This document shows, piece by piece, positions 1 to 64,000 of a stretch of 64,000 bases of DNA. The notes under the pieces are model-generated. The model made no database searches. It was not told the origin of the DNA and was given only the letters and a program-made list of their open reading frames with translations. Location: assembly GCF_029338395.1 (NCBI RefSeq), contig NZ_CP119809.1, positions 2,356,001 to 2,420,000 of the forward strand, read 5' to 3'. The position numbers and the translations under genes were made by a program. Numbering within the stretch: the stretch's first letter is position 1; the number at the start of each line of letters is the position of its first letter. Source of the stretch: Halorussus caseinilyticus (lineage in GTDB: Archaea; Halobacteriota; Halobacteria; Halobacteriales; Haladaptataceae).

Positions 1-27
1 GAGGAAAAGTACGAAAAAACTACCACG

Positions 28-40
28 CTGGGTATCCCAG
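28..40. promoter_or_regulatory. 13-bp palindrome upstream of the methyltransferase
   Basis: A perfect inverted repeat CTGGG-TAT-CCCAG ends 17 bases before the methyltransferase ATG. The sequence CCAGG (37-41), a match to the MvaI site CCWGG, overlaps its right arm. It could be an operator or a methylation-sensitive promoter site; that role is inferred. Confidence 0.35.
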
Positions 41-57
41 GTCGCTTCAACCGAATA

Positions 58-1413
58 ATGGCAGAGTATACCCGCCAAACCACGCTCGATGCGCCCTCCG
101 GCAAAATCGCCGACCTCAAAGATATCGACTGGACTTTCGAAGGGGCAGACACGCAGTATTTGACACACGGACTACACTCCTATCCTGCGCGGATGATTCC
201 CCAGATTCCGCGTACGTTGTTCGACTACTACAAGTCGAAAGGGGTACTCTCGGAGGGCGACACCGTTTACGACCCTTTTAGCGGAAGCGGTACTACAGCA
301 GTAGAAGGGCGGCTTCACGGCTTGAACGCGGAAGCGAACGACGTTAATCCTCTCGCTTGTCTCCTCACGTTCGCTAAGTCAATCCCGCTCCCCCGGGAAG
401 AAGTTGAGACCGCCCGTCGGGAGTTGCTCGACGGTCTCGCCGAAGAACTCCGGGAAGTGCGGAGCGCCTACGAGGACGGAACGCTCGAACTAGACGAACT
501 CGCGGTTCGAGACGGGTGGTTCCCAGAGCCACAGCAACAGGAACTCTGGCACGTTCGGCGGCGAATCGACGGTATCGAGGCGGAGTACGGCGAAGGAATC
601 GGCCGCCTCTTGCGAGTTTCTCTGTCTAGCATCGTCCGTAAAGTAAGTTATCAGCGGAACGGGGAGTACAAGCGGTACCGGCTTCCGGAAGAGAAACGAG
701 ACGAACACGACCCGAACGTCTTCGACCTTTTCCAGTCCGAACTCAACAAAAACGTCCGGAAGATGCGAAAGTACAGTGCGAGAGCCGACCACTCTCTCTC
801 TACCGTAGTTCATTACGCCGACTCTCGGACTGCCACGTCGAACGACTCTGCCGTTGAGAAGGACAGCGCAGATATTGTGATTACGTCACCACCCTACGGA
901 GACCACCGCACGACGGTCGCGTACGGCCAGTTCTCACAAGACCCTGCCATCGTCGCAGGTGAGTACGGATACGACGAAATGAAAGACGTTGATAAGAACG
1001 GTCTTGGCGGACCGAACAGCGACCTCAAACCGATAGCCGACCTCGAAAACTGGTCGCCCTCGTTCGGTGCGACTCTGGACGCCCTCCGAGAGAAAGGCGG
1101 ACGTGCCGAGGACGCGATGAACTTCGTCCGAGACTACTACGAAGTGATGAAGGAAGTAGCGAAGATTTTGAAACCCGGTCAACCGGCCGCGTGGGTCGTC
1201 GCAAATCGAACGATGAGTCGGGTCAACATCCCCACTCACCTCATCACGCAGGAACTCTGTCAACATCTCGGGTACGAACACGAAGTTACGCTTCCGCGAG
1301 AAATCCCGACGAAAACGCTTCCGTGGGAAAACGCTCCCGAGAACATCGAAGGAACGAAAGGCGACCTGATGGCGAACGAGAATATCGTCGTTACGCGCTC
1401 GCCCTCAGAGTAG
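58..1413 (+). CDS. Type II DNA methyltransferase (SPPY class, probable N4-cytosine)
   Basis: This is the modification half of a restriction-modification pair and would transfer a methyl group from S-adenosylmethionine to a DNA base. The 451-residue protein has the AdoMet-binding motif DPFSGSGTT near residues 72-80 and the catalytic motif TSPPYG near 275-281. SPPY rather than DPPY is typical of N4-cytosine enzymes, and the known MvaI and BcnI methylases are N4-cytosine enzymes, so the class fits its neighbour. The gene is convergent with the endonuclease gene and their stop codons overlap by nine bases. Base composition looks less GC-rich than the ribosomal genes beside it, which suggests acquisition. 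The recognition sequence is inferred from the partner only. Confidence 0.85.
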   Translation: MAEYTRQTTLDAPSGKIADLKDIDWTFEGADTQYLTHGLHSYPARMIPQIPRTLFDYYKSKGVLSEGDTVYDPFSGSGTTAVEGRLHGLNAEANDVNPLACLLTFAKSIPLPREEVETARRELLDGLAEELREVRSAYEDGTLELDELAVRDGWFPEPQQQELWHVRRRIDGIEAEYGEGIGRLLRVSLSSIVRKVSYQRNGEYKRYRLPEEKRDEHDPNVFDLFQSELNKNVRKMRKYSARADHSLSTVVHYADSRTATSNDSAVEKDSADIVITSPPYGDHRTTVAYGQFSQDPAIVAGEYGYDEMKDVDKNGLGGPNSDLKPIADLENWSPSFGATLDALREKGGRAEDAMNFVRDYYEVMKEVAKILKPGQPAAWVVANRTMSRVNIPTHLITQELCQHLGYEHEVTLPREIPTKTLPWENAPENIEGTKGDLMANENIVVTRSPSE

Positions 1414-2106
1414 CGACGTTCGCTCTGCAAATGCCTCGTCGAGGCGGCTGTCATCTAAAATCCGCCACGCAGTCCCCCGGTTACGGATATTTCCGTTGTC
1501 CTTTATGTGCATCCGCAGGTCCAACGTAATCACCCCGTCTCGCATCAGTTGGAGGAAATGGTCTCCGTCGAACCCATCGAGATGGTAGGCTTCGTCGTAG
1601 TGGAAGTGTTCTCGACCATCTACTTTCTTCGTGTCGGCCATTACCATCACCAACTCCGGCATCTTCCCCTCGAAGGTCTCTTGGAGGAAATCCAGCGGAT
1701 AGGTAGCACAGGCTCCGTAGTTTTCGTGAGACACCGCTACTGAGCTTTCGTCGTACGAGAGGAGAAACCCCTGACTGTTCGGAGTGTCCGGCTCGATAGT
1801 CACTTTCAGGGCCTGCCGTTCTTTGCTGTCTTCGTATCCTAGTTTCCGAACGAGGTCCTGATTCCAAAGGTCGCGCTCACCTCGCGGAGGCTCTTTCGTA
1901 AACAGCGTTGTGAGGTTGTTCGAGTGGCGGCGAGTAGACTTGAGTTCGACACCAACTGCGTCCGGTCCAGGAACGTTGTTCTCTTCGATGCCGAGAAGGT
2001 CTTCCAACGTTTTCCCGATTCCCGTGTTCCCCGCTCGGTGAGTTTCGACGTAACCCATCTGCTCTATCTCCCGGAGACGTTCTACGAAATCTTCGAAGGT
2101 TTCCAT
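1405..2106 (-). CDS. MvaI/BcnI-family type II restriction endonuclease
   Basis: The 233-residue protein would cut unmodified DNA at the site protected by the adjacent methyltransferase. It carries the family hallmark GIGKTLEDLLGIEENNVPGP at residues 29-48 followed by a PD-(D/E)XK catalytic centre: D49, E54 and K56 in PGPD...ELKS. MvaI (CCWGG) and BcnI (CCSGG) are the characterised members; which site this one cuts cannot be read from the sequence. It lies on the same strand as the ribosomal operon but has its own TATA box (2131-2139) about 25 bases before the ATG, implying a leaderless separate transcript. Composition is lower in GC than the ribosomal genes. Confidence 0.88.
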   Translation of the reverse strand: METFEDFVERLREIEQMGYVETHRAGNTGIGKTLEDLLGIEENNVPGPDAVGVELKSTRRHSNNLTTLFTKEPPRGERDLWNQDLVRKLGYEDSKERQALKVTIEPDTPNSQGFLLSYDESSVAVSHENYGACATYPLDFLQETFEGKMPELVMVMADTKKVDGREHFHYDEAYHLDGFDGDHFLQLMRDGVITLDLRMHIKDNGNIRNRGTAWRILDDSRLDEAFAERTSLL

Positions 2107-2130
2107 TGCAGACTGACTGTGTGAAACGGA

Positions 2131-2139
2131 CTATAATAA
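2131..2139 (-). promoter_or_regulatory. TATA box of the endonuclease gene
   Basis: On the minus strand the stretch reads TTATTATAG, centred about 28 bases before the ATG at 2106. That is where a haloarchaeal TATA box sits for a leaderless mRNA. Confidence 0.55.
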
Positions 2140-2232
2140 CCGTCCGTCATTAACGGTGTTGCTTAACGCTATAAATCTTCCGCGATAACGTCTATCGAGA
2201 ACGCGAGAAGACGGGAAAACGGAGACCCGCAG

Positions 2233-2712
2233 TTACTCTTCGTCGTCCGACGCTTCGTCTTCGGCTTCCTCGGCGCGGTCACTCAGCACTGCGTCGCCGC
2301 CTTCCTCCTCGATGAGTTCGACCGCACTCGCGGAGAAGGCGTCGGCCGTCACTTCGAGTTGGTTGCGGACTTGGCCGTCGCCGAGAACCTTCACGGCGTC
2401 GGCGTCCCAACCGTCGTCAACCACGTCGCGGGCGTCGAGACGGTAGCCGTAGTCGGTCTCCTCGGCGTCGCCGTCGGCGGCCAGCAGTGCCGCGTCCTCG
2501 TCGAGTTTCTGGACCGTGACGGTCAGAACCTCGTCTTTGACCTTCTCCGGTCGGGAGAAGCCGTGTTTGCCGAGCGGTTCGTAGTTGTGGAACTCGTGTT
2601 TGGCGCGACCCGCGCGTCCGCGTCCGCCGCGGTGACCGGCACCGCGCCGGTTCTTGTGACTACCGCCGCCGTGCGTGCGGGAGCCGCGTTGTCGTCGTTT
2701 CTTGTCCGTCAT
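2233..2712 (-). CDS. rpl15: Ribosomal protein uL15
   Basis: Large-subunit protein of 159 residues. The Gly/Arg/His-rich N-terminus (RRQRGSRTHGGGSHKNRRGA) is the uL15 rRNA-binding extension, and the C-terminus ends in an acidic halophilic tail (AEEAEDEASDDEE). The ATG at 2712 lies two bases after the uL30 stop. It is the last gene of the ribosomal run. In related haloarchaea secY follows, but here the next gene is a restriction endonuclease. Confidence 0.97.
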   Translation of the reverse strand: MTDKKRRQRGSRTHGGGSHKNRRGAGHRGGRGRAGRAKHEFHNYEPLGKHGFSRPEKVKDEVLTVTVQKLDEDAALLAADGDAEETDYGYRLDARDVVDDGWDADAVKVLGDGQVRNQLEVTADAFSASAVELIEEEGGDAVLSDRAEEAEDEASDDEE

Positions 2713-2714
2713 GG

Positions 2715-3179
2715 TTATCGCATCGCCTTCAGGAGCGAATCGATTTCCTCGGTGTCGTGCTTTCCGAGTTGGCCACCTTCCTTGGTGGGGTGCTTGAGTC
2801 CGTCGTGACCGCCGCGCGGCGGGTGAAGACGGAGGACCGGAGCGAGACCCTGCTCGCGCAGGGTCGTCTCGTCGTCCAACAGCGCCGACGCGAGGTCGCT
2901 CACGTCGTCGTAGTCGGTGTTCTCCGAGACCCACTCGTCGTCTACGTCGGCGTCGCCTTCGAGGGGGTCGGCCCGCTTTTCTAGCACCGTCTCCAGCACG
3001 TCTTGGCTCGGTTCGCCGTACGCGGTGTAGTCGTTGACCTTGGTAATCATCCCGCGGTAGGAGTCGGTGTCCGGGACGAGCGCGCAGTGGTTCACGCGGT
3101 GGAGGTTCAGCATCTCCAGCGTGTCCTGCGTGGCCCCGTTCATGTCTACCTCACCGCGAATCTGGACGACCGCCTTCAT
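2715..3179 (-). CDS. rpl30: Ribosomal protein uL30
   Basis: Archaeal/eukaryotic-length uL30 (154 residues; the bacterial form is about 60). The N-terminus [20 protein letters not shown] and the LNLHRVNHCALVPDTDSYRG segment are characteristic. The start codon overlaps the last base of uS5 (TAATG), so translation is probably coupled. Confidence 0.96.
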   Translation of the reverse strand: MKAVVQIRGEVDMNGATQDTLEMLNLHRVNHCALVPDTDSYRGMITKVNDYTAYGEPSQDVLETVLEKRADPLEGDADVDDEWVSENTDYDDVSDLASALLDDETTLREQGLAPVLRLHPPRGGHDGLKHPTKEGGQLGKHDTEEIDSLLKAMR

Positions 3180-3823
3180 TACTCGGCCACCTCCTCGCTG
3201 TAGTCGGTCCGACCTCGCGGACCGCGGGACTCCGCGGCGTTCTCCAAGGCGTTGTAGGTCGCCTTGGCGAGGTTGAGCGTGGTCCGGGTGTTGCCGTGGC
3301 TCTTGGTCCAGGCGTTCTCGACGCCGCCCAGTTCCAGAATCTTGCGGACGGTGTCGGTCGCGGCGAGTCCGAGTCCGGTCGGTGCCGGAATCAGTTCGAC
3401 CTCGACGCTCCCTGCCTTGCCTTTCGTCCGGCGAGCGAGCGAGTGGGGTCGTTCGCTTCGGTCCTCCCACGACCCCGCGCCGCGGTTGACCTGAATCAGG
3501 TTGAGTTTAGCGATGTCGATGGCCTTCTGAATCGCGCCGCCAACTTGGTCGTCGCGGCCTTCGGCGTAGCCGACGTAACCGTCGCGGTTGCCGATGGCGA
3601 CGACGCAGCGGAACTTCACGCGGCGACCGGAGTCGGTCATGCGCTGGACCATGTTGATGTCCAGCACTTCGTCCTCCAGTCCCGGCAGAAGCTGGTCGAC
3701 CAGTTCCGACTCCTTCAGCGGGAGACCGGAGTTGAGGGCTTCCTCCATCGTGTCGATGTCGCCCTCGGCGACTTTGCGGCCGAGACGGGTCTGGGGTTCC
3801 CAGCCGTCGTGGTTTGCACACAT
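3179..3823 (-). CDS. rps5: Ribosomal protein uS5
   Basis: Small-subunit protein of 214 residues that contributes to decoding accuracy. It has a double-stranded-RNA-binding N-terminal half ([20 protein letters not shown], near residues 72-91) and the S5 C-terminal fold ([20 protein letters not shown]). It starts three bases after the uL18 stop. Confidence 0.97.
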
Positions 3824-3826
3824 ACG

Positions 3827-4378
3827 TTAGTCCTCCATGAGGTTCTCGCGCACTTCGTCGAAGTGCTCGGGTAGTTCTGTGGCGTCGAAATCCCCGCTGT
3901 ACAGCGGTTCGTCCAACTGCTCGGCGTACTCGGCGATGTGTTCGCCGCGATTGCGCGGCCAGTCGGCCAGCACGCTGTCGTTGTGAGGGATGTCGAGCCC
4001 TGCGTCGATAGCGCCTTCCTGTACTGCGAATACTTTGCCACCGGGTGTCGCGGTGTTGAGACCGATGTCGAGGACCGCTTCCTCGACTCCGGCTTCGAGC
4101 GCTCGCTTGCCAGCGAGAAGCCCCGTCAGGTACGCGCTGGGGAGGTTGCCCGTGGGGGCTTCCCAGCCGTAGTCTTCGAGGTCGCCGGAGTACGCACTCG
4201 TTACCGTCTCGTCGCCGTCGGGACCCATCGTGACCAGCTGCGCCCTGACGTGCTTGTTGCTCTTACGAGCGACAAGCCGGGGCTTGCCCGATTTCAGCAG
4301 GCGCAACCTCTGATGGTAGTCAGTCCGGACCTCGCGGCGACGGCGCATCGGCACCGTATATCGTGGTCCTGTTGCCAT
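3827..4378 (-). CDS. rpl18: Ribosomal protein uL18
   Basis: 5S rRNA-binding protein of 183 residues. The N-terminus MATGPRYTVPMRRRREVRTD, followed by YHQRLRLLKSGKPRLVARKS, is the archaeal uL18 form. It is packed two bases behind eL19. Confidence 0.97.
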   Translation of the reverse strand: MATGPRYTVPMRRRREVRTDYHQRLRLLKSGKPRLVARKSNKHVRAQLVTMGPDGDETVTSAYSGDLEDYGWEAPTGNLPSAYLTGLLAGKRALEAGVEEAVLDIGLNTATPGGKVFAVQEGAIDAGLDIPHNDSVLADWPRNRGEHIAEYAEQLDEPLYSGDFDATELPEHFDEVRENLMED

Positions 4379-4380
4379 TG

Positions 4381-4821
4381 TTAGTAGTTACTCTCGATGT
4401 AGTTGAGCAGGTACTGGACGCTACGGAACTCCCCGCCCTTGGCTTTGTCGTACAGGTCTCGGTACTGAGACTGCGTGATTTCGCCTTCGGCTCGGAGTTC
4501 TCGGAGCTTCGTTCGCTGCGCGCGAATCGTCTGCTGCCACTGTTCTTTCCGCTGCTGGCGACCGCCGGACTTACCCTTCCGGGTACCGGCGCCGGTCTGA
4601 TGACCGTAGTCGCGCTTTTCCTTGCGCTTGCGCGCCCGACCGCGCGAGTTGCCCTTCTTGTCCTTGGCGGTGATGGAGCCGTCCTCGACCAGTTCACGGA
4701 TGTCCTCACGGGTAATCGCCTCCGCGATGGCACCTTGGGCGTCGGGGTCGAACCAGACGCGGTTCTCGCCCACGTCGAGAACGTCGGCGGCGAGTCGCTT
4801 CTGTGCGTTCAGGTCAGTCAT
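4381..4821 (-). CDS. rpl19e: Ribosomal protein eL19
   Basis: Archaeal/eukaryotic large-subunit protein (146 residues) with no bacterial counterpart. [20 protein letters not shown] leads into a highly basic middle ([20 protein letters not shown]) that penetrates rRNA. The ATG at 4821 gives a 4-bp ATGA overlap with eL32. Confidence 0.97.
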
Positions 4822-5528
4822 TCTTCGACCTCCACTTCGACGTAGGTCGGGTTCAGGACGCGAATGCCGTTCTCTTCGGCCTGTTCCTCGATGCGCTCGC
4901 GCTTGCGGGCACCGACTTTCGAGGCGATGCGGACCGCTTCCGTGTCGCCGTCGACGCCTTCGAGGTCGTCGGTGTTGTGGACGCGGACTTCCTCGAAGCC
5001 GCTGGGGTGCTTGCCGCGCACTTCGGTCGGGGTTCGGAATCCGGCTTCGACCGTCGGGCCTTTGCCCTTGACGCCGCGGCGCTGTTTGGACAGCTTTCCG
5101 CGCGGGCGTCGCCACGAGGTCGGCGTGCGCTTTTTCTTGTGGTAGTCCTGCCGGTTGAACTGCGGCTTGCCGACGCGCTTGCGTTGCGTGAGGAGTTCCT
5201 CCTCGCGCTCGCTGAGGTCGGGGGTCTTGTCGACCAGACCGCGGGGCTGGAGTTCGGTTTCGACTTCCTCGCCCTCGGCTTCCGCCGCCTCTTCGGGCTC
5301 TTCTTCTTCGATTTCGGCCTCGGTCTCCTCTTCGACTTCGAGACCGCCAACGTCCGCCTTGATACGGGCGGCGAGGGCGTTCCCGATGCCTTCGACCTCG
5401 GCGAGTTCGTCCTGAGTCGCGGCCTTCACGTCCTCTACGGACGAGAAGCCCGCGTCGCGGAGCGCCTCGGCCTTGCTCGGGCCGACTCCGCTTACGTCTT
5501 CGAGTGTTTCGGGTTCGTCGTCTGCCAT
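4818..5528 (-). CDS. rpl32e: Ribosomal protein eL32 with N-terminal helix-hairpin-helix domain
   Basis: At 236 residues this is much longer than the core eL32 fold. Residues about 5-60 form a helix-hairpin-helix-like domain ([20 protein letters not shown] and [13 protein letters not shown]), a Glu-rich linker follows (about 64-92), and the eL32 domain covers about 100-236 ([20 protein letters not shown]). The added domain is a known haloarchaeal feature and may bind rRNA or DNA; its role is not established by the sequence. Confidence 0.95.
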
Positions 5529-5531
5529 TCG

Positions 5532-6068
5532 TTAGACACCTCCGGTCTGGGGCTTCTCGGTGATGTAAACGCCGTCTTGGAAGACGCGGGTGTCCTTGTC
5601 CTGCACGCGGGTCAACTGCTCGATGTCCGCGGCCGTCTGGCCCACGTCCTCGATGCTCGGCCCGCGAAGGTGGAGTACCTCGTCGTCCACTTCGACGGTC
5701 GTGTCACCGTGAATGTTCGTTCGTCGCGGGGCCTTCTCTCCGAGGAAGTTCTCGATGACGACCTCGCCGTTCTCGGCGCGGACTTGCATCGGGAAGTGGG
5801 AGTAGAACACCTCCATGGTGTACTCCCAGCCCTCGGTCACGCCGTGGAACATGTTGCGAACGTGGCTCTCGAAGGTGCCCACGGTCGCGTTGGTCTTGGC
5901 GTCCTCGGTCTCGCTCTCGATGACCACGCCGTCGTCGTCCACTTCGACCGACACGTCCGGGTACCAGAGGCGTCGCGTAACGGACCCCTCCGGCCCCTCG
6001 ACGGTGAGTTCGAGGTGGTCTTTCTCGGCGGTCACGTCGTCGGGAATTTCCAGTTTGCTTCGTGCCAT
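5532..6068 (-). CDS. rpl6: Ribosomal protein uL6
   Basis: Large-subunit protein of 178 residues near the GTPase-associated centre, built from two repeated domains. The start MARSKLEIPDDVTAEKDHLE and the segment VGTFESHVRNMFHGVTEGWE are diagnostic. Two bases separate it from uS8. Confidence 0.97.
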   Translation of the reverse strand: MARSKLEIPDDVTAEKDHLELTVEGPEGSVTRRLWYPDVSVEVDDDGVVIESETEDAKTNATVGTFESHVRNMFHGVTEGWEYTMEVFYSHFPMQVRAENGEVVIENFLGEKAPRRTNIHGDTTVEVDDEVLHLRGPSIEDVGQTAADIEQLTRVQDKDTRVFQDGVYITEKPQTGGV

Positions 6069-6070
6069 TG

Positions 6071-6463
6071 TTAGTAGACGTACGCGATGACTTGGCCACC
6101 GACGCCCTGTTCGCGGGCCTCGTAGTGGCTCATGACGCCGCGGCTGGTCGTGACGACGAGCGCCCCGTAGTCACGGGCGGGGAGGAATCGCTTCTCCCAC
6201 TTCTCGAACTCGTCTGCGCCCGCCGAATAGCGGGGCTTGACCGAACCGCACTCGTTTATCGCGCCTTTCAGTTCGACCTCGAACTGCCCGGCTTTACCGT
6301 CGTCGACGAACTCGAAGCCGTCGATGTACCCGCGGTCGTAGAAGACCTCGAGTACGCTGCCGATTTCGTTCGAGGCGGGCTGTACCGTGTGGTCGAGGTG
6401 ACCCACGCCTTCGGCGTTGTCGATGCCGGAAAGCGCGTTGGCCAGCGGATCGTTTCCTGCCAT
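6071..6463 (-). CDS. rps8: Ribosomal protein uS8
   Basis: Primary 16S rRNA-binding protein, 130 residues. [20 protein letters not shown] and the C-terminal [20 protein letters not shown] motif identify it. The ATG at 6463, two bases after the uS14 stop, was chosen because longer reading frames run back through uS14. Confidence 0.97.
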
Positions 6464-6465
6464 GA

Positions 6466-6648
6466 TTATCGATACTTCTTGAAGCCCATGCTCCGGGCGA
6501 TTTCGCGGAAACACTGTCGACACAGGTAGATGTCGTACTTTCCGACGAGACCCTGTTTCCGACCGCAGCGCTGGCACTCTTCGATTTGGCCGGTGCGCTT
6601 GGCCGCGTGTTCTCCGGTCGCCTCGGAGTCGGTTTCGCTTTCACTCAT
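6466..6648 (-). CDS. rps14: Ribosomal protein uS14, zinc-binding form
   Basis: Sixty-residue small-subunit protein with a zinc ribbon: cysteines at 25, 28, 43 and 46 (CQRC...CRQC), ending [10 protein letters not shown]. It is the C+ form with all four ligands intact. An ATGA overlap couples it to uL5. Confidence 0.97.
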
Positions 6649-7169
6649 TCGTTGACCTCCACGTCGAAGTTGGATTCGAGGTACGCGATGGCGTCCTCGA
6701 CGGTCAGTTTGTGACCCGACGGCACCGAGCGAGTCACCTTGTCGCGCTTGCTGATTCGGTAGCCCGGTCGGACGAGGTTGACCGTCACGTCGAGACCGTA
6801 GATGCCGACGTTCGGGTCGTACTCCTGACTCGGGAACTCGGTGTGTTCCTCGACGCCGAAGCTGAAGTTCCCCGTCTCGTCGAACTGCTTGGCAGACACG
6901 TCCGACAGCGGCAGCGCCTTCTGGAGGAACTCCTCGGCTTCCTCGTCGCGCAGGGTGACCTTCGCGCCGATGGGGTCGCCCTGACGGATGCCGAACTCGG
7001 GTTTCGTGGAGTTGGCCAGCGTCCGCACGCTCTGCTGGCCGGTCACGTCTTCGAGAATCTCCTCGGCGTCCGCGAGTTCGCGGCCGCCTTCGCCGACGCC
7101 CATGTGGACGACGACTTTCTCGACGGTCGGCTCTCGCATGTCGTGGAATTCGGCTTCCGCTTCACTCAT
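6645..7169 (-). CDS. rpl5: Ribosomal protein uL5
   Basis: 5S rRNA-associated protein of 174 residues. The sequence [20 protein letters not shown] and the [15 protein letters not shown] loop are typical of archaeal uL5. A 4-bp overlap links it to eS4. Confidence 0.97.
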
Positions 7170-7876
7170 TCGTCGTCACCTCCGACGAAGTTCTCGTCGA
7201 TGACGACGACGTACTCTTCGACCGTCTCGAAGGTTCCGTCCTCGTCGAGGAGTTCCACGACGACGTTGTTCGAGCCGCTACCGGGCGTCACCTGAATCTC
7301 GGTGACTTCGCCGATTTCGCCAGCGTGCGCGCCGCGAACGGCGGTCACGAGACTGCCTTCCTCGTAGGGGAAGTGAGCGACGACTTCGCTGTCGTCGTTG
7401 TCGATGACGATGGAGTCACCGGCGCTGTACTCGCTCGCGTCCTCGACGAGCAGGTTCTGCCCGTCGTGGAGGTTGAGCTGGGTCTGGTCGCCAGCGACCT
7501 TCGTCTTGTCCTCGATTTTGCCGAGTTTGCTACCGGCGGCGTCCGCGTCGATGGGGGTCAGCGCGAGCCGACCGCCCTCGTCGGGGAAGACGCGGTAGTA
7601 CTCTTCTCGCTCGATGAACGCAACGATGTCGAACATCCCGATGGGCCGGTCCTCGGCGACGCTGTCGTCGCCGTTGACCAGCACGTTCCCTTGGTCGAGC
7701 GCGTACCGTGCTTCCTTCCGGGACTGGACGTAGCCCAGCACGTCCCGTAGCAGGATGAGCAGGGGAACGCCGTCCTCTCCGTGCGGGCCGGAGTCGGCCT
7801 TCACGGTGAAGGTTTCGGTCTTACGTTCGACCGGCCAGGACTTCGGAACTGAGAGTCGTTTCTGATGCTTGGTCAT
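7166..7876 (-). CDS. rps4e: Ribosomal protein eS4
   Basis: Archaeal/eukaryotic small-subunit protein, 236 residues. It has an N-terminal [20 protein letters not shown], an S4-type RNA-binding domain near residues 42-100 ([20 protein letters not shown]) and a KOW-like C-terminal part ([20 protein letters not shown]). Confidence 0.97.
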
Positions 7877-8229
7877 TCGTTCTCACCTCGGAGGCGCGCC
7901 TCGCGCCGGTCGTCTTCGAGGTCGAGGTCGGTCACGCGGAGGTTGCTCGCGTCGAGCGGTCGCGGGACCTCTTCGCCGTCGGCCTTCTCGAGGGTCACGT
8001 CCTCGACGTGGACGACGGCATCGCGCAGGTCCACTTTGATAACTTCGCCTTCCTCTCCGGCGAAGTCCCCGCGCATGACCTCGACAGTGTCGCCCGCGTT
8101 GACGCGGACGCTACGGGCGTCGAACTCCTCGCGGAGGTCGTCGGCGAGCGTCGCCTTGACGTGCTCGTGTCGCTCGTGGAGCGAGGCGTGCTCGGTCTGG
8201 TTTCGCTGTTTGCGTGGTTGCTTAGTCAT
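7873..8229 (-). CDS. rpl24: Ribosomal protein uL24
   Basis: Assembly-initiating large-subunit protein of 118 residues with a KOW motif ([20 protein letters not shown], about residues 41-60). The basic start [20 protein letters not shown] is the archaeal form. It overlaps uL14 by four bases. Confidence 0.97.
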
Positions 8230-8624
8230 ACTATCATCGTAGCGGTGCTTGCGATGCTTCCGAACCGCTCTGCGACTTCCCGCGCGATGGGACCCTTGAT
8301 TTCGGTCCCGCGCGGTTCCTCCACGTCGTCGATGATGACGGCCGCGTTGTCTTCGAACTTGACGCGGGTACCGTCGGGACGACGGATAGACTTGCGCTGG
8401 CGGACGATGACCGCTTCCAGCACCTGCCGTCGCATCTCGGGGGTACCCTTCGTGACCGAGACGGTCACTTTGTCGCCGATGCCCGCTTTGGGGTGTCGGC
8501 TCTTGGTACCCGAGTAGCCGGAAACGCTGATGACCTTGAGTTCACGCGCGCCGGTGTTGTCGGCACACGTCAGCAGCGACCCCTTCGAGAGTCCCTGCGT
8601 CACGTCGGCTTTGAGCGCTTCCAT
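8226..8624 (-). CDS. rpl14: Ribosomal protein uL14
   Basis: Large-subunit protein of 132 residues at the subunit interface. The segments [20 protein letters not shown] and [20 protein letters not shown] are diagnostic. The ATG at 8624 overlaps the last base of the uS17 stop. The frame stays open far upstream but the extra sequence is low-complexity antisense to uS17. Confidence 0.97.
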
Positions 8625-9001
8625 TACTCTTCGCCCTCCGTTTCGTCTTGTTGTTCGGTTCCGCCCGCGCCGAAGCTCCGCGTCGTCTCGAACTGCTCGA
8701 CGACGACGTGGCTCTTCGTTTTCGAAAGCGGTCGGGTCTCTGCGATACGAACCGTGTCGCCGACTTCCAGTTCCAGACAGTCCGGCGCGTGTGCCGGAAC
8801 GCGCGACCGACGCTTCATGTATCGGTCGTACTTCGGAACCGGAACGTCGTACTCTCGCTCGACGATTACGGTCTTGTCCATGTCGGTGGAGGCAACCTCT
8901 CCTTCGAGGGTCTGGCCGCGCACGGAAAGGCTTCCGTGGAACGGACAGTTCTCGTCGGAGCAGGTTCCCTCCGGCTCTGATACGTTCAGTCCTATTGCCA
9001 T
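8624..9001 (-). CDS. rps17: Ribosomal protein uS17
   Basis: 16S rRNA-binding OB-fold protein of 125 residues. The core [20 protein letters not shown] and the C-terminal acidic tail are visible, with an archaeal N-terminal extension containing [10 protein letters not shown]. It begins inside the end of the RNase P gene (10-base overlap). Confidence 0.96.
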
Positions 9002-9375
9002 TTAGAGTCACCTGCCTTCTCGGTGCGCAATGCGGGTCGTGAGAGCAACCGCGCGCCATCCACCGTAACGTAGGCCACGCTCTCGCATGGACCAGACTGA
9101 CCGGAGCGGACTCCGGCAGTTTCCGACCCACGTTTGAACGCGGTCCCCGGAGCCTTCTCGACCCCGGCGGATTCATCTGTGAGCGCGAACTCGAATGTCG
9201 AGCCCTGCTTTGGCACCTGCCGCACCCGGTCGGCGGACGCGACGCTCAACGTCCCCTGCGTCTCGGCGACGACCCGGCCCTCGATTCCCACGAGGTCCGG
9301 GTTCGGCGCGTCTACGACGCGGACGGGGAGTCCGTTGAGTTCGTGTCGCGTCAGCGTCTCGGGTGTGAGTGGCAT
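8992..9375 (-). CDS. rnp1: Ribonuclease P protein component 1 (Pop4/Rpp29)
   Basis: Protein subunit of archaeal RNase P, which matures tRNA 5' ends. The 127-residue product starts [20 protein letters not shown] and has the Rpp29 Sm-like barrel segment [20 protein letters not shown]. Its position between uL29 and uS17 is the conserved archaeal location. The ATG at 9375, seven bases after uL29, gives normal family length; the longer upstream frame overlaps uL29. Confidence 0.93.
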
Positions 9376-9382
9376 GGTTCGG

Positions 9383-9604
9383 TTATTCTTCGTCTGTGTC
9401 TTCGAGGTCGCCTTCCTCGCGCTGAACCGTCTTGATTCGCGCGATGGTCCGGCGAAGTTCCTTGAATCGGCCGGGGTCCTCCGGTGCGCCACCGGCGGCT
9501 TTCACGGCCTTCGCGTTGAGGAGTTCGGTTTCGAGGTCTTCCAGTTCCGACTCGCGCTCTGCGGGCGTCATGTCGCGGATTTCCTCGGTGTGAAGGATTG
9601 CCAT
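9383..9604 (-). CDS. rpl29: Ribosomal protein uL29
   Basis: Helical-hairpin large-subunit protein at the exit tunnel, 73 residues, start [20 protein letters not shown]. It has the (R)[13 protein letters not shown] helix and an acidic haloarchaeal tail. The start codon shares one base with the uS3 stop. Confidence 0.96.
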
Positions 9605-10518
9605 TATTCCTCACTCTCCTCGTCTTCCATCTCGTCCATGAGGTCTTCGGCTTCCTGTTCGACCTCTTCTTCGAGTTCGTCGAGTTCCTCTTCGACCGAC
9701 TCCTCGGCTTCCTCAGCCGACTCGTCGCTCGACTCGTCCTCGATGACCTCTTCGACGACTTCCTCGTCGAGTTCTTCCTCGCCGACTTCGGCAGGCTCCT
9801 CGCCCGCCTCCTCGTCGTCGCGGAGTTCTTCGAGTTCCTCGTCGGTCGGCTCTTCGAGGAGTTCCTCGACGCCAGCCTGTTCGTTGGCCTCGACTGCCTC
9901 GGGGACGATTTCCTCGGGACTCGCGCCCTCTTCGATTTCGAAGTCGTCGGGGAGGTTGGCTCCCGGCGGGATGATTTTCACGTCCACGCCGATGGTGCCG
10001 AGTTTGAGGACCGCGACCCCTTGGCCGTGGTCTACGATGTCCTCGGCGGGTTCGCCGTTGTGCTTGATGTACCCGCGGTTGAACTTCTCGACGCGCGAGC
10101 GCGCACCGGTGACCTTCCCGGAGAGGACGATTTCGGCACCGAGGGCACCGGCGTCCATGATGCGGTCGATGGTGGTGTGACCGGCTTTCCGGAAGTACCA
10201 ACCGCGTTCGAGTGCGTTGGCGAGTCGGTCGGCGACGATGCGGGCGTTGAGGTCCGGTTCGTCCACTTCCTGCACGTCGATTTGCGGGTCTTCGAGGTCG
10301 AACCGCTCTTCGAGTTGCGTGGTAATCTTCCGGATGTTCTTCCCGCCCTTGCCGATGACCATACCGGGCTTCTCGGCCTTGAGCACGATTTGAGTGCCCA
10401 TCGGGGTCTTGGCGACTTCCATGCCACCGTATCCCGCGCGGCCGAGTTCGTCGGCGAAGAATTCGTCGATTTGGGACCGCTGAAGCCCGTCGTGAATGAA
10501 CTCTTGTTCGTCTGCCAT
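9604..10518 (-). CDS. rps3: Ribosomal protein uS3 with long acidic tail
   Basis: Small-subunit protein of 304 residues at the mRNA entry site. A type II KH domain carries [13 protein letters not shown] near residues 57-69, followed by the S3 C-terminal domain ([20 protein letters not shown]). From about residue 205 the protein becomes a very acidic, low-complexity tail of about 100 residues, longer than in non-halophiles. The ATG at 10518 overlaps the uL22 stop by one base. Confidence 0.96.
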
Positions 10519-10979
10519 TATTCTTGCACCTCTTTGAGTACGAGTTCTACGTCTACTTCGGGCGTGTTCCACGCGCTGGCGCGTCCCATCGCGCGGGGTT
10601 TCCGGCCCTGCACCTCGCCGATTTTGTGGGCGGCGACGTGCATAATCTCCATCGTCTCGCCGTCAAAGCCCTGCTGGTCGGCGTTGTTGACGACGTTCGT
10701 GATGAGGTCGAGGAAGGCCTCGCTAGCCTTCTCGGGGTAGCGACCGGCGTCCCAGCCGTCGATGTCGCTTCGGTGGCCGACGCCGCTGTTGTGCTGCTTG
10801 AACGGCACCGACCGCTCACCGTCGATGACCTGCTGGAGGTACTCGCGTGCCTCGTCAGCGGTCATGCCCTTGATTTCGCGGGCGATGGCTTTGCTGTGCT
10901 TGTGGCTCATGTGCCGCTCCCGGAGCATCCCCTTGGCGGTGGTGTCCGGGTCGGTCTCGACGCTGTAACTGATTCCCAT
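10518..10979 (-). CDS. rpl22: Ribosomal protein uL22
   Basis: Exit-tunnel protein, 153 residues. The segments [20 protein letters not shown] and the tunnel loop [20 protein letters not shown] are recognisable. Four bases separate it from uS19. Confidence 0.97.
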
Positions 10980-10983
10980 GGTA

Positions 10984-11409
10984 TCACTTGAGTGGCACGA
11001 ACTTCGAGGAGCGGGTCGCGCCGATACCGGCCTGTCCGTGTTCGACCGACTTGCGGGTCAACTGGAACTCGCCGAGGTAGTGCCCCAGCATCTCCGGTTC
11101 GACCCGCACGCGGTCGAAGCTCTGGCCGTTGTACACCGCGAACGTCTTGCCGACGAACTCGGGGAGAATCGGCATGTTTCGCAGGTGCGTCCGGATGGGG
11201 TCGTTGGCCGACCCTTCCTCGGTGGCTTCGCCAGCCTCTTCGAGCAGTTTCTCCTGCTCGGCGGACAGACCGCGCTCGATGGTTCGCCGCTGTCGTGCGG
11301 GAAGCAGTTCTGCAACTTCGTCCAGACTCATGTCCTGCAACTCGTCGAGGTCGTAGCCGCGGTAGGTGAACTCACCGTCACGGCCGGTTCGGTATTCGCC
11401 TTCGCTCAT
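10984..11409 (-). CDS. rps19: Ribosomal protein uS19
   Basis: Small-subunit head protein, 141 residues. The C-terminal core contains [40 protein letters not shown] and [20 protein letters not shown], all uS19 signatures. The acidic N-terminal part is archaeal. Confidence 0.97.
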
Positions 11410-11411
11410 GG

Positions 11412-12131
11412 TCAGTTACCTCCCCGTCCCGTGCGCCGGGACGAGATGTCCCCGACCTTCCGGCCCGGCGGAGCGTTCCGCGAGACGGACTTGGGCTTGC
11501 CGGGGTGCTGGCGGCCACCGCCGCCGAACGGATGGTCTACGGCGTTCATCGCCACGCCGCGAACGTTCGGCCACTTGGTGCCGCGCGCTTTCATCTTGTG
11601 GTACTTGTTGCCCGCCTTCACCATCGGCTTCTCGGTTCGGCCGCCGCCTGCGACCACGCCGATGGTCGCCCGACAGTCGGGCGAGAGGCGCTTGACCTCG
11701 CCGCTGGGCAGTTCCACGACTGCGGCGTCGCGGTCGTGCGTGACGAGGTTGGCGCTCACGCCGGAGGCGCGAGCGAACTTACCGCCGTCGCCGGGTTGTC
11801 GCTCGACGTTACACACCGGGACTCCTTCCGGAATCTCGGCGAGCGGAAGCGTGTTGCCCTCCTTGATTTCGGCGCTGACGCCGATTTGGATGGTCTCGCC
11901 GACGCCGACGCCTTCGGGCACGAGGATGAGTCGCTGGTCGCCGTCCTCGAACTCGACGGCGGCGACCGGCGCGCTCCGTGCGGGGTCGTGTTCGATGTCC
12001 ACGACCGTTCCGGAGACGGTATCGACCTCTTCGGGCTTTTTGTGCGTGAGGTCCGCCTTGTACTGGTGCGAGGGGGCGCGGAACGTCGGCGTCCCGCGGC
12101 CACGTCGCTGTCCTTGGATTCGTCGTCCCAT
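11412..12131 (-). CDS. rpl2: Ribosomal protein uL2
   Basis: Large-subunit protein of 239 residues close to the peptidyl-transferase centre. The conserved loop [20 protein letters not shown], with its functionally important histidine, lies near residues 189-208. The start [20 protein letters not shown] is typical. Confidence 0.98.
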
Positions 12132-12134
12132 GTG

Positions 12135-12386
12135 TCAGAACACCCCGATTCGGGAGGCGACTTCTTGCGCGTCGTCGTCCTCCGAGAGAGTCACCGTCGC
12201 TTTCTTGTCACCGTTCATGGTGACCTGCGTGTTTATCTTCTCGATGGTGACCTCGTACTGGTCTTCGATTTCGTCGCGGATTTCCGGCTTCTCGGCGTCG
12301 AGGTCCACGATGAACTGGAGCTTGTTCTGGAAGTCCATCTCGTTCATCGCCTTCTCGGTGACCCACGGGTACTCGATGACGCTCAT
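12135..12386 (-). CDS. rpl23: Ribosomal protein uL23
   Basis: Exit-tunnel rim protein, 83 residues, docking site for SRP. MSVIEYPWVTEKAMNEMDFQ and KLQFIVDLDAEKPEIRDEIE are characteristic. It overlaps uL4 by four bases (ATGA). Confidence 0.97.
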   Translation of the reverse strand: MSVIEYPWVTEKAMNEMDFQNKLQFIVDLDAEKPEIRDEIEDQYEVTIEKINTQVTMNGDKKATVTLSEDDDAQEVASRIGVF

Positions 12387-13129
12387 CGGTCGGCCACCTC
12401 CTCGACTGCGCTCTCGGTCCAGACGGTGAGTCGGCCAGCGTGGGTACCGGGCGCGAGGTCCTCGGCGTTGACCTCTCGTGCGGTCGCAACGTCGGCACCC
12501 GCGAGGTTGCGGGCGGCCTTCGAGGGTTCCTCGCTGGTCACGAACAGCACGGACTTCGGCGTCTTGTACTTGCGACCACGAGTCGTACCCTTCCCGGCAC
12601 GAACCGTCTTGTTCTCCTCGGCACGCTCGATGTCGGCGTCCAAGCCGACCGATTCGAGGAAGGAGACGACCTCCTTGGTCTTCACGAGGTCCTCGAAGTC
12701 GTCGCTCACGACGAGCGGTAGGTCGAGGTCCTCGTCGAAGCGGTGGCCGCGCTCGGCCACGAGGTCGGCGTCGGCAGTCGCCGCGACTGCGCTTCGGATT
12801 GCCTTCTTTCGCTCCTTCGTGTTGATGTCGAGCGTCCGGTCTTTCTCTTCTTTCGGCGGGTGGGCCTTGCGACCCCCGACGGTCTGGGGCACTCGTGCGC
12901 CCTGCCCGTTCGTCCGGGGGACGTGAGCCATCCCGCGACCGCTACCGGGCGACTCCGCCGAGGTTCGCATCCCGGCGTAGTCGTCGGCACCGTAGTCCTG
13001 CTTTCGGTTTGCCTGCGCGGCGAGAACGGCTCGCTTGATGAGGTCCGGCCGGACAGTCTTGTCGAACACGTCCGGCAGGTCCACGGAACCGTCTTCCTCG
13101 CCGTCGAGGTTGCGGATAGTTGCCTGCAT
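12383..13129 (-). CDS. rpl4: Ribosomal protein uL4
   Basis: Large-subunit protein of 248 residues with a long tunnel-lining loop (PGSGRGMAHVPRTNGQGARV, near residues 61-80). MQATIRNLDGEEDGSVDLPD and the C-terminal LAGADVATAREVNAEDLAPG are archaeal uL4 features. It starts three bases after uL3. Confidence 0.97.
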   Translation of the reverse strand: MQATIRNLDGEEDGSVDLPDVFDKTVRPDLIKRAVLAAQANRKQDYGADDYAGMRTSAESPGSGRGMAHVPRTNGQGARVPQTVGGRKAHPPKEEKDRTLDINTKERKKAIRSAVAATADADLVAERGHRFDEDLDLPLVVSDDFEDLVKTKEVVSFLESVGLDADIERAEENKTVRAGKGTTRGRKYKTPKSVLFVTSEEPSKAARNLAGADVATAREVNAEDLAPGTHAGRLTVWTESAVEEVADR

Positions 13130-13132
13130 AGT

Positions 13133-14149
13133 TTATCCCTGATTCGATTCGGTGCTTACGTACCGTACCTCGGGGTCGAGGCGCGGCTGGTCTTTCGGCC
13201 GGATGGCCGGGCGGAAACGCAGGAGACGCTTGTCCGGACCGGGGACCGAACCCTTGACCAACGCGTACTGGCCGTCGACTTCGCCGTAGTTGACGAAGCC
13301 GCCGTCCACGTTGATGTCGTCGCCGTCGCCGATGTCGACGAGGCGCTTGTTGAGTTCGGTACGCTGGTGGTATCCGGTCTGGCCCTGCTGGGGCACCGTC
13401 GAGCGGACGCGGGATGGGTTCCACGGACCGAGGTTGCCAATCCGTCGTCGCCATCCCTGCCGGGCGTGCTTGCCCTTCCGCTTCTGGACGCCCCATCGCT
13501 TGACGGGACCCTGCGTGCCTTTACCTTTCGTGACGCCGCTGATGTCCGTGTACTCGCCTGCGCGGAACACGTCGTTCATGGCGTGTTCCCCGCCGTCAGC
13601 GAGGAGGTCCAGCGCGAAATCGACGCGGTCGCCGAGCGACCCGCCACCGACGCGAGTCTCCATCACGTCGGGCTTCTTCTTGGGAACGCTGGGGATTTCG
13701 TCCGGAACGGTGTGGGTGACGACGCGAAGGTCGGCGACATCGCCGTTCGAGACTGCTTCGCGCAGTTCGTCTTCGGCGGCATCGACATCGTAGTCCTCCG
13801 GCACGTCGAGCGTGCGCGAGAGGTCGTCGTGGAAGTCGTCGCCCCACACTTCCGTCAGCGGCTTCTTGCCGTACGGCGTATCTTCGTAGGCTCGCAGAGC
13901 GACCGCCCGCATCGGCGGCGTCTCCACGATAGTAACGGGAACGGTCTCCTCCATCCCTTCTCGCGGGGAGTTGGATTCGTCGTTCACCATTACCACGTGG
14001 GTCATACCGGCCTTGTAACCCGCGAAGCCTTGGAGAGACGGATTGCCGTCTCCTTCGGGCCACGAGTTGAAGCGCGGAACCTCGCTGGTCGCGCGCGTGC
14101 GGGGGCCAAACCCTAGCGAACCTTTGCGTGGTCTGCTTGTTTCTGGCAT
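13133..14149 (-). CDS. rpl3: Ribosomal protein uL3
   Basis: Archaeal-length uL3 (338 residues), one of the first proteins to assemble on 23S rRNA. The N-terminus PRKGSLGFGPRTRATSEVPR, the DISGVTKGKGTQGPVKRWGV segment and GQTGYHQRTELNKRLVDIGD identify it. It starts four bases after the RNA methyltransferase stop, so that gene is its operon leader. Confidence 0.97.
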   Translation of the reverse strand: MPETSRPRKGSLGFGPRTRATSEVPRFNSWPEGDGNPSLQGFAGYKAGMTHVVMVNDESNSPREGMEETVPVTIVETPPMRAVALRAYEDTPYGKKPLTEVWGDDFHDDLSRTLDVPEDYDVDAAEDELREAVSNGDVADLRVVTHTVPDEIPSVPKKKPDVMETRVGGGSLGDRVDFALDLLADGGEHAMNDVFRAGEYTDISGVTKGKGTQGPVKRWGVQKRKGKHARQGWRRRIGNLGPWNPSRVRSTVPQQGQTGYHQRTELNKRLVDIGDGDDINVDGGFVNYGEVDGQYALVKGSVPGPDKRLLRFRPAIRPKDQPRLDPEVRYVSTESNQG

Positions 14150-14153
14150 CGTA

Positions 14154-15038
14154 TCACTTCTCTTTGAGGTTCAGGCAGCCGAGTGCGGCGAACATCGCTT
14201 CTTCGGTTCGCACGACCTCGCTACCTTGGTTCGGAACCGCGTTCAGCCAGAGGTCAAACCGGCCGGGTGCGCCCGATTCGACTCCGGACTCCGCGTCCGC
14301 CTCGTCCTCCCCGACTGGCCACGTATCGGCCAGCGAGTCGATGGGGAGGTCGAGCATCTCCGGCAGGCCTCGACCCGGTGAACCGAACGCGACGGTCATG
14401 CCGTCGCGTTCGGTCCGGCCGACCAGTTCGGTCAACCGCCGGGTGGTCAACTCGACCCCGTGGCGGGACGTTGCGATTCGAACGCCCGCGTCGTCGCGGT
14501 CGAGGGCCGCCGGAAGGTCCGTGCGCGTCACCGACAAACCCGAGAGGGGTTCGTCTACGAGTTTCGCACGGACCGGACTTCGCGAAGAGATCCTGACGGT
14601 TACGCGCTTCCCCTCGCCGACCTCCATTTCTGGCGGCACGACGAGCGAAATCGGGTGTTGCAGTCCGCAATTGACCCGAACGCGCCCTTCAGGTCCGACC
14701 TCGGTCACGATTCCCTGTCTTAACGACCCCGAACCCTCGGATTCGGAGCCGGTCAGTGAGGGGGCGCGGAGCGGCGGTAGGACGCCCGCGTACTCCAGTT
14801 CGTCCCGCTTGCCGAATACCTCCTTTCGGAGGTAGGGCGGCGTCGCGGCGTACTCCAACACGGTGCTTACGAACCCGCCACCCCATCTCCGCTCGCCGTC
14901 GGGGTCGGGAAAGACCCCGATGCGGTCGGCCCGGAACACCGTCGCCGCGCGAGCGACGTAACCGATTTTTCGAGTCGCCTCGCGCTTGTCTTCGGCTTCC
15001 CGGACGAGGGATGACGGAACGAGTACGCTGAAGGTCAT
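14154..15038 (-). CDS. SPOUT-family RNA methyltransferase (DUF171, putative rRNA uridine-N3 methyltransferase)
   Basis: This 294-residue protein heads the ribosomal operon, a position conserved in archaea. It starts MTFSVLVPSSLVREAEDKRE and contains IGYVARAATVFRADRIGVFP and a C-terminal IATSRHGVELTTRRL segment. I place it in the DUF171 branch of the knotted SPOUT methyltransferases by overall similarity; members are annotated as putative rRNA uridine-N3 methyltransferases. The exact target base is not established here. Confidence 0.8.
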   Translation of the reverse strand: MTFSVLVPSSLVREAEDKREATRKIGYVARAATVFRADRIGVFPDPDGERRWGGGFVSTVLEYAATPPYLRKEVFGKRDELEYAGVLPPLRAPSLTGSESEGSGSLRQGIVTEVGPEGRVRVNCGLQHPISLVVPPEMEVGEGKRVTVRISSRSPVRAKLVDEPLSGLSVTRTDLPAALDRDDAGVRIATSRHGVELTTRRLTELVGRTERDGMTVAFGSPGRGLPEMLDLPIDSLADTWPVGEDEADAESGVESGAPGRFDLWLNAVPNQGSEVVRTEEAMFAALGCLNLKEK

Positions 15039-15093
15039 ACCGTGACGCTTCGACGCCCGCTCACTAGACTGTAGCGAATCGTACCGGCTTGGG

Positions 15094-15103
15094 TCTTAAA
15101 AGG
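15094..15103 (-). promoter_or_regulatory. TATA box of the ribosomal operon
   Basis: On the minus strand this reads CCTTTTAAGA, about 56-65 bases before the ATG at 15038. That spacing would give a 5' leader of roughly 30 bases. It is the only good TATA-like sequence before the operon. Confidence 0.55.
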
Positions 15104-15208
15104 ATGCCGCTTTGGTTCCGGCCGTGGGGGGCCGTCACAAAGCCCGTAGTGCCGGAAATCGCCCATTGAATCGTGTCACTGTCTCCCGATTCTAGTTCGA
15201 TTCGGAAG

Positions 15209-15217
15209 TCTTATTTA
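15209..15217 (+). promoter_or_regulatory. TATA-like box of tRNA-Gly
   Basis: TCTTATTTA ends about 35 bases before the mature tRNA 5' end. The spacing fits archaeal tRNA transcription. Confidence 0.45.
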
Positions 15218-15251
15218 GTGGCCGGGCATTATCTGGAAATGCAGTCGCAGG

Positions 15252-15322
15252 GCGCTGGTAGTGTAGTGGTATCACGTGACCTTGCCATGGTCGCAACCGG
15301 GGTTCAAATCCCCGCCAGCGCA
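15252..15322 (+). tRNA. tRNA-Gly (anticodon GCC)
   Basis: The 71-base sequence folds as a complete cloverleaf. The acceptor stem is GCGCTGG/CCAGCGC with discriminator A, the anticodon stem TGACC/GGTCG closes the loop TTGCCAT (anticodon GCC), and the T-arm is CGGGG-TTCAAAT-CCCCG. No intron is present and CCA is not encoded. The last 22 bases of the gene plus five flanking bases are repeated exactly 153 bp downstream. Confidence 0.97.
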
Positions 15323-15480
15323 CTTCTACGGAAACAACACGTCGAGCAGAGCGTTTTATCGCTCTGCGAGCGTGTTTCCGATGTATGCGGAAGGGATTCG
15401 AAGTAGACGAGTCGCACGCCCGCGCAACGAAGTGAGCAGGAACGTCTCGGCGTGGTTCAAATCCCCGCCAGCGCACTTCT
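15301..15480. repeat. 27-bp direct repeats bounding a 126-bp insert at the tRNA-Gly 3' end
   Basis: The 27 bases at 15301-15327 (T-arm to just past the tRNA end) recur without mismatch at 15454-15480. This is the layout left by an integrative element that uses a tRNA tail as attachment site, with the element itself now lost. The 126 bases between hold no credible gene. They carry two short modules (15410-15423 and 15424-15447) that recur in the same order at 32588-32676. A decayed tandem tRNA gene is the main alternative. Confidence 0.6.
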
Positions 15481-15645
15481 TTCGGACGCTAACTTCTTCC
15501 GGAGTCACGACTCCGTGTACGCTCGTCTATTTCTCGGCGGACACTTCCGTACCGGCGAGTCCGTCGTCCGGCTAGAAAGTCTCCCGTCCGACCCGAGAGT
15601 CCGCTGTCTGTTTCGTCGGAGCTAGCTACTGCCGACTCCTATCAG

Positions 15646-15765
15646 GACCGCACCGCCCCGCACTGCACCGCGACAGCCTCGAACCTCCCCATCCTCGTCG
15701 GCCGCATCCGCGGCCGACTTCGCGCGTTGGGCGCGACCACGAGGGTCGCGCCCGCACGCGCCGAG
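15646..15765. repeat. Intergenic repeat family 1, copy 1
   Basis: The copy has CCGCACCG-type repeats, then CCTCCCC (15684-15690), then the hairpin GTCGGCCGC-ATCC-GCGGCCGAC (15697-15718), then a second hairpin GGGCGCGACC/GGTCGCGCCC (15729-15753) followed by GCACGCGCCG. The same module order is seen at 39241-39375 and, expanded, at 20315-20640. The 15481-15894 gap holds nothing else I can identify except a TATA-like GGTTAAGT at 15861-15868. Confidence 0.6.
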
Positions 15766-15894
15766 AATCAGAGTCGAAGGAGTCGGTCAGAACCGAAGGA
15801 GTCGGTCGGTGGAGTCAGGGGACGACCGAAACGCCCGAGAGCGGTCGGGTGAGGACCCACGGTTAAGTCCGCGCGGGTCCCACTAACACGCGGG

Positions 15895-16323
15895 ATGTCA
15901 CTCAGCGACGACGCCGAGCGAGAGGTCCGGGAGTTCCACGAGTTCATCGAAGGCTGGTTGGCCGGACGCCTGACCGACGACGAGTACGACCGGGCGGAAG
16001 CGGTCGTCCCCGACGACTTCGAGATTGTCTCGCCGACCGGCGACCGGCGCGACGGGGAGACGCTCCGCGCGGACCTCCGGAACGGTCACGGTACGTTCGC
16101 GGACGCCGACCCGCCGTTCGAGATTCGCGTGGCGAACGTCCGGACGCGCGCCGAGAGCGCGGACAGTTGCCTCGTGACCTACGAGGAGTGGCAACGCGCC
16201 GACGGCGGGTGGGAGGGGCGAGTCAGTAGCGCGCTGTTCCGCCGCGCCGACGCGCCCAACGGCGTCGAGTGGGTCCACCTCCACGAGACGTGGCTCCCCG
16301 ACGAGACCGACCCGCCAGCGTAG
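15895..16323 (+). CDS. NTF2-like / DUF4440-type protein
   Basis: A 142-residue acidic cytoplasmic protein. The pattern of an N-terminal helix (EREVREFHEFIEGWLAGRLT), a residue stretch FEIVSPTGDRRDGETLRADL and a strand ending WVHLHETWLPDE resembles the SnoaL/NTF2-like fold used by small ketosteroid-isomerase-like proteins. No catalytic residue can be named with confidence. A TATA-like sequence lies about 30 bases upstream, so it is probably monocistronic. Confidence 0.65.
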   Translation: MSLSDDAEREVREFHEFIEGWLAGRLTDDEYDRAEAVVPDDFEIVSPTGDRRDGETLRADLRNGHGTFADADPPFEIRVANVRTRAESADSCLVTYEEWQRADGGWEGRVSSALFRRADAPNGVEWVHLHETWLPDETDPPA

Positions 16324-16402
16324 CGAATCGCCGACGACTCCGAACCCGACGGCGATTCGGACCAAACTCCAAAGGCGTCGGCCCGCTTCGGTTAATTCGT
16401 TC

Positions 16403-16714
16403 ATGACCGCAATCGCACTCCTGAGTGTCGCGCCGGTCGTCGAAGACAGCATGGCCGACGAGGTAGCGAAGGCCGTCGCCGCGCTGGACGACTTCGACGT
16501 GTCCTACGAGACCAACCCGATGGGGACCGTCATCGAAGCCGACTCCGTGGACGAGTTGTTCGCCGCGGCGCAGGCCGCCCACGAAGCCGTGGACGGCGAC
16601 CGGGTGAGTACGTTCCTGAAGATAGACGACAAGCGCACGCGCGAGCAACGCGCGCACGAGAAGGTAGATGCGGTTGAAGACGCGCTGGGTCGGGAGGCCA
16701 AGCGGGAGCGATAG
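16403..16714 (+). CDS. MTH1187-family thiamine-binding protein
   Basis: A 103-residue protein of the MTH1187/YkoF-like (DUF77) family, small ferredoxin-fold proteins that bind thiamine. Family signatures visible are IALLSVAPV at the N-terminus, YETNPMGTVIEAD (residues 34-46) and a helix rich in charged residues (DKRTREQRAHEKVDAVEDAL). No thiamine synthesis or transport gene lies next to it. Confidence 0.85.
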   Translation: MTAIALLSVAPVVEDSMADEVAKAVAALDDFDVSYETNPMGTVIEADSVDELFAAAQAAHEAVDGDRVSTFLKIDDKRTREQRAHEKVDAVEDALGREAKRER

Positions 16715-16789
16715 CCCGCGACTCCGTTTTCGTCGTGCGAACGTCCTCGACTGCGTTCCGAGACAACCTGTCCCGAACTGAGAGCGACT

Positions 16790-16803
16790 GATAAACGGTT
16801 TAC
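16790..16803 (+). promoter_or_regulatory. TATA-containing sequence before mch
   Basis: GATAAACGGTTTAC is centred about 30 bases before the mch ATG and contains a near-palindrome (ATAAACGGTTTAC). It fits a promoter for a leaderless or short-leader mRNA. Confidence 0.4.
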
Positions 16804-16826
16804 GGGGTGACGCCCAATCGACGCGC

Positions 16827-17759
16827 ATGGATAGCCTGAACCGGAACGCGCTCGAACTCGCGGACGAGGCGCTGGACTTCGCCGAGGAGTTGGACATCGG
16901 AGCGAGAGAACTCGACAACGGGGCCACCGTCCTCGACTTCGGTCACGAGTTCGACGGCGGAATCGAGGCCGGTCTCCTCCTCGCGGAGATGCAGACCGCG
17001 GGTCTCGCCACCGTCCAGACCCGGATGGGCGAGGTTGCGGGCGCGCCGCTCCAGCACGTCGAGTTGACGAGCGACCACCCCGCGCTGGCCCTGCTCTGCT
17101 CGCAGAAGGCCGGGTGGGAAGTCAGGACCGAGGACTACGAGGGTCTCGGGAGCGGTCCGGCCCGCGCGCTGGTCGCCGAGGAAGACGAGTTCGCGCGCGT
17201 CGGCTACGAGGACGTGTCGGACTTCGCGGTGCTGGCCGTCGAGAGCGACGACTACCCCACCGAGTCGGTCGCCGAACACGTCGCGGACCTGACCGGCGTC
17301 GAATCGAGTAGCGTCTTCCTCCCGTCGGTTCCCACCGCGAGCGTGGCGGGGAGCGTCAGCATCGCCTCGCGCGCCGCGGAGATGGCGGTCTTCCGCCTCT
17401 CGGAACTGGGCTACGACCCGCTGGACGTGATTAGCGTCGCGGGGTCCGCACCGGTCGCGCCGGTCGCCGGGGACGAAGAGACCGCCATCGCCCGGACCAA
17501 CGACGCGCTGGCCTACGGCGGGCAGGTCCACCTGACCGTCCGCGAGGAGTTCGACCGCTTCGAGGAAATAGTCTCGACGGCCAACGACGAGTACGGCACC
17601 CACTTCGCCGACATCTTCGAGTCGGTCGATTGGGACTTCTACGAGGTAGACGAGAGCGTCTTCGCGCCCGCTCAAGCCACCGTGGACGTGGTGGGCGGCG
17701 ACACCTACGTCGTGGGCGAGCGAGACGAAGACCTGCTGACCGAGAGCTTCGGTATCTGA
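16827..17759 (+). CDS. mch: Methenyltetrahydromethanopterin cyclohydrolase
   Basis: Mch hydrolyses N5,N10-methenyl-tetrahydropterin to the formyl form, a C1-carrier interconversion. The 310-residue length and the sequences GGIEAGLLLAEMQTAGLATV and LTSDHPALALLCSQKAGWEV match the family end to end. Non-methanogenic haloarchaea retain this enzyme, where it may act on tetrahydrofolate or a methanopterin-like carrier; the sequence cannot decide. A beta-RFAP synthase homologue (methanopterin side-chain pathway) sits 3 kb away. The next gene follows after 25 bases. Confidence 0.92.
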   Translation: MDSLNRNALELADEALDFAEELDIGARELDNGATVLDFGHEFDGGIEAGLLLAEMQTAGLATVQTRMGEVAGAPLQHVELTSDHPALALLCSQKAGWEVRTEDYEGLGSGPARALVAEEDEFARVGYEDVSDFAVLAVESDDYPTESVAEHVADLTGVESSSVFLPSVPTASVAGSVSIASRAAEMAVFRLSELGYDPLDVISVAGSAPVAPVAGDEETAIARTNDALAYGGQVHLTVREEFDRFEEIVSTANDEYGTHFADIFESVDWDFYEVDESVFAPAQATVDVVGGDTYVVGERDEDLLTESFGI

Positions 17760-17784
17760 CCGCGACGAACGGAGGTGAAGAGAG

Positions 17785-18273
17785 ATGCAATTCAAACTGG
17801 TTCCCGAACCGCCCGCGGACCTCGACTTCGTGGCCGACGCCCAGCGCGCGGTCCCCCTCGTGCCGGGGAGCGAAGACGACTGCTGTGCCCGGATGTTAGA
17901 CCGGACCGACCTGACGAGTCGTGACGCCGCCCGGACGTGGCTGACGTTCCTGCGGGCGTTGGGACTCGCCGAGGAAGGGCCGTCGGGGTTCACCCGGACG
18001 CGCGAGGACCCGACGCCGGAGTTCCTGCGCGAGCGGTTCCGCGAGAACGTCTTCGGGGTCCCGGCGGTGCTGGAGATTCTGGAGACGGCGGAGGGGTCGC
18101 TCTCCGCCGAGGAGGTGTTTGCGGCGTTCGAGAGCGAGGTGCCGACGTGGGAGCATCACAAGAATCCGAACTCGTGGGAGGAGATTTGGGGCGAGCGCGT
18201 GGGGTATCTGCTGGAGTGGGGCGTGCTGTTGGGGTTGGTGGAGCGGACGGACGGGGAGTACGTGGCCGAGTGA
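17785..18273 (+). CDS. Uncharacterised protein downstream of mch
   Basis: A 162-residue acidic cytoplasmic protein of no recognised family. It has an adjacent cysteine pair (CCARMLDR, residues about 33-40), several predicted helices and a Trp-rich C-terminal half (WEHHKNPNSWEEIWGERVGY), which could form a winged-helix-like module. The spacing of 25 bases after mch indicates co-transcription. Its stop codon is one base from the stop of the convergent regulator gene. Confidence 0.75.
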   Translation: MQFKLVPEPPADLDFVADAQRAVPLVPGSEDDCCARMLDRTDLTSRDAARTWLTFLRALGLAEEGPSGFTRTREDPTPEFLRERFRENVFGVPAVLEILETAEGSLSAEEVFAAFESEVPTWEHHKNPNSWEEIWGERVGYLLEWGVLLGLVERTDGEYVAE

Positions 18274-18274
18274 G

Positions 18275-18592
18275 TCATTCCTCGCCGTAGTAGTCGTCGT
18301 TCGTAGACGCCGAAGTAGCCCGCATCTGGGCCGCGTACCCGGCGATTCGGTCGTCCTCGGCGATGGCCCAGTAGCGTCCGCGGTGTCGGACGAGATTGCG
18401 GTCTTCGAGGCGTGACAAGGTGGCTCCGACGCTCCCGCGCTTGATGCCGGTCGCCTCGTGAATCTCGGTCTGCGTGAAGGCTTGCGTGTCGTTCTCGGCG
18501 AGGAACTGGAGGATGCGGTAGGGGTTGGTTCCTTCTTGGAGGTCGAGGATGGGGGTCGGGTCCTCGTCGAACTGGTCGATGCTGATGGGCAT
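18275..18592 (-). CDS. Small winged-helix regulator, antitoxin-like, apparently without partner
   Basis: A 105-residue protein with a MarR-like winged helix: QTEIHEATGIKRGSVGATLS (helix-turn-helix, about residues 41-60) followed by RLEDRNLVRHRGRYWAI (wing). The start MPISIDQFDEDPTPILDLQE resembles small haloarchaeal regulators that are usually encoded just upstream of a PemK/MazF-like toxin. Here the gene ends one base from a convergent stop and no toxin gene follows. It may be an orphan antitoxin or an independent repressor; the TA assignment is inference. Confidence 0.7.
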   Translation of the reverse strand: MPISIDQFDEDPTPILDLQEGTNPYRILQFLAENDTQAFTQTEIHEATGIKRGSVGATLSRLEDRNLVRHRGRYWAIAEDDRIAGYAAQMRATSASTNDDYYGEE

Positions 18593-18701
18593 GTGTGAGT
18601 GTAATAAGTACGGCGAAGGAAGCTTTTCGCGTCAATCATTCACAATCTATAATCCCAAAAATTATAGGAGGATTAATAAAATCTAAACGGCTAAGTAAAT
18701 T

Positions 18702-19076
18702 ATGACAAACCTCTACTCGGTGGTAGAGCGTCTAGAAGTGGGCGATACTATTCTTTGGACCGCAACAGCCGAAGAACGAGATACGAATTTTTCAAGTGTA
18801 GATGCAATCACCGAAACGCAAAATGGTGTGGAAGTGCGGGTTTCGGGACCGGGAGGGGGTCAGTACACGCTTGATTTCCCGGAGAACAAGCACCCGAACA
18901 CCCATTGGCATCCACCTGAAGATAGCCAAGAAACACATCTTGAGGCAGGTCATCAGCGACGACGCGGCGAGGTCTACGTCGGGAGAGGTCCACTGAAAAT
19001 GCTGACTATCGTCGGTCGTGCTGAAGATACACCGGAGAGTATGGCGTACGAACCCCTCAAAGAAGCACTAAAATAA
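18702..19076 (+). CDS. AT-rich orphan protein
   Basis: A 124-residue protein I do not recognise. It begins MTNLYSVVERLEVGDTILWT and appears beta-rich, with an aromatic His segment (HPNTHWHPPEDSQETHLEAG, about residues 66-85) and no membrane helix. Both the gene and its flanks (about 18600-19150) are clearly poorer in GC than the surrounding chromosome, and codons ending in A or T are common. That suggests recent acquisition. It lies between a regulator and a KaiC-like gene on the other strand. Confidence 0.65.
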   Translation: MTNLYSVVERLEVGDTILWTATAEERDTNFSSVDAITETQNGVEVRVSGPGGGQYTLDFPENKHPNTHWHPPEDSQETHLEAGHQRRRGEVYVGRGPLKMLTIVGRAEDTPESMAYEPLKEALK

Positions 19077-19159
19077 TCGGCTTCGGATTTTGTCACCTAT
19101 TCTATGAATTAGCCCAGTCTACAAACGGTATAAAAATAATGAGATGCTCACAGACCCTC

Positions 19160-19996
19160 TCACCGAATCTTCCGCACGTTACTGATGTCGAATCCGCCGT
19201 CGTGAATCTCCGTCTCGAAGCGGATGATGTCCTCTTGCTCCAACCTCGACAGCACCCCGCGGAACTCCCGGACGAACATCACCCGGTCGCGTTCGTTGCC
19301 GCCGGTCTCCCACTCGAAGGCGATGGTGCCGTCGGCCGCGCCCATCAGACTCCCCATCTGGGTGTCCGAGAGGGCTTCCTGATTGACGAGGACGAGAATC
19401 AGGCCGTCCCACGCGCGCGAGGCCTTCTGAAGCCCTTTGACCAGCAGGGTGATGTCGCTCCAGTCTAAGTGTTCGTTCGGCGCGCGGGCGAGGTCCGTCA
19501 GCGAGTCGATGACGACGAGGTTGCCCGAAGCGTACTCGTTGAGGTACTCGCCGAGCGCCTCCAACACGCCGCGGCGGTCGCTTCCCTGTCCGAGGTCCGT
19601 GATGGTCTGGGTCTTTCTGGTGTACCACTCGCGGGGAATCGCCGAGAGTTGGAAGTACTCCTGACTGAAGTCGGCGAACTCGACGGTCGAGACGCCCGCG
19701 TGGACGAGTTCCTCGCTCATCGTGAACTCGATTTCTCGGCGGAGTTCGTCCCCGCTGGCGGTGAACGAGACGTAGTGAATGTCCTCGGGGACCGCCGCGC
19801 GGTCGGACACGTCGCCGTAGTGGAGTTCGAACTGCTCCTCGTCGGTGTGGGCCAACCCGTTGATGGTCGCGGACGTGTAGCAGAACTCGCGGGCACCGGC
19901 CCCGGCCTCGCCCGCCAGCAGGACGACGCTTCCGGGCGGTGCGCCGCCGCCGATGATGTCGTCGAGTCGGGAGACGCCGAACGGAACTCTGGCCAT
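19160..19996 (-). CDS. RecA/KaiC-superfamily HTR-like protein with degenerate P-loop
   Basis: A 278-residue single-domain member of the KaiC/GvpD/Rad55-like group called HTR-like in haloarchaea. The opening FGVSRLDDIIGGGAPPGSVV is KaiC-like, but the Walker A position reads GEAGAGAR (about residues 29-36). The normal Lys-Ser/Thr pair is Ala-Arg, while the Walker B strand is kept (NLVVIDSLTDLAR). ATP hydrolysis of the usual type is therefore unlikely. A regulatory or signalling role is inferred. It has no operon partner here. Confidence 0.82.
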   Translation of the reverse strand: MARVPFGVSRLDDIIGGGAPPGSVVLLAGEAGAGAREFCYTSATINGLAHTDEEQFELHYGDVSDRAAVPEDIHYVSFTASGDELRREIEFTMSEELVHAGVSTVEFADFSQEYFQLSAIPREWYTRKTQTITDLGQGSDRRGVLEALGEYLNEYASGNLVVIDSLTDLARAPNEHLDWSDITLLVKGLQKASRAWDGLILVLVNQEALSDTQMGSLMGAADGTIAFEWETGGNERDRVMFVREFRGVLSRLEQEDIIRFETEIHDGGFDISNVRKIR

Positions 19997-20314
19997 GTCT
20001 CTCGGGTCGAACGTCTCAATCGCGGTGCTTGGGTCTTTCGTCTGCGGTGGTTCGCCGAGGGTTCAGTAGCGGTGTGTCTCGTTTTGAACAGAATTTTGTT
20101 TTCTTAAAATGGTTAAATATTTCTTAAGCATAACTATAAAATTGTATCCGGTTGCGGAGACGGGTCATCAGCGCACCGGGCCGACTCGAACCGGCGAAGA
20201 ACGCCACCGCGACCACGCCGCACGGTGACGCAGGACGACGAGGGACCGCTTCGACGTGAACGGCGACGTGGAACGACGACGAGAACGGGAGCGACTGCTT
20301 GAGCCAATCAGACT

Positions 20315-20398
20315 GCACCGTACCGCCACAGCACCGCACCGTACCGCCACAGCACCGCACCGTACCGCCACAGCACCGCACCGTACCGCCACAGCACC
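20315..20398. repeat. Four tandem 21-bp repeats
   Basis: The unit begins GCACCGTACCGCC and is repeated four times without interruption or spacer, then decays into GCACTGCCACC copies up to about 20425. It lies in a 690-base gap (19997-20690) and is the expanded version of the CCGCACCG tract that starts repeat family 1. Confidence 0.9.
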
Positions 20399-20436
20399 GC
20401 ACTGCCACCGCACTGCCACCGCACCGCGCCCCCGTT

Positions 20437-20640
20437 CCTCCCCGCGTGCGTCTGCGCTCGCGAACGCGAGCGCAGACGCGGCGCGTCCCGGGGTCTGACA
20501 CTCCGGGCGCGTCCTGCACAAAGACTCCGGGCGCGTCCTGCACAAAGGTTCAAGTACCGAGACGCGACGAACCCTGCCCGGACGCCTCGCGCGGTTCTGG
20601 GCGCGGGCGGCGCGCGGGCACTGCCCGCGCGCCGCGGGAC
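20437..20640. repeat. Intergenic repeat family 1, copy 2 (expanded)
   Basis: The copy has CCTCCCC (20437-20443), then the 15-bp stem GCGTCTGCGCTCGCG/AA/CGCGAGCGCAGACGC (20448-20479), then a 24-bp unit duplicated in tandem (20500-20547), then a CGCGCGGTTCTGGGCGCG tract and a 14-bp stem (20607-20635). The module order matches copies at 15646 and 39241, with extra material between the two hairpins. Confidence 0.6.
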
Positions 20641-20690
20641 CGCCAGTCCGACTACCCCGAGAGGGCTGAGCCATCTACCTACCTATCTAC

Positions 20691-21659
20691 CTACTCGCGT
20701 TCGACCCGCGCACCCCGGTTGCGCGGTTCGGCGACCAGCACCTCACCGCCGACGCCCGCCGCCGAGAGTGCGGCGTGGGCCGCTTCGTGGGCGGCCTCGA
20801 CCCGGTTTTCGGTCGTCACGCCGTACACCGCGGGACCCCACGACGACTGGCCAGCGCCAGCTATCGCGGCCGACTCCGAGAGGCGCGCGACGAGTTCGCC
20901 GACCGGCGGTCGGTAGACCCCGCCCTGCTCGTCGGCGTACCACGCGCCGTTGAGACGGCCGACTTCGGCGACGGCCGCGCCGAAGTCGTCGGCGTCCCCC
21001 TCGGCGACCGCGGGCAGGACGCGCCGAGCGACGACTGCGGCGATTTCGTCGGCGAGTTTCGGGTCCGCGCTCTCGACCACCGACCGCATGCTCTCGTCCT
21101 CGCCGTCGCCGCTCCGACCGGGTTCGGAGTCGGGCAGGACGACGACGAACCGCCAGTCGTCGGGCACCTCGTGGCGGGCCGCCACCGCCGGGACCGACCA
21201 CTCCCCGCGCGGCGGTCGGTCGGCGGTGAACCGCTCGGTTGGGTGGCCGGAGTCCACGACGAATCCGCCCGACTCGAACGTGGCGACCCCGACCCCGCTC
21301 CGCCCACCCCGACCGAGTTTGGGCGCGCGCTCCCGAACCCGCCGCTCGCGGTCGTGGGCGCGAGCGACCGCCGCGAGGACCGCGAGTGCCAACTGGGTTC
21401 CGCTCCCGAGTCCGACGTGGCGGAGGAGCGTCCGCTCGATTGTCACGTCCGCACCCGGCACGTCGAGCAGTTCGGTCGCTCGTCGGGCGTACTCGCGGGC
21501 GTCGTCGTGGTCACATCGCACTGTCTCGGCGGCGTCGGCGGTCACGACGACGCGCGGCGAGTCGAGCGCAATCCCGAGCGACCCGTAGAGTCGCGCGTGC
21601 GCCAACGAGAGATTCTGAAAGCCGAAGTGGAGACGCCCCCCCGCCGTGACCCGAGCCAT
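20691..21659 (-). CDS. Beta-ribofuranosylaminobenzene 5'-phosphate synthase homologue (GHMP family)
   Basis: In methanogens this enzyme joins p-aminobenzoate to phosphoribosyl pyrophosphate, the first committed step of the methanopterin side chain. The 322-residue protein starts RVTAGGRLHFGFQNLSLAHA and has the family loop LRHVGLGSGTQLALAVLAA near residues 79-97. In a haloarchaeon the product is uncertain, since these organisms are not known to make full methanopterin. It lies 54 bases behind a glycosyltransferase gene on the same strand, probably one operon. Confidence 0.85.
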   Translation of the reverse strand: MARVTAGGRLHFGFQNLSLAHARLYGSLGIALDSPRVVVTADAAETVRCDHDDAREYARRATELLDVPGADVTIERTLLRHVGLGSGTQLALAVLAAVARAHDRERRVRERAPKLGRGGRSGVGVATFESGGFVVDSGHPTERFTADRPPRGEWSVPAVAARHEVPDDWRFVVVLPDSEPGRSGDGEDESMRSVVESADPKLADEIAAVVARRVLPAVAEGDADDFGAAVAEVGRLNGAWYADEQGGVYRPPVGELVARLSESAAIAGAGQSSWGPAVYGVTTENRVEAAHEAAHAALSAAGVGGEVLVAEPRNRGARVERE

Positions 21660-21713
21660 GTCCTCCGTTTCGAGGGGGACGGGGTTCGTCGTTCCGACAG
21701 TGGCAAAAACTGG

Positions 21714-22673
21714 TCAGGTCAACTCCGCGAGAACGTGGTCGGCGACCCGTTCGACCCCGTTGTCGTGGTCCGGTTCGTTCGGCGGATGTCGGACCGCTCG
21801 GGCGACGTGGGTCACGGAGTGTTCGACCTGAAAGCCCCGAACGCCTTTGCGTTCGAGGACCCGGGTCACGCCGTGTTGCTCGTCGGTGAACGGGTAGACG
21901 ACGCAGGGCGTGCCGCCGACTGCGGCCTCCATCACGGTGGAGTAGCCCGAACACACCACCACGTCGGCGGCCCGAATCCACGGCAAGAGCGCGGGAACCG
22001 GTTCCCACGCCTCGTCGCCGACCAGCGTCACCTCGTGGCCTTCGGTCCGCAGGGTCTCGGCGAGTACGTCGAAGTTCGTGGAGTAGACGCTCGGAACGAC
22101 CAACACGTCCACGTCGTCTTCGGGCGGCGGACAGTCTCCGGGGTCGAGCGCGACGGGCGGAACGTGAGTCACGCCCGGCGGGTCGCCCTCGTCGGGCGGC
22201 CACACCGCCGGGTAGAGGAACGACTCGGCGGCACCCAACTGGTAGCGGTTGAGGAGCCACGTGAACACCTGTTCGACGGCGGCGTCGTAGTAGGACGCCG
22301 CGTTGTGCGTGACGATGTAGAGCGGGGTCCCGGTCAGCGGCGCGGCCATCGCCGCGAACATGTCGTCCGTCACCAGCGCCGCGGGGTCCTCGCGCCGGAG
22401 CCACCGAACGAAGTCGAAGACGCGCTTACCGCTGTAGGGGAGGCTTCTGGTGAGGACCCGGCCGAGGGAACCCTGCTGGTAGTCGCCGATGTAATCGACC
22501 GGCGCGGCCCGGAACACCTCGTAGCCGTTGTGTTCGATGAATCGGGAACCGGGGCCGCCGCCAGCGAGCGCAATCTCCGCACCCGCGTCTTCGAAGGCCT
22601 GCGCGACGGCGAGCATCCGAGTCGCGTGGCCAGCGCCTTCGGGGTAGTGGGCGACGGCGACCGTCTGGTCCAT
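21714..22673 (-). CDS. MurG-like glycosyltransferase (GT28-type fold)
   Basis: A 319-residue nucleotide-sugar-dependent glycosyltransferase of the GT-B fold. The N-terminal AHYPEGAGHATRMLAVAQAF is the glycine-rich loop, and the C-terminal ADVVVCSGYSTVMEAAVGGT with PCVVYPFTDEQHGVTRVLER is the nucleotide-sugar site of MurG-like enzymes. The ATG at 22673 (MDQTVAVAHYPEG) was preferred over an upstream ATG because it places the first beta strand at the N-terminus. The acceptor is unknown. Confidence 0.82.
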   Translation of the reverse strand: MDQTVAVAHYPEGAGHATRMLAVAQAFEDAGAEIALAGGGPGSRFIEHNGYEVFRAAPVDYIGDYQQGSLGRVLTRSLPYSGKRVFDFVRWLRREDPAALVTDDMFAAMAAPLTGTPLYIVTHNAASYYDAAVEQVFTWLLNRYQLGAAESFLYPAVWPPDEGDPPGVTHVPPVALDPGDCPPPEDDVDVLVVPSVYSTNFDVLAETLRTEGHEVTLVGDEAWEPVPALLPWIRAADVVVCSGYSTVMEAAVGGTPCVVYPFTDEQHGVTRVLERKGVRGFQVEHSVTHVARAVRHPPNEPDHDNGVERVADHVLAELT

Positions 22674-22854
22674 GGCGTCCTTTCGACGGGCGTCCCGAAA
22701 GTATGTTCTCATTCCAGAATTTCGTTGGAACGTCGGAGCGTCACCGGCAGTTCCGCGTATCGGCCGCTTCGCCTTCGTTTCCGGCCGGGACGACCGAAAG
22801 TCACCGACGCCCGAAAAGAGTGACTTCGAGGTTACAGGACGGGACCGGGACGGG

Positions 22855-23937
22855 TCAGCCTTCCATCCCGCTGAACGAGAGACCGCCCTCGATGTACCGC
22901 TGGGCGAACAGGTAGACGAGCATGATGGGTGAGGCGAACGTGAGCGCGAACGCCGAGAACCGCGCCCACGGCACCGAGTACTCGCTGACCAGCGAGAACA
23001 ACCCGACCGGCAGGGTGTAGTTGTCGGTCCCGAGCAACGTCTGGGCGACGACGAACTCCGTCCACCCCGTGAGGAAGGTGAAGATGAAGACCGTCGCCAG
23101 TCCCGCCTTCGACAGCGGAAGGATGACTTCCACGACGACCCGCCACGCGGGAGCGCCGTCTACGACCGCGGCCTCCTCGTAGGAGACCGGGATGCCGTCC
23201 ATGTAGGTCTTCAACAGCCACGTGTTGAACGGGACCGCTGTCGCGGCGTAGTACACCGACAGCGCGAGTTTGCTGTCGTTGAGTCCGACCTGCACGAACA
23301 CGGTGTAGAGTCCGATGAGCAGTGCGATTCCGAGACCGCCGCCGACCTGCGTCAACAGCACGTAGCCGAACAGAATCTTCCGGCGGCCGATGAACTTCCG
23401 GCGCGAGAGCGCGTACGCGCCGGGGACGACCAGACACATCGACAGGATGACCGTCGGGATGGCGACGGTGAGACTGTTCCACAGGAACTTCTTGAAGTCC
23501 GAAGGGTTCTCGACGCCGTAGGCCGAGGCGTCGAGGAACGCAATCCGTGGCGTGTCGAACACCAGTGCCGCGTCGGTGAGCGGGATGCCCAGCGCGATGC
23601 GGTAGCTCGGTACGATGAGGTCGCCCAGAACCCAGACGAACGGTTGGACCGACGGTTGCTCGGGGAACAATCGCAGGCCGTCCACGGAGTGTATCGACCC
23701 GCCGGACCCCGACAGCGCCGAGACGAGTATCCAGTAGATGGGGAACAGAAGCGTGAGGACAACGACTAACGCACCGGCCGTCAGTCCGAGACTCTTGAGC
23801 GGTCGCACCGGCGAAATCTCACCCTTCCGAATCCCGCGAGCGGTGTAGCGTGCCTCCCGGAACACCTCGACCGGCGTCGTCGCTAGTCCCACCGCATCGT
23901 CTCTGAGGTTCCGAGCGACCGAACGGAGCAGACTCAC
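22855..23937 (-). CDS. malG: Carbohydrate ABC transporter permease, MalG type
   Basis: The second inner-membrane subunit of a malto-oligosaccharide importer. The coupling EAA loop EEAAVVDGAPAWRVVVEVIL contacts the ATPase, and at least six hydrophobic segments are present. I chose the GTG at 23937 (360 residues) because it forms a GTGA overlap with the upstream permease stop; an ATG at 23985 would overlap by 52 bases. A large loop between the first two membrane segments holds a family-variable extracytoplasmic region. Confidence 0.88.
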   Translation of the reverse strand: MSLLRSVARNLRDDAVGLATTPVEVFREARYTARGIRKGEISPVRPLKSLGLTAGALVVVLTLLFPIYWILVSALSGSGGSIHSVDGLRLFPEQPSVQPFVWVLGDLIVPSYRIALGIPLTDAALVFDTPRIAFLDASAYGVENPSDFKKFLWNSLTVAIPTVILSMCLVVPGAYALSRRKFIGRRKILFGYVLLTQVGGGLGIALLIGLYTVFVQVGLNDSKLALSVYYAATAVPFNTWLLKTYMDGIPVSYEEAAVVDGAPAWRVVVEVILPLSKAGLATVFIFTFLTGWTEFVVAQTLLGTDNYTLPVGLFSLVSEYSVPWARFSAFALTFASPIMLVYLFAQRYIEGGLSFSGMEG

Positions 23938-24899
23938 GCGTCGTTCACCCCGTCCGCGAGTTTCCCGCGCTTGACGTTCAGCCACATGAACGCTCCGATG
24001 AACGCGATGGCGACGAGGCTAATCGCCGCGCCCTGTCCGTACTCGAAGTAGGTGAACGCCTCTCGGTAGCCGTAGACGACGATGAGTTCGTTCGCGCGCG
24101 CCGGACCGCCCTGATTGAACACGTAGGGGATGAGGAACTGCTGGAACGACGCCGCGGCCGTCAGGATGGACGCGAACAGGACCGGCCGCTTGATGGACGG
24201 CAGGGTGACGTGCAGGAATCGCGCGAAGTAGCCCGCGCCGTCTACCTTCGCGGCTTCGTGGAGTTCCTCGGACACGTCCTGAAGCGCACTCACGGTGATG
24301 ATGACCATGAAGGGGTAGGCTAGCCACGCCTCGGTGACGTTGTAGGCGAGAAACGCCATCCAACGGTCGCTCAGCCACGACACCGACGAGAAGCCCAGTG
24401 CCCCGAGAACCTGATTCGCCAGTCCGAACTCCGCGGAACTGAAGATACCGCGCCACACCGTGATGGTGAAGATAGCGGGCAGGCCCATCGGAATAATGAT
24501 GAGCGAGCGCATCACGCGCTTGCCACGCACTCGGTCGCCGGTGACGACCAGCGCGACGCCGATGCTCAGCGTCAACTTCAGCACGACGCTCGTGGCGACG
24601 AACAGCCACGTGATGCCGAAGGAGTTCCAGAACTGCGGGTCGGTCAGGACGGTGACGTAGTTCTGGACGCCGACGAACGCCGCCTCCCCGAACGTCAGCA
24701 CCGACAGCGCACCTTCGCCCGCGAACAGGTTCGACGGTTCGGCGTTCGTAAAGGAGATGCCCAGCAGGTAGAGGATGGGAAACAGCATGAACGCCGAGAA
24801 GACGAACAGGCCGGGCAACACGAGCAACAGCGAGGCGTCTTCTCGTTCGAGGAAGGGCACGTCCTCGACCCGCCGGGCGACGCGAGAGGCAGTACTCAT
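23934..24899 (-). CDS. malF: Carbohydrate ABC transporter permease, MalF type
   Basis: The 321-residue first permease of the importer. It has six predicted membrane segments starting with LLLVLPGLFVFSAFMLFPIL, and the EAA loop LHEAAKVDGAGYFARFLHVT near residue 219. It follows the binding-protein gene by nine bases and overlaps malG, so malE-malF-malG form one operon. Confidence 0.9.
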   Translation of the reverse strand: MSTASRVARRVEDVPFLEREDASLLLVLPGLFVFSAFMLFPILYLLGISFTNAEPSNLFAGEGALSVLTFGEAAFVGVQNYVTVLTDPQFWNSFGITWLFVATSVVLKLTLSIGVALVVTGDRVRGKRVMRSLIIIPMGLPAIFTITVWRGIFSSAEFGLANQVLGALGFSSVSWLSDRWMAFLAYNVTEAWLAYPFMVIITVSALQDVSEELHEAAKVDGAGYFARFLHVTLPSIKRPVLFASILTAAASFQQFLIPYVFNQGGPARANELIVVYGYREAFTYFEYGQGAAISLVAIAFIGAFMWLNVKRGKLADGVNDA

Positions 24900-24908
24900 T
24901 GGTGTGGT

Positions 24909-26201
24909 CTACTCCCAGTTCTCTCGGACGGTCTTCTCGGCCTGCTCCATCGCTTTCTCGACGCCCGCGTCGCCGTTGAAGACCTTGGTGAGCGCGTCGG
25001 TGAGCGGTTGCCACACCTTCCCCATCTTGGGGTGGGTCGGCATCGGGACGCCCATCTGGACCGTCTCTGAGAACGCCTTCACGTCCGCGGGGAGGGCGTC
25101 GCTTCCCGCGAGACTCTCCAGAACCGGGATGCTACCCTGCTCTTTGGCGGCCTGCTTCAGCAGGTCCTCGTCGGTGGCGTACCACTCGGCGAACGACTGG
25201 GCGGCGGCGGTGCTGGCGTCGTCGTTCTCCATCGCCTTCGAGAAATACCACATCTGGATGCCGGTGTAGGGCTGGGGTTCGCCGCCCTCGGGCGTCGGGA
25301 GCGTAGTGACGCCGAAGTCCACGCCCTTCTCGTTGAGCGTGGCGAGGTACCACGGGCCGTTGATGGCGAACGCGGCGTTTCCCTCCGAGAACGGCGCGGC
25401 TTGGGCCTCGTAGCTCGGGTCCTTCGGCATGTAGGGCTTGAAGTTGTCGAGCGCGAACTGGATGCCCTCGACGGTCTTGGAGTCGGTCAGGCCGAGCATC
25501 GGGTCCTTGTCGGGGTCGAAGTAGTAGCCGCCGAACGCCTGACCCCACGCGCTGACGAAGTAAGGGTCGAAGGGGTAACTGAGACCGTAGGTGTTGTTGC
25601 CGGGGTCGTGGTGTTTCTCCATCGCGGACTTCATGTCGGCGACGGTCTCGGGCGCTTCGTCCACTATCTCCTTGTTGTAGACGAGCGTCACCGTCTCGGC
25701 GGCGTAGGGTAGACCCACTACGTTGCCATCGAACCGGACGGCCTCGGCCGCGGCGTCGGTGAAGGTGTCGAGTTCGACGCCGAGTTGGTCGCTCCGGTCG
25801 GTGACGAACCCGCGCTGGTAGTAGTCGCCCACCCAGTCGTGCGCCCAGTCGAACAGTTCCGGTCCCTGTCCGGCCGGAACCGCGCTCGTGGTCTTCTTCT
25901 TCAGGTCGGAGATGTCCGACCCCTCTATGGCGTGCTTCGAGTCGCCGTTGAACTGCTTCAACGCCTGCTTTCGGGCCTGTAGCTCCGTGTCCTGAAGCTG
26001 GTACCACGCCTTCGCGGTCCCCGCGGGACCGGTCGCGGTGGTCTCGGTCTGGTCGGAGTCGTCGCCGCTGGTGGTGTCGCTCCCGCCGTCTCCGCTGGTC
26101 GTCGTGTCGTTCTGCTCCTGAACGCTCGCACACCCTGCCAGAGCGCCGACGAGTCCCGTCACGCCGATGCTCTTGAGAGCTGTTCTGCGATTCATTGTCA
26201 T
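24909..26201 (-). CDS. malE: Tat-exported sugar-binding lipoprotein of the ABC importer
   Basis: A family 1 extracellular solute-binding protein of 430 residues. MTMNRRTALKSIGVTG is a twin-arginine signal and LAGC (about residues 21-24) is a lipobox, so it is likely lipid-anchored outside the cell. A Thr/Ser/Asp-rich linker (about 30-60) precedes the ligand-binding domain. Context (amylase, glucoamylase, TrmB) points to malto-oligosaccharides. A second ATG two codons later (MNRRTAL) is an equally plausible start. A TATA box flanked by an 8-bp inverted repeat lies upstream. Confidence 0.9.
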   Translation of the reverse strand: MTMNRRTALKSIGVTGLVGALAGCASVQEQNDTTTSGDGGSDTTSGDDSDQTETTATGPAGTAKAWYQLQDTELQARKQALKQFNGDSKHAIEGSDISDLKKKTTSAVPAGQGPELFDWAHDWVGDYYQRGFVTDRSDQLGVELDTFTDAAAEAVRFDGNVVGLPYAAETVTLVYNKEIVDEAPETVADMKSAMEKHHDPGNNTYGLSYPFDPYFVSAWGQAFGGYYFDPDKDPMLGLTDSKTVEGIQFALDNFKPYMPKDPSYEAQAAPFSEGNAAFAINGPWYLATLNEKGVDFGVTTLPTPEGGEPQPYTGIQMWYFSKAMENDDASTAAAQSFAEWYATDEDLLKQAAKEQGSIPVLESLAGSDALPADVKAFSETVQMGVPMPTHPKMGKVWQPLTDALTKVFNGDAGVEKAMEQAEKTVRENWE

Positions 26202-26212
26202 GGGGTGAATAA

Positions 26213-26257
26213 GTGTTGAATTAGTTGTTCATGACTTAAAGGCTTGGGTTTCAACAC
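26213..26257. promoter_or_regulatory. Inverted-repeat operator candidate around the malE TATA box
   Basis: GTGTTGAA (26213-26220) and TTCAACAC (26250-26257) are perfect inverted 8-mers separated by 29 bases. Between them lies a TATA-like box reading CTTTAAGTC on the minus strand (about 26232-26240). The octamer GTTGTTCA between the arms (26224-26231) also occurs at 30203-30210 between the two glycoside hydrolase genes. TrmB or a similar sugar regulator is the obvious candidate ligand; that is inference. Confidence 0.5.
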
Positions 26258-26524
26258 GGTCTTTCACGGCAGACGCGATGTGAGAAAAGGAATCGAACCG
26301 CGCCGTTCGGCGTCGTTGGGGTCGGAAGCCCGGCTAAATCCCTCGGTTCGTCGCGGCGAGGGGTCCGGACGAGTGGCAGTCGTCACGGCGAACCGCGCTC
26401 ACGCTTCGCGTGCGCGCTGGCCGTCTATCGCCGACCGCATCGCCGACGCGCGAGGTCGAGTATCGTCGCTCGAGAGAACTGAGACCCCCGTCGCGTGAAG
26501 GAGACCACGGCGTCCGGGTCGGTC

Positions 26525-26575
26525 GCGGGCGCGGGTCGCGCCGTGCGCGACCCGCGCACCGCCGAGAGACCTTCT
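26525..26575. repeat. Intergenic repeat family 1, partial copy 3
   Basis: Only the second hairpin module is present: GCGGGCGCG leads into the stem GCGGGTCGCG/CGCGACCCGC (26531-26555), followed by GCACCGCCGAG. It sits in the 626-base malE-malK divergent gap. Confidence 0.45.
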
Positions 26576-26641
26576 GAATAAATACGTCTTAGCAATATAG
26601 GTATTTCTAAGAGAAATGTATAGTTATCTCACCTCGGCGAG

Positions 26642-26669
26642 GCGTCCGCTCGCGCGCGAGCGGACGCCG
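26642..26669. repeat. 28-bp perfect palindrome in the malE-malK gap
   Basis: GGCGTCCGCTCGCG is followed at once by its reverse complement, with no loop. It lies just downstream of an AT-rich island (about 26576-26635) and 159 bases before malK. Confidence 0.75.
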
Positions 26670-26792
26670 ACGCTCGGTCCGGTCGGACCACGCCGTCGCG
26701 CGACCACTGTCGGACCGACGGGACCGATTCGCGGGGGGAACCGCTTCGAAAAGCGACGAAATAATGCGTCACAGATTTAGCGAAGAAGGCAA

Positions 26793-26824
26793 GAGTTAAA
26801 CCTTGGCAGACGTACGCAAGGAGA
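26793..26824 (+). promoter_or_regulatory. malK TATA-like box and Shine-Dalgarno sequence
   Basis: GAGTTAAAC (26793-26801) lies 27-35 bases before the malK ATG and AAGGAGA (26818-26824) ends three bases before it. The ribosome-binding site is unusually strong for this genome. Confidence 0.5.
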
Positions 26825-26827
26825 ACG

Positions 26828-27949
26828 ATGGCGACTGTAACGCTACGCGACCTCAGAAAGGAGTACTCCAACGGCCAAATCGTGGCCGTGGACGACGTTG
26901 ACCTCTCGGTCGAAGACGGCGAGTTCGTCACCGTCGTCGGCCCGTCGGGATGCGGGAAATCGACCACCCTGCGGATGATTGCCGGTCTCGAACGACCGAC
27001 CGACGGCGGCGTCCACATCGGCGACGACGACGTGACAGACGTTCACGCGCGCAAGCGGGACGTAGCGATGGTGTTCCAGAACTACGCGCTCTACCCGCAC
27101 AAGACCGTCGAACAGAACATGGCGTTCGGCCTGCGGATGAGTACCGACCTCTCGAAGGACGAACGCCGCGAGAAAGTCCGGGACACCGCCGCGATGATGG
27201 GCATCGAGGACCTCTTAGACCAGAAACCCGACGAACTCTCGGGCGGCCAGAAACAACGGGTCGCGCTCGGCCGGGCCATCGTCCGGGACCCCGACGTGTT
27301 CCTGTTCGACGAACCACTCTCGAACCTCGACGCCAAACTCCGGACGACGATGCGCACCGAGATTCAGCGCCTCCAGAACGAACTGGGCACCACCTCAATC
27401 TACGTGACCCACGACCAAGAGGAGGCGATGACGATGGGCGACCGCATCGTCATCCTCGACGGGGGCGAGCTCCAGCAGACCGGCGTCCCGAAGGAAGTGT
27501 ACAACGACCCGGCAAACGCCTTCGTCGGCGGGTTCATCGGGTCGCCGAGCATGAACTTCCTCGACGTGTCGGTCGAGGACGCCGGGACCACCCGACTCGT
27601 CGGGGACGGCGAGTTCGACTACGAACTCCGAGACGACCGACTCCGAAGCGCGGTCCGGGGCCGCGACAGGGTGAAACTCGGCGTCCGACCCGAGGACGTG
27701 ACGGTCACGGAACCGGGCGACAACGCCGTCGAGACCACCGTCGAGGTCATCGAACCGGTCGGGTCGGACAACTACCTCCACCTCTCGGTGGGCGAGGACT
27801 TCATCGCGCGGGTCCCCTCGGACGTGGAACCCGACAACGGCGAGACGGTTCACGTCTCGTTCGACCCGGCGGACCTCCACCTCTTCGACGCCGACGACGG
27901 CGAGTCGCTGTTGTACGAGTCCGAGCAGTCGGCGGCACCGACCGTCTGA
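26828..27949 (+). CDS. malK: Sugar ABC transporter ATP-binding protein, MalK/UgpC type
   Basis: The 373-residue ATPase that would power the MalFG importer. Walker A GPSGCGKST, signature LSGGQKQRVALGRA, Walker B VFLFDEPLSNLD and the switch histidine VTHDQEEA are all intact. The C-terminal third is the TOBE-type regulatory domain (KLGVRPEDVTVTEPGDNAVE). It is divergent from malE rather than in the malEFG operon. Such ATPases can serve several importers. Confidence 0.93.
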   Translation: MATVTLRDLRKEYSNGQIVAVDDVDLSVEDGEFVTVVGPSGCGKSTTLRMIAGLERPTDGGVHIGDDDVTDVHARKRDVAMVFQNYALYPHKTVEQNMAFGLRMSTDLSKDERREKVRDTAAMMGIEDLLDQKPDELSGGQKQRVALGRAIVRDPDVFLFDEPLSNLDAKLRTTMRTEIQRLQNELGTTSIYVTHDQEEAMTMGDRIVILDGGELQQTGVPKEVYNDPANAFVGGFIGSPSMNFLDVSVEDAGTTRLVGDGEFDYELRDDRLRSAVRGRDRVKLGVRPEDVTVTEPGDNAVETTVEVIEPVGSDNYLHLSVGEDFIARVPSDVEPDNGETVHVSFDPADLHLFDADDGESLLYESEQSAAPTV

Positions 27950-27981
27950 AAATTCGGTTCGCTCGCTTCGCTCGCTTCTTC

Positions 27982-30156
27982 CTACTCGCTCGGCACGGCC
28001 GCGGGTTCGTCGGCCAACAGGTCTCGCTCGGCCAGCAACGCGAGCGTGGTCGTCCGGAGCGCGTGGGGCCACCCAAGCGGCGTGGCGCTGTCGGGCGTGC
28101 CCTCGTCGAACACCTGTTCGGGCAGGAGCGCACCATTCAGGCAGAGCGGTCCGCCGGGCAGGACCAGACTCAGCAGGTCGCGGGCCGTCGCCGCGAACTC
28201 CTCGGCCCGCGGGTCGTCGCGGTCGGCCAACAGCGCCGCGAGGTTGGCCGACGCGAACGCGCCCCACGCGGTCGAAACCGTCCAAATCTTCTCGTCGTCC
28301 TGCGAGCGGGTCCGCCAGTCGTCGCCCTCGTAGCGGACCAACCCGCGGGCCGAACTCGCGTCGGGGTCGCGGTGGAGTTCGTCCACCACGGTCCGGACGT
28401 GCGAGACGAGTCTGTCGAGGCGGCGGTCATCGACCTCGCCCACGCGGTCGTACGCGCGGTGCGCGCTCGCCAGCGCGAGCGACCCCGAGTCACACCGCGT
28501 GTCGAGGTCACCCGGTTCGAACCGGACGCTCCCGTCGTCGCCGGTCTCGGTCTCCGCGACGAGGCGATAGCCGAAGATTCCCCGGTCGGGGACCCAGAGG
28601 TCGTCGAGCGCCTCGTACACCCGGTCGGCTTGCGCTCGGGCGCGGTCCGAGAGGTCGGCCGGGTCGGACGGGTCGGCGTCGTCGCCGACCCGTCCGACTC
28701 CGCCCACCGCGGCGAGGTCCGCCTCGCCGTCGGCGACCGTGGCGTACGCTTCGAGGAACGTCGCCGCGGTGTGGGAGAACCGGCCGGTGGCGTCCTCCCA
28801 CGCGTTCTGACAGGCGACCGGCAGGCCGTCGGACTCGACCGTCCGGTCGAGTCCGACGAGCGCGTCCGCGAGGGTCTCTCTCGTCCGACTTGCGAGGTCG
28901 GCGTCGAGTTCGGGGAGCGAGTCGGCGAGGTACGCGACGACGCTGGCGGTCTGGTCGGCCTGATAGTCGAGGTAGTCCGGGTCGTCGCCGACCGAGAGGT
29001 GGCTGTTGGCCCATCCGGGTGCGAGCGACCGGTTGCGGGGCCAGACCCGGTGGGGCCACGTCCCGTCTCGCAGTTGGGTCGCGCAGTAACTCTCGGCGCT
29101 CCGGGCGTGCCAGTCGCCGAGTCCGAGACCGAACCGCCGGTCGGCGTGGAGGAGGAACCGCGAGATTTCGGCGTCGTCGCGGAACCACGTGTAGCCGTAC
29201 CCCCCGGAGTGGACGTAGTAGGGGTCGAACTCGGGTCCGGCGATGCGGAGTCCGGTCGGGGCCGACAGCGAACCGAGGACCCGGAGGTCGGCCGCCACCG
29301 CGTCTCGCTCGGGGAGGTCGACCGGGACCGGCGGCGCACGCTCGTCGGCCGCCCGCTTCAGCACCTCGGCGTCGTCGTACTCGGTGAGAACCGCCGAGAG
29401 ACGGTCGAGAGCCGCCTCGCGGTCGGTTTCGGCCGCGTCGGTCAGCAGGGTCGCGAACGTCACCGCGCCGTCCTCGAAGGGGAGGCGACAGTACAGGTCG
29501 CCGCTCAGACTCGACTCTTCTCGGCGGCCGCCCTCGTCGGTCGCGGGTCGCTCGACCGGGGCGGCGTCGAGCAGGCGCTCGAAGTCGGCCGGGATACATC
29601 CGCGGGCGGTAGCGAACCCGGTCGCGCTACCCACGTAGTCGTGTTCGTCGTCGTGGTACAGTTCCACCGCGTCGGCGTGGTGGAGTTGGGCGACCCCCGT
29701 GTCGCGGCCGTCGGGCGAGAACCCGAGGAAGGCGACCAGTTCGGCGTCGTCGCGCTCGCGCGCTTCGCGCGGCTCGCGCTCGACGCGGGTCACGTGCGCG
29801 TGCCCGAGCGTGAGGTCGTACTGGGTGACGGTCTCGCCGTCGGGGAGTCGATGCTCGGTGACGACGAGCGTCGTGTCGCCGTGATACGTCTGGGAAGTCG
29901 TCTCGCAGTCGTCGAACCACGCGAGTTCGCCGTCGCGCCGGACGCCGAGTCTGGCCGCGTCCAGACCGTGGCGGCCGGTCAGGGGCGACCCGAAGTCGCG
30001 GGGACTTCCATCGCGGTCCACGTGGACGAGTCGGCCCGAGTCGTTCGCGGGGGTGTATCCGGAGAATCGGCCCGTCGTCGTTCGTCGCTCGCCGGGAAAT
30101 CGGGTGTCGTGGCCCTCGTGACGTTTGAAGTCGTCGAGAGCGTCGCGGAGTTGCAT
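27982..30156 (-). CDS. Glycoside hydrolase family 15 (glucoamylase-like)
   Basis: Predicted exo-acting enzyme that releases glucose from malto-oligosaccharides. The 724-residue protein has an N-terminal beta-rich GH15 domain and a C-terminal (alpha/alpha)6 barrel. The GGYGYTWFRDDAEISRFLL segment (about residues 310-330) is the conserved substrate-binding WFRD motif. There is no signal peptide, so it works in the cytoplasm on imported sugar. It is convergent with malK and divergent from the amylase gene (106 bases between the starts). Confidence 0.88.
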   Translation of the reverse strand: MQLRDALDDFKRHEGHDTRFPGERRTTTGRFSGYTPANDSGRLVHVDRDGSPRDFGSPLTGRHGLDAARLGVRRDGELAWFDDCETTSQTYHGDTTLVVTEHRLPDGETVTQYDLTLGHAHVTRVEREPREARERDDAELVAFLGFSPDGRDTGVAQLHHADAVELYHDDEHDYVGSATGFATARGCIPADFERLLDAAPVERPATDEGGRREESSLSGDLYCRLPFEDGAVTFATLLTDAAETDREAALDRLSAVLTEYDDAEVLKRAADERAPPVPVDLPERDAVAADLRVLGSLSAPTGLRIAGPEFDPYYVHSGGYGYTWFRDDAEISRFLLHADRRFGLGLGDWHARSAESYCATQLRDGTWPHRVWPRNRSLAPGWANSHLSVGDDPDYLDYQADQTASVVAYLADSLPELDADLASRTRETLADALVGLDRTVESDGLPVACQNAWEDATGRFSHTAATFLEAYATVADGEADLAAVGGVGRVGDDADPSDPADLSDRARAQADRVYEALDDLWVPDRGIFGYRLVAETETGDDGSVRFEPGDLDTRCDSGSLALASAHRAYDRVGEVDDRRLDRLVSHVRTVVDELHRDPDASSARGLVRYEGDDWRTRSQDDEKIWTVSTAWGAFASANLAALLADRDDPRAEEFAATARDLLSLVLPGGPLCLNGALLPEQVFDEGTPDSATPLGWPHALRTTTLALLAERDLLADEPAAVPSE

Positions 30157-30202
30157 TGAGAAAACGAACGCGGCGACCCCGTTAATAACCTTTGGTGTAA
30201 TT

Positions 30203-30210
30203 GTTGTTCA
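30203..30210. promoter_or_regulatory. GTTGTTCA octamer in the GH15-GH13 divergent promoter
   Basis: The octamer is identical to one inside the malE operator region (26224-26231). It lies in AT-richer sequence between the two divergent glycoside hydrolase starts, within GTGTAATTGTTGTTCACAC, which is itself partly symmetric. A shared regulator site is possible but an octamer alone is weak evidence. Confidence 0.3.
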
Positions 30211-30262
30211 CACATGCACAGTTAGCGGAACAGTGAAGTGCGTCGGCGCGGGCCGTGGGAGT

Positions 30263-32350
30263 ATGCACGAACCCGGTCCGCCGAGATTCACGCACGTCGG
30301 CGCGTCGGTCGAACTCGCTCCGCGACGGCCGGACGCCGTGTCGGACGCCGACGACCGGCCCGACGCTCGTTTCTCGTGGCGCGTCCGCGACCGACCCGAG
30401 AGTAGCGAAGTCGGCGTCGGCGACGGCCCGGTCGTCCATCTGGAACCGGACGAGTCGGGCGTATACGCCCTCGAACTCGACGCGCCCGACGGCACCCACC
30501 GCCAAGTCGTCCGGGCGTTTCCCGACCCCCGCAAGGAGGTCCGGTTCGACGCGCCGGTCGCCGACCTGCCGGTCCCGGCCGACGAGGTGGAGTCCGTCTC
30601 GCTCACCGGTCCGTTCAACGACTACACGCTCGGCCGCGACAGGATGGTCCGGGAAGGAGACGGCTACGTCGCCGACTTCGACCTGCCGCCGGGCGACCAC
30701 GAGGGCATCTGCGTCGTCAACGACGACTTCGAACACTGCCACGACGTGGCGGTTTCGGTCTCCGGTCCGGGTCGGCCCCGCGTCCACCTCGACGGCCGCG
30801 TCGAGGGCGAGACGCTGGTCGTGACCGCGCGGGCCGAGTCAGCACCGGAGGGGAGCGACCCCGAAGTGGAGTTCTGGCTGGACGACCGCGACGACCTGTC
30901 GGAGTCGGCCGTCGAGTCGGACGGGTCGGAGTTGCGCGTGGCGGTGGCCGACCTGCCCGAGCGCGCGCGAATCCACGCCGTCGCAGTGGCCGAGCGACAC
31001 AGCGTCGCCGACACGCTGGTCGTGGCGGCCGACGCCGAGGTGTCGGTCTCGCGGCCCAACGACCCGCCGGAGTGGGCGCGCCACGCGACGGTGTACCAGA
31101 TTTTCGTCCGGCGGTTCGCGGGCGAGACGGTCGAGACGACCTTCGAGGAGATAGAGCGCCGGGTGCCGTACCTCGAATCGCTCGACGTGGACTGCCTGTG
31201 GCTGACCCCCGTCGTGGGGAGTCCGACCGACCACGGCTACCACGTCACCGACTACTTCGACACCGCCGCGGACCTCGGGACCCGCGCCGAGTTCGAGTCG
31301 CTGGTCGAGCGCCTGCGGGAGGCCGGGATTCGGGTCGTGTTCGACCTCGTAATCAACCACACGTCGCGGGACCACCCGGCGTTCCAGATGCACGCGGCGG
31401 GCGTGGACGAGTACGCCGACTACTACGAGCGAGTGCCTGCGGACCTCGACGGCACCGACCGGGACGCGCTCCCCGAGGACGACACCGACTGGGCGGGCGA
31501 GGGCGTACCGGGCTACCTGTTCAACTGGACGCGCATCCCGAACCTGAACTACGACTCGCTGGCGGTCCGGTCGTGGATGCTGGACGTAATCGACGAGTGG
31601 GCACCGCTGGTCGACGGCTTTCGCGCGGACGTGGCGTGGGGCGTCCCCCACGGCTTCTGGAAGGAGGTCCGCGAGCGCCTGAAGTCGGCCGACTCGGAGT
31701 TTTTCCTGCTGGACGAGACCATCCCGCGGGACCCCCAGTTCCACGAGAGCGAGTTCGACGCCCACTACGACACCGCCCTCTACGGCGCGCTCCGGGAAAT
31801 CGGACGCGGCGAGGCCCCCGCCGAAGCCCTGTTCGAGGCGCTGGACGCGAACCGCCGGGAGGGGTTCCCCGAGTCGTCGCTTCTGCTCCGCTACGTCGAG
31901 AACCACGACGAGACGCGCTATATCGAGGAGTGCGACGAAGCGGCGCTCCGCGCGGCGGCGGGCGCGACGTTCACCCTGCCGGGCGCGCCGATGGTGTACT
32001 ACGGGCAGGAGCGGGGCGTCGAGGAACAGCGCGGGGTGATGCAGTGGCACGACGGGGACGCCGACCTCAGCGCGTTCCACCGCCGACTCTCGCGCCTGCG
32101 GAGCGAGCGGCCGGTCTTGCGGACCGGCCGCGTCGAGCGAATCGACCGGGACGGCGACGACCGAACCGTCGCGTTCGCCCGCGACGACGGCGAAAATCGA
32201 CTGGTCGTCGCCCTCAACTTCGGCGACGACCCCCGCGAGGTCCGTCTCGGCGAGTCGGTCGCCGAGACGGACCTGCTGACCGGCGAGTCCGTCGCCGCCG
32301 GGGACGGCGTGACAGTCGCCGACGCGGTGGTCCTCGAAAGCGAGATGTGA
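30263..32350 (+). CDS. Alpha-amylase family glycosidase (GH13, neopullulanase/maltogenic type)
   Basis: Endo- or debranching-type alpha-glucan hydrolase of 695 residues. An N-terminal beta-sandwich with VSLTGPFNDYTL (CBM48/E-set-like) precedes the GH13 barrel. Catalytic signatures are DLVINHT (region I, near 360), GFRADVAW (region II nucleophile Asp, near 453), LLDETIP (acid/base Glu, near 482) and VENHDETR (region IV Asp, near 547). No signal peptide is present, so it acts inside the cell. The ATG at 30263 was chosen; the upstream in-frame extension runs through the divergent promoter. Confidence 0.92.
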   Translation: MHEPGPPRFTHVGASVELAPRRPDAVSDADDRPDARFSWRVRDRPESSEVGVGDGPVVHLEPDESGVYALELDAPDGTHRQVVRAFPDPRKEVRFDAPVADLPVPADEVESVSLTGPFNDYTLGRDRMVREGDGYVADFDLPPGDHEGICVVNDDFEHCHDVAVSVSGPGRPRVHLDGRVEGETLVVTARAESAPEGSDPEVEFWLDDRDDLSESAVESDGSELRVAVADLPERARIHAVAVAERHSVADTLVVAADAEVSVSRPNDPPEWARHATVYQIFVRRFAGETVETTFEEIERRVPYLESLDVDCLWLTPVVGSPTDHGYHVTDYFDTAADLGTRAEFESLVERLREAGIRVVFDLVINHTSRDHPAFQMHAAGVDEYADYYERVPADLDGTDRDALPEDDTDWAGEGVPGYLFNWTRIPNLNYDSLAVRSWMLDVIDEWAPLVDGFRADVAWGVPHGFWKEVRERLKSADSEFFLLDETIPRDPQFHESEFDAHYDTALYGALREIGRGEAPAEALFEALDANRREGFPESSLLLRYVENHDETRYIEECDEAALRAAAGATFTLPGAPMVYYGQERGVEEQRGVMQWHDGDADLSAFHRRLSRLRSERPVLRTGRVERIDRDGDDRTVAFARDDGENRLVVALNFGDDPREVRLGESVAETDLLTGESVAAGDGVTVADAVVLESEM

Positions 32351-32440
32351 GACATATATAGATATTTTAAGAGCAGGAAATTCATTCTTTAGGAACGAAT
32401 TTTCTTGCTACAGGCGCGCTTGGCGCGACGGTCCACGGGA

Positions 32441-32745
32441 CGCGCCCGGCCGACCGACCGCCAGCGAACGCTCGGCCCATCAACCGCCGTCGGGTGGATA
32501 AAGGGGTCGCCCGCTCGCGTTCGTCGTGGTCGTCTCCGCGGGCCACTATTCGAGCGGTCTGCGGAGCGGAGCAACGCAGACTTCGGCAGTCGCACGCCCG
32601 CATGGTTCGAGAGCAACGCTCTCGTCATCCCGAAAATCTCCGATTTTCGGAGACAGCGAAGCGAGCAGGAACGTCTGCCGGTGAACGCAGTGAGCGAGAA
32701 TATCCCGCGGAGCGACCGCGAGCGGGCGGGACTTTCCGAGCCTTC
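32441..32745 (-). repeat. Intergenic repeat family 2, copy at 32.4 kb
   Basis: Read on the minus strand, module A (GGAAAGTCCCGCCCGCTCGC, 32711-32745) is followed about 200 bases later by module B (32441-32519), which reads GCGAGCGGGCGACCCCTTTA and then ATCC...CGGTTG...GAGCGTTCGC...CGGCCGGGCGCG. Between them are hairpins GAGAGC-AAC-GCTCTC and CGAAAATCTCCGATTTTCG and the two modules shared with the tRNA-Gly insert. The 32351-32902 gap also has an AT-rich island at its left end. Confidence 0.6.
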
Positions 32746-32870
32746 GTCACGGCGAATCGTGCCGTTCCTGTATCGACTCGTGCCGAGCAGACCACGATTT
32801 TCGAGGGCGACGCGACGACTCCGAACTCCCTCGACCAACCTGTAACAGCGGGAATCGCGTCAGACGCGGC

Positions 32871-32880
32871 GCTTAAGTGG
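32871..32880 (+). promoter_or_regulatory. TATA box of the trmB-like gene
   Basis: GCTTAAGTGG is 23-32 bases before the ATG at 32903, the expected place for a leaderless transcript. Confidence 0.4.
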
Positions 32881-32902
32881 CGTCCCCGGAGACGTGTGAA
32901 CT

Positions 32903-33955
32903 ATGGACGACCCGACGCTCTCCCGACTCCTCCGGGAGTTCGGTCTCTCGGACAAAGAGATTGACACCTATCTGACGATACTCGACCACGGCGAAGCCAA
33001 GGCCAGCGTCATCGCCGACGACGCGGGCGTCTCCAAGCGGTACGTCTACAGCGTGAGCGAGGACCTCGAAGAGCGGGGATTCGTCTCGGTCAACGACCAC
33101 GCGGTCCCGACGACCATTCGGGCGGTTCCTCCCGAGCAGGTGGTCGATTCGCTGACCCAGAACGTCGAACGGATGGGTCCCGCGCTCGAATCCCGATACT
33201 CGCGGGCCACCCCCGAGTCCGACGAGTTCGAGGTCATCAAGGCCCGCGTGACGGTCCTCAAGCGAATCACCGCGCTCATCCGCGAGGCCGACGAGGAGGT
33301 GGCGCTGTCGCTCCCCCACGACCACCTCTCGGAAGTGGCCGACGAACTCCGGGATGCCGTCGAGCGCGGCGTCCTCGTGCTGTTGGTCGTCACCGGCGCG
33401 TCGCCCGGCGACGACCTCGCGCTCGACGGACTCGCCACCGTCGCCCGCGCGTGGGAGGAACCGACGCCGACGATGATAACCGCAGACCGGACCCACAGTC
33501 TGGTCGCACCGCCCCAGATGATAGCCCGGTCGAACAGCGGCGAGCGCGCAATCGCGTTCACTCAGCCACAGCTCGCGCCCGTCATCGTCGGGTCGTTCTT
33601 CGGCAACTACTGGCCGATGGCCGAGGAGGTGTACGTCGCCGACCCCCACGACCTGCCCGAGACCTACGCCGACTTCCGGCAGGCCGTGCTACAGGCCACT
33701 CTCCACCTCCGGGCAGGAACCGACCTCGTGGCGACCGTCCGGGGCCGACGACTCAACACCGAAGACGGTCCCGACCAACTCGAAGGCCGGGTCGTCGCGG
33801 TGCGGCAGGGACTGGTCGAACCCGCGAACAACTCCTTCCCGGTGGAGGCGGCGCTGGTCGTCGAGACCGGCGCGGGCCGGTACAGCGTCGGCGGCGACGG
33901 CGCGTTCGTGGAGGACTACGAGGCCGAGGAGGTCCTGCTCGAACCCGCGGAGTGA
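32903..33955 (+). CDS. trmB: TrmB-family sugar-sensing transcription regulator
   Basis: A 350-residue protein with an N-terminal winged helix (LSDKEIDTYLTILDHGEAKA, then VSKRYVYSVSEDLEERGFVS, residues 15-55). A linker coil and a PLD-like sugar-binding domain follow, and a C-terminal beta domain (RAGTDLVATVRGRRLNTEDG) is typical of TrmB proteins that bind maltose-type ligands. It is encoded beside the importer and amylases, so it most likely controls them. Confidence 0.88.
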   Translation: MDDPTLSRLLREFGLSDKEIDTYLTILDHGEAKASVIADDAGVSKRYVYSVSEDLEERGFVSVNDHAVPTTIRAVPPEQVVDSLTQNVERMGPALESRYSRATPESDEFEVIKARVTVLKRITALIREADEEVALSLPHDHLSEVADELRDAVERGVLVLLVVTGASPGDDLALDGLATVARAWEEPTPTMITADRTHSLVAPPQMIARSNSGERAIAFTQPQLAPVIVGSFFGNYWPMAEEVYVADPHDLPETYADFRQAVLQATLHLRAGTDLVATVRGRRLNTEDGPDQLEGRVVAVRQGLVEPANNSFPVEAALVVETGAGRYSVGGDGAFVEDYEAEEVLLEPAE

Positions 33956-33983
33956 CCGAACAGCAACGTTTGTTCCATAGTGG

Positions 33984-33990
33984 TAATTTA
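33984..33990 (+). promoter_or_regulatory. TATA box of ilvD
   Basis: TAATTTA lies 27-33 bases before the ilvD ATG at 34017, consistent with leaderless transcription. Confidence 0.45.
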
Positions 33991-34016
33991 AGCCGTTCCG
34001 TCGCCATTCGAGCGAC

Positions 34017-35726
34017 ATGACCGAGAAACCCGACGACCTCCCGAGCAACGAGGTCACGGAAGGAGTCGAGCGCGCGCCCCACCGGGCGATGTTCCGCGCG
34101 ATGGGCTACGACGACGCCGACCTCTCGTCGCCGATGGTCGGGGTCGCCAACCCCGCGGCCGACATCACGCCGTGCAACGTGCATCTGGACGACGTGGCGG
34201 AAGCGGCCTACGACGGCGTGGACCTCGCTGGCGGGATGCCAATCGAGTTCGGGACCATCACCATCTCCGACGCCATCTCGATGGGGACCGAGGGGATGCG
34301 CGCCTCGCTGATTTCCCGAGAGGTCATCGCCGACTCGGTGGAACTGGTCGCGTTCGGCGAGCGCATGGACGGACTCGTCACGGTCGCGGGGTGCGACAAG
34401 AACCTGCCGGGGATGATGATGGCCGCGATTCGGACCGACCTGCCCTCGGTCTTCCTCTACGGCGGGTCCATCATGCCCGGCGAACACGACGGCCGGGAAG
34501 TCACGGTCCAGAACGTCTTCGAGGGCGTGGGCGCAGTCGCGGAGGGCGAGATGTCCGAAGACGAGTTAGACGACCTCGAACGCCACGCCTGCCCCGGCGC
34601 GGGGTCCTGCGGCGGGATGTTCACCGCGAACACGATGGCTTCCATCTCGGAGGCGCTCGGTCTCGCGCCGCTCGGGAGCGCGGGCGCGCCAGCGGAGTTC
34701 GAGGAACGCTACGACATCGCCGAGCGAGCGGGCGAACTCGCGCTGGACTGCATCGAGAACGACCGCAGGCCCTCGGACGTACTCGACAAGCGGTCGTTCG
34801 AGAACGCCATCGCGTTGCAGGTCGCCATCGGCGGTTCGACCAACGGCGTCCTCCACTTGCTCGCGCTGGCGGCCGAGGCCGGAATCGACCTCGACATCGA
34901 GGAGTTCGACGAGATTTCGCGGCGGACGCCCAAAATCGCCAACCTCCAACCCGGCGGCGAGCGGGTGATGTTCGACCTCTACGAGCAGGGCGGCGTCCCG
35001 GTCGTGATTCGGCGACTCGTGGACGCGGGCCTGTTCGACGGCGACGCGATGACGGTCACGGGCCGGACGATTTCGGAGGAACTGGACGAACTCGACCTGC
35101 CAGACGACGAGGACATCGACGCCGAGTTCGTCCGACCCGTCTCGGACCCCTTCCACGAGGAGGGAGCCATCAAGATTCTCACGGGCAACCTCGCGCCCGA
35201 CGGCGGCGTCCTGAAGGTCACGGGCGAAGACGACTTCCACCACGAGGGACCGGCGCGCGTCTTCGAGGCCGAAGAGGACGCGATGCAGTACGTCCAAGAG
35301 GGCCACATCGAGTCGGGCGACGTTATCGTCATCCGCGACGAGGGACCGCGGGGCGGTCCCGGCATGCGCGAGATGCTCGGCGTCACGTCCGCCGTCGTCG
35401 GCGCGGGCCACGAGGACGACGTGGCGATGGTGACTGACGGCCGGTTCTCGGGCGCGACCCGCGGGCCGATGATTGGCCACGTCGCCCCCGAGTCGTTCTC
35501 GGGCGGTCCCATCGGTGCGCTGGAGGACGGCGACCACGTGACCATCGACATCCCCGACCGGACGCTCGCGGTTGACCTCTCGGACGACGAACTCGAACGC
35601 CGACTCGACGCCCGCGACGAACCCGAGATGGCCTACCAGAACGGCGTGCTGGCGAAGTACGGCGCGACGTTCGGGTCGGCGGCCAACGGCGCGGTGACGA
35701 ATCCGGGCGTGAAGCGCGACGAGTAG
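34017..35726 (+). CDS. ilvD: Dihydroxy-acid dehydratase
   Basis: IlvD dehydrates 2,3-dihydroxy-isovalerate and -methylvalerate, the penultimate step of valine and isoleucine synthesis. The 569-residue protein has the iron-sulfur cysteine motifs [17 protein letters not shown] (near 122-138) and [16 protein letters not shown] (near 191-206) and the C-terminal [20 protein letters not shown] loop. No other branched-chain biosynthesis gene is nearby. A hairpin with a T-run (35745-35768) follows its stop. Confidence 0.95.
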
Positions 35727-35744
35727 GGCAGTTGCACGACGGGT

Positions 35745-35768
35745 ACGGCGCGCGGAGCGCGCCGTTTC
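35745..35768 (+). terminator. Hairpin after ilvD
   Basis: The stem ACGGCGCGC-GGA-GCGCGCCGT (35745-35765) is followed by TTTCCCC. It lies 19 bases after the ilvD stop and resembles an intrinsic terminator, though archaeal termination depends more on U-runs than on hairpins. Confidence 0.4.
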
Positions 35769-35886
35769 CCCGCGAGCGAACGCAGTGAGCGAGCGACGGC
35801 ATTCGAGAACCCGACTGCTTCTACCCCCATCGCTCTCCTCGGTCGCTCCCGTAGGTCTCAAGAGGGCGTTGGCCCAAAGAAGTCGC

Positions 35887-36543
35887 GTGACCATCTCTGC
35901 CGTCGTCTTCGACTTCGACTACACGCTCGCCGTGCCAGTCCAGTCGCGCGAAGCGGTGCTGGCCGAGAGTACCGAGGCAGTCGGCGCGCCCGACCTCACG
36001 CGCGAGGCGTACCTCGACGCCCACGCCGACCACCTAGACAGCGAGAGTCGGACGCCCATCTTCGCGGAACTGCTTCCCGAGGACGGCGACACCGACCCCG
36101 AGGCGCTCGCCGACACCTACCGCGGGAAGGTCGCCGAGTCGCTCCGCCCGGTCGAGGGGACCTCCGGCCTGCTGGCGGACCTCCGGCGGGACTATGCCCT
36201 CGGACTGCTCACCAACGGACCGACGAAGGCCCAGCAGAGCAAACTCGACCAGTTCGACTGGGTGGACCACTTCGACGCCATCGCGATTACGGGCGACCTC
36301 GACGCCGGAAAACCCGACGAACGCGCGTTCGAGGCCGTCCTCGCCGACCTTGGCGTCGCGCCGGAGGAAGCGGTCTACGTCGGCGACGACCCCGAGGCGG
36401 ACGTGGAGGGCGCGCGCAACGCCGGACTCTACGCCGTGCAGGTCGTCTTCGAGGACGGCCCGGAACCTCACCCGGACGCAGACCTCCACCTCGAACGCGA
36501 CTCGCTGGCGACCGAGTTGCCCGATGCCCTCCGGAAGCTATAG
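35887..36543 (+). CDS. HAD-superfamily hydrolase
   Basis: A 218-residue phosphatase-like enzyme. HAD motif I is VFDFDYTLAV (nucleophile and acid Asp, residues about 6-15), motif II LLTNGPT, motif III lysine in AGKPDERAF and motif IV YVGDDPEADVEGARNAGL. A helical cap lies between motifs I and II. The start is a GTG at 35887, since upstream in-frame codons are low-complexity. The substrate is unknown. Its stop overlaps the convergent gene by six bases. Confidence 0.82.
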   Translation: MTISAVVFDFDYTLAVPVQSREAVLAESTEAVGAPDLTREAYLDAHADHLDSESRTPIFAELLPEDGDTDPEALADTYRGKVAESLRPVEGTSGLLADLRRDYALGLLTNGPTKAQQSKLDQFDWVDHFDAIAITGDLDAGKPDERAFEAVLADLGVAPEEAVYVGDDPEADVEGARNAGLYAVQVVFEDGPEPHPDADLHLERDSLATELPDALRKL

Positions 36544-36912
36544 CACCGCCACGAACACGTCCGTCGCGCGCTTGACCTCCGCGCCGTCCTCCACGAAGAC
36601 GAGCGTCCGCGGGGGCCGGACCGCCTTCGGCCGGACGCGCAGGCCGACATCCTCGGCGGTTTCGGCCGCGGCGTCCACCCGGTCGCGGAACTCGACGCGA
36701 ACCCGGTCGTCGTGGACGTAGACCTCCGCGAGAACGTCGTCGGAGTCCGTGAACGCGACTTCGTAGGCCAGTTCCCCGTCGGCCGACCCCTCCACGTCGG
36801 GGTCGGCGTTGACGACTTCGAGGGCGTCGAGTCCGGAGTCTTCGCGGCTCGATACCTCCGAGGAGAGCAGTTGGGCGATGCGCTTGCCGTCGGTAGTTCG
36901 GTCCTCGACCAT
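36538..36912 (-). CDS. Small conserved-looking cytoplasmic protein of unknown function
   Basis: A 124-residue acidic protein without recognised motifs. It shows alternating strands and helices (ELAYEVAFTDSDDVLAEVYV, DDRVRVEFRDRVDAAAETAE) and no signal or membrane segment. It ends inside the convergent HAD gene and is divergent from the RuvC-fold gene with about 100 bases between them. Confidence 0.65.
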   Translation of the reverse strand: MVEDRTTDGKRIAQLLSSEVSSREDSGLDALEVVNADPDVEGSADGELAYEVAFTDSDDVLAEVYVHDDRVRVEFRDRVDAAAETAEDVGLRVRPKAVRPPRTLVFVEDGAEVKRATDVFVAVL

Positions 36913-37011
36913 ACCGGGTCGTAAGCGGGCCGCAGGATTAGGCTTCGGCTTTCGGTTCTCCCGGTCGAAACGGAGAGAAACTTTTCACCCCTGCCGACCA
37001 ACCACGAAACC

Positions 37012-37767
37012 GTGACAGTCGTCGTCGCCACCGAAGATTTCGAAGTGTACCACGGCGTGGTCAACGAACTACGCGACCGAGGCGTGACCTTCACCACGGT
37101 CGAACCCGGCGACCCGCTCCCGGACTCCGCGACGGTCCTCGTCCGCGCCGAGAGCGACGGGACCGACCTCGAAATCGACCCGGGCGCCGCAGTCGAAACC
37201 GTCGTCGCCGACCCCGACGCTCCGAGACGAGCGGTAGACGAGGCGCTCGCCCGACTCCGCGGCGGCGAGGGCCGGACCGTCGTGGGCGTAGACCCCGGCA
37301 CCCGGCCCGGCATCGCCGTCCTCTCGGGCGAGATGGTGGTCGCGGTGTTCCACGTCCCGCTAGCCGACGTTGCGGAGACGGTCCGCCGGGAAATCGCGGA
37401 CGCCGTGGACCCGATTGTCCGCATCGGCGACGGCGCGCGCTTGCAGGGGAGCCAACTCGTCCGCGAGTTGGAGGACGCGCCGGTCGAACTCGTGGACGAG
37501 ACCGGGACGACGCCCTACCTCGGCACCGGCGCGCGCGGCATGGGCGACGTGCTGGCCGCGGTGAACATCGCCCGACTGGAAGGCGAACGCGTCGAGGGCC
37601 GGACGGTCGAACCCACCGCCGGGGAGTTGCAGGTCATCAAGAACAAGTCCCGCGAGCGCGCCGACGACAACCGGGAAATCGACGAGGAACTGGCCCGCAG
37701 AGTCGCGGCGGGCGACCTGACGCTGGAGGAGGCGATGGACGAGCATCGGAACGGCGACGATAGCTGA
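37012..37767 (+). CDS. RuvC/YqgF-like RNase H-fold protein
   Basis: A 251-residue protein starting at GTG. After an N-terminal 85 residues of unclear fold comes VVGVDPGTRPGIAVLSGEMV (near 89-108), the first strand of a RuvC-like RNase H fold with its catalytic Asp. Further candidate acids are in IVRIGDGA and VELVDETGTT, and RGMGDVLAAVNIARLEG has the Asp-containing last helix. This resembles Holliday-junction resolvase-type nucleases but no activity is known. A charged tail (KNKSRERADDNREIDEELAR) follows. Confidence 0.65.
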   Translation: MTVVVATEDFEVYHGVVNELRDRGVTFTTVEPGDPLPDSATVLVRAESDGTDLEIDPGAAVETVVADPDAPRRAVDEALARLRGGEGRTVVGVDPGTRPGIAVLSGEMVVAVFHVPLADVAETVRREIADAVDPIVRIGDGARLQGSQLVRELEDAPVELVDETGTTPYLGTGARGMGDVLAAVNIARLEGERVEGRTVEPTAGELQVIKNKSRERADDNREIDEELARRVAAGDLTLEEAMDEHRNGDDS

Positions 37768-37799
37768 GGAAAACTAATACGTTGCTTTAGGAAATAATA

Positions 37800-39134
37800 T
37801 CATTGCTCTCGCGCCGCGCTTTCGGCGCGGCGCATCACCTCGCGGACGGGCACGTCGGCCTCGCGCGCGACCTCGGCGCAGTCGTCGTATTCGGCGCTCA
37901 CGTCGTAGAACGTCCCGTCCTCGTCGCTGGCGAGTTTGACCGCGATTTCGTAGCGGTCGCCGTCGAACTCGACGGCGACCGTCTCGAACTCACGATTCGC
38001 TATCCAGCGGTGGGTCGCTCCCGTCTGTCGAATCCCGAGCGTGCCGGTCTCCTCGGCGAGGCGGCGCGCGACCGATTCGGCGTCCTCGGGCTTGCAGACG
38101 ACCTTCACGAGGTGGCCCGGCCGGGACTTCTTCATCGTCAGCGGGACGATAGACACGTCGCGCGCGCCGACCTCGGCCAGCGACTCTTGCAACCCGCCCA
38201 GAATCTCGGGCGGCGCGTCGTCCAGATTCGTTTCGAGGACGGCGATGTCGTCGTATTCGAGGCCGCCACCCTCCGACGCCCCGACCATCGCCCGCAGGAC
38301 GTTCGGATGCTCGGAGAAGTCGTACCCGCCAGCGCCGTAGCCCGACGAATCGACCCGAAGCGAGGGGAGCGACTCGACTCCCTCCGCGTAGTGGGCCAGA
38401 ATCGCCGCGCCGGTCGGCGTCAGGAGTTCGGTCTCGACCGGCCCACCCCGGAGCGACCAGTCGGCGCGCTCCGCGATTTCGACCACCGCAGGCGTGGGCA
38501 CCGGGTAGACGCCGTGGCTCATCTCCACCTCGCCGCCGCCGGTCGAGAGCGGCGTCGTCACGACGCTCTCGGGGGCCAAGTCGTCCAGCAGGAGCGCCGC
38601 ACCAACCACGTCGGCGATGGCGTCGTCCGCGCCGACTTCGTGGAAGTGGGTCGATTCGAGGTCGGTGCCGTGGACGCTCGCCTCGGCCTCGCCGAGTATC
38701 TCGAAGATTGCGAGGGCGTCGGTCTCGACACGTTCGGACAGGTCCATCGACTCGACGAGTTCGACCACCTCGGGGTAGGTCCGGAGCGGTCCCGAGCCTT
38801 CGGCGTGAGAGTGCGAGTGGTTGCCGTGGGAGTGGTCGTGCGAATGGCCGTGGTCGTGATGATGGTGGTCGTGGTCGTGACTGGGGTCGTCGTGGTCGTG
38901 ATGGTCGTGGTCAGCGTCTGCGTCCTCGGTCTCGTCGTCTCCACCGCCCTCCAACAGGACCGAGACCACCGTCGCCGAAATCCCGTTCTTGTCGGTCTCG
39001 CCGACTTCGTAGCGCACCGGCAGGGCGTCCTCGACGGGTGCGAGCGCGTCGCGGTCCGCGCCCGCCGCGAGCAGGGCCGCGAGTATCATGTCGCCACTCG
39101 CGCCCATCCGACCGTCGAATGCGAGCGTCTTCAT
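37800..39134 (-). CDS. larC: Nickel-pincer cofactor nickel insertase LarC
   Basis: LarC inserts nickel into the pyridinium thiocarboxylate mononucleotide cofactor used by lactate racemase-type enzymes. MKTLAFDGRMGASGDMILAA is the family N-terminus. A histidine/aspartate-rich stretch (about residues 70-110) is a metal-binding loop, and the C-terminal domain has the LVKVVCKPEDAESVARRL segment. The 444-residue protein is one uninterrupted frame, whereas the Lactobacillus gene needs a frameshift to join its halves. LarB, LarE and LarA are not in this window. The ATG at 39134 matches the family start. Confidence 0.92.
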   Translation of the reverse strand: MKTLAFDGRMGASGDMILAALLAAGADRDALAPVEDALPVRYEVGETDKNGISATVVSVLLEGGGDDETEDADADHDHHDHDDPSHDHDHHHHDHGHSHDHSHGNHSHSHAEGSGPLRTYPEVVELVESMDLSERVETDALAIFEILGEAEASVHGTDLESTHFHEVGADDAIADVVGAALLLDDLAPESVVTTPLSTGGGEVEMSHGVYPVPTPAVVEIAERADWSLRGGPVETELLTPTGAAILAHYAEGVESLPSLRVDSSGYGAGGYDFSEHPNVLRAMVGASEGGGLEYDDIAVLETNLDDAPPEILGGLQESLAEVGARDVSIVPLTMKKSRPGHLVKVVCKPEDAESVARRLAEETGTLGIRQTGATHRWIANREFETVAVEFDGDRYEIAVKLASDEDGTFYDVSAEYDDCAEVAREADVPVREVMRRAESAAREQ

Positions 39135-39240
39135 GCCGTAGGAGTGGTCGCTCGCGGCGAAAAAGGCCGCGGTTGTTGGCGGCCGCGACTGCAATCACAC
39201 TGCGAACCGCAGTGTCGCCGACTCCGATGAAGACCGCGAC

Positions 39241-39375
39241 CGCACCGAGACCGCACAGCACCGCCACCGCAACCGCGGACCTCACGCCTCCCCACCCTCG
39301 CGGCCGCATTCGCGGCCGCGTCCCTCGCGCGAATGGGCGCGGCCACTTGCGGGCCGCGCCCGCACGCGCCGGGCC
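39241..39375. repeat. Intergenic repeat family 1, copy 4
   Basis: CCGCACCG-like repeats lead to CCTCCCC (39287-39293), the hairpin CGCGGCCGC-ATTC-GCGGCCGCG (39299-39320), CGCGCG, and the hairpin GGGCGCGGCC/GGCCGCGCCC (39335-39361) followed by GCACGCGCCG. It is the closest relative of the copy at 15646. It fills much of the 578-base larC-cdc48 gap; the rest (39376-39712) shows no gene. Confidence 0.65.
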
Positions 39376-39712
39376 GTGAGCGGAGGCGGACTCGCGCCCG
39401 CGCGTTCGTTCATGCACTCACGCACTCGCACACTCACGCAGATGCGCGGTCGCGGACCCCGGTATCGACCTCCCCTGTTCCCTGCATCCACGCCGCGACC
39501 GGAACCCCGTGATTCCCGAGAAGAAAGCCGCGCCTAGCCACAAAGTACACCCGAAGGCCAAACGGCTTTGTAGCCCGAACGCGTATGCAAAACCATAGCA
39601 TGCGCCCGGACGCGAAGACCGCGTTGGCCGATTCAGTGGACGAATCCCCCGGTAGCAAAGGACTTATCCTTCGCGGGCGCGGAGCGACAAACAATCCCCG
39701 TATTATCGAATC

Positions 39713-41938
39713 ATGAATGAAGTCCAACTAGAGGTGGCAAAGGCGTACCCGAACGACTCGGGTCGCGGTATCGCCCGTCTCGACCCGGACACGCTGTTGC
39801 ATCTGAAGCTGAGTCCGGGCGACATCATCGAAATCGAAGGCGGAGACACCACCGCCGCGAAGGTGTGGCGCGCAGACCGACAGGACTGGAACACCGACAC
39901 GGTTCGCATCGACGGCTTCACCCGGCAGAACGCCGACGTGGGCATCGGCGAGCGCGTCGAAATCCGGAAGGCCGAGGCCGAGAAAGCCGACAAACTGGTG
40001 CTGGCACCCCCCGAAGAGGCCAGCGTCCAGTTCGGCTCGGACGCGGCCGGGATGGTCAAGCGCCAGATTCTCAAGCGCCCGGTAGTCGAGCGCGACATCG
40101 TGCCCGTGATGTCCTCGACCAACCACCCGTTCATGCGCTCGCCCGGACAGGCGATTCCGCTCATCGCCGTCGAGACCGAACCCGACGGAGTGTGTCTCAT
40201 CACCGAGGACACCGAAGTCGAGTTGCGAGAAGAGCCAATCAGCGGCTTCGAGAAGACCGGCGGCGGCATCACCTACGAGGACATCGGCGGTCTCGAAAAC
40301 GAGATTCAGCGCGTCCGGGAGATGGTCGAACTCCCGATGAAACACCCCCAGATTTTCAAGAAACTGGGAATCGAACCCCCGCAGGGCGTCCTGCTCCACG
40401 GGCCGCCGGGGACGGGTAAGACCCTGCTCGCCAAGGCAGTCGCCAACGAGACTTCCGCGAGTTTCTTCTCCATCGCCGGACCGGAAATCATCTCGAAGTA
40501 CTACGGCGAGTCCGAACAACAGTTGCGGGAAATCTTCGAGGACGCGACCGAGGAATCGCCGTCCATCATCTTCATCGACGAGTTGGACTCCATCGCTCCG
40601 AAGCGCGAGGACGTGACCGGCGAAGTCGAACGCCGCGTGGTCGCCCAACTGCTGACGATGATGGACGGTCTCGAATCCCGCGGGCAGGTCATCGTCATCG
40701 CCGCCACGAACCGCGTGGACTCGGTTGACCCCGCACTCCGGCGTCCCGGCCGGTTCGACCGCGAAATCGAAATCGGCGTGCCCGACGAGACCGGCCGCGA
40801 GGAGATTCTCCAGATTCACACCCGCGGGATGCCGCTGTCCGACGACGTGGCGCTCGACTCGCTGGCGAACGACACCCACGGCTTCGTCGGTGCGGACATC
40901 GAGAGCCTGACCAAAGAGGCCGCGATGAAGGCCCTGCGCCGGTACCTCCCCGAAATCGACTTGGACGAGGAGGACATCCCGCCGAGCCTCATCGACCGGA
41001 TGATAGTCAAGCGTCAGGACTTCAACGGCGCACTCAACGAGGTCGAACCCTCCGCGATGCGCGAAGTTCTGGTGGAACTGCCCAAAATCTCGTGGGACGA
41101 CGTGGGCGGACTCGAACAGGCCCAACAGGAGGTCAAAGAGAGCGTCGAGTGGCCGCTGTCCTCGCCCGAGAAGTTCCAGCGCATGGGCATCAGTCCGCCG
41201 AGCGGGGTCCTGCTCTACGGACCGCCGGGGACCGGCAAGACCCTGATGGCGAAGGCGGTGGCCAACGAGACCAACGCCAACTTCATCTCGGTCCGCGGGC
41301 CGCAACTGCTGTCGAAGTGGGTCGGCGAGTCCGAGAAGGCCATCCGCCAGACGTTCCGGAAGGCCCGGCAGGTCTCCCCGACGGTCATCTTCTTCGACGA
41401 GTTGGACAGCCTCGCGCCCTCGCGCAGTCAGGAGATGGGCAGTAACGTCTCCGAGCGCGTGGTCAACCAACTGCTCACGGAACTCGACGGGCTAGAAGAG
41501 AAGGGCGACGTGATGGTCATCGGCGCGACCAACCGCCCGGACATGATAGACCCGGCGCTCATCCGGTCGGGCCGGTTCGACCGCCTCGTCATGATTGGCC
41601 AACCCGACGAGGAGGGCCGCGAGCAGATTCTGAAGATTCACACGGACGACACGCCGCTGTCGGCCGACGTGAGCCTGCGCGAACTCGCCGAAATCACCGA
41701 CGGCTACGTGGGGAGCGACCTCGAATCCATCGCGCGCGAGGCCGCAATCGAGGCCCTCCGCGAGGACGACGACGCCACCGAGGTCGGCATGACTCACTTC
41801 CGGCAGGCGATGGAGAACGTCCGCCCGACCATCACCGAGGACCTGCTCGACTACTACGAGCAGATGAAAGACGAGTTCAAAGGCGGGTCGTCCAGTCCGA
41901 CCGAAGGTCGCCGCGGCGGGCGCATCGGGTTCCAATAG
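39713..41938 (+). CDS. cdc48: Cdc48/VAT-type AAA+ ATPase
   Basis: A hexameric unfoldase of 741 residues that feeds proteins to the proteasome or remodels complexes. It has an N-domain (about 1-185) and two AAA modules: D1 with [14 protein letters not shown] (near 227) and [15 protein letters not shown]2 with [14 protein letters not shown] (near 503) and [14 protein letters not shown]. Both arginine-finger regions ([25 protein letters not shown]) are intact. It matches the halobacterial CdcH proteins throughout. Two nested hairpins follow the stop. Confidence 0.96.
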
Positions 41939-41942
41939 AACC

Positions 41943-42042
41943 TTTTGCCGCGCTCGGAAGCGCCGGAGGCGCTTCCTCGCTGGCAAAACGTTCACGAAAA
42001 ACACGGCGTCACCCCCTCAGTCACGCGCCGGAGGCGCGTGAC
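41943..42042. terminator. Two hairpins sharing a GCGCC-GGA-GGCGC core, downstream of cdc48
   Basis: The first (41943-41988) has outer arms TTTTGCC/GGCAAAA and inner arms GGAAGCGCC-GGA-GGCGCTTCC. The second (42020-42042) is GTCACGCGCC-GGA-GGCGCGTGAC. Both have the same loop and core. They lie between convergent cdc48 and phoU and could end both transcripts. Confidence 0.5.
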
Positions 42043-42168
42043 TTCGAGGGTTCCTTGGTCCGCTCGCTTCGCTCGCGGTAGAATCGCTGCCCGAACGGCG
42101 GAGTTCGGTCGAGCTTCTGCGAGGGAGGGCGTTCGGGGGGCGAACGCCTGACCGCTGGAAAAGTCTTC

Positions 42169-42846
42169 TCAGTAGATGAGTTCGTCGTCGTTCTCGGCCA
42201 TGTAGAGGGTTCGGGCGGCGATGTTGACCGCGTGGTCGCCGACACGTTCGAGGTCCCGGACCGTCAGGAGCAGGCGCGAAACGTCCTGTAGGAGCTGTTC
42301 GACCTCTTGTTCGGTGTTGTTCTCCAGTTCGGTCTCGATGAGGTCCCGGACCACGATTTCGCTGGCGCGTTCGCACTGGGCGTCCAGTTGGTCGTCCCGG
42401 TCGGCGATGTCGTAACAGCCGTCGGTGTCCTCGTCGGCGTAGGTCGCCATCGCGTCGTCTATCATTCCGAGGGTGAGCGTGCCGAGTTCTTGGATGTCCA
42501 CCTCGGGGAACACGTCGTGGTTGGCTTCGAGGGTGTACTCGCCGAGGTTGGTTGCGAGGTCACCGATGCGTTCGAGGTCGGTGATAATCTTGAACGACGC
42601 GGCGATGAACCGCAGGTCGCCCGCGACGGGTTGCTGGAGCGCCAGCAGGTCGATACACTCCTGTTCGAGTTCGAGGTAGAGTTCGTTGACCTCCTCGTCG
42701 CCGTCGATGACTTCCCACGCGAGGTCCTCGTCTTTCTGTTCGAGGGCGTCGAGTCCCATGCGAAGTCGCTCCATCACGACCTCGCTCATGTAGAGGACGT
42801 TCTCGCGGAGGTCGATGAGTTTCTGTTGGTAGTCCTCTCGGGGCAT
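42169..42846 (-). CDS. phoU: PhoU-family phosphate signalling protein
   Basis: A 225-residue protein made of two PhoU three-helix repeats. ERIGDLATNLGEYTLEAN (first repeat) and ERVGDHAVNIAARTLYMAEN (second) carry the E-R-x-G-D metal-cluster motif. PhoU usually represses phosphate uptake, but no pst transporter is close by. It follows nurA on the same strand after about 80 bases. The ATG at 42846 gives the usual length. Confidence 0.92.
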   Translation of the reverse strand: MPREDYQQKLIDLRENVLYMSEVVMERLRMGLDALEQKDEDLAWEVIDGDEEVNELYLELEQECIDLLALQQPVAGDLRFIAASFKIITDLERIGDLATNLGEYTLEANHDVFPEVDIQELGTLTLGMIDDAMATYADEDTDGCYDIADRDDQLDAQCERASEIVVRDLIETELENNTEQEVEQLLQDVSRLLLTVRDLERVGDHAVNIAARTLYMAENDDELIY

Positions 42847-42926
42847 ACCTACGAATGTGCGGGTCCGACGGTTGTACCTTTCGACCGGAGCGGCCGAAAG
42901 ACGGGACTCGGCGTCCGCGAGGCGAG

Positions 42927-44186
42927 TCAGTAGTCGCGGCCCCACCGGACCGCGTTGTAGTTCTCGTCGAGTTTGGTGTCGAGCGACCGCTCGAACGACT
43001 TCACGAGCGAATCGACGCTTCCGCGGTCGATTCGCGCGAGGTCGTCGGCCTTCGAGATGGCCTGCGGCGGTCCGCGTCGGGCCGCGACTTCGCCGAGAAT
43101 CTGGCGCTCGATTCGCTCGCGGGTCTCGGAGTCGTCGGTGAACGCCTTCGGTGCCTCGATTTTGAACACGAGGTCCCGGCGGGGGTCGTAGACGACGCAG
43201 AACGTGACCCGGTACTGCTCGGGGTCGAGGCTCCGGTCCAAGTGGGGGTTCGTCTCGTCGGCGAAGAAGTCGTCCACTCCGGCCTCCGAGACGAACCAGT
43301 TGGTGAGCGTCAGGTCGTCGGTCAGGCGCTCGAACTCGCCGTCGGCGCGTCTCTCCCGGCGTTCGAGAATCTGGGCGAACAGGCCCGCGTCGTGGGCCCA
43401 CGGCACCGGCCCGAAGTCGGTCTCGCGCTTCAGCGTCCGGACGACCGACTTCGCCGAGACGTTCTTGACGAACCCGGCGAACGGGACGCCGCGGTCGGCG
43501 AACGTCTCGACCAGTTCGGCGTAGTTGGCGAGGATTCGGCGAACGTGGTCCGAGTCCTCGAACAGGGCGGTCAGGGCTGGACTCCGGTAGTTCCACCGCA
43601 GGACGCCCTTCGGGTAGATGGGACCGTCGAGCAGGAGGAGGTCCGACACCCGGTCGGCGTGTTCGAGCGCGTGAGAACTCTCGGCGAGGTAGAGCGCGAG
43701 GGCGTGAACCACGTCCTCCTCGTACTGGTTCTGCGGGAGGTGAGTGTGGACGATTCGCCGCCGACTGCCGCGGTCGTAGGACTCCCAGTCGGTGCCGAAG
43801 TCCTTCGTGGTGTCGTTCGAGTGGAGCGCCTTCACCACCGTCCGGCAGTCGTGGAGGTCTAGGTCCGACGGGCTAGCGCTCATCGCGGCGTGGGCCACGT
43901 CTAAGACCAGACCGTTCTTGAACGGCTTGGGGTTGAGCGTCCCGGCGTCGAGACCGTGGGTCGTCGGGAACGGAGCGTCTTCGAGCGCGATTTCCTCGGC
44001 GTTCACCCGGCGGCGCGCCAGTTCGTCCATCGGTTCGACGACGAGTCCGTCGTCGCCGACGAGCGGGTCGAGGAAGTTCTCCCAGACGGTCTCGGCGGCG
44101 TCCCGGTGGTCTCGGTCCTCGGCGTCGTAGTCGATGCAGTCGGCCAACCCCGCGATGCCGTCGAAATGCACCGGGTCGAGCGTCAT
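42927..44186 (-). CDS. nurA: NurA-domain nuclease
   Basis: NurA is the 5'-to-3' nuclease that works with HerA, Mre11 and Rad50 in resecting DNA double-strand breaks. The 419-residue product starts MTLDPVHFDGIAGLADCIDY; acidic motif DGPIYPKGVL and the aspartates of GLVLDVAHAAMS are family features. HerA is not encoded in the window. The ATG at 44186 was preferred over one nine codons upstream. It is divergent from the 44265 gene with 78 bases between. Confidence 0.85.
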   Translation of the reverse strand: MTLDPVHFDGIAGLADCIDYDAEDRDHRDAAETVWENFLDPLVGDDGLVVEPMDELARRRVNAEEIALEDAPFPTTHGLDAGTLNPKPFKNGLVLDVAHAAMSASPSDLDLHDCRTVVKALHSNDTTKDFGTDWESYDRGSRRRIVHTHLPQNQYEEDVVHALALYLAESSHALEHADRVSDLLLLDGPIYPKGVLRWNYRSPALTALFEDSDHVRRILANYAELVETFADRGVPFAGFVKNVSAKSVVRTLKRETDFGPVPWAHDAGLFAQILERRERRADGEFERLTDDLTLTNWFVSEAGVDDFFADETNPHLDRSLDPEQYRVTFCVVYDPRRDLVFKIEAPKAFTDDSETRERIERQILGEVAARRGPPQAISKADDLARIDRGSVDSLVKSFERSLDTKLDENYNAVRWGRDY

Positions 44187-44264
44187 ACAGACCGCATTCG
44201 GACCCACCGCCAAAAATCCCGCCGTTCAGGTGGCCTTTTGGGGGCCGACCGCATACCACCGTCC

Positions 44265-44714
44265 ATGACCAGATTCGACGCCGCGACGCCCGAGGACCGC
44301 CAGAAACTCTTCGCGGAAGCCATCACCGCCCACCGCGAGCGCGGGAGTCCGTTCGCCACGTTCGAGGCGAGCGCCGACGCGTCGGCGCTCGCCGCCGAAA
44401 CCGACGCGGGCGGCGACGGGACGACCGGCGCGGACGCCGACGACCAGACGGAAGCGCCGCCGTGGGTTCAGTTCGGCGACGGCGTTCTCAACCTCGACTG
44501 CACCGACGCGGAGTTGGACGACCTCAAGTCGGTCCTCGGCGAGTTCCCGGCGTTCAAGATAGACGACCTCACCCGCCCCGAGGAGGCCGAGGGCGTCAAC
44601 GTCCGGGTGTCCGCGCTGGCCGACCCGAACCGGGTCGGCCAGTGCGTCGAGCGCATCTTCCGGGAGGTGTACGACCAACCCGAGTCGTTCCGCGCGTGGG
44701 TCGTCGCGGTGTGA
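44265..44714 (+). CDS. Uncharacterised haloarchaeal protein
   Basis: A 149-residue acidic protein not assigned to a family. After a helical N-terminus (TPEDRQKLFAEAITAHRERG) and an Ala/Gly/Asp-rich linker, a compact C-terminal part follows (FGDGVLNLDCTDAELDDLKS, VNVRVSALADPNRVGQCVER). It shares a divergent promoter gap with nurA. Confidence 0.7.
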   Translation: MTRFDAATPEDRQKLFAEAITAHRERGSPFATFEASADASALAAETDAGGDGTTGADADDQTEAPPWVQFGDGVLNLDCTDAELDDLKSVLGEFPAFKIDDLTRPEEAEGVNVRVSALADPNRVGQCVERIFREVYDQPESFRAWVVAV

Positions 44715-44820
44715 CTCGGCGAGTTCGATAGCCAGATTGAACGTCTTTTCGGCAATCTACACCTATATTTAGAAAATGTTTAGATAGTGAAGACAATCCC
44801 CTAGGTTTCTGAAAGCCGTC

Positions 44821-45051
44821 TCAGTCCAAGTGGATATACGTCCGAGTCGTCCCGACGCCCTCCACCTCGTGGATACCGCCGGTGACGATTTTCTGGAGGT
44901 CTCGGACGGTCTCGCCTTCGATTTCGGCTACCACGTCGAAGTCCCCGGAGACGACGTGGGCCTCCGTCACTCCCGACAGGTCGCGGAAGGTGGCAACCGC
45001 GTCCTCCGACGCTCCCGCTCCCGTGATGATTGCGATGTAGGCACGGACCAT
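44821..45051 (-). CDS. Stand-alone RAM-domain (Lrp/AsnC ligand-binding) protein
   Basis: At 76 residues this is only the ligand-binding half of an Lrp/AsnC regulator, with no DNA-binding domain. MVRAYIAIITGAGASEDAVA and VTEAHVVSGDFDVVAEIEGE are the RAM beta-alpha-beta signatures. Such proteins bind amino acids and may modulate full Lrp regulators. It appears complete and not a fragment. Confidence 0.85.
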   Translation of the reverse strand: MVRAYIAIITGAGASEDAVATFRDLSGVTEAHVVSGDFDVVAEIEGETVRDLQKIVTGGIHEVEGVGTTRTYIHLD

Positions 45052-45226
45052 GCCACCGGGTACGACGACCCCCCACCAAAGTATTGTTGCCGATTCGCAC
45101 GGTGCCGGTTCTCGCGGATTCGACTGTGGTCTCTGCTATCCTCGTGGTCTCTGTTGTCTTCGTGGTCTCGGAAAGCTCTGACCGCTCGCTCCGTACCGCA
45201 GGAACCAAACCGATGATGACTTCCTC

Positions 45227-45450
45227 GAAAGCCCCCGCCCGCTCGCGGTCGCTCAGTGACATCTCTCCGGTTCGCTGTCGCTCACCTCCGAGAGAGGTCA
45301 CTGAGACGACCACGTAGAACGCCGGGAGACAAACCGCGTCTCCCGAGGTCACACTCGCTTCGCTCGCGTGACCGCGAGCGGGCGGCCCCTTTATCCCACC
45401 CCGGCGGTTGGTCGGGCGAGCGTTCGCTGTCGGTTGCTCGGCCGGGCGCG
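45227..45450 (+). repeat. Intergenic repeat family 2, copy at 45.2 kb
   Basis: Module A (GAAAGCCCCCGCCCGCTCGC, from 45227) is followed by hairpins GGGAGAC/GTCTCCC and GTCAC...GTGAC. Module B (45374-45450) then reads GCGAGCGGGCGGCCCCTTTA, ATCCC, CGGTTGGTCGGGCGAGCG, TTCGC and GCTCGGCCGGGCGCG. The copy fills the 45052-45584 gap upstream of the Bat-like regulator. Confidence 0.65.
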
Positions 45451-45584
45451 CCAAACCGCCGCTCGCGTCCGCCTGCGCTCGTCTCGGGCGCGTACTCGTA
45501 CGCGCCCGCGGTCACACACGCACCCGACCGGCCGCGCGACCGCCTGCCACACGAGGTTTCCGTCCGGAGACCGAATCTCGTTAC

Positions 45585-46235
45585 ATGAGTTTCGTCGCGG
45601 AGTTCTCCGTCTCGGCCGACGACTTCGCTCTCGGGGATGCACTCGCCGCGGTGCCGGAGATGCAGGTCGAAGTCGAACGTCTCGCCACCCACAGCAGGGA
45701 GTGGGTGATGCCGTTCCTCTGGGTCTCGGGCGGTGACCCCGACGCCTTCGGGGATGCACTGGCCGACGACGAGACGGTCGCCGACGTGAAGACGCTCGAC
45801 CGTCTCGGCGACACGCGCCTCTACATGGTCGAGTGGAGCGAGTCCGTCAAGCGTCTCGTGGACACGATGATTGACAAACACGCCATCGTACAGGAGGCGG
45901 TCGCTCGCCACGAGTGGTTCCTCAAACTCCGGTTCGCCGACGAGAACCAGCTTTCGGCGTTCTACCGCCACTTCGGACCGGACTTCGAACTCCACCGGAA
46001 GCAACGGACCACCGAACCCAAGCACCGCGAGTTCGGCCTGACGCCCGAGCAACGCGAGACGCTGGTGCTGGCCTCGGAGATGGGCTACTTCTCGGTACCC
46101 CGCGAGGCCACCGTCGAGGACCTCGCCGACCACCTCGGCATCTCGACTAACTCGGTCTCTCAGCGACTCCGCCGCGCCCACGACGCCTTAGTCCGGAACA
46201 CGCTCCTCGCCAACGGACGGCGGCGGCCGGAGTGA
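45585..46235 (+). CDS. Bacterio-opsin-activator-like HTH regulator
   Basis: A 216-residue haloarchaeal transcription regulator. The N-terminal two thirds is the BAT-type sensory region, and the C-terminus is the HTH_10 domain, from FGLTPEQRETLVLASEMGYF through REATVEDLADHLGISTNSVS to QRLRRAHDALVRNTLL. The ATG at 45585 was chosen because the in-frame upstream extension lies in repeat-derived low-complexity sequence. Confidence 0.85.
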   Translation: MSFVAEFSVSADDFALGDALAAVPEMQVEVERLATHSREWVMPFLWVSGGDPDAFGDALADDETVADVKTLDRLGDTRLYMVEWSESVKRLVDTMIDKHAIVQEAVARHEWFLKLRFADENQLSAFYRHFGPDFELHRKQRTTEPKHREFGLTPEQRETLVLASEMGYFSVPREATVEDLADHLGISTNSVSQRLRRAHDALVRNTLLANGRRRPE

Positions 46236-46500
46236 GTCGGCATCAGTATCGAGACCGAGGTCTTACCTTCGTTTTCTATCAGACGATGGTAGCGGAGGTG
46301 CCATACGGAGTCGGTGTCACGCCGAGTCGTCGCGCGGCGAGAGAACGGAGTTTCGGGAACGCACGGGGTAGCGACTGCTTTCGAAATCGAGGGTCGGGCG
46401 TCCACACTCGCACTCGCGGAGACGTTCGAGCGCGACGGCGCGGCCACGAACTACTCGCGGCGGACTTCCTCGGGGAGCGCGAAAAATCGAGATAGTCCGG

Positions 46501-48027
46501 TCAGGACTGCCAGTACGCGGGCGTCAGCAGGACGAGTACGGGCAGGATTTCGAGGCGGCCTATCCACATCAAAAACACCATGAACAGTTTCGTGGACGCC
46601 GGGAACGGAATGTAGTTGTTCATCGGACCGACGAGACCGAACCCCGGACCGACGTTGCCGAGGGTCGCCGCGGTCGCGCTCATCGCGTCGAGCGCGACCA
46701 AGTCCATCCCGACGCGGGCGGCGTCGAGGTAGACCACCATCGTCGCGACGAAGAAGATGACGAAGTAGAGCAGGGTGAACGCGTAGATGCCCCGGACCGC
46801 GCGCTCGTCCAGCGACCGGCCGCCGAGTCGGACCGGCCGGACCGCCTCGGGGTGGATAGTCGTGAACAACTCACGCTTGAGCGACTTCAGGATGACCAGC
46901 CAGCGCACGATTTTGATGGCTCCGCCGGTCGAACCCGCCGAACCGCCGACGAACAGCGCCACGAACAGGACGTACTGGGCCGGACTCCCCCACGTGTTGA
47001 AGTCCATGCTGGCGTACCCCGTGGTCGTCACGAGCGAGGCCACCTGAAAGACGGCGTGACGAAGCGACTTCTCGAACTCGCCCGCGAGAGGGCTGACTGC
47101 GGCTTGTTCGGCCGTTCCGCCGGTGAACAGCAGGACGGCGAGCAGTCCCGAGAACACCGCCAGCACGCCGACGTAGAATCGGAACTCCGTGTCTTCTCCG
47201 AACACCTCGGGTTCGCCGTTCAGCGCGTGCCAGAACAGCGCGAAGTTGGTCCCCGCGGCCACCATGAACGGGACGATGAGCCACTGGACCGCGGCAGAGA
47301 ACGCCTCGATGCTCCGGGCGGCGGGCGAGAACCCGCCGGTCGCCATCGTGGTGAACCCGTGGGCGACCGACTGGTAGAGGGTCATGTTCGGCGCGAGACC
47401 GGCGAGGTGGAGCGAGAACAGCAAGACGACTTCCAGCGCGGTGATACCGAGGTAGGCCCGCCAGAGCGCGCGGGCGGTCTCGGCGATTCGGGGCGTGAGT
47501 TTCTGGATGCCCGGTCCCGGCGCTTCGGCGTCCATCAGTTGCGCGCCACCCACCGAGAGTTCGGGCAGGATGGCGACGGCGAGAACGACGATGCCCATGC
47601 CGCCGAGCCACTGGGTCTGTTGGCGCCACATCATCAGCGCCCGCGAGTGGTCCTCGAACCCGATGTTCTTCATCACGGTGGCCCCCGTGGTAGTGAACCC
47701 GCTCATCGACTCGAACATGGCGTTGACGGGGTGTGCGACCGTCCCCTCTCCGGCGATGACGTAGGGCGTCGCACCGACGATAGAGACCGCTAGCCACGTC
47801 AGCGCGACCATCAGAAAGCCCTCGCGCGCGCCGAGGTCGGGGTCGTCGTCCAACTGTTCGAGACCCCACCCGATACCGACCGCCAGCGCCATCGACGCGA
47901 GGAACGTCGTCACGCCCTCGCCGTAGAAGACTGCGAGCGCGAGCGGAAACACCATCGCCACGGCCAACCACTTGACCACGGTGCCGACCAGACTACTGCT
48001 GGCGCGCCAATCGACGCGCAGGTTCAT
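46501..48027 (-). CDS. trkH: Trk potassium uptake channel subunit TrkH
   Basis: The membrane pore of the K+ uptake system central to the salt-in strategy. The 508-residue protein has about ten hydrophobic segments and four P-loop-like filters, including FTTTGATV, TMATGGFS, VTTTGYAS and the final LGNVGPGFG. It overlaps trkA by four bases (ATGA), so the pair is translationally coupled. Confidence 0.93.
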   Translation of the reverse strand: MNLRVDWRASSSLVGTVVKWLAVAMVFPLALAVFYGEGVTTFLASMALAVGIGWGLEQLDDDPDLGAREGFLMVALTWLAVSIVGATPYVIAGEGTVAHPVNAMFESMSGFTTTGATVMKNIGFEDHSRALMMWRQQTQWLGGMGIVVLAVAILPELSVGGAQLMDAEAPGPGIQKLTPRIAETARALWRAYLGITALEVVLLFSLHLAGLAPNMTLYQSVAHGFTTMATGGFSPAARSIEAFSAAVQWLIVPFMVAAGTNFALFWHALNGEPEVFGEDTEFRFYVGVLAVFSGLLAVLLFTGGTAEQAAVSPLAGEFEKSLRHAVFQVASLVTTTGYASMDFNTWGSPAQYVLFVALFVGGSAGSTGGAIKIVRWLVILKSLKRELFTTIHPEAVRPVRLGGRSLDERAVRGIYAFTLLYFVIFFVATMVVYLDAARVGMDLVALDAMSATAATLGNVGPGFGLVGPMNNYIPFPASTKLFMVFLMWIGRLEILPVLVLLTPAYWQS

Positions 48028-49367
48028 AGTTTCTCGGTGACGGCTTCCAGCGCGTCTCTGTCCACGAAGACGACCACGTGGTCTCCCGGTTCGACCACGG
48101 TGTCACCGCGGGGCACGACGAACGACTCGTCGCGGGTGATGGCCCCGACGATGAACCCCTCGGGCAGGTCGGCCACCGCTTCTCGGATGGGTCGGCCCAC
48201 GAGGACCGACTCGTCGTCCACCTCGACTTCGAGAACTTCGGCCTTGTCGTTCTCGATGAGCGCGACGTTCTCGGTGTGGAGTTCGCGGGTGAATCTGGTT
48301 ATCTCCTCGGCGGTGACTTCCCGAGGGTTGACCGCAACGTCCACGCCGACCGTCTCGAAGACGCTGACGTACTCGCCGGACTCGACCACTGCGACGGTCC
48401 GGTGCGCGCCGAGTTGCTTGGCCAGCACCGACACGAGCAGGTTCTTCTCGTCGCTTTCGAGCGCGGCGACCACGGCGTCGGCCTCGTCTACGTGTTCGCG
48501 GGCGAGGAACTCGGCGTCCGTCGCGTCGTTCTCCATGACCACGGTGTTGGGCAACTCCTCGGCGAGTTCGCGCGCCCGGTCGTGGTCGTGTTCGATGAGT
48601 CGCGGGTGGAGACCCCGCTCTTCGAGCAGTCGAGCGGTGTGATAGCCGATTTCGCTCCCGCCGATGATGACCAAATCCTCGTTGCGCGAGGGCGTCTCGC
48701 GGGGCGCGATTTCGTGGGCGAACTCTTGGACGCTCTCGGGGCTTCCGATGACGACCACCTTGTCGTCGGCCCGGATGACCGTCTCCCCGCGGGGAATCTC
48801 CACGTCGCCGTTTCGGAGGAGTGCCGCAAACGTCAGCGAGTCGAAGCGGTCGGCCTCGCTGACGGTCTGGTTGGCGACGGGACTGCTCTCGCCCACCTCG
48901 AACTCGGCCATCTGGACGGTACCGCCCGCGAACGGGTCCACGTCGCGCGCGGCTGGCAGGCCGATGACCCGAACGATGTCTTGGGCGGTCAGCAGGTTCG
49001 TACACACCATGAAGTCCACGCCGAACGCGGTCCGGTCGGCGGCGTGTTGCCACGTTTCGAGGTAATCGACGTTCTTGACTCGCGCGATGGTGAACGGGTC
49101 GTCCACGGTCTTGGCGGTGCCGCAGGCGACCAGATTCGTCTCGTCGTCGTCGGTGCTGGCAATCATCATGTCGGCCTCGTCGATGCCCGCCTCCCGGAGC
49201 GTCGAGATGGACGTGCCGTCGCCTTGGATGGCCAGCACGTCCTCGGAGTAGGTCAGAGCGTCCACTCGTTCGCCGTCTACGTCCACGACGACGACTTCGT
49301 GGGTGTCCGCGAGACTCGCCGCGATGGAGGAGCCGACCTCACCTGCGCCGATGATGATAACGCGCAT
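48024..49367 (-). CDS. trkA: Trk potassium uptake regulatory subunit TrkA
   Basis: A 447-residue cytoplasmic gating subunit with two TrkA_N (Rossmann) and two TrkA_C domains. The first nucleotide-binding loop is VIIIGAGEVGSSIAASLA (residues 3-20). The second is more divergent: LVIIGGSEIGYHTARLLEE. It is first in the trkA-trkH operon. Confidence 0.93.
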   Translation of the reverse strand: MRVIIIGAGEVGSSIAASLADTHEVVVVDVDGERVDALTYSEDVLAIQGDGTSISTLREAGIDEADMMIASTDDDETNLVACGTAKTVDDPFTIARVKNVDYLETWQHAADRTAFGVDFMVCTNLLTAQDIVRVIGLPAARDVDPFAGGTVQMAEFEVGESSPVANQTVSEADRFDSLTFAALLRNGDVEIPRGETVIRADDKVVVIGSPESVQEFAHEIAPRETPSRNEDLVIIGGSEIGYHTARLLEERGLHPRLIEHDHDRARELAEELPNTVVMENDATDAEFLAREHVDEADAVVAALESDEKNLLVSVLAKQLGAHRTVAVVESGEYVSVFETVGVDVAVNPREVTAEEITRFTRELHTENVALIENDKAEVLEVEVDDESVLVGRPIREAVADLPEGFIVGAITRDESFVVPRGDTVVEPGDHVVVFVDRDALEAVTEKL

Positions 49368-49501
49368 CAGTACCCTCCGTCATTCTTGAAGGCTGTTGCA
49401 AGCCCCACCGTATGATTATTTCCTTTCTCGGACGGCGGCGCGACTCGCCGGTCCCGACGCCGTGAGCAAAATTCCGGCCGGGAACCGTCCGAACCCGGAT
49501 T

Positions 49502-49540
49502 CGCCCGCCGTCGCCGACGAGTTGTCGGCGACGGCGGGCG
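49502..49540. terminator. 17-bp perfect hairpin upstream of trkA
   Basis: CGCCCGCCGTCGCCGAC and its exact reverse complement flank the loop GAGTT and are followed by AAAAA. In the 300-base gap 49368-49667 it probably separates trkA from the gene upstream. An AT-rich island (about 49560-49610) and a second, loop-less 24-bp palindrome at 49636-49659 lie beside it. Confidence 0.45.
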
Positions 49541-49667
49541 AAAAACGTATACCGTGCTTTGGGCAATTATATATTATTCTTTGAGAAATCTAAATGCGTC
49601 TTTCGGAACGAATTATGACTGTCGGTTCGTGGCGCGCGCGACCGGCGCGCCGGTCGCGCTCTCGGTC

Positions 49668-50453
49668 TCAGGCCGTGCGCGACTGCGAGACGCGCTTGGT
49701 CACCGAGACCGGAAACCGGCTGGTTCGGCCGTCTATCACGAGGTTGTCGTAGTAGAGGTCGAGCGTGGCCGGGTTGACCGCGTTGCCGTGGCCCACCCCG
49801 ACTCGGACGAGTCGGGCGTCGTCGCCGAACCGCGCTATCACGTCGTCGAACGTCGCGCTCTCGCCCCCTTCGGTCTCGGTGTACTCGAACCAGCGACTCG
49901 TCCCGGCGGTGTCCCCGCGCATCCGGGCGAGAACGTCGAAGGTGGTCCATCGCTCGTCGCCGCCGCCCGCGTCGGCGGTCAGGTACATCCCGTGTCGGCC
50001 GTCGGCGTTCTCGACCACCAGAAACGTCTCGTCTGGCGCGAGCGCCCCCGAGTCGTCCGGGTTGACGTTGTTCGGTCCCTCGTAGTAGTCGTAGGCGAGT
50101 TCGCCGAGACCGCCCAGCGTCGTCTCGGAACTCGGGGCCGCTATCGACGCCGCGTAATCGACCGTCGAGTTCCCGCCCGACGTGACGTGAATCGGCCGCG
50201 GGTGGGCCTCGTCGCGCGCGTCGTCGCCCGCCTCGACCGTCGCGGTGTACGAACCGTCGCCGTTCAGGTCGAACAGCGTCACCCCCGGCGCGAGCGAGGT
50301 GTCTACCTCTTGGCGGGCCGACGGCGCAGACGCGCCGTCGGCCGCCGGTCCGCGCTCGGCCGTCACTCCGTTTTCGGCCGCCGCGCCGCTTCCGACCGCT
50401 CCCACCGTCAGGGCGGCTATCCCTCGCAGGACCGCCCGTCGCTCCCGATTCAT
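49668..50453 (-). CDS. Tat-type secreted protein of unknown function
   Basis: A 261-residue protein with the signal MNRERRAVLRGIAALTVGAV (twin Arg and hydrophobic core). A beta-rich domain follows, ending in LYYDNLVIDG, a pattern seen in concanavalin-like carbohydrate-binding folds. LFDLNGDGSYTATVEAGDD suggests a calcium-like Asp/Asn loop. Function is not known. It is downstream of another Tat protein on the same strand, 83 bases away. The ATG at 50453 is fixed by the signal peptide. Confidence 0.75.
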   Translation of the reverse strand: MNRERRAVLRGIAALTVGAVGSGAAAENGVTAERGPAADGASAPSARQEVDTSLAPGVTLFDLNGDGSYTATVEAGDDARDEAHPRPIHVTSGGNSTVDYAASIAAPSSETTLGGLGELAYDYYEGPNNVNPDDSGALAPDETFLVVENADGRHGMYLTADAGGGDERWTTFDVLARMRGDTAGTSRWFEYTETEGGESATFDDVIARFGDDARLVRVGVGHGNAVNPATLDLYYDNLVIDGRTSRFPVSVTKRVSQSRTA

Positions 50454-50536
50454 GGTCACCGACACGACGCGCGCCGGTTTATGCTTTCGTCCCGGTTCCA
50501 CCCTCGTTCCGGCGTCGGCGCGAGCGACACGCCGTC

Positions 50537-51151
50537 TCAGTCCGGGTTCACGTCCAGCGTCACCGTCACCGGCGCGTCGGCCCCGTCGAACGCGACGGCC
50601 CCGGAGTAGCGATACACGTCGAACCCGCCGTCTACGACGCCCCGGACCACGTTCGAGTCGGAAATCTCGTCGCTGGATTCGGCGTTCTCGGCCGCCTCGA
50701 CCCGTCCGCTGACCCGGAACTTGTAGTTGGCCTTCGGACCCTCGCCCTCGACGGTTATCGTGTTGGGCAGTTGCTCGTCGTCTTCGGTCGTGTCCTCGAA
50801 GAGGTCGCCGTCCACGAACACCCTTCCCGGCCCGTCGAGTTGCAGGTCGGTGGGTTCGCCCGTGAAGAGCCAACTGTCGCACCGCCCCTCGGCGACGGCC
50901 CCGCGGCCGGTGTTCTCGTCCACGAGTTCGTCGCCGGGGTCGGTCTCGTAGGTCCCGCCGCGCTCGACTTCGCCGGTCACGCTGACCTCGTAGGAGAACG
51001 TCTCGTCTCCGGCCGCGCAAAACGTGATTTCGCGCCATCCCTCGGCACTGGCGTTTCCGGCCAGTGCGCTCCCCGCGAGTCCCGCGGCGGTCGCTCCCAG
51101 TACGGTCCGTCGGTCGATGTTCGATTCCCCGTCGTCCGCAGAGTCGGTCAT
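50537..51151 (-). CDS. Tat-type secreted protein of unknown function
   Basis: A 204-residue exported protein. DRRTVLGATAAGLAGSALAG (about residues 13-32) is a twin-arginine signal ending ASA. The mature part is a short beta domain with two cysteines (FCAAGD and GRCDSW) that may form a disulfide. C-terminal AVAFDGADAPVTVTLDVNPD is acidic. It has no recognised family. The ATG at 51151 puts the signal at the N-terminus; a longer frame does not. Confidence 0.75.
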   Translation of the reverse strand: MTDSADDGESNIDRRTVLGATAAGLAGSALAGNASAEGWREITFCAAGDETFSYEVSVTGEVERGGTYETDPGDELVDENTGRGAVAEGRCDSWLFTGEPTDLQLDGPGRVFVDGDLFEDTTEDDEQLPNTITVEGEGPKANYKFRVSGRVEAAENAESSDEISDSNVVRGVVDGGFDVYRYSGAVAFDGADAPVTVTLDVNPD

Positions 51152-51476
51152 TGGTTCCACACCCCGGTCGAGTCGTTGCGCTCCGAGGGTTTGAACCCGG
51201 ACGCTCCTCAACCCGTCTTTCGCCCGGTCGGACCGAATCAACCGAAGTTCACGCGAGAAACGCGACGTTTCCGAGCGCAACGCGGGATAGAACCGACTTC
51301 ACGCCGGGGTTACCGCGACGGGCGGCGCGACTTTTTCCGGTCGGTCCGTCGTCACGCGCCGAAAGACCGAACAGACACCTCTCTCCCGGAAGATATAGTG
51401 GCTCTGTCGGCCGATTCGCCGAACGACGGCCAACACTTTCGTTAGCGCACGAGTCGAACTTTCCTCAGAGCGACGG
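51152..51476. other. 325-base divergent gap before the APC transporter gene
   Basis: I see a TATA-like AGATATAGTG at 51391-51400, about 80 bases before the transporter ATG. Nothing else here is recognisable as a gene, repeat or strong hairpin. Confidence 0.4.
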
Positions 51477-53825
51477 ATGGCAGAACACACTCGCACGTTG
51501 GGTTTCCGGGTCGCGTTCGCGCTGGGTTTGGGGACGATGATAGCCGCGGGTATCTTCTCGCTGTCGGGGACGGCCGTGGCGGTGGTCGGGAGTAGTGCGG
51601 TCATCTCGTTCGTCCTCGCGGCGGTCATCGCGGGCATCACCGCGGCGTCGTACTCCGAGTTCGCCTCCATCTACAGCGAGAACGGCGGGGGCTACCTCTT
51701 CTCGTCGCGGACGTTCGAGAACGACAAACTCCTGTTCGCGGTCGGAGCGTCCCTGTTCATGGGCTACTGCGCGACCACGGCGTTCTACCTCGCCACGATG
51801 GGCGAGTGGTTCCACCAGTTCATCATCCCGCACGGCGTTCCGATTCCCCACGGTGCGGTCGCAATCACGGCCGCGGTTCTGTTGGGCTACCTCAACGCGC
51901 AGGGGACCGAGGAGAGCGGGACGTTTCAGGTCCTCGTGACCGCCGCGAAGGTGGCGGTCCTGCTGGTGTTCATCGCCGGGGCGTTCGCCTTCGAGGGACC
52001 GACGCAGGCGGTCGGTACCTTCGCCGGGGAGTTCAAAACGAACGCGGGCGGCATCGTCCAAATCGCGGCGGTGGCGTTCATCACCTTCTTCGGGTTCTCG
52101 GCAATCGCGGCCAGCGCGGGCGAAATCATCGAACCGCGGCGGGTCGTCCCGAAGGCAATCGGCGCGAGCATCCTCACGGTCACGATTCTGTACATCTTCG
52201 TCATCGTGGCGATGGTCAACTCGCCGATTCCGGCGGAAGTCGTGGCCCGGCAGGGCGAGACGGCGATGGGGGAGGTCGCCGCGGCGTTCCTCGGGAGTTT
52301 CGGCAAGTGGCTCATCGTGGCCGGGGCCATCTTCAGCATGGTGTCGGCGTCGAACGCCTCGATTCTGGCGGCGTCGGGCATCGGGTCGCTGATGGGTCGG
52401 CAGGGCCAAGCACCCCGGCGGTTTAGCCGCGTCCACCCCGAGTACGGGACGCCGTTCTGGAGCGTCGTCTCGGTGACGGGAACCATCTCCGCTCTCATCC
52501 TCGTGTTCATGTCGCTGTTTCCCGCCGAGGGTGGCCTCGGCGTTCTCAATCTCGGACTCGACGCGCTGACCGGGTTCGCCAACCTCAACCTGCTCGGCCC
52601 GCTCGCGGTGGTCAACGTCGCGCTCATCCTCTCGCGGCGGCGCTACCCCGACATGGACCGCCCGCTGGAAGTGCCGTTCTCGCCGTGGGTGCCGATTCTC
52701 GGCATCGTCGCCAACGTCGCGCTCATCACGAACCTACCGCCGAAGGGCATCGTCATCGGCGTGGCTATCGAACTCGCGCTCGTGGCCGCGTACCTCGCGT
52801 GGGGCGGCGCGCCCGACGTGGCGGAACTCACGAAAGAGGCCGTGGGCCGTCACCAACCGGTCCGAACCAGCGGCGGTGAGACGGTCAACCGCACCGGTGC
52901 CGACCGGACGGCCGGAGGTGTCGAAGGCACGTCTGAGACCGGGACCCCCGCCGAGTCCGGGGACCGCTTCCGGGTCCTCGTCCCGGTGGCGCGAATCGAC
53001 CGCGCGCCGGTCCACGTACGACTGGCCGCGACGCTGGCGAACGCGCGGGCCGAGAACCCGATGCTACAGGTCGTCAACGTCACCCACATCCCCGACCAGA
53101 CGCCCTACGAGATGGTCCAAGACGACGCCGAGAAGCGCGCCGACAGACTCGTAGAGCGCCTCGAAAGCGTGGACGTGGACGCCGAGTACACGGTCGAGGG
53201 ACACATCTCGCGGGACATCGGCTTCGACATCAACCAGACCGCCCGCGACGACGGCGTGGACCTCGTACTGATGGGCTATCCCGAGGAACACTACGAAGTC
53301 ACCGAGACGGTGGAGTACGACGCGCCCTGCGACGTGCTGTTCACGCAGGGGTTCGAGACCGAGGACTTGGACGGTCTGGATGTCGTCACCATCGGCGCGG
53401 GCGGCGGCCCCCACCACGACTCGATGGTCTCGCTGGTGAGTTCGCTCGGGAAGTCGGGTGCGGCGATTCACGTCGTCAACGTTAACCCCGCCGGAGGCGG
53501 CGGGACCCCCGAGAACATCCGGCGGACCCTAGACGCCTTCCCCGACGACCTGTCGGTCGAAGCCCACGAAGTCGAGGCCGACACCGTGGCCGAGGGACTG
53601 GTCACGACGGCGGCCGAGAACGGCGGACCGCTGTTCATCGGCGCGTCCCGGACTCGCCTGCTCCGGCGGTGGGTCCTCGGTTCGACGCCCGACCGAGTAA
53701 TCGACCGGGCCGACGACCTCGGCGTCCCGGTGGTCGTCTACGCCAAACCGACGGGTCTCAGCGACCGACTCGGCGAAGCCCTCTTCCCGGTCAGTCGCTA
53801 CATCCGGTCGGCGTTCCGGAAGTAG
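51477..53825 (+). CDS. APC-superfamily amino acid transporter fused to UspA domains
   Basis: A 782-residue fusion. Residues 1 to about 435 contain some 12 membrane segments, with the APC start FALGLGTMIAAGIFSLSGTA and YSEFASIYSENGGGYLFSSR. After a polar linker (about 440-495) come two UspA-type domains, from FRVLVPVARIDRAPVHVRLA and from VVTIGAGGGPHHDSMVSLVS, the second ending GASRTRLLRRWVLGSTPDRV. The cytoplasmic Usp part probably senses nucleotide or stress state and tunes transport. The substrate is unproven. Confidence 0.9.
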   Translation: MAEHTRTLGFRVAFALGLGTMIAAGIFSLSGTAVAVVGSSAVISFVLAAVIAGITAASYSEFASIYSENGGGYLFSSRTFENDKLLFAVGASLFMGYCATTAFYLATMGEWFHQFIIPHGVPIPHGAVAITAAVLLGYLNAQGTEESGTFQVLVTAAKVAVLLVFIAGAFAFEGPTQAVGTFAGEFKTNAGGIVQIAAVAFITFFGFSAIAASAGEIIEPRRVVPKAIGASILTVTILYIFVIVAMVNSPIPAEVVARQGETAMGEVAAAFLGSFGKWLIVAGAIFSMVSASNASILAASGIGSLMGRQGQAPRRFSRVHPEYGTPFWSVVSVTGTISALILVFMSLFPAEGGLGVLNLGLDALTGFANLNLLGPLAVVNVALILSRRRYPDMDRPLEVPFSPWVPILGIVANVALITNLPPKGIVIGVAIELALVAAYLAWGGAPDVAELTKEAVGRHQPVRTSGGETVNRTGADRTAGGVEGTSETGTPAESGDRFRVLVPVARIDRAPVHVRLAATLANARAENPMLQVVNVTHIPDQTPYEMVQDDAEKRADRLVERLESVDVDAEYTVEGHISRDIGFDINQTARDDGVDLVLMGYPEEHYEVTETVEYDAPCDVLFTQGFETEDLDGLDVVTIGAGGGPHHDSMVSLVSSLGKSGAAIHVVNVNPAGGGGTPENIRRTLDAFPDDLSVEAHEVEADTVAEGLVTTAAENGGPLFIGASRTRLLRRWVLGSTPDRVIDRADDLGVPVVVYAKPTGLSDRLGEALFPVSRYIRSAFRK

Positions 53826-53868
53826 CGCGTCGTCCACCCGGACACGTCGTTTGTGGAGCCGAGCGCGG

Positions 53869-54681
53869 TCAGAGACCGCCGAACGAGAGCGGTTTAGCCT
53901 CCTCCCAGCGCGGCGCGAACTTCTTTCGGACGCCCGCGGCGAACTCGGGGTCTTTCATGTCTATCATGGCGAACGCCTCGCCGGGGTTCAGGGGATTCGC
54001 TACCTCGACGCACACCTCCACGTCGTCGATGAGGTTGAACGTTCCCTGCAGACCCTCCGTCGTCCGGACCGCGAACTCGGGGTGGTCGGCGAACGTCTCG
54101 GTGTAGCGTTCGCCGACGCTCGGCGGGAGCGTCTCCACGAGTTCCGGCGTCATGAGCAACGACACCTTCACGCCGCGGTCCAGCGCCGCTTCGAGGTGCT
54201 TGGCCACGAGGTCACCCACGTCGCCGATGTCGAACTGGGCCGACGAATCCCCGGCGACCATCACGATTCGGTCGTCGGCCGCGTCGAGTCGCTCGACCAG
54301 CAGGTCCGTCGATTCCTCGGGACCCACCGCCGCGGTCCAGAACCCCTCTTCGACCGGTTCGGCGGCGTCGAGTTCCTCGGTCAGGTCGTCCACGATGCCC
54401 TCGTACTGCTCGGCCTGCTCTTCGAGTTCTTCGAGTTTGTCGTCCAGCAGGCGGTTCAACGCGGTTTCGGGTTCGACCGCGACGTACTTCTTGGGCCGAC
54501 TCGCGCTCTGGGACCGCGCGAGGTTGTGGGTCTCCAGACTGCTCAGCACGTCGTAGATTCGGCCCATCGGTACGTCGCTCGCCCGCGACAACTCTTTGGC
54601 AGTTGTCGGTCCCGCGTCCAACAACGACCGATACGCTCGGGCCTCGTACTCGGAGAGGCCGAGGTCTCGTAGACTCGCCAT
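53869..54681 (-). CDS. TrmB-family regulator (second copy in the window)
   Basis: A 270-residue regulator with an N-terminal winged helix (LGLSEYEARAYRSLLDAGPT, AKELSRASDVPMGRIYDVLS), a coiled-coil (about 75-105) and a PLD-like sensor domain (RIVMVAGDSSAQFDIGDVGD). It lacks the long C-terminal sugar domain of the 32903 protein, so its ligand may differ. The ATG at 54681 (MASLRDLGLSEYEARAYRSL) is the usual family start; an upstream ATG at 54741 would add 20 residues. A 13-bp-stem hairpin (54744-54772) lies just before that. Confidence 0.82.
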   Translation of the reverse strand: MASLRDLGLSEYEARAYRSLLDAGPTTAKELSRASDVPMGRIYDVLSSLETHNLARSQSASRPKKYVAVEPETALNRLLDDKLEELEEQAEQYEGIVDDLTEELDAAEPVEEGFWTAAVGPEESTDLLVERLDAADDRIVMVAGDSSAQFDIGDVGDLVAKHLEAALDRGVKVSLLMTPELVETLPPSVGERYTETFADHPEFAVRTTEGLQGTFNLIDDVEVCVEVANPLNPGEAFAMIDMKDPEFAAGVRKKFAPRWEEAKPLSFGGL

Positions 54682-54743
54682 GTGGGTAGCCAGACGCGCC
54701 GACCCTATAAACTCTCGCTTCGTTTGTTGTTGAGACGGCATCA

Positions 54744-54772
54744 CGACGCGCGTGCGAGACGCACGCGCGTCG
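54744..54772. repeat. 13-bp hairpin upstream of the second TrmB gene
   Basis: CGACGCGCGTGCG-AGA-CGCACGCGCGTCG is perfect. An AT-rich island with TTTAGATTTCTAAAG-like sequence (54790-54850) follows it. Confidence 0.55.
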
Positions 54773-54865
54773 GTAGGGCCGTGAGGGAAACGTATACACA
54801 CACCTAAGAAATATTTAGATTTCTAAAGCAACGATTTAGGAATATTTAGCGTTCGACTCGTCGCC

Positions 54866-55090
54866 TCACTCTTCGCCGTCGGCCGACCCGTCGCCGTCGA
54901 GTTCCGGGTCGAATAGGTCTTCGATGCGGCAGTCGAAGTGCCGGGCGAGTTCGAACGCGAGTTCGATGGACGGGTCGTACCGGTCGCGTTCGATGGCGTT
55001 GATGGTCTGGCGCGTGACCCCGACCGCGGCCGCGAGGTCCGACTGGCTCATGCCCTCGGCGCTCCGTCGCTCCCGGACCTCGTTCCTCAT
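54866..55090 (-). CDS. Small XRE-family HTH regulator
   Basis: A 74-residue regulator. MSQSDLAAAVGVTRQTINAI (about residues 14-33) is the XRE helix-turn-helix, and the RHFDCRIEDLFDPE segment is typical of small XRE proteins. Its start overlaps the stop of the upstream membrane-protein gene by four bases, so it is co-translated. Two 16-bp palindromes before that operon are its likely autoregulatory operators. Confidence 0.88.
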   Translation of the reverse strand: MRNEVRERRSAEGMSQSDLAAAVGVTRQTINAIERDRYDPSIELAFELARHFDCRIEDLFDPELDGDGSADGEE

Positions 55091-55506
55091 GGCCGGTAGC
55101 GAAGCGCGAGGTAGACCACGCCGAACAGCGCGTAGACGCCGACGAACCCGTACAGCGCGGGCCACACCGCCGCGGGAACGGTGTAGTCGCTCACCCGCGG
55201 GAGGACGCGCGCGACGGACGCGGCGACGGCTAACACCGGCGCGAGTAGCGTCAGCGTGAGTTGACTCGCTCGCCGTTCGAGCGCCCGGTCTCGCTCGTCG
55301 AACAGCGACAGCGACGTGCCCTGCCAGACGGCGAGGAACCCGGCGACGCCGACCCAGTAGACCGCTTCGCTGGCGAGCGGGTAGCCCAACACCTCCCTGA
55401 GCAGGAGGCCGAGACCGACGCCGCCGAGGAGGAACCCGACCATTAGGCGTCGATACAGTCGTTTCTTGGCGAGCGGACCGCGTTCGGAGTGCGTAGTTCG
55501 TGTCAT
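55087..55506 (-). CDS. DUF2178-like membrane protein
   Basis: A 139-residue membrane protein with four predicted hydrophobic segments (LMVGFLLGGVGLGLLLREVL, AVYWVGVAGFLAVW, LTLLAPVLAVAASVARV, LYGFVGVYALFGVVYLAL) and a central charged loop FDERDRALERRASQ. This DUF2178-type protein plus a small XRE regulator is a recurring archaeal/bacterial gene pair. Its cellular job is unknown. Confidence 0.75.
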   Translation of the reverse strand: MTRTTHSERGPLAKKRLYRRLMVGFLLGGVGLGLLLREVLGYPLASEAVYWVGVAGFLAVWQGTSLSLFDERDRALERRASQLTLTLLAPVLAVAASVARVLPRVSDYTVPAAVWPALYGFVGVYALFGVVYLALRYRP

Positions 55507-55537
55507 GGACGTGGAGTAGGTGTAAAGCGGGCTTGTC

Positions 55538-55570
55538 GTAAAGTACGCTTTACAGTAAAGTCTACTTTAC
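55538..55570. promoter_or_regulatory. Twin 16-bp operator palindromes
   Basis: GTAAAGTACGCTTTAC (55538-55553) and GTAAAGTCTACTTTAC (55555-55570) share the perfect dyad GTAAAG-N4-CTTTAC and are separated by one base. A further half-site TGTAAAG is at 55521-55527. They lie 32-64 bases before the start of the membrane-protein/XRE operon and fit an autorepressor site. Confidence 0.7.
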
Positions 55571-55601
55571 ACTCCTACTTAGTTCTAGGGGTGACGGACG
55601 T

Positions 55602-55848
55602 GTGAACGTCTCGAAATCCCCCGCCCGGTCGCTCTGCATCGTGACAGCGACCGCAAACACCGGAGACGCAGTGAACGTCTCGAAAGCCCCCGCGCGCTCG
55701 ACTCCCGCGGCTCGGTGCGGTCCTCGGTCGTCACTCCGTTCCTCCCTGCGGTCCTTCCGTCGCCGGGGTTCGCCGAGCGCGCGGCCCCTTTATCCCCCCT
55801 ATCGGTTGGTCGGTCGAGCGTTTGCAGTGGATTGGTCGGCCGAGCGCG
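55602..55848 (+). repeat. Intergenic repeat family 2, copy at 55.6 kb
   Basis: Module A occurs twice here (55602-55634 and 55671-55702), both starting GTGAACGTCTCGAAA and continuing CCCCCGC. Module B (55775-55848) reads GAGCGCGCGGCCCCTTTATC then CGGTTGGTCGGTCGAGCG and GGTCGGCCGAGCGCG. It fills the 55507-55875 gap. Confidence 0.6.
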
Positions 55849-55875
55849 AAGAGAGAAGAAGGAGGGAAAAGTCGT

Positions 55876-57558
55876 CTACTCGGTCAGCTCGGCGACTCGC
55901 TCGCTCAGTTCCTCGGGCGTGGTCACGGCCTCGCTTCGCTCGCCGTCCACGACGACGTAGGCGGTCCCCTGCTCGTCGGACTCGGCCCCGACGCCCGGAA
56001 TCACGACCTTCTCGTGGTCGGCGACCCGGAGCGCGGCGCGGTGGAGGTCCGACCCCGCGTCGTCGGCGACTTCGACGACGAGCGGGTCCCGGCAGAGTCG
56101 CGCCGCGGCGGTGGCGTAAGCCGCGACCTGCACCCCGAAGCGGTCGGCGGCGTCGGCGAACGCCGCGACAGCGCCCTCTGCGGCCTCCCGGTAGCGGTCT
56201 TCGCCGGTCAACAGCGCGAGGTCGGTCAGCGCGTCGGCTATCTCGGCGTTGTGGTCGAGCGGTCGGAGCGGTCGGTCGAGCAGGCCCGGTCCCTCGCGGG
56301 GACCGTCCACGAACGCGCCCGAGTCGTCGCCCTCGGCCCGGAGTCGGTCGAGCGCGTAGTCGGCCACCTCGCGGGCGGCGTCGAGGTACGCTTCGTCGCC
56401 CGTGACCTGCCGTGCGGTCGTGAGCGCACCCAGCAGGTGGGCGTGGTCGGCCAGCAGACCGGACTCGCTCCGCTCGTCCGCCTCGTTCCCGGCGTCGAAG
56501 TGGGTCACTTCGCCGCCCTCGACCAGTTCTGACAGCACGTAGTCCAGCGCTCGCTCGGCGTACGTGCGCGCACGCTCGTCGTCCGTGTAGGCGTGGTAGG
56601 TCAGCAGAGCGTCGGCGACCATCGCGTTCGCGTCGGCGAACGCCGTCCGGTCCACCGCGGGCGCGTCGGTGGTCTCCCGGTCGGTCGGCCCGAGTGCGTA
56701 GTACTCGCTGACGTTCGGGTCGTCGCTCGCGCCGGGGGCCTGACTCCCGCCGAAGGCCTCGCCGTTCCAGAGCGTGGCGGTCAGGTACTCCACGGTGCGC
56801 TCGGCCGGGTCGCGGTACTCCTCGTCGCCGGTGTAGAGGTACGCGTTGGCGAACGCCCGAACGAGGGCGGCGTTGGTCGAGGCCAGTTTCTCGTGGTGGA
56901 CCTCCGACCAGTCGCGGCCCTCGGCGAACCGGAAGAAACCGCCGTCGTAGTCGTCGTAGAGGTGCTTGCGGACCGCCGACAGCGACGCCAGCGCCTGTTC
57001 GCGCTCGCGCTTCAGCGCGAACTCCGCGGTCCGCGGGAGCGGGAACTTCTCGCTGTCGCCCCACCCGCCGAACTGGTCGTCGAACTTCTCGTCCAACTGC
57101 CCGGCGACGAGTCGCTCGATGTCGGGCGAGAGGTCCCCGACCGGCGGGTCCTCGCGGAGACTCCGCGGGATGCGGGCGGCGTCCTCGCCCTTGTGGGTCC
57201 AGAGGTCCCGGACGCGCTGGACGACCTTCCGCATCCCGTCGATACCGAGGTAGGTCGCGCCGGTGAGCAGGTCGCCGTCAGGCGTGCAGAAGACGGTCGA
57301 GGGGAACCCGCCCGCGTTGTACCGCTCCCGAACCCGCGGTTGGCGGTCGATGTCCACCCGAACCGGGACGAACGAGTCGTTGACGTTCGCGGCGACCATC
57401 GGGTTGCTGTACGCTTCGCGGTCCATCTCGTGACACCACGCACACCACGTCGCCGAGAGCGAGAGCAAGACGGGCTTGTCGGCGTTCCGGGCCTCCTCGA
57501 AGGCGTCTTCGCCCCACTCGCGCCACTCGATTTTGGTCTCCTCGGCGCTTTCGTTCAT
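55876..57558 (-). CDS. DUF255 thioredoxin-domain protein (YyaL/SSP411 type, short form)
   Basis: A 560-residue protein. Residues about 15-130 are a thioredoxin-like domain with LSATWCAWCHEMDREAYSNP, a CxxC active site. The rest is an (alpha/alpha)6-barrel-like domain of the N-acylglucosamine-epimerase type (LPRTAEFALKREREQALASL, FRFAEGRDWSEVHHEKLAST). Full-length homologues run to about 680-720 residues, so the middle or C-terminus is reduced here. Substrate unknown. Confidence 0.85.
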   Translation of the reverse strand: MNESAEETKIEWREWGEDAFEEARNADKPVLLSLSATWCAWCHEMDREAYSNPMVAANVNDSFVPVRVDIDRQPRVRERYNAGGFPSTVFCTPDGDLLTGATYLGIDGMRKVVQRVRDLWTHKGEDAARIPRSLREDPPVGDLSPDIERLVAGQLDEKFDDQFGGWGDSEKFPLPRTAEFALKREREQALASLSAVRKHLYDDYDGGFFRFAEGRDWSEVHHEKLASTNAALVRAFANAYLYTGDEEYRDPAERTVEYLTATLWNGEAFGGSQAPGASDDPNVSEYYALGPTDRETTDAPAVDRTAFADANAMVADALLTYHAYTDDERARTYAERALDYVLSELVEGGEVTHFDAGNEADERSESGLLADHAHLLGALTTARQVTGDEAYLDAAREVADYALDRLRAEGDDSGAFVDGPREGPGLLDRPLRPLDHNAEIADALTDLALLTGEDRYREAAEGAVAAFADAADRFGVQVAAYATAAARLCRDPLVVEVADDAGSDLHRAALRVADHEKVVIPGVGAESDEQGTAYVVVDGERSEAVTTPEELSERVAELTE

Positions 57559-57733
57559 GTCCGGGGGGTTGGTGGCGGGCCGGGATGGGTCTTGCTATGT
57601 CGGCGTTGTGCGACGGTTGTTGGAGAGGTGAGTTGCGGGGACGTGGACGACGAGGGCGAGAGGACGTGAGTCATCCGACGGGAGTCCGGAGGAAGCTAGC
57701 GTCAGGCTCGAACCCATGAAGACCGCACGGCAC

Positions 57734-57754
57734 CGTGGGAGCTTCGCTCCCACG
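57734..57754. terminator. Hairpin between the DUF255 and J-domain genes
   Basis: CGTGGGAGC-TTC-GCTCCCACG is a perfect 9-bp stem in the 275-base gap between the divergent starts. Function is unclear. Confidence 0.35.
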
Positions 57755-57833
57755 AGCCGTGACTCACTGCGTTCGTCACGACACCGCCCCGAGTAGCGGG
57801 ACGCTTACAATCCCGCGCCACCAACCCCCACAC

Positions 57834-58385
57834 GTGCAACAAGACCGTCTCCTGTTCGGGTTGGCGGCGGTTCTCGCGGGCATCGCCACCCTCGAGTTCG
57901 TGCTGGCGTTCGTCTACACTCCCGCGTTGCTCGCCATCGCCATCCCGTTCGCGGCCGCCGCGTACCTCGTCTGGTACCAAGCCAGCGGTCGCCTCCGCGA
58001 GCGAGTCGAGAGCGGTCGGGCCGGGCGCTACCAGCGCACGGCGACCGAACGAGGCGGGTTCGGCGCGGGTCCCCGCGAGTCGTACTCCGAGCGCCGCGGC
58101 GGGTTCGACGCCGACCGCGGCGGGTTCGGCGCGCGAGGTGGCCGAGGTCAGCGAGCGCGCGGCCAGCGAGCGCGCGCGGACGGCGCGCGAGTCGGGCGCG
58201 ACCCCGGACCCACCGCGGCCGAAGACTACCGCGTCCTCGGACTCGACACCGACGCCGACGCCGAGGAGGTCAAGCGGGCCTACCGCGAGAAAGTCAAGTC
58301 GGTCCACCCCGACCGCGAGTCCGGCGACGAGGCCGAGTTCAAGCGCGTGAAAGAAGCCTACGAGCGACTCCAAGAGCGACGCTGA
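57834..58385 (+). CDS. Membrane-anchored J-domain protein
   Basis: A 183-residue protein starting at GTG. Two hydrophobic segments lie near the N-terminus (LLFGLAAVLAGIATLEFVLA, FVYTPALLAIAIPFAAAAYL). A Gly/Arg-rich linker (about 60-120) follows, then a C-terminal J domain with YRVLGLDTDADAEEVKRAYR and the essential HPD tripeptide (VHPDRES). It would recruit DnaK-type Hsp70 to the membrane. An ATG 33 codons upstream lies in repetitive sequence and was not used. Confidence 0.85.
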   Translation: MQQDRLLFGLAAVLAGIATLEFVLAFVYTPALLAIAIPFAAAAYLVWYQASGRLRERVESGRAGRYQRTATERGGFGAGPRESYSERRGGFDADRGGFGARGGRGQRARGQRARADGARVGRDPGPTAAEDYRVLGLDTDADAEEVKRAYREKVKSVHPDRESGDEAEFKRVKEAYERLQERR

Positions 58386-58395
58386 GCGCGGGACT

Positions 58396-58428
58396 GTCGC
58401 CGCCGACGACTCGTCGGCGGCGGCGACT
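58396..58428. terminator. GC-rich hairpin after the J-domain gene
   Basis: CGCCGCCGACGA and CGTCGGCGGCG form a strong stem just after the stop codon. It lies in the 139-base gap before the surface protein gene. Confidence 0.4.
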
Positions 58429-58524
58429 CCCCGAAGTCCCGGTCTCACACCGCGCAGTCGCGGACTATCACCAAGCGGATTTATTACGGATGGGTCATAA
58501 CACCTCGCTAACTTTCACCCCGCC

Positions 58525-60012
58525 ATGTCAGCGAGACCTCCGCAGTACCGCGTCGTCGCCGTCGTGACCCTCCTACTCGCGGCGACAGTCGCGCCGTCGA
58601 TTGGTGCGAGTTCGGTTGCGAGCGCCGAAACCAACGCCTCGTTCGTCGAGAGCGTCGTCTACGAGCAACGCGGCGACGTGGCGAACATCACCGTCAAAGC
58701 CTCCCAATCGGCGACGGTCAACCTCGGGTCGGCCGAGCAGGGATTCTGGTTGCAGGTCGGCGTCAAGAAGGGGACGACCAAACTACGGCTCAACACCTTC
58801 AAAGCCGGTCGGTCCGCGACGTATCCCGTCTCGGAGATGGTGTGGGCGGCCAAAGGCTCCGTCCGGAATCGGGCGCTCCTCACCCAGTCGATAGACGGGG
58901 CGCTGGACACCGCCGAGTACCAGATGAACGTCACGATACAGGGCCAAGAGCGCGCGCTCGGGGCGTTCGTCGTCGAGAAGCGCGCGACCTACAACATCTC
59001 CGCGCGCATCGCGCCCGAGGCCCTCGACGTGTCGAAGCTAAATTCGAGCGCCGACGTACGGAACGCGACGGTCCCGCCGTGGCGCGACTCGGTGGCCTAC
59101 GGCGACTGGTTTTTCCTGCGCGTCAACGCCACCGGCGTCCGGGGTGCGCTCGAAAAGTCGTTGCTGGACGGCGACGGCGAGTCCGGGATGCGGGTCGATT
59201 TCGTCCAGACCAACCCGCCGATGAACGGGCGGAGCAACGACTTCACCGGCGCGACGGTAGAGCGGGTCATCACCGGCGGTGACTTCGAGGGGTTCTACCT
59301 CGCGGTGGACACCGCTGAGGACGACGTGGAACCCGGCGACAAGTACCGAGCGTCGTTCGTTATCCCGAAAGGGAGTTCGCTGGCGAAGAAGAAACAGAAC
59401 GTCTCGACCAAGTTTCGGGTCGCCGAGCGCCGAGTCCTCGTGGAGCGAAGGGGACCGGGCAAGGAAGTCGTCGTGGCGAACGAGACCACGATAAACGGCT
59501 CGACCACCCTGACGCCCGGCACGAAAATCAACATCTCGGCGCGCGACACCGGCACCGACCCCTTCCTCTATCCGCGGACGGTGACTGTCTCCAAGAACCG
59601 GACGTTCCAAGCGACGTTCAACTTCTCGAAACTGCGTCCCGGACGAAGGTTCGAGATTCGCCTCGTGGACCAGAAAGAGACCGTCCCGGCGATGGTTGCG
59701 AACGACTCGGCCCCGTCGAAGGGAGGGTCGCCGAACGAGACGACGACCCCGCCGAATACGACGACCCCGCCGAACGCGACGACCAACGCGACCACGACCC
59801 CGCCGAACGCGACGACCAACGCGACGACAACGACGCCCGACGGTCTCACTCAGCGTGCGGTGAACGGTACTGGCAAGCCGCTGACACAGCGACCCGTCGA
59901 GGAGAGCGAAGACGGGAGCGGTGGAAGTGGCGGCCCAGTCCCCGGTTTCGACGGAATCGGAGCAATCGTCGCGGTGGTGGCGGCCACCCTGTTAGCCGCC
60001 CGACGGCGGTAG
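58525..60012 (+). CDS. PGF-CTERM-anchored surface glycoprotein (BGTF type)
   Basis: A 495-residue cell-surface protein. Residues about 9-35 form a Sec-type signal peptide. The ectodomain has many N-glycosylation sequons (NAS, NIT, NVT, NIS). A Thr/Asn/Pro linker with repeated NATTNATT units (about 405-440) precedes GGPVPGFDGIGAIVAVVAAT plus RRR. That is the PGF-CTERM sorting signal cut by archaeosortase A, after which the protein is lipid-anchored. Function of the ectodomain is unknown. Confidence 0.88.
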   Translation: MSARPPQYRVVAVVTLLLAATVAPSIGASSVASAETNASFVESVVYEQRGDVANITVKASQSATVNLGSAEQGFWLQVGVKKGTTKLRLNTFKAGRSATYPVSEMVWAAKGSVRNRALLTQSIDGALDTAEYQMNVTIQGQERALGAFVVEKRATYNISARIAPEALDVSKLNSSADVRNATVPPWRDSVAYGDWFFLRVNATGVRGALEKSLLDGDGESGMRVDFVQTNPPMNGRSNDFTGATVERVITGGDFEGFYLAVDTAEDDVEPGDKYRASFVIPKGSSLAKKKQNVSTKFRVAERRVLVERRGPGKEVVVANETTINGSTTLTPGTKINISARDTGTDPFLYPRTVTVSKNRTFQATFNFSKLRPGRRFEIRLVDQKETVPAMVANDSAPSKGGSPNETTTPPNTTTPPNATTNATTTPPNATTNATTTTPDGLTQRAVNGTGKPLTQRPVEESEDGSGGSGGPVPGFDGIGAIVAVVAATLLAARRR

Positions 60013-60020
60013 GGCCGATG

Positions 60021-60030
60021 TTTTTTATAC
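60021..60030 (+). promoter_or_regulatory. TATA box of the Mrr-like gene
   Basis: TTTTTTATAC lies 48-57 bases before the ATG at 60078, or about 60 before an in-frame ATG at 60090. The T-run may also help end the surface-protein transcript. Confidence 0.45.
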
Positions 60031-60077
60031 AGGGGCTGAGGATATGAAGTCGAACACGGTTCCCCCGCGGTGAAATC

Positions 60078-61103
60078 ATGTTGCAGGGAATGGACCAGTC
60101 GGATTTCGGGCAGTTCGTTGCGGCCCTCTGGGAGCGGCAGGGCTGGCAGACACAGGTCAAGCGCGACGACGGCCGGGTCTTCGTCGCGGTCCAGCGACCT
60201 CAGTCCGGCGAGGAGGGACTGCTGTGGGCCCGCGGCGACGACGGCGAAGTCGGCGGCCAGCAAGTCCAGCAGTTCGCCTCGCTCTGCCAGCAGTACGAAG
60301 TCGCGGAGGCGGCAATCGTCACCGCGGGGACGTTCTCGGACGACGCAGAGAAGGTCTCACAGGGGTCCGGCGTCGAACTCCTCGACGCCGAGGGCATCGC
60401 ACAGATACTCAAGCGCAAGGAGTGGATTGACCTCGCCGAGGAGTACGGCGGCGGCGACGTACCGTCCGGCGGCGACGGCGACTCACCCCTCGACTCGCTG
60501 AAGGCGGTGAGCGAGCGAGCGTCGTCGCTGGTCTCGGGTGCGCTCGGCGACACCGACGTTTCGGTCCCGACGAAACCCGCACTCGGGGTCGTCGTGGTAG
60601 TCGCCTTGCTCGCCGTGGGTGTTCTCGTCGGCCCGTCGATACCCTTCCTCGGCGGCGGCGGTGGCGGCGCGCCCATCTCGGCCGAATCCGTCGCGCCCGC
60701 CAACAGCACGACCAACGTCACCGTCTCGTGGAACGCAAAGGTAGTAGACACCATCGACCCCAACGAGAGCGACGGGCGGGCCTACCACGCACCGCGCGGC
60801 GAGCAGTTCGTTCTCGTCCGGATGAGCGTCAACAACACCGGCGAGAAGAGCGCGAAGGTGCGACAGGCCGGGTTCAAACTCCGGACCGAAAACCGGACCT
60901 ACAGCCACCAACCGCTCAACGAACACGACGGTTTCGTGGACTTCGCCATCTCACCGGGCACCAACTACGTCGGGTGGACGGTGTTCTCGGTGCCGAAGGG
61001 GACGACCGGGACGCTGGTCTACGAACGGAACGCCTCCGACAAACCAATCGCCGTCTCGTTTGACCACGACCCGAACCTCGCGGTCAACGTGACCCAGCGG
61101 TAG
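60078..61103 (+). CDS. Mrr-like nuclease-domain protein with membrane anchor and DUF4352-like domain
   Basis: A 341-residue protein in three parts. Residues about 5-115 resemble the Mrr/PD-(D/E)XK fold (FGQFVAALWERQGWQTQVKR, then VFVAVQRPQSGEEGLLW, with GVELLDAEGIAQIL closing). One hydrophobic segment (ALGVVVVVALLAVGVLVGPS, about 172-191) follows. A C-terminal beta-sandwich (FVLVRMSVNNTGEKSAKVRQ) looks like DUF4352. The usual Mrr Asp-Glu-Lys triad is not clearly preserved: the QxK-like lysine position reads VAVQ. It may bind rather than cut DNA. The start could also be the ATG at 60090. Confidence 0.75.
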   Translation: MLQGMDQSDFGQFVAALWERQGWQTQVKRDDGRVFVAVQRPQSGEEGLLWARGDDGEVGGQQVQQFASLCQQYEVAEAAIVTAGTFSDDAEKVSQGSGVELLDAEGIAQILKRKEWIDLAEEYGGGDVPSGGDGDSPLDSLKAVSERASSLVSGALGDTDVSVPTKPALGVVVVVALLAVGVLVGPSIPFLGGGGGGAPISAESVAPANSTTNVTVSWNAKVVDTIDPNESDGRAYHAPRGEQFVLVRMSVNNTGEKSAKVRQAGFKLRTENRTYSHQPLNEHDGFVDFAISPGTNYVGWTVFSVPKGTTGTLVYERNASDKPIAVSFDHDPNLAVNVTQR

Positions 61104-61217
61104 GACGGCGGGCGAGTCGAATCGCACCGAAACCGGGTCGAACACCCCGTTAGCGTGCAGAACGGAGTCGTCCCAATCCGGGCAAGGCTTTTGGCGACTC
61201 CGACCTAACCCCGTCGT

Positions 61218-62882
61218 ATGTGCCCTAACCGGGCCGTCTTGCGAAGCGCGCTCGAACGCGGCGAACAGGAGGGCGGGAGCGTCGAGTTCAAAGAGCGACT
61301 CACCAAGGAACTCCACCTCACAGAGGGACGGATGGAGAGTCTCGCGGCCCAACTCAGACATCGAGTGTTGTCGGGCGACGGCGAAGCCACCTACGTCGTC
61401 GGCGTGACCGACGACGGCGGCATCGCCGGAATCAGCCACGAGGCCTTCTCGGAGTCGATGGACGTACTCAGTCTGCTCGCCGAGGAAGCGGGTGCCCACA
61501 TCGAAGACGTACAGACGTGGGGCATCGACGCCGACGGGTCGGCCAGCGAGATTGACGAGCTGTTCGTGACCGACCGGGACGCCGAGCAGAGTACCGACGG
61601 ACTCGTCGGCGTGGCGACGATTCGGGAGGGCGCGATGCTCGACACAGACAGCGAACACATCGTGGTCGGCACCGCGGGCCACGTGGACCACGGCAAGTCC
61701 ACGCTGGTCGGGTCGCTCGTGACCGGCCAACCCGACGACGGCGAGGGCGGCACGCGGGGCTACCTCGACGTGCAACCCCACGAAGTCGAGCGCGGCCTGT
61801 CGGCGGACCTCTCCTACGGCGTCTACGGCTTCGACGGCGACGGCCCGGTTCGGATGGACAACCCCCACCGGAAGTCCGACCGCGCCCGCGTGGTCGAGGA
61901 GTCCGACCGACTCGTCTCGTTCGTGGACACGGTGGGTCACGAACCGTGGCTTCGAACCACGATTCGGGGGCTGGTCGGCCAGAAACTCGACTACGGCCTG
62001 CTGACCGTGGCCGCCGACGACGGCCCGACCAAGACCACCCGCGAACACCTCGGGGTCTTGCTCGCCACGGAACTGCCGACGATGGTCGTCATCACGAAGG
62101 CCGACGTGGTGGACGACGAGCGCGTCGCCGAAGTCGAGCGCGAAGTCGAGCGACTGCTCCGGGACGTGGGCAAGACCCCGCTCCGAATCGAGCGCCACGG
62201 CGTGGACGCCGCAATCGAGGAAATCGGCGGGAGCGTCGTGCCGGTCCTGACGACCAGCGCGGTCACGATGGAGGGGTTGGAGACGCTGGACGAACTGCTC
62301 GAACGCCTGCCGAAGACGACCGCAGACTCCGGGGACTTCCGGATGTACATCGACCGAAGCTACTCGGTGACTGGGGTCGGCGCAGTCGCCTCGGGGACCA
62401 TCATGTCGGGGGAAGTCGAGGCGGGCGACGAACTCCTGTTGGGACCGATGGCCGACGGTGACTTTCGAGAGGTCGAAGTCCGGTCCATCGAGATGCACTA
62501 CCACCGCGTGGACAAGGCCAAGGCGGGCCGCATCGTCGGCATCGCGCTGAAGGGGGTCCGGGAGACCGACGTAGAGCGCGGGATGGTCCTGCTCCCGAAG
62601 GAGGCCGACCCCGAACCGGTCCGGGAGTTCGAGGCCGAAGTCGTCGTCCTGAACCACCCGACCCGCATCGGCGACGGCTACGAACCGGTCATCCACCTCG
62701 AAACCGTGAGCGAGGCCGCGACCTTCCACCCCCACGAGGGCCAACTCCTGCCGGGCGACTCGGGGACCACCACGGTCCGGTTCAAGTTCCGGCCCTACCT
62801 CGTCAAGGAGGGCCAGCGGTTCGTCTTCCGCGAGGGCCAGAGCAAGGGCGTCGGCACCGTGACCGACGTGAACCCCAAGTAG
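61218..62882 (+). CDS. GTPBP1-type translational GTPase
   Basis: A 554-residue protein with an N-terminal extension (about 1-140) followed by an EF-1A-like GTPase. G1 is AGHVDHGKSTLVG (near 155), G3 DTVGH and G4 TKAD; two beta-barrel domains follow (YSVTGVGAVASGTIMSGEVE and VLNHPTRIGDGYEPVIHLET). This matches GTPBP1/2-like proteins, whose eukaryotic members act in ribosome rescue and mRNA turnover. The archaeal role is unproven. The next gene starts five bases after its stop. Confidence 0.88.
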   Translation: MCPNRAVLRSALERGEQEGGSVEFKERLTKELHLTEGRMESLAAQLRHRVLSGDGEATYVVGVTDDGGIAGISHEAFSESMDVLSLLAEEAGAHIEDVQTWGIDADGSASEIDELFVTDRDAEQSTDGLVGVATIREGAMLDTDSEHIVVGTAGHVDHGKSTLVGSLVTGQPDDGEGGTRGYLDVQPHEVERGLSADLSYGVYGFDGDGPVRMDNPHRKSDRARVVEESDRLVSFVDTVGHEPWLRTTIRGLVGQKLDYGLLTVAADDGPTKTTREHLGVLLATELPTMVVITKADVVDDERVAEVEREVERLLRDVGKTPLRIERHGVDAAIEEIGGSVVPVLTTSAVTMEGLETLDELLERLPKTTADSGDFRMYIDRSYSVTGVGAVASGTIMSGEVEAGDELLLGPMADGDFREVEVRSIEMHYHRVDKAKAGRIVGIALKGVRETDVERGMVLLPKEADPEPVREFEAEVVVLNHPTRIGDGYEPVIHLETVSEAATFHPHEGQLLPGDSGTTTVRFKFRPYLVKEGQRFVFREGQSKGVGTVTDVNPK

Positions 62883-62887
62883 AACCC

Positions 62888-63208
62888 GTGAACCGAGACC
62901 GGGCGGTCGAACTGGCGACGACGCTTCTGGCCGGAGTCCTGTTCGTCCTGAGCGCCGCGGGTCTCGCCGTCGCGGTGCAGAGCGGCGACGGACTCGTCTC
63001 GGCGGTGTTCGGCGTCTACCTCACGGCCCTGCTCCTCGCGGGCGTCCTCCGGGACATTATCGACACCCCACGCTGGCAGGTGGCGTTCTTCGCCGGGGTC
63101 GCGGTGTGGGGCGGTTACGGGTACCTCACGACTGGCGACCTGCTGTCGGCGTTGCTCGCGGTGGCGGGCGTCGTGATAGTCGCGGCGAACCTGCTCGACC
63201 TCCGCTAG
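62888..63208 (+). CDS. Small integral membrane protein
   Basis: A 106-residue protein starting at GTG with about four hydrophobic segments (LATTLLAGVLFVLSAAGLAV, LVSAVFGVYLTALLLAGVLR, VAFFAGVAVWGGYGYL, ALLAVAGVVIVAANLLDL). It follows the GTPase gene by five bases, so it is co-transcribed. Its end overlaps the convergent HAD gene by four bases. Confidence 0.7.
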   Translation: MNRDRAVELATTLLAGVLFVLSAAGLAVAVQSGDGLVSAVFGVYLTALLLAGVLRDIIDTPRWQVAFFAGVAVWGGYGYLTTGDLLSALLAVAGVVIVAANLLDLR

Positions 63209-63924
63209 TCGGATTTCCACGGTCGCTCGGAGTCCGCGAGTCGCTCCAGCGACGAGAGCGCGTAGTGCGGTTCCGGGTCCGGTTCGACGCCTTCCTCGGA
63301 AGGCACCCACACCGACCCGACTCCCGCGGCGTGCGCGCCCGCCACGTCCGAGGATAGCGAATTGCCGACGTGTACCGCTCGGTCGGCCGTCGCGCCGAGG
63401 TCCGCGAGCGCGACTTCGAAAGGTTCGGGGTCGGGTTTCGCGGCGGCGTCGTGGCCCGCGAAGACGACAGTCTCGAAGCAGTCGGCGAGTCCCGCGGCCT
63501 CCAGTTTCGTGGTCTGCATCTCGGGCGGACCGTTGGTCACGACGCCGAGGGCGTGGTCGTCGGCGAGTTCGTCGAGAGTCTCGCGCGCGCCGGGCAGACA
63601 CTCGACTCGGGAGTGGTCGCGTTCGGCGGCGAAGGCGTCGGCGACCGCCCGGCCGCGTTCGGGGGCGTGGCCGCGGTCCGCGGCGATTTCCGCGAAGCAG
63701 TTCGCACGCCCCTCGGCGATGGAGACGCCGGGCGCGAGGTGGTCGCCGAACCGGTCGAAGTACTCGCCTACGTCGAAAAACGAGTCCTCCCCGGCCGACT
63801 CGAAGGCGAGGTCGAGGAGTTCTCCGGGCGGGCGCTCGTACTCCACGAGCGTCCCGTCTAGGTCGAACAGCACGGCGTCGATGTCGGCATCGTCGTCGGA
63901 TGTGGCGTGGTCGTCACCGGACAT
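63205..63924 (-). CDS. HAD-superfamily hydrolase
   Basis: A 239-residue phosphatase-like enzyme. Motif I is AVLFDLDGTLVEYE (residues about 17-30), motif II GVVTNGPPEMQTTKL, motif III Lys in KPDPEPFEVAL and motif IV HVGNSLSSDVAGAHAAG. The closest group is the haloacid dehalogenase/phosphoglycolate phosphatase subfamily, but motif IV has Asn-Ser-Leu-Ser-Ser-Asp instead of the common GDxxxD. Substrate unknown. Confidence 0.85.
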   Translation of the reverse strand: MSGDDHATSDDDADIDAVLFDLDGTLVEYERPPGELLDLAFESAGEDSFFDVGEYFDRFGDHLAPGVSIAEGRANCFAEIAADRGHAPERGRAVADAFAAERDHSRVECLPGARETLDELADDHALGVVTNGPPEMQTTKLEAAGLADCFETVVFAGHDAAAKPDPEPFEVALADLGATADRAVHVGNSLSSDVAGAHAAGVGSVWVPSEEGVEPDPEPHYALSSLERLADSERPWKSD

Positions 63925-63970
63925 GTGGTCGTCGGTCGAACGTCGGACTCGGCGGGGAAAAATCGTGTCG

Positions 63971-64000
63971 ATGGGCCACCAGCTTGCGCTGAAAGAGGCC
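63971..64000 (+). CDS. Possible 5' end of a gene cut by the window edge
   Basis: An ATG at 63971 opens MGHQLALKEA and runs off the edge. Only ten codons are visible, too few to judge. Confidence 0.15.
   Translation, partial: MGHQLALKEA

Follow-up and report, generated by a model that had tools for sequence, protein, structure and literature searches.

What is the GC-rich element with two hairpins at positions 15646-15765 of the window (the whole 64,000-nucleotide stretch of Halorussus caseinilyticus DNA analysed here), and does its structure act as RNA or as DNA? A preliminary description, made from the sequence alone, had listed up to four copies and knew of no described function. We searched the whole source genome (G000; 4.39 Mb, five contigs) by blastn and found that the element is a member of a dispersed repeat family, detected in this way at 41 places. 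A covariance model of the right half of the element (R1), trained on 20 copies from this genome, gave 144 matches at E<=1 in a first run; a second run, with 145 candidates scored, gave 130 at E<=0.001. These counts are approximate: no search scored more than 150 candidates, and a few low-scoring matches either lie antisense to the palindrome or repeat a copy where contig ends overlap. Model scores were repeated near both ends of contigs C1 and C2 (overlaps of about 37 and 44 kb), which suggests circular replicons with overlapping ends; a few copies were therefore counted twice. In the literature searched, which covered few subscription journals, we found neither a description of a Halorussus repeat family nor a function for it.

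The family unit is ~130-260 bp long and occurs as types I and II, with a fixed frame that includes CCTCCCCAACC and a GCRCGCGCC end. Read from left to right, the unit opens with a left box, GCTAGCTWCAGGCTTGAACCAATCA or a variant of it, and continues with a C-rich run built of CCGCACC-like units and with CCTCACGCCTCCCCAACC. A variable hairpin section follows, then CCTCGCGCG, the right hairpin and GCRCGCGCCGG. Both edges are sharp, the left one being marked by a GCTAGC-type box in 62 of the 103 copies read. The hairpin section is modular, with one GC-rich stem in some copies and several stems or short repeats in others, and in the consensus fold GCGCG pairs with CGCGC outside the right hairpin. 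The palindrome is near-terminal at the right end, and the left end carries a weak small hairpin only; terminal inverted repeats are absent from monomers and present in dimers. The copies in the window are listed in Table 1.

Table 1. Copies of the repeat in the window and their parts (positions in the window).
Feature	Position	Strand	Basis
Type I, complete copy (144 bp): left box, C-rich run, CCTCCCC, hairpin 1, hairpin 2, right end	15620..15763	+	sequence; R1 match 15716-15765, 65.7 bits
Left box AGCTAGCTACTGCCGACTCCTATCAGGA, first copy	15620..15647	+	box type common to 62/103 copies
Hairpin 1, first copy: GTCGGCCGC / ATCC / GCGGCCGAC	15697..15718	+	sequence; consensus fold
Hairpin 2, first copy: GGGCGCGACC / ACGAG / GGTCGCGCCC	15729..15753	+	sequence; consensus fold; covariation
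Hairpin 2 outer extension, first copy: GCGCG with CGCGC	15722-15726 with 15757-15761	+	sequence; consensus fold; covariation
Type I, second complete copy, variant left box without GCTAGC	39217..39371, left edge approximate	+	R1 match 39321-39373, 77.1 bits
Hairpin 1, second copy: CGCGGCCGC / ATTC / GCGGCCGCG	39299..39320	+	sequence
Hairpin 2, second copy: GGGCGCGGCC / ACTTGCG / GGCCGCGCCC	39335..39361	+	sequence
Type II (subtype): left box, C-rich run, CCTCCCC, one long hairpin, end GGCGCGTCC	20290..20488, edges approximate	+	sequence
Type II long hairpin: GCGTCTGCGCTCGCG / AA / CGCGAGCGCAGACGC	20448-20479	+	sequence

The order of parts given in the preliminary description (CCGCACC runs, CCTCCCC, hairpin, CGCGCG, GGGCGCG hairpin, GCACGCGCC) was found at 15646-15765, at 39241-39375 and in dozens of other copies in G000. 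These two places are full members and the only full type I copies in the window (15620-15763 and about 39217-39371), and they begin further left than had been proposed, with a GCTAGCTWC... box at 15620 or a variant at about 39217. The third place, 20315-20640, turned out to be a subtype in which CCTCCCC, preceded by the left box and the C-rich run, is followed by a single long hairpin; it ends at about 20488, and the rest up to 20640 is not part of it. The same type II arrangement was seen at two further places in G000. The fourth place, 26525-26575, had been taken for a partial copy and is not a member: it is a simple hairpin, the flanking frame is missing and R1 gave no match; the GC-rich hairpin there, GCGCGGGTCGCG / CGCGACCCGCGC at 26529-26557, is a separate one outside the family. 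We also noticed that in the copies at C1:2736267-, 2520733-, 2291321+ and 1179772- of G000 another repeat, ...GGGCGGCCCCTTTCRGTCCACCC, replaces the left box and the C-rich run, which suggests a fusion with a second repeat family.

The arms of the right stem differ among copies yet keep pairing, as had been noted at the outset, and the description as one repeat family with compensating arms was right. In 100 matches from G000, 96.7% of the cells were paired, seven of the ten pairs had changed on both sides, and 87 double-changed cells were counted against 28 in shuffles, no shuffle out of 500 scoring as high. Other Halorussus genomes supplied 55 distinct rows; there 96.5% of the cells were paired, with 53 double-changed cells against 15 in shuffles. 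Fitting to the structure biases both alignments towards it, and each includes two antisense matches. In an RNA, G.U pairs should be tolerated on one strand. Mispairs were few (13 G.T and 17 A.C in total), and G.T was not commoner than A.C among them, with 9 and 9 in G000 and 4 and 8 in the other genomes, which indicates pairing at the level of DNA within the limits of such small numbers. It seems, from these alignments, that pairing is kept in DNA and not as RNA.

The preliminary description had gone further and suggested that RNA or DNA structure is selected. The RNA half of this statement was not supported, given the absence of wobble preference, the random orientation described below and the lack of an Rfam match. 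Selection is not established either, because template switching could also keep the arms complementary. PMC8794818 and PMC8604942 report that template switching creates and maintains hairpins and inverts their spacers, and that correction by this route can keep arms complementary without selection. The family resembles what is described there in that its arms are identical in complement; the process was reported as a mutational one in other organisms, and for Halorussus it is only suggested. With antisense matches removed, two loop pairs occurred in both orientations; these 4 loops, where shuffled loops would give 0.07, are no more than suggestive of loop inversion. Template-switch maintenance of the stems is compatible with the data rather than demonstrated by them.

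We examined how far the family extends. A covariance-model search of haloarchaeal genomes, a check of the kind proposed with the first description, gave R1 matches in 17 of 18 Halorussus genomes, with 4-130 copies each at E<=0.001 (G000, 130; G001, 112; G007, 105; G002, 99) and none in G008. The counts outside G000 are lower bounds because R1 was trained on G000. None of 10 genomes from other genera of the same family had a match, and in the rest of the order weak matches were seen in 3 of about 265 genomes. The family is found almost only in the genus Halorussus, and with 130 matches in G000 against none in the 10 sister-genus genomes, chance is excluded. The haloarchaeal matches to a strict pattern were in Halorussus litoreus, halobius, amylolyticus and salinisoli and in 'halophilic archaeon LT46'; its other matches were in scattered bacteria and were taken as chance. 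No match was seen in plasmid records, and one strict pattern had no exact counterpart in viral contigs. Within G000, C1 and C2 carry 36-37 copies per Mb, and C3-C5 (482 kb) carry none where about 17 would be expected, which fits spreading that has stopped or is confined to certain replicons. The GC content of sampled C3-C5 stretches was 0.55-0.64, that of C1 and C2 about 0.66.

Orthologous sites were then compared between species. In the LarC-Cdc48 interval the copy is of type I in G000, type II-like in G006 and degenerate in G003; G014 and G015 retain remnants, and none is visible in the others. Inspection showed a hairpin common to G003 and G006 there, with a double change from C-G to T-A. 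Site S3 spans about 7870-8385 of L229 (about 2724870-2725385 of genome C1). Near 7970 of L229 six species, G000, G004, G006, G007, G015 and G017, carry the element with differing right stems; five of these fold clearly better than shuffles, and that of G007 does so only weakly (z -1.4 against mononucleotide shuffles). The hairpins have been lost here in G009, G003 and G014 keep fragments, and no recognisable copy was seen in G005, G008, G013 and G016. The two sites together indicate that copies can be ancient and passed on by descent, and that their stems, mostly still self-complementary, change more quickly than the frame; this turnover could alternatively come from exchange with copies elsewhere in the genome. 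No recent insertion marked by a clean empty site and target duplication was found; the species compared are too distant for this. An empty site was sought at 15.3-15.9 kb in G015, where the intergenic sequence was too diverged to align.

Taken together, the element probably belongs to a Halorussus-specific set of non-coding dispersed DNA repeats (types I and II) that spread through intergenic DNA in the past and whose hairpins act as DNA. The spread would have occurred by copying or transposition, since a long multi-part unit would hardly arise independently at 130 sites. Copy sites are partly shared across species and partly reduced to fragments or missing. The hairpins may form as a cruciform or as single-strand hairpins, and their arms may be kept complementary by template-switch correction, by selection for DNA structure, or by both. 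On this reading it is best taken as a non-autonomous REP/MITE-like family, for which we infer mobility, an enzyme and a function.

Could the copies instead be functional DNA hairpins on the main replicons, organising the chromosome or binding a protein, with pairing kept by selection? There is a precedent in bacterial BIMEs, to which gyrase or IHF is known to bind. We looked at the genomic context of the G000 copies using genes predicted by a simple purpose-written codon model. All 79 copies tested were intergenic, in kinds of intergenic region roughly as in the background, and their orientation to the two flanking genes was random (22, 20, 19 and 18 over the four combinations). Spacing was random as well (22 close pairs against 20.5 expected), strand use on C1 was nearly even (71:54), and neither replication polarity nor regular spacing was found. 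Such an arrangement argues against leader, UTR, terminator and polarity signals. Tandem repeats were not enriched beside the copies (0.64 per kb against 0.66 in other intergenic DNA). Random spacing and nearly even strand use speak against an organising site, as do the frequent loss of sites between species, the Halorussus genomes with 0 and with 4 copies, and a stem sequence that is not conserved at an orthologous site. We consider this explanation unlikely, even though pairing is strongly retained, copies are kept at an orthologous site in several species, they are orientation-neutral and they lie only on the chromosome-like C1 and C2. It is also unlikely that the stems are actively rewritten as inverted repeats inside the conserved frame, every site retaining a DNA hairpin whose sequence changes; this would come about through a dedicated hairpin-processing enzyme or because a genus-specific protein recognises the shape of the hairpin and not its sequence.

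An active system of the IS200/IS605 type, either REP with RAYT or PATE, in which a Y1 transposase moves single-stranded DNA, is very unlikely. No PF01797 (Y1_Tnp) match was found in G000, G001 or G002, which have 130, 112 and 99 copies, while controls were positive; copy number does not track the presence of Y1, though G007, with 105 copies, has some Y1 transposases. The family thus has no linked transposase, and a Y1-driven REP or PATE was rejected as the current mechanism in G000, where Y1 activity is largely refuted and an extinct enzyme is possible. What recalls such systems is the near-terminal palindrome, the intergenic position and the absence of a visible target duplication, as in PATEs (PMC3119063), as well as inverted dimers in some Halorussus genomes, as REPs form (PMC3733652).

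In its many short intergenic palindromic copies, its monomers and inverted dimers, its limited taxonomic range and its arms that differ but pair, the family is like bacterial REP, REPIN and BIME sequences. It differs from them in being archaeal, in its longer unit with a left box, a C-rich run and at least one hairpin, and in the absence of a Y1/RAYT gene from G000. Nor was the GTAG or CGTC tag recognised: copies inspected by eye had no constant tag at the base of the palindrome, and CGTC precedes the right hairpin in many copies, with stems and tails unlike those of described CGTC families (PMC3733652). PATEs of Haloquadratum are likewise haloarchaeal and non-coding, with near-terminal palindromes and heterogeneous sequence, but they are related to IS605-type ends (PMC3119063), whereas the Halorussus family has not been linked to any and G000 lacks Y1. 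The SMR elements of Haloquadratum are also short and non-coding, with an unknown mobiliser; SMR-A is about 110 bp, has inverted terminal repeats, is highly alike among copies and targets other mobile elements (PMC3119063), while the Halorussus family is diverse and genus-wide.

A structured RNA, be it a small RNA, a UTR element or a terminator, is the least probable reading: it was suggested in the preliminary description and would agree with conserved hairpins that show compensatory change, but orientation to genes is random, on which ground a terminator, leader or UTR element was rejected, the sequence to the left of the box varies among copies, so that no common promoter is visible, wobble pairs are not preferred, and the element has no Rfam match at the gathering score, which also disposes of a known RNA family.

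Dispersed palindromes in large families are known mainly from bacteria, where a Y1 enzyme often accompanies them. In Halorussus such a family is archaeal and genus-wide, is present in a genome that lacks Y1 and shows stem turnover at an orthologous site; it offers a natural test of whether selection or template switching keeps DNA hairpins, and the repeats could supply markers for Halorussus genomes.

GC skew flips its sign at the left box, where ~180 bp upstream are G-rich and the element is C-rich. A decayed inverted partner would fit this, because several Halorussus genomes (G001, G002, G005, G010 and H. litoreus) have inverted dimers with boxes facing each other a few tens of bp apart. G000 has no inverted dimers closer than 800 bp. 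In a post hoc look at G000, all six pairs less than 1.3 kb apart pointed outward, with left boxes facing and small genes between them (C1:147550-148445, 593446-594442, 1179772-1180987, 1500080-1501177 and 3432772-3433834; C2:2108-3350); wider pairs showed no orientation bias. The genes between the close pairs look like ordinary small genes and were rejected as cargo of a composite element. Elsewhere in the window, a predicted RNA methyltransferase ORF (14154-15038) contains, at 14593-14692 on the minus strand, a 73.7-bit Rfam match to an archaeal L4 ribosomal-protein leader.
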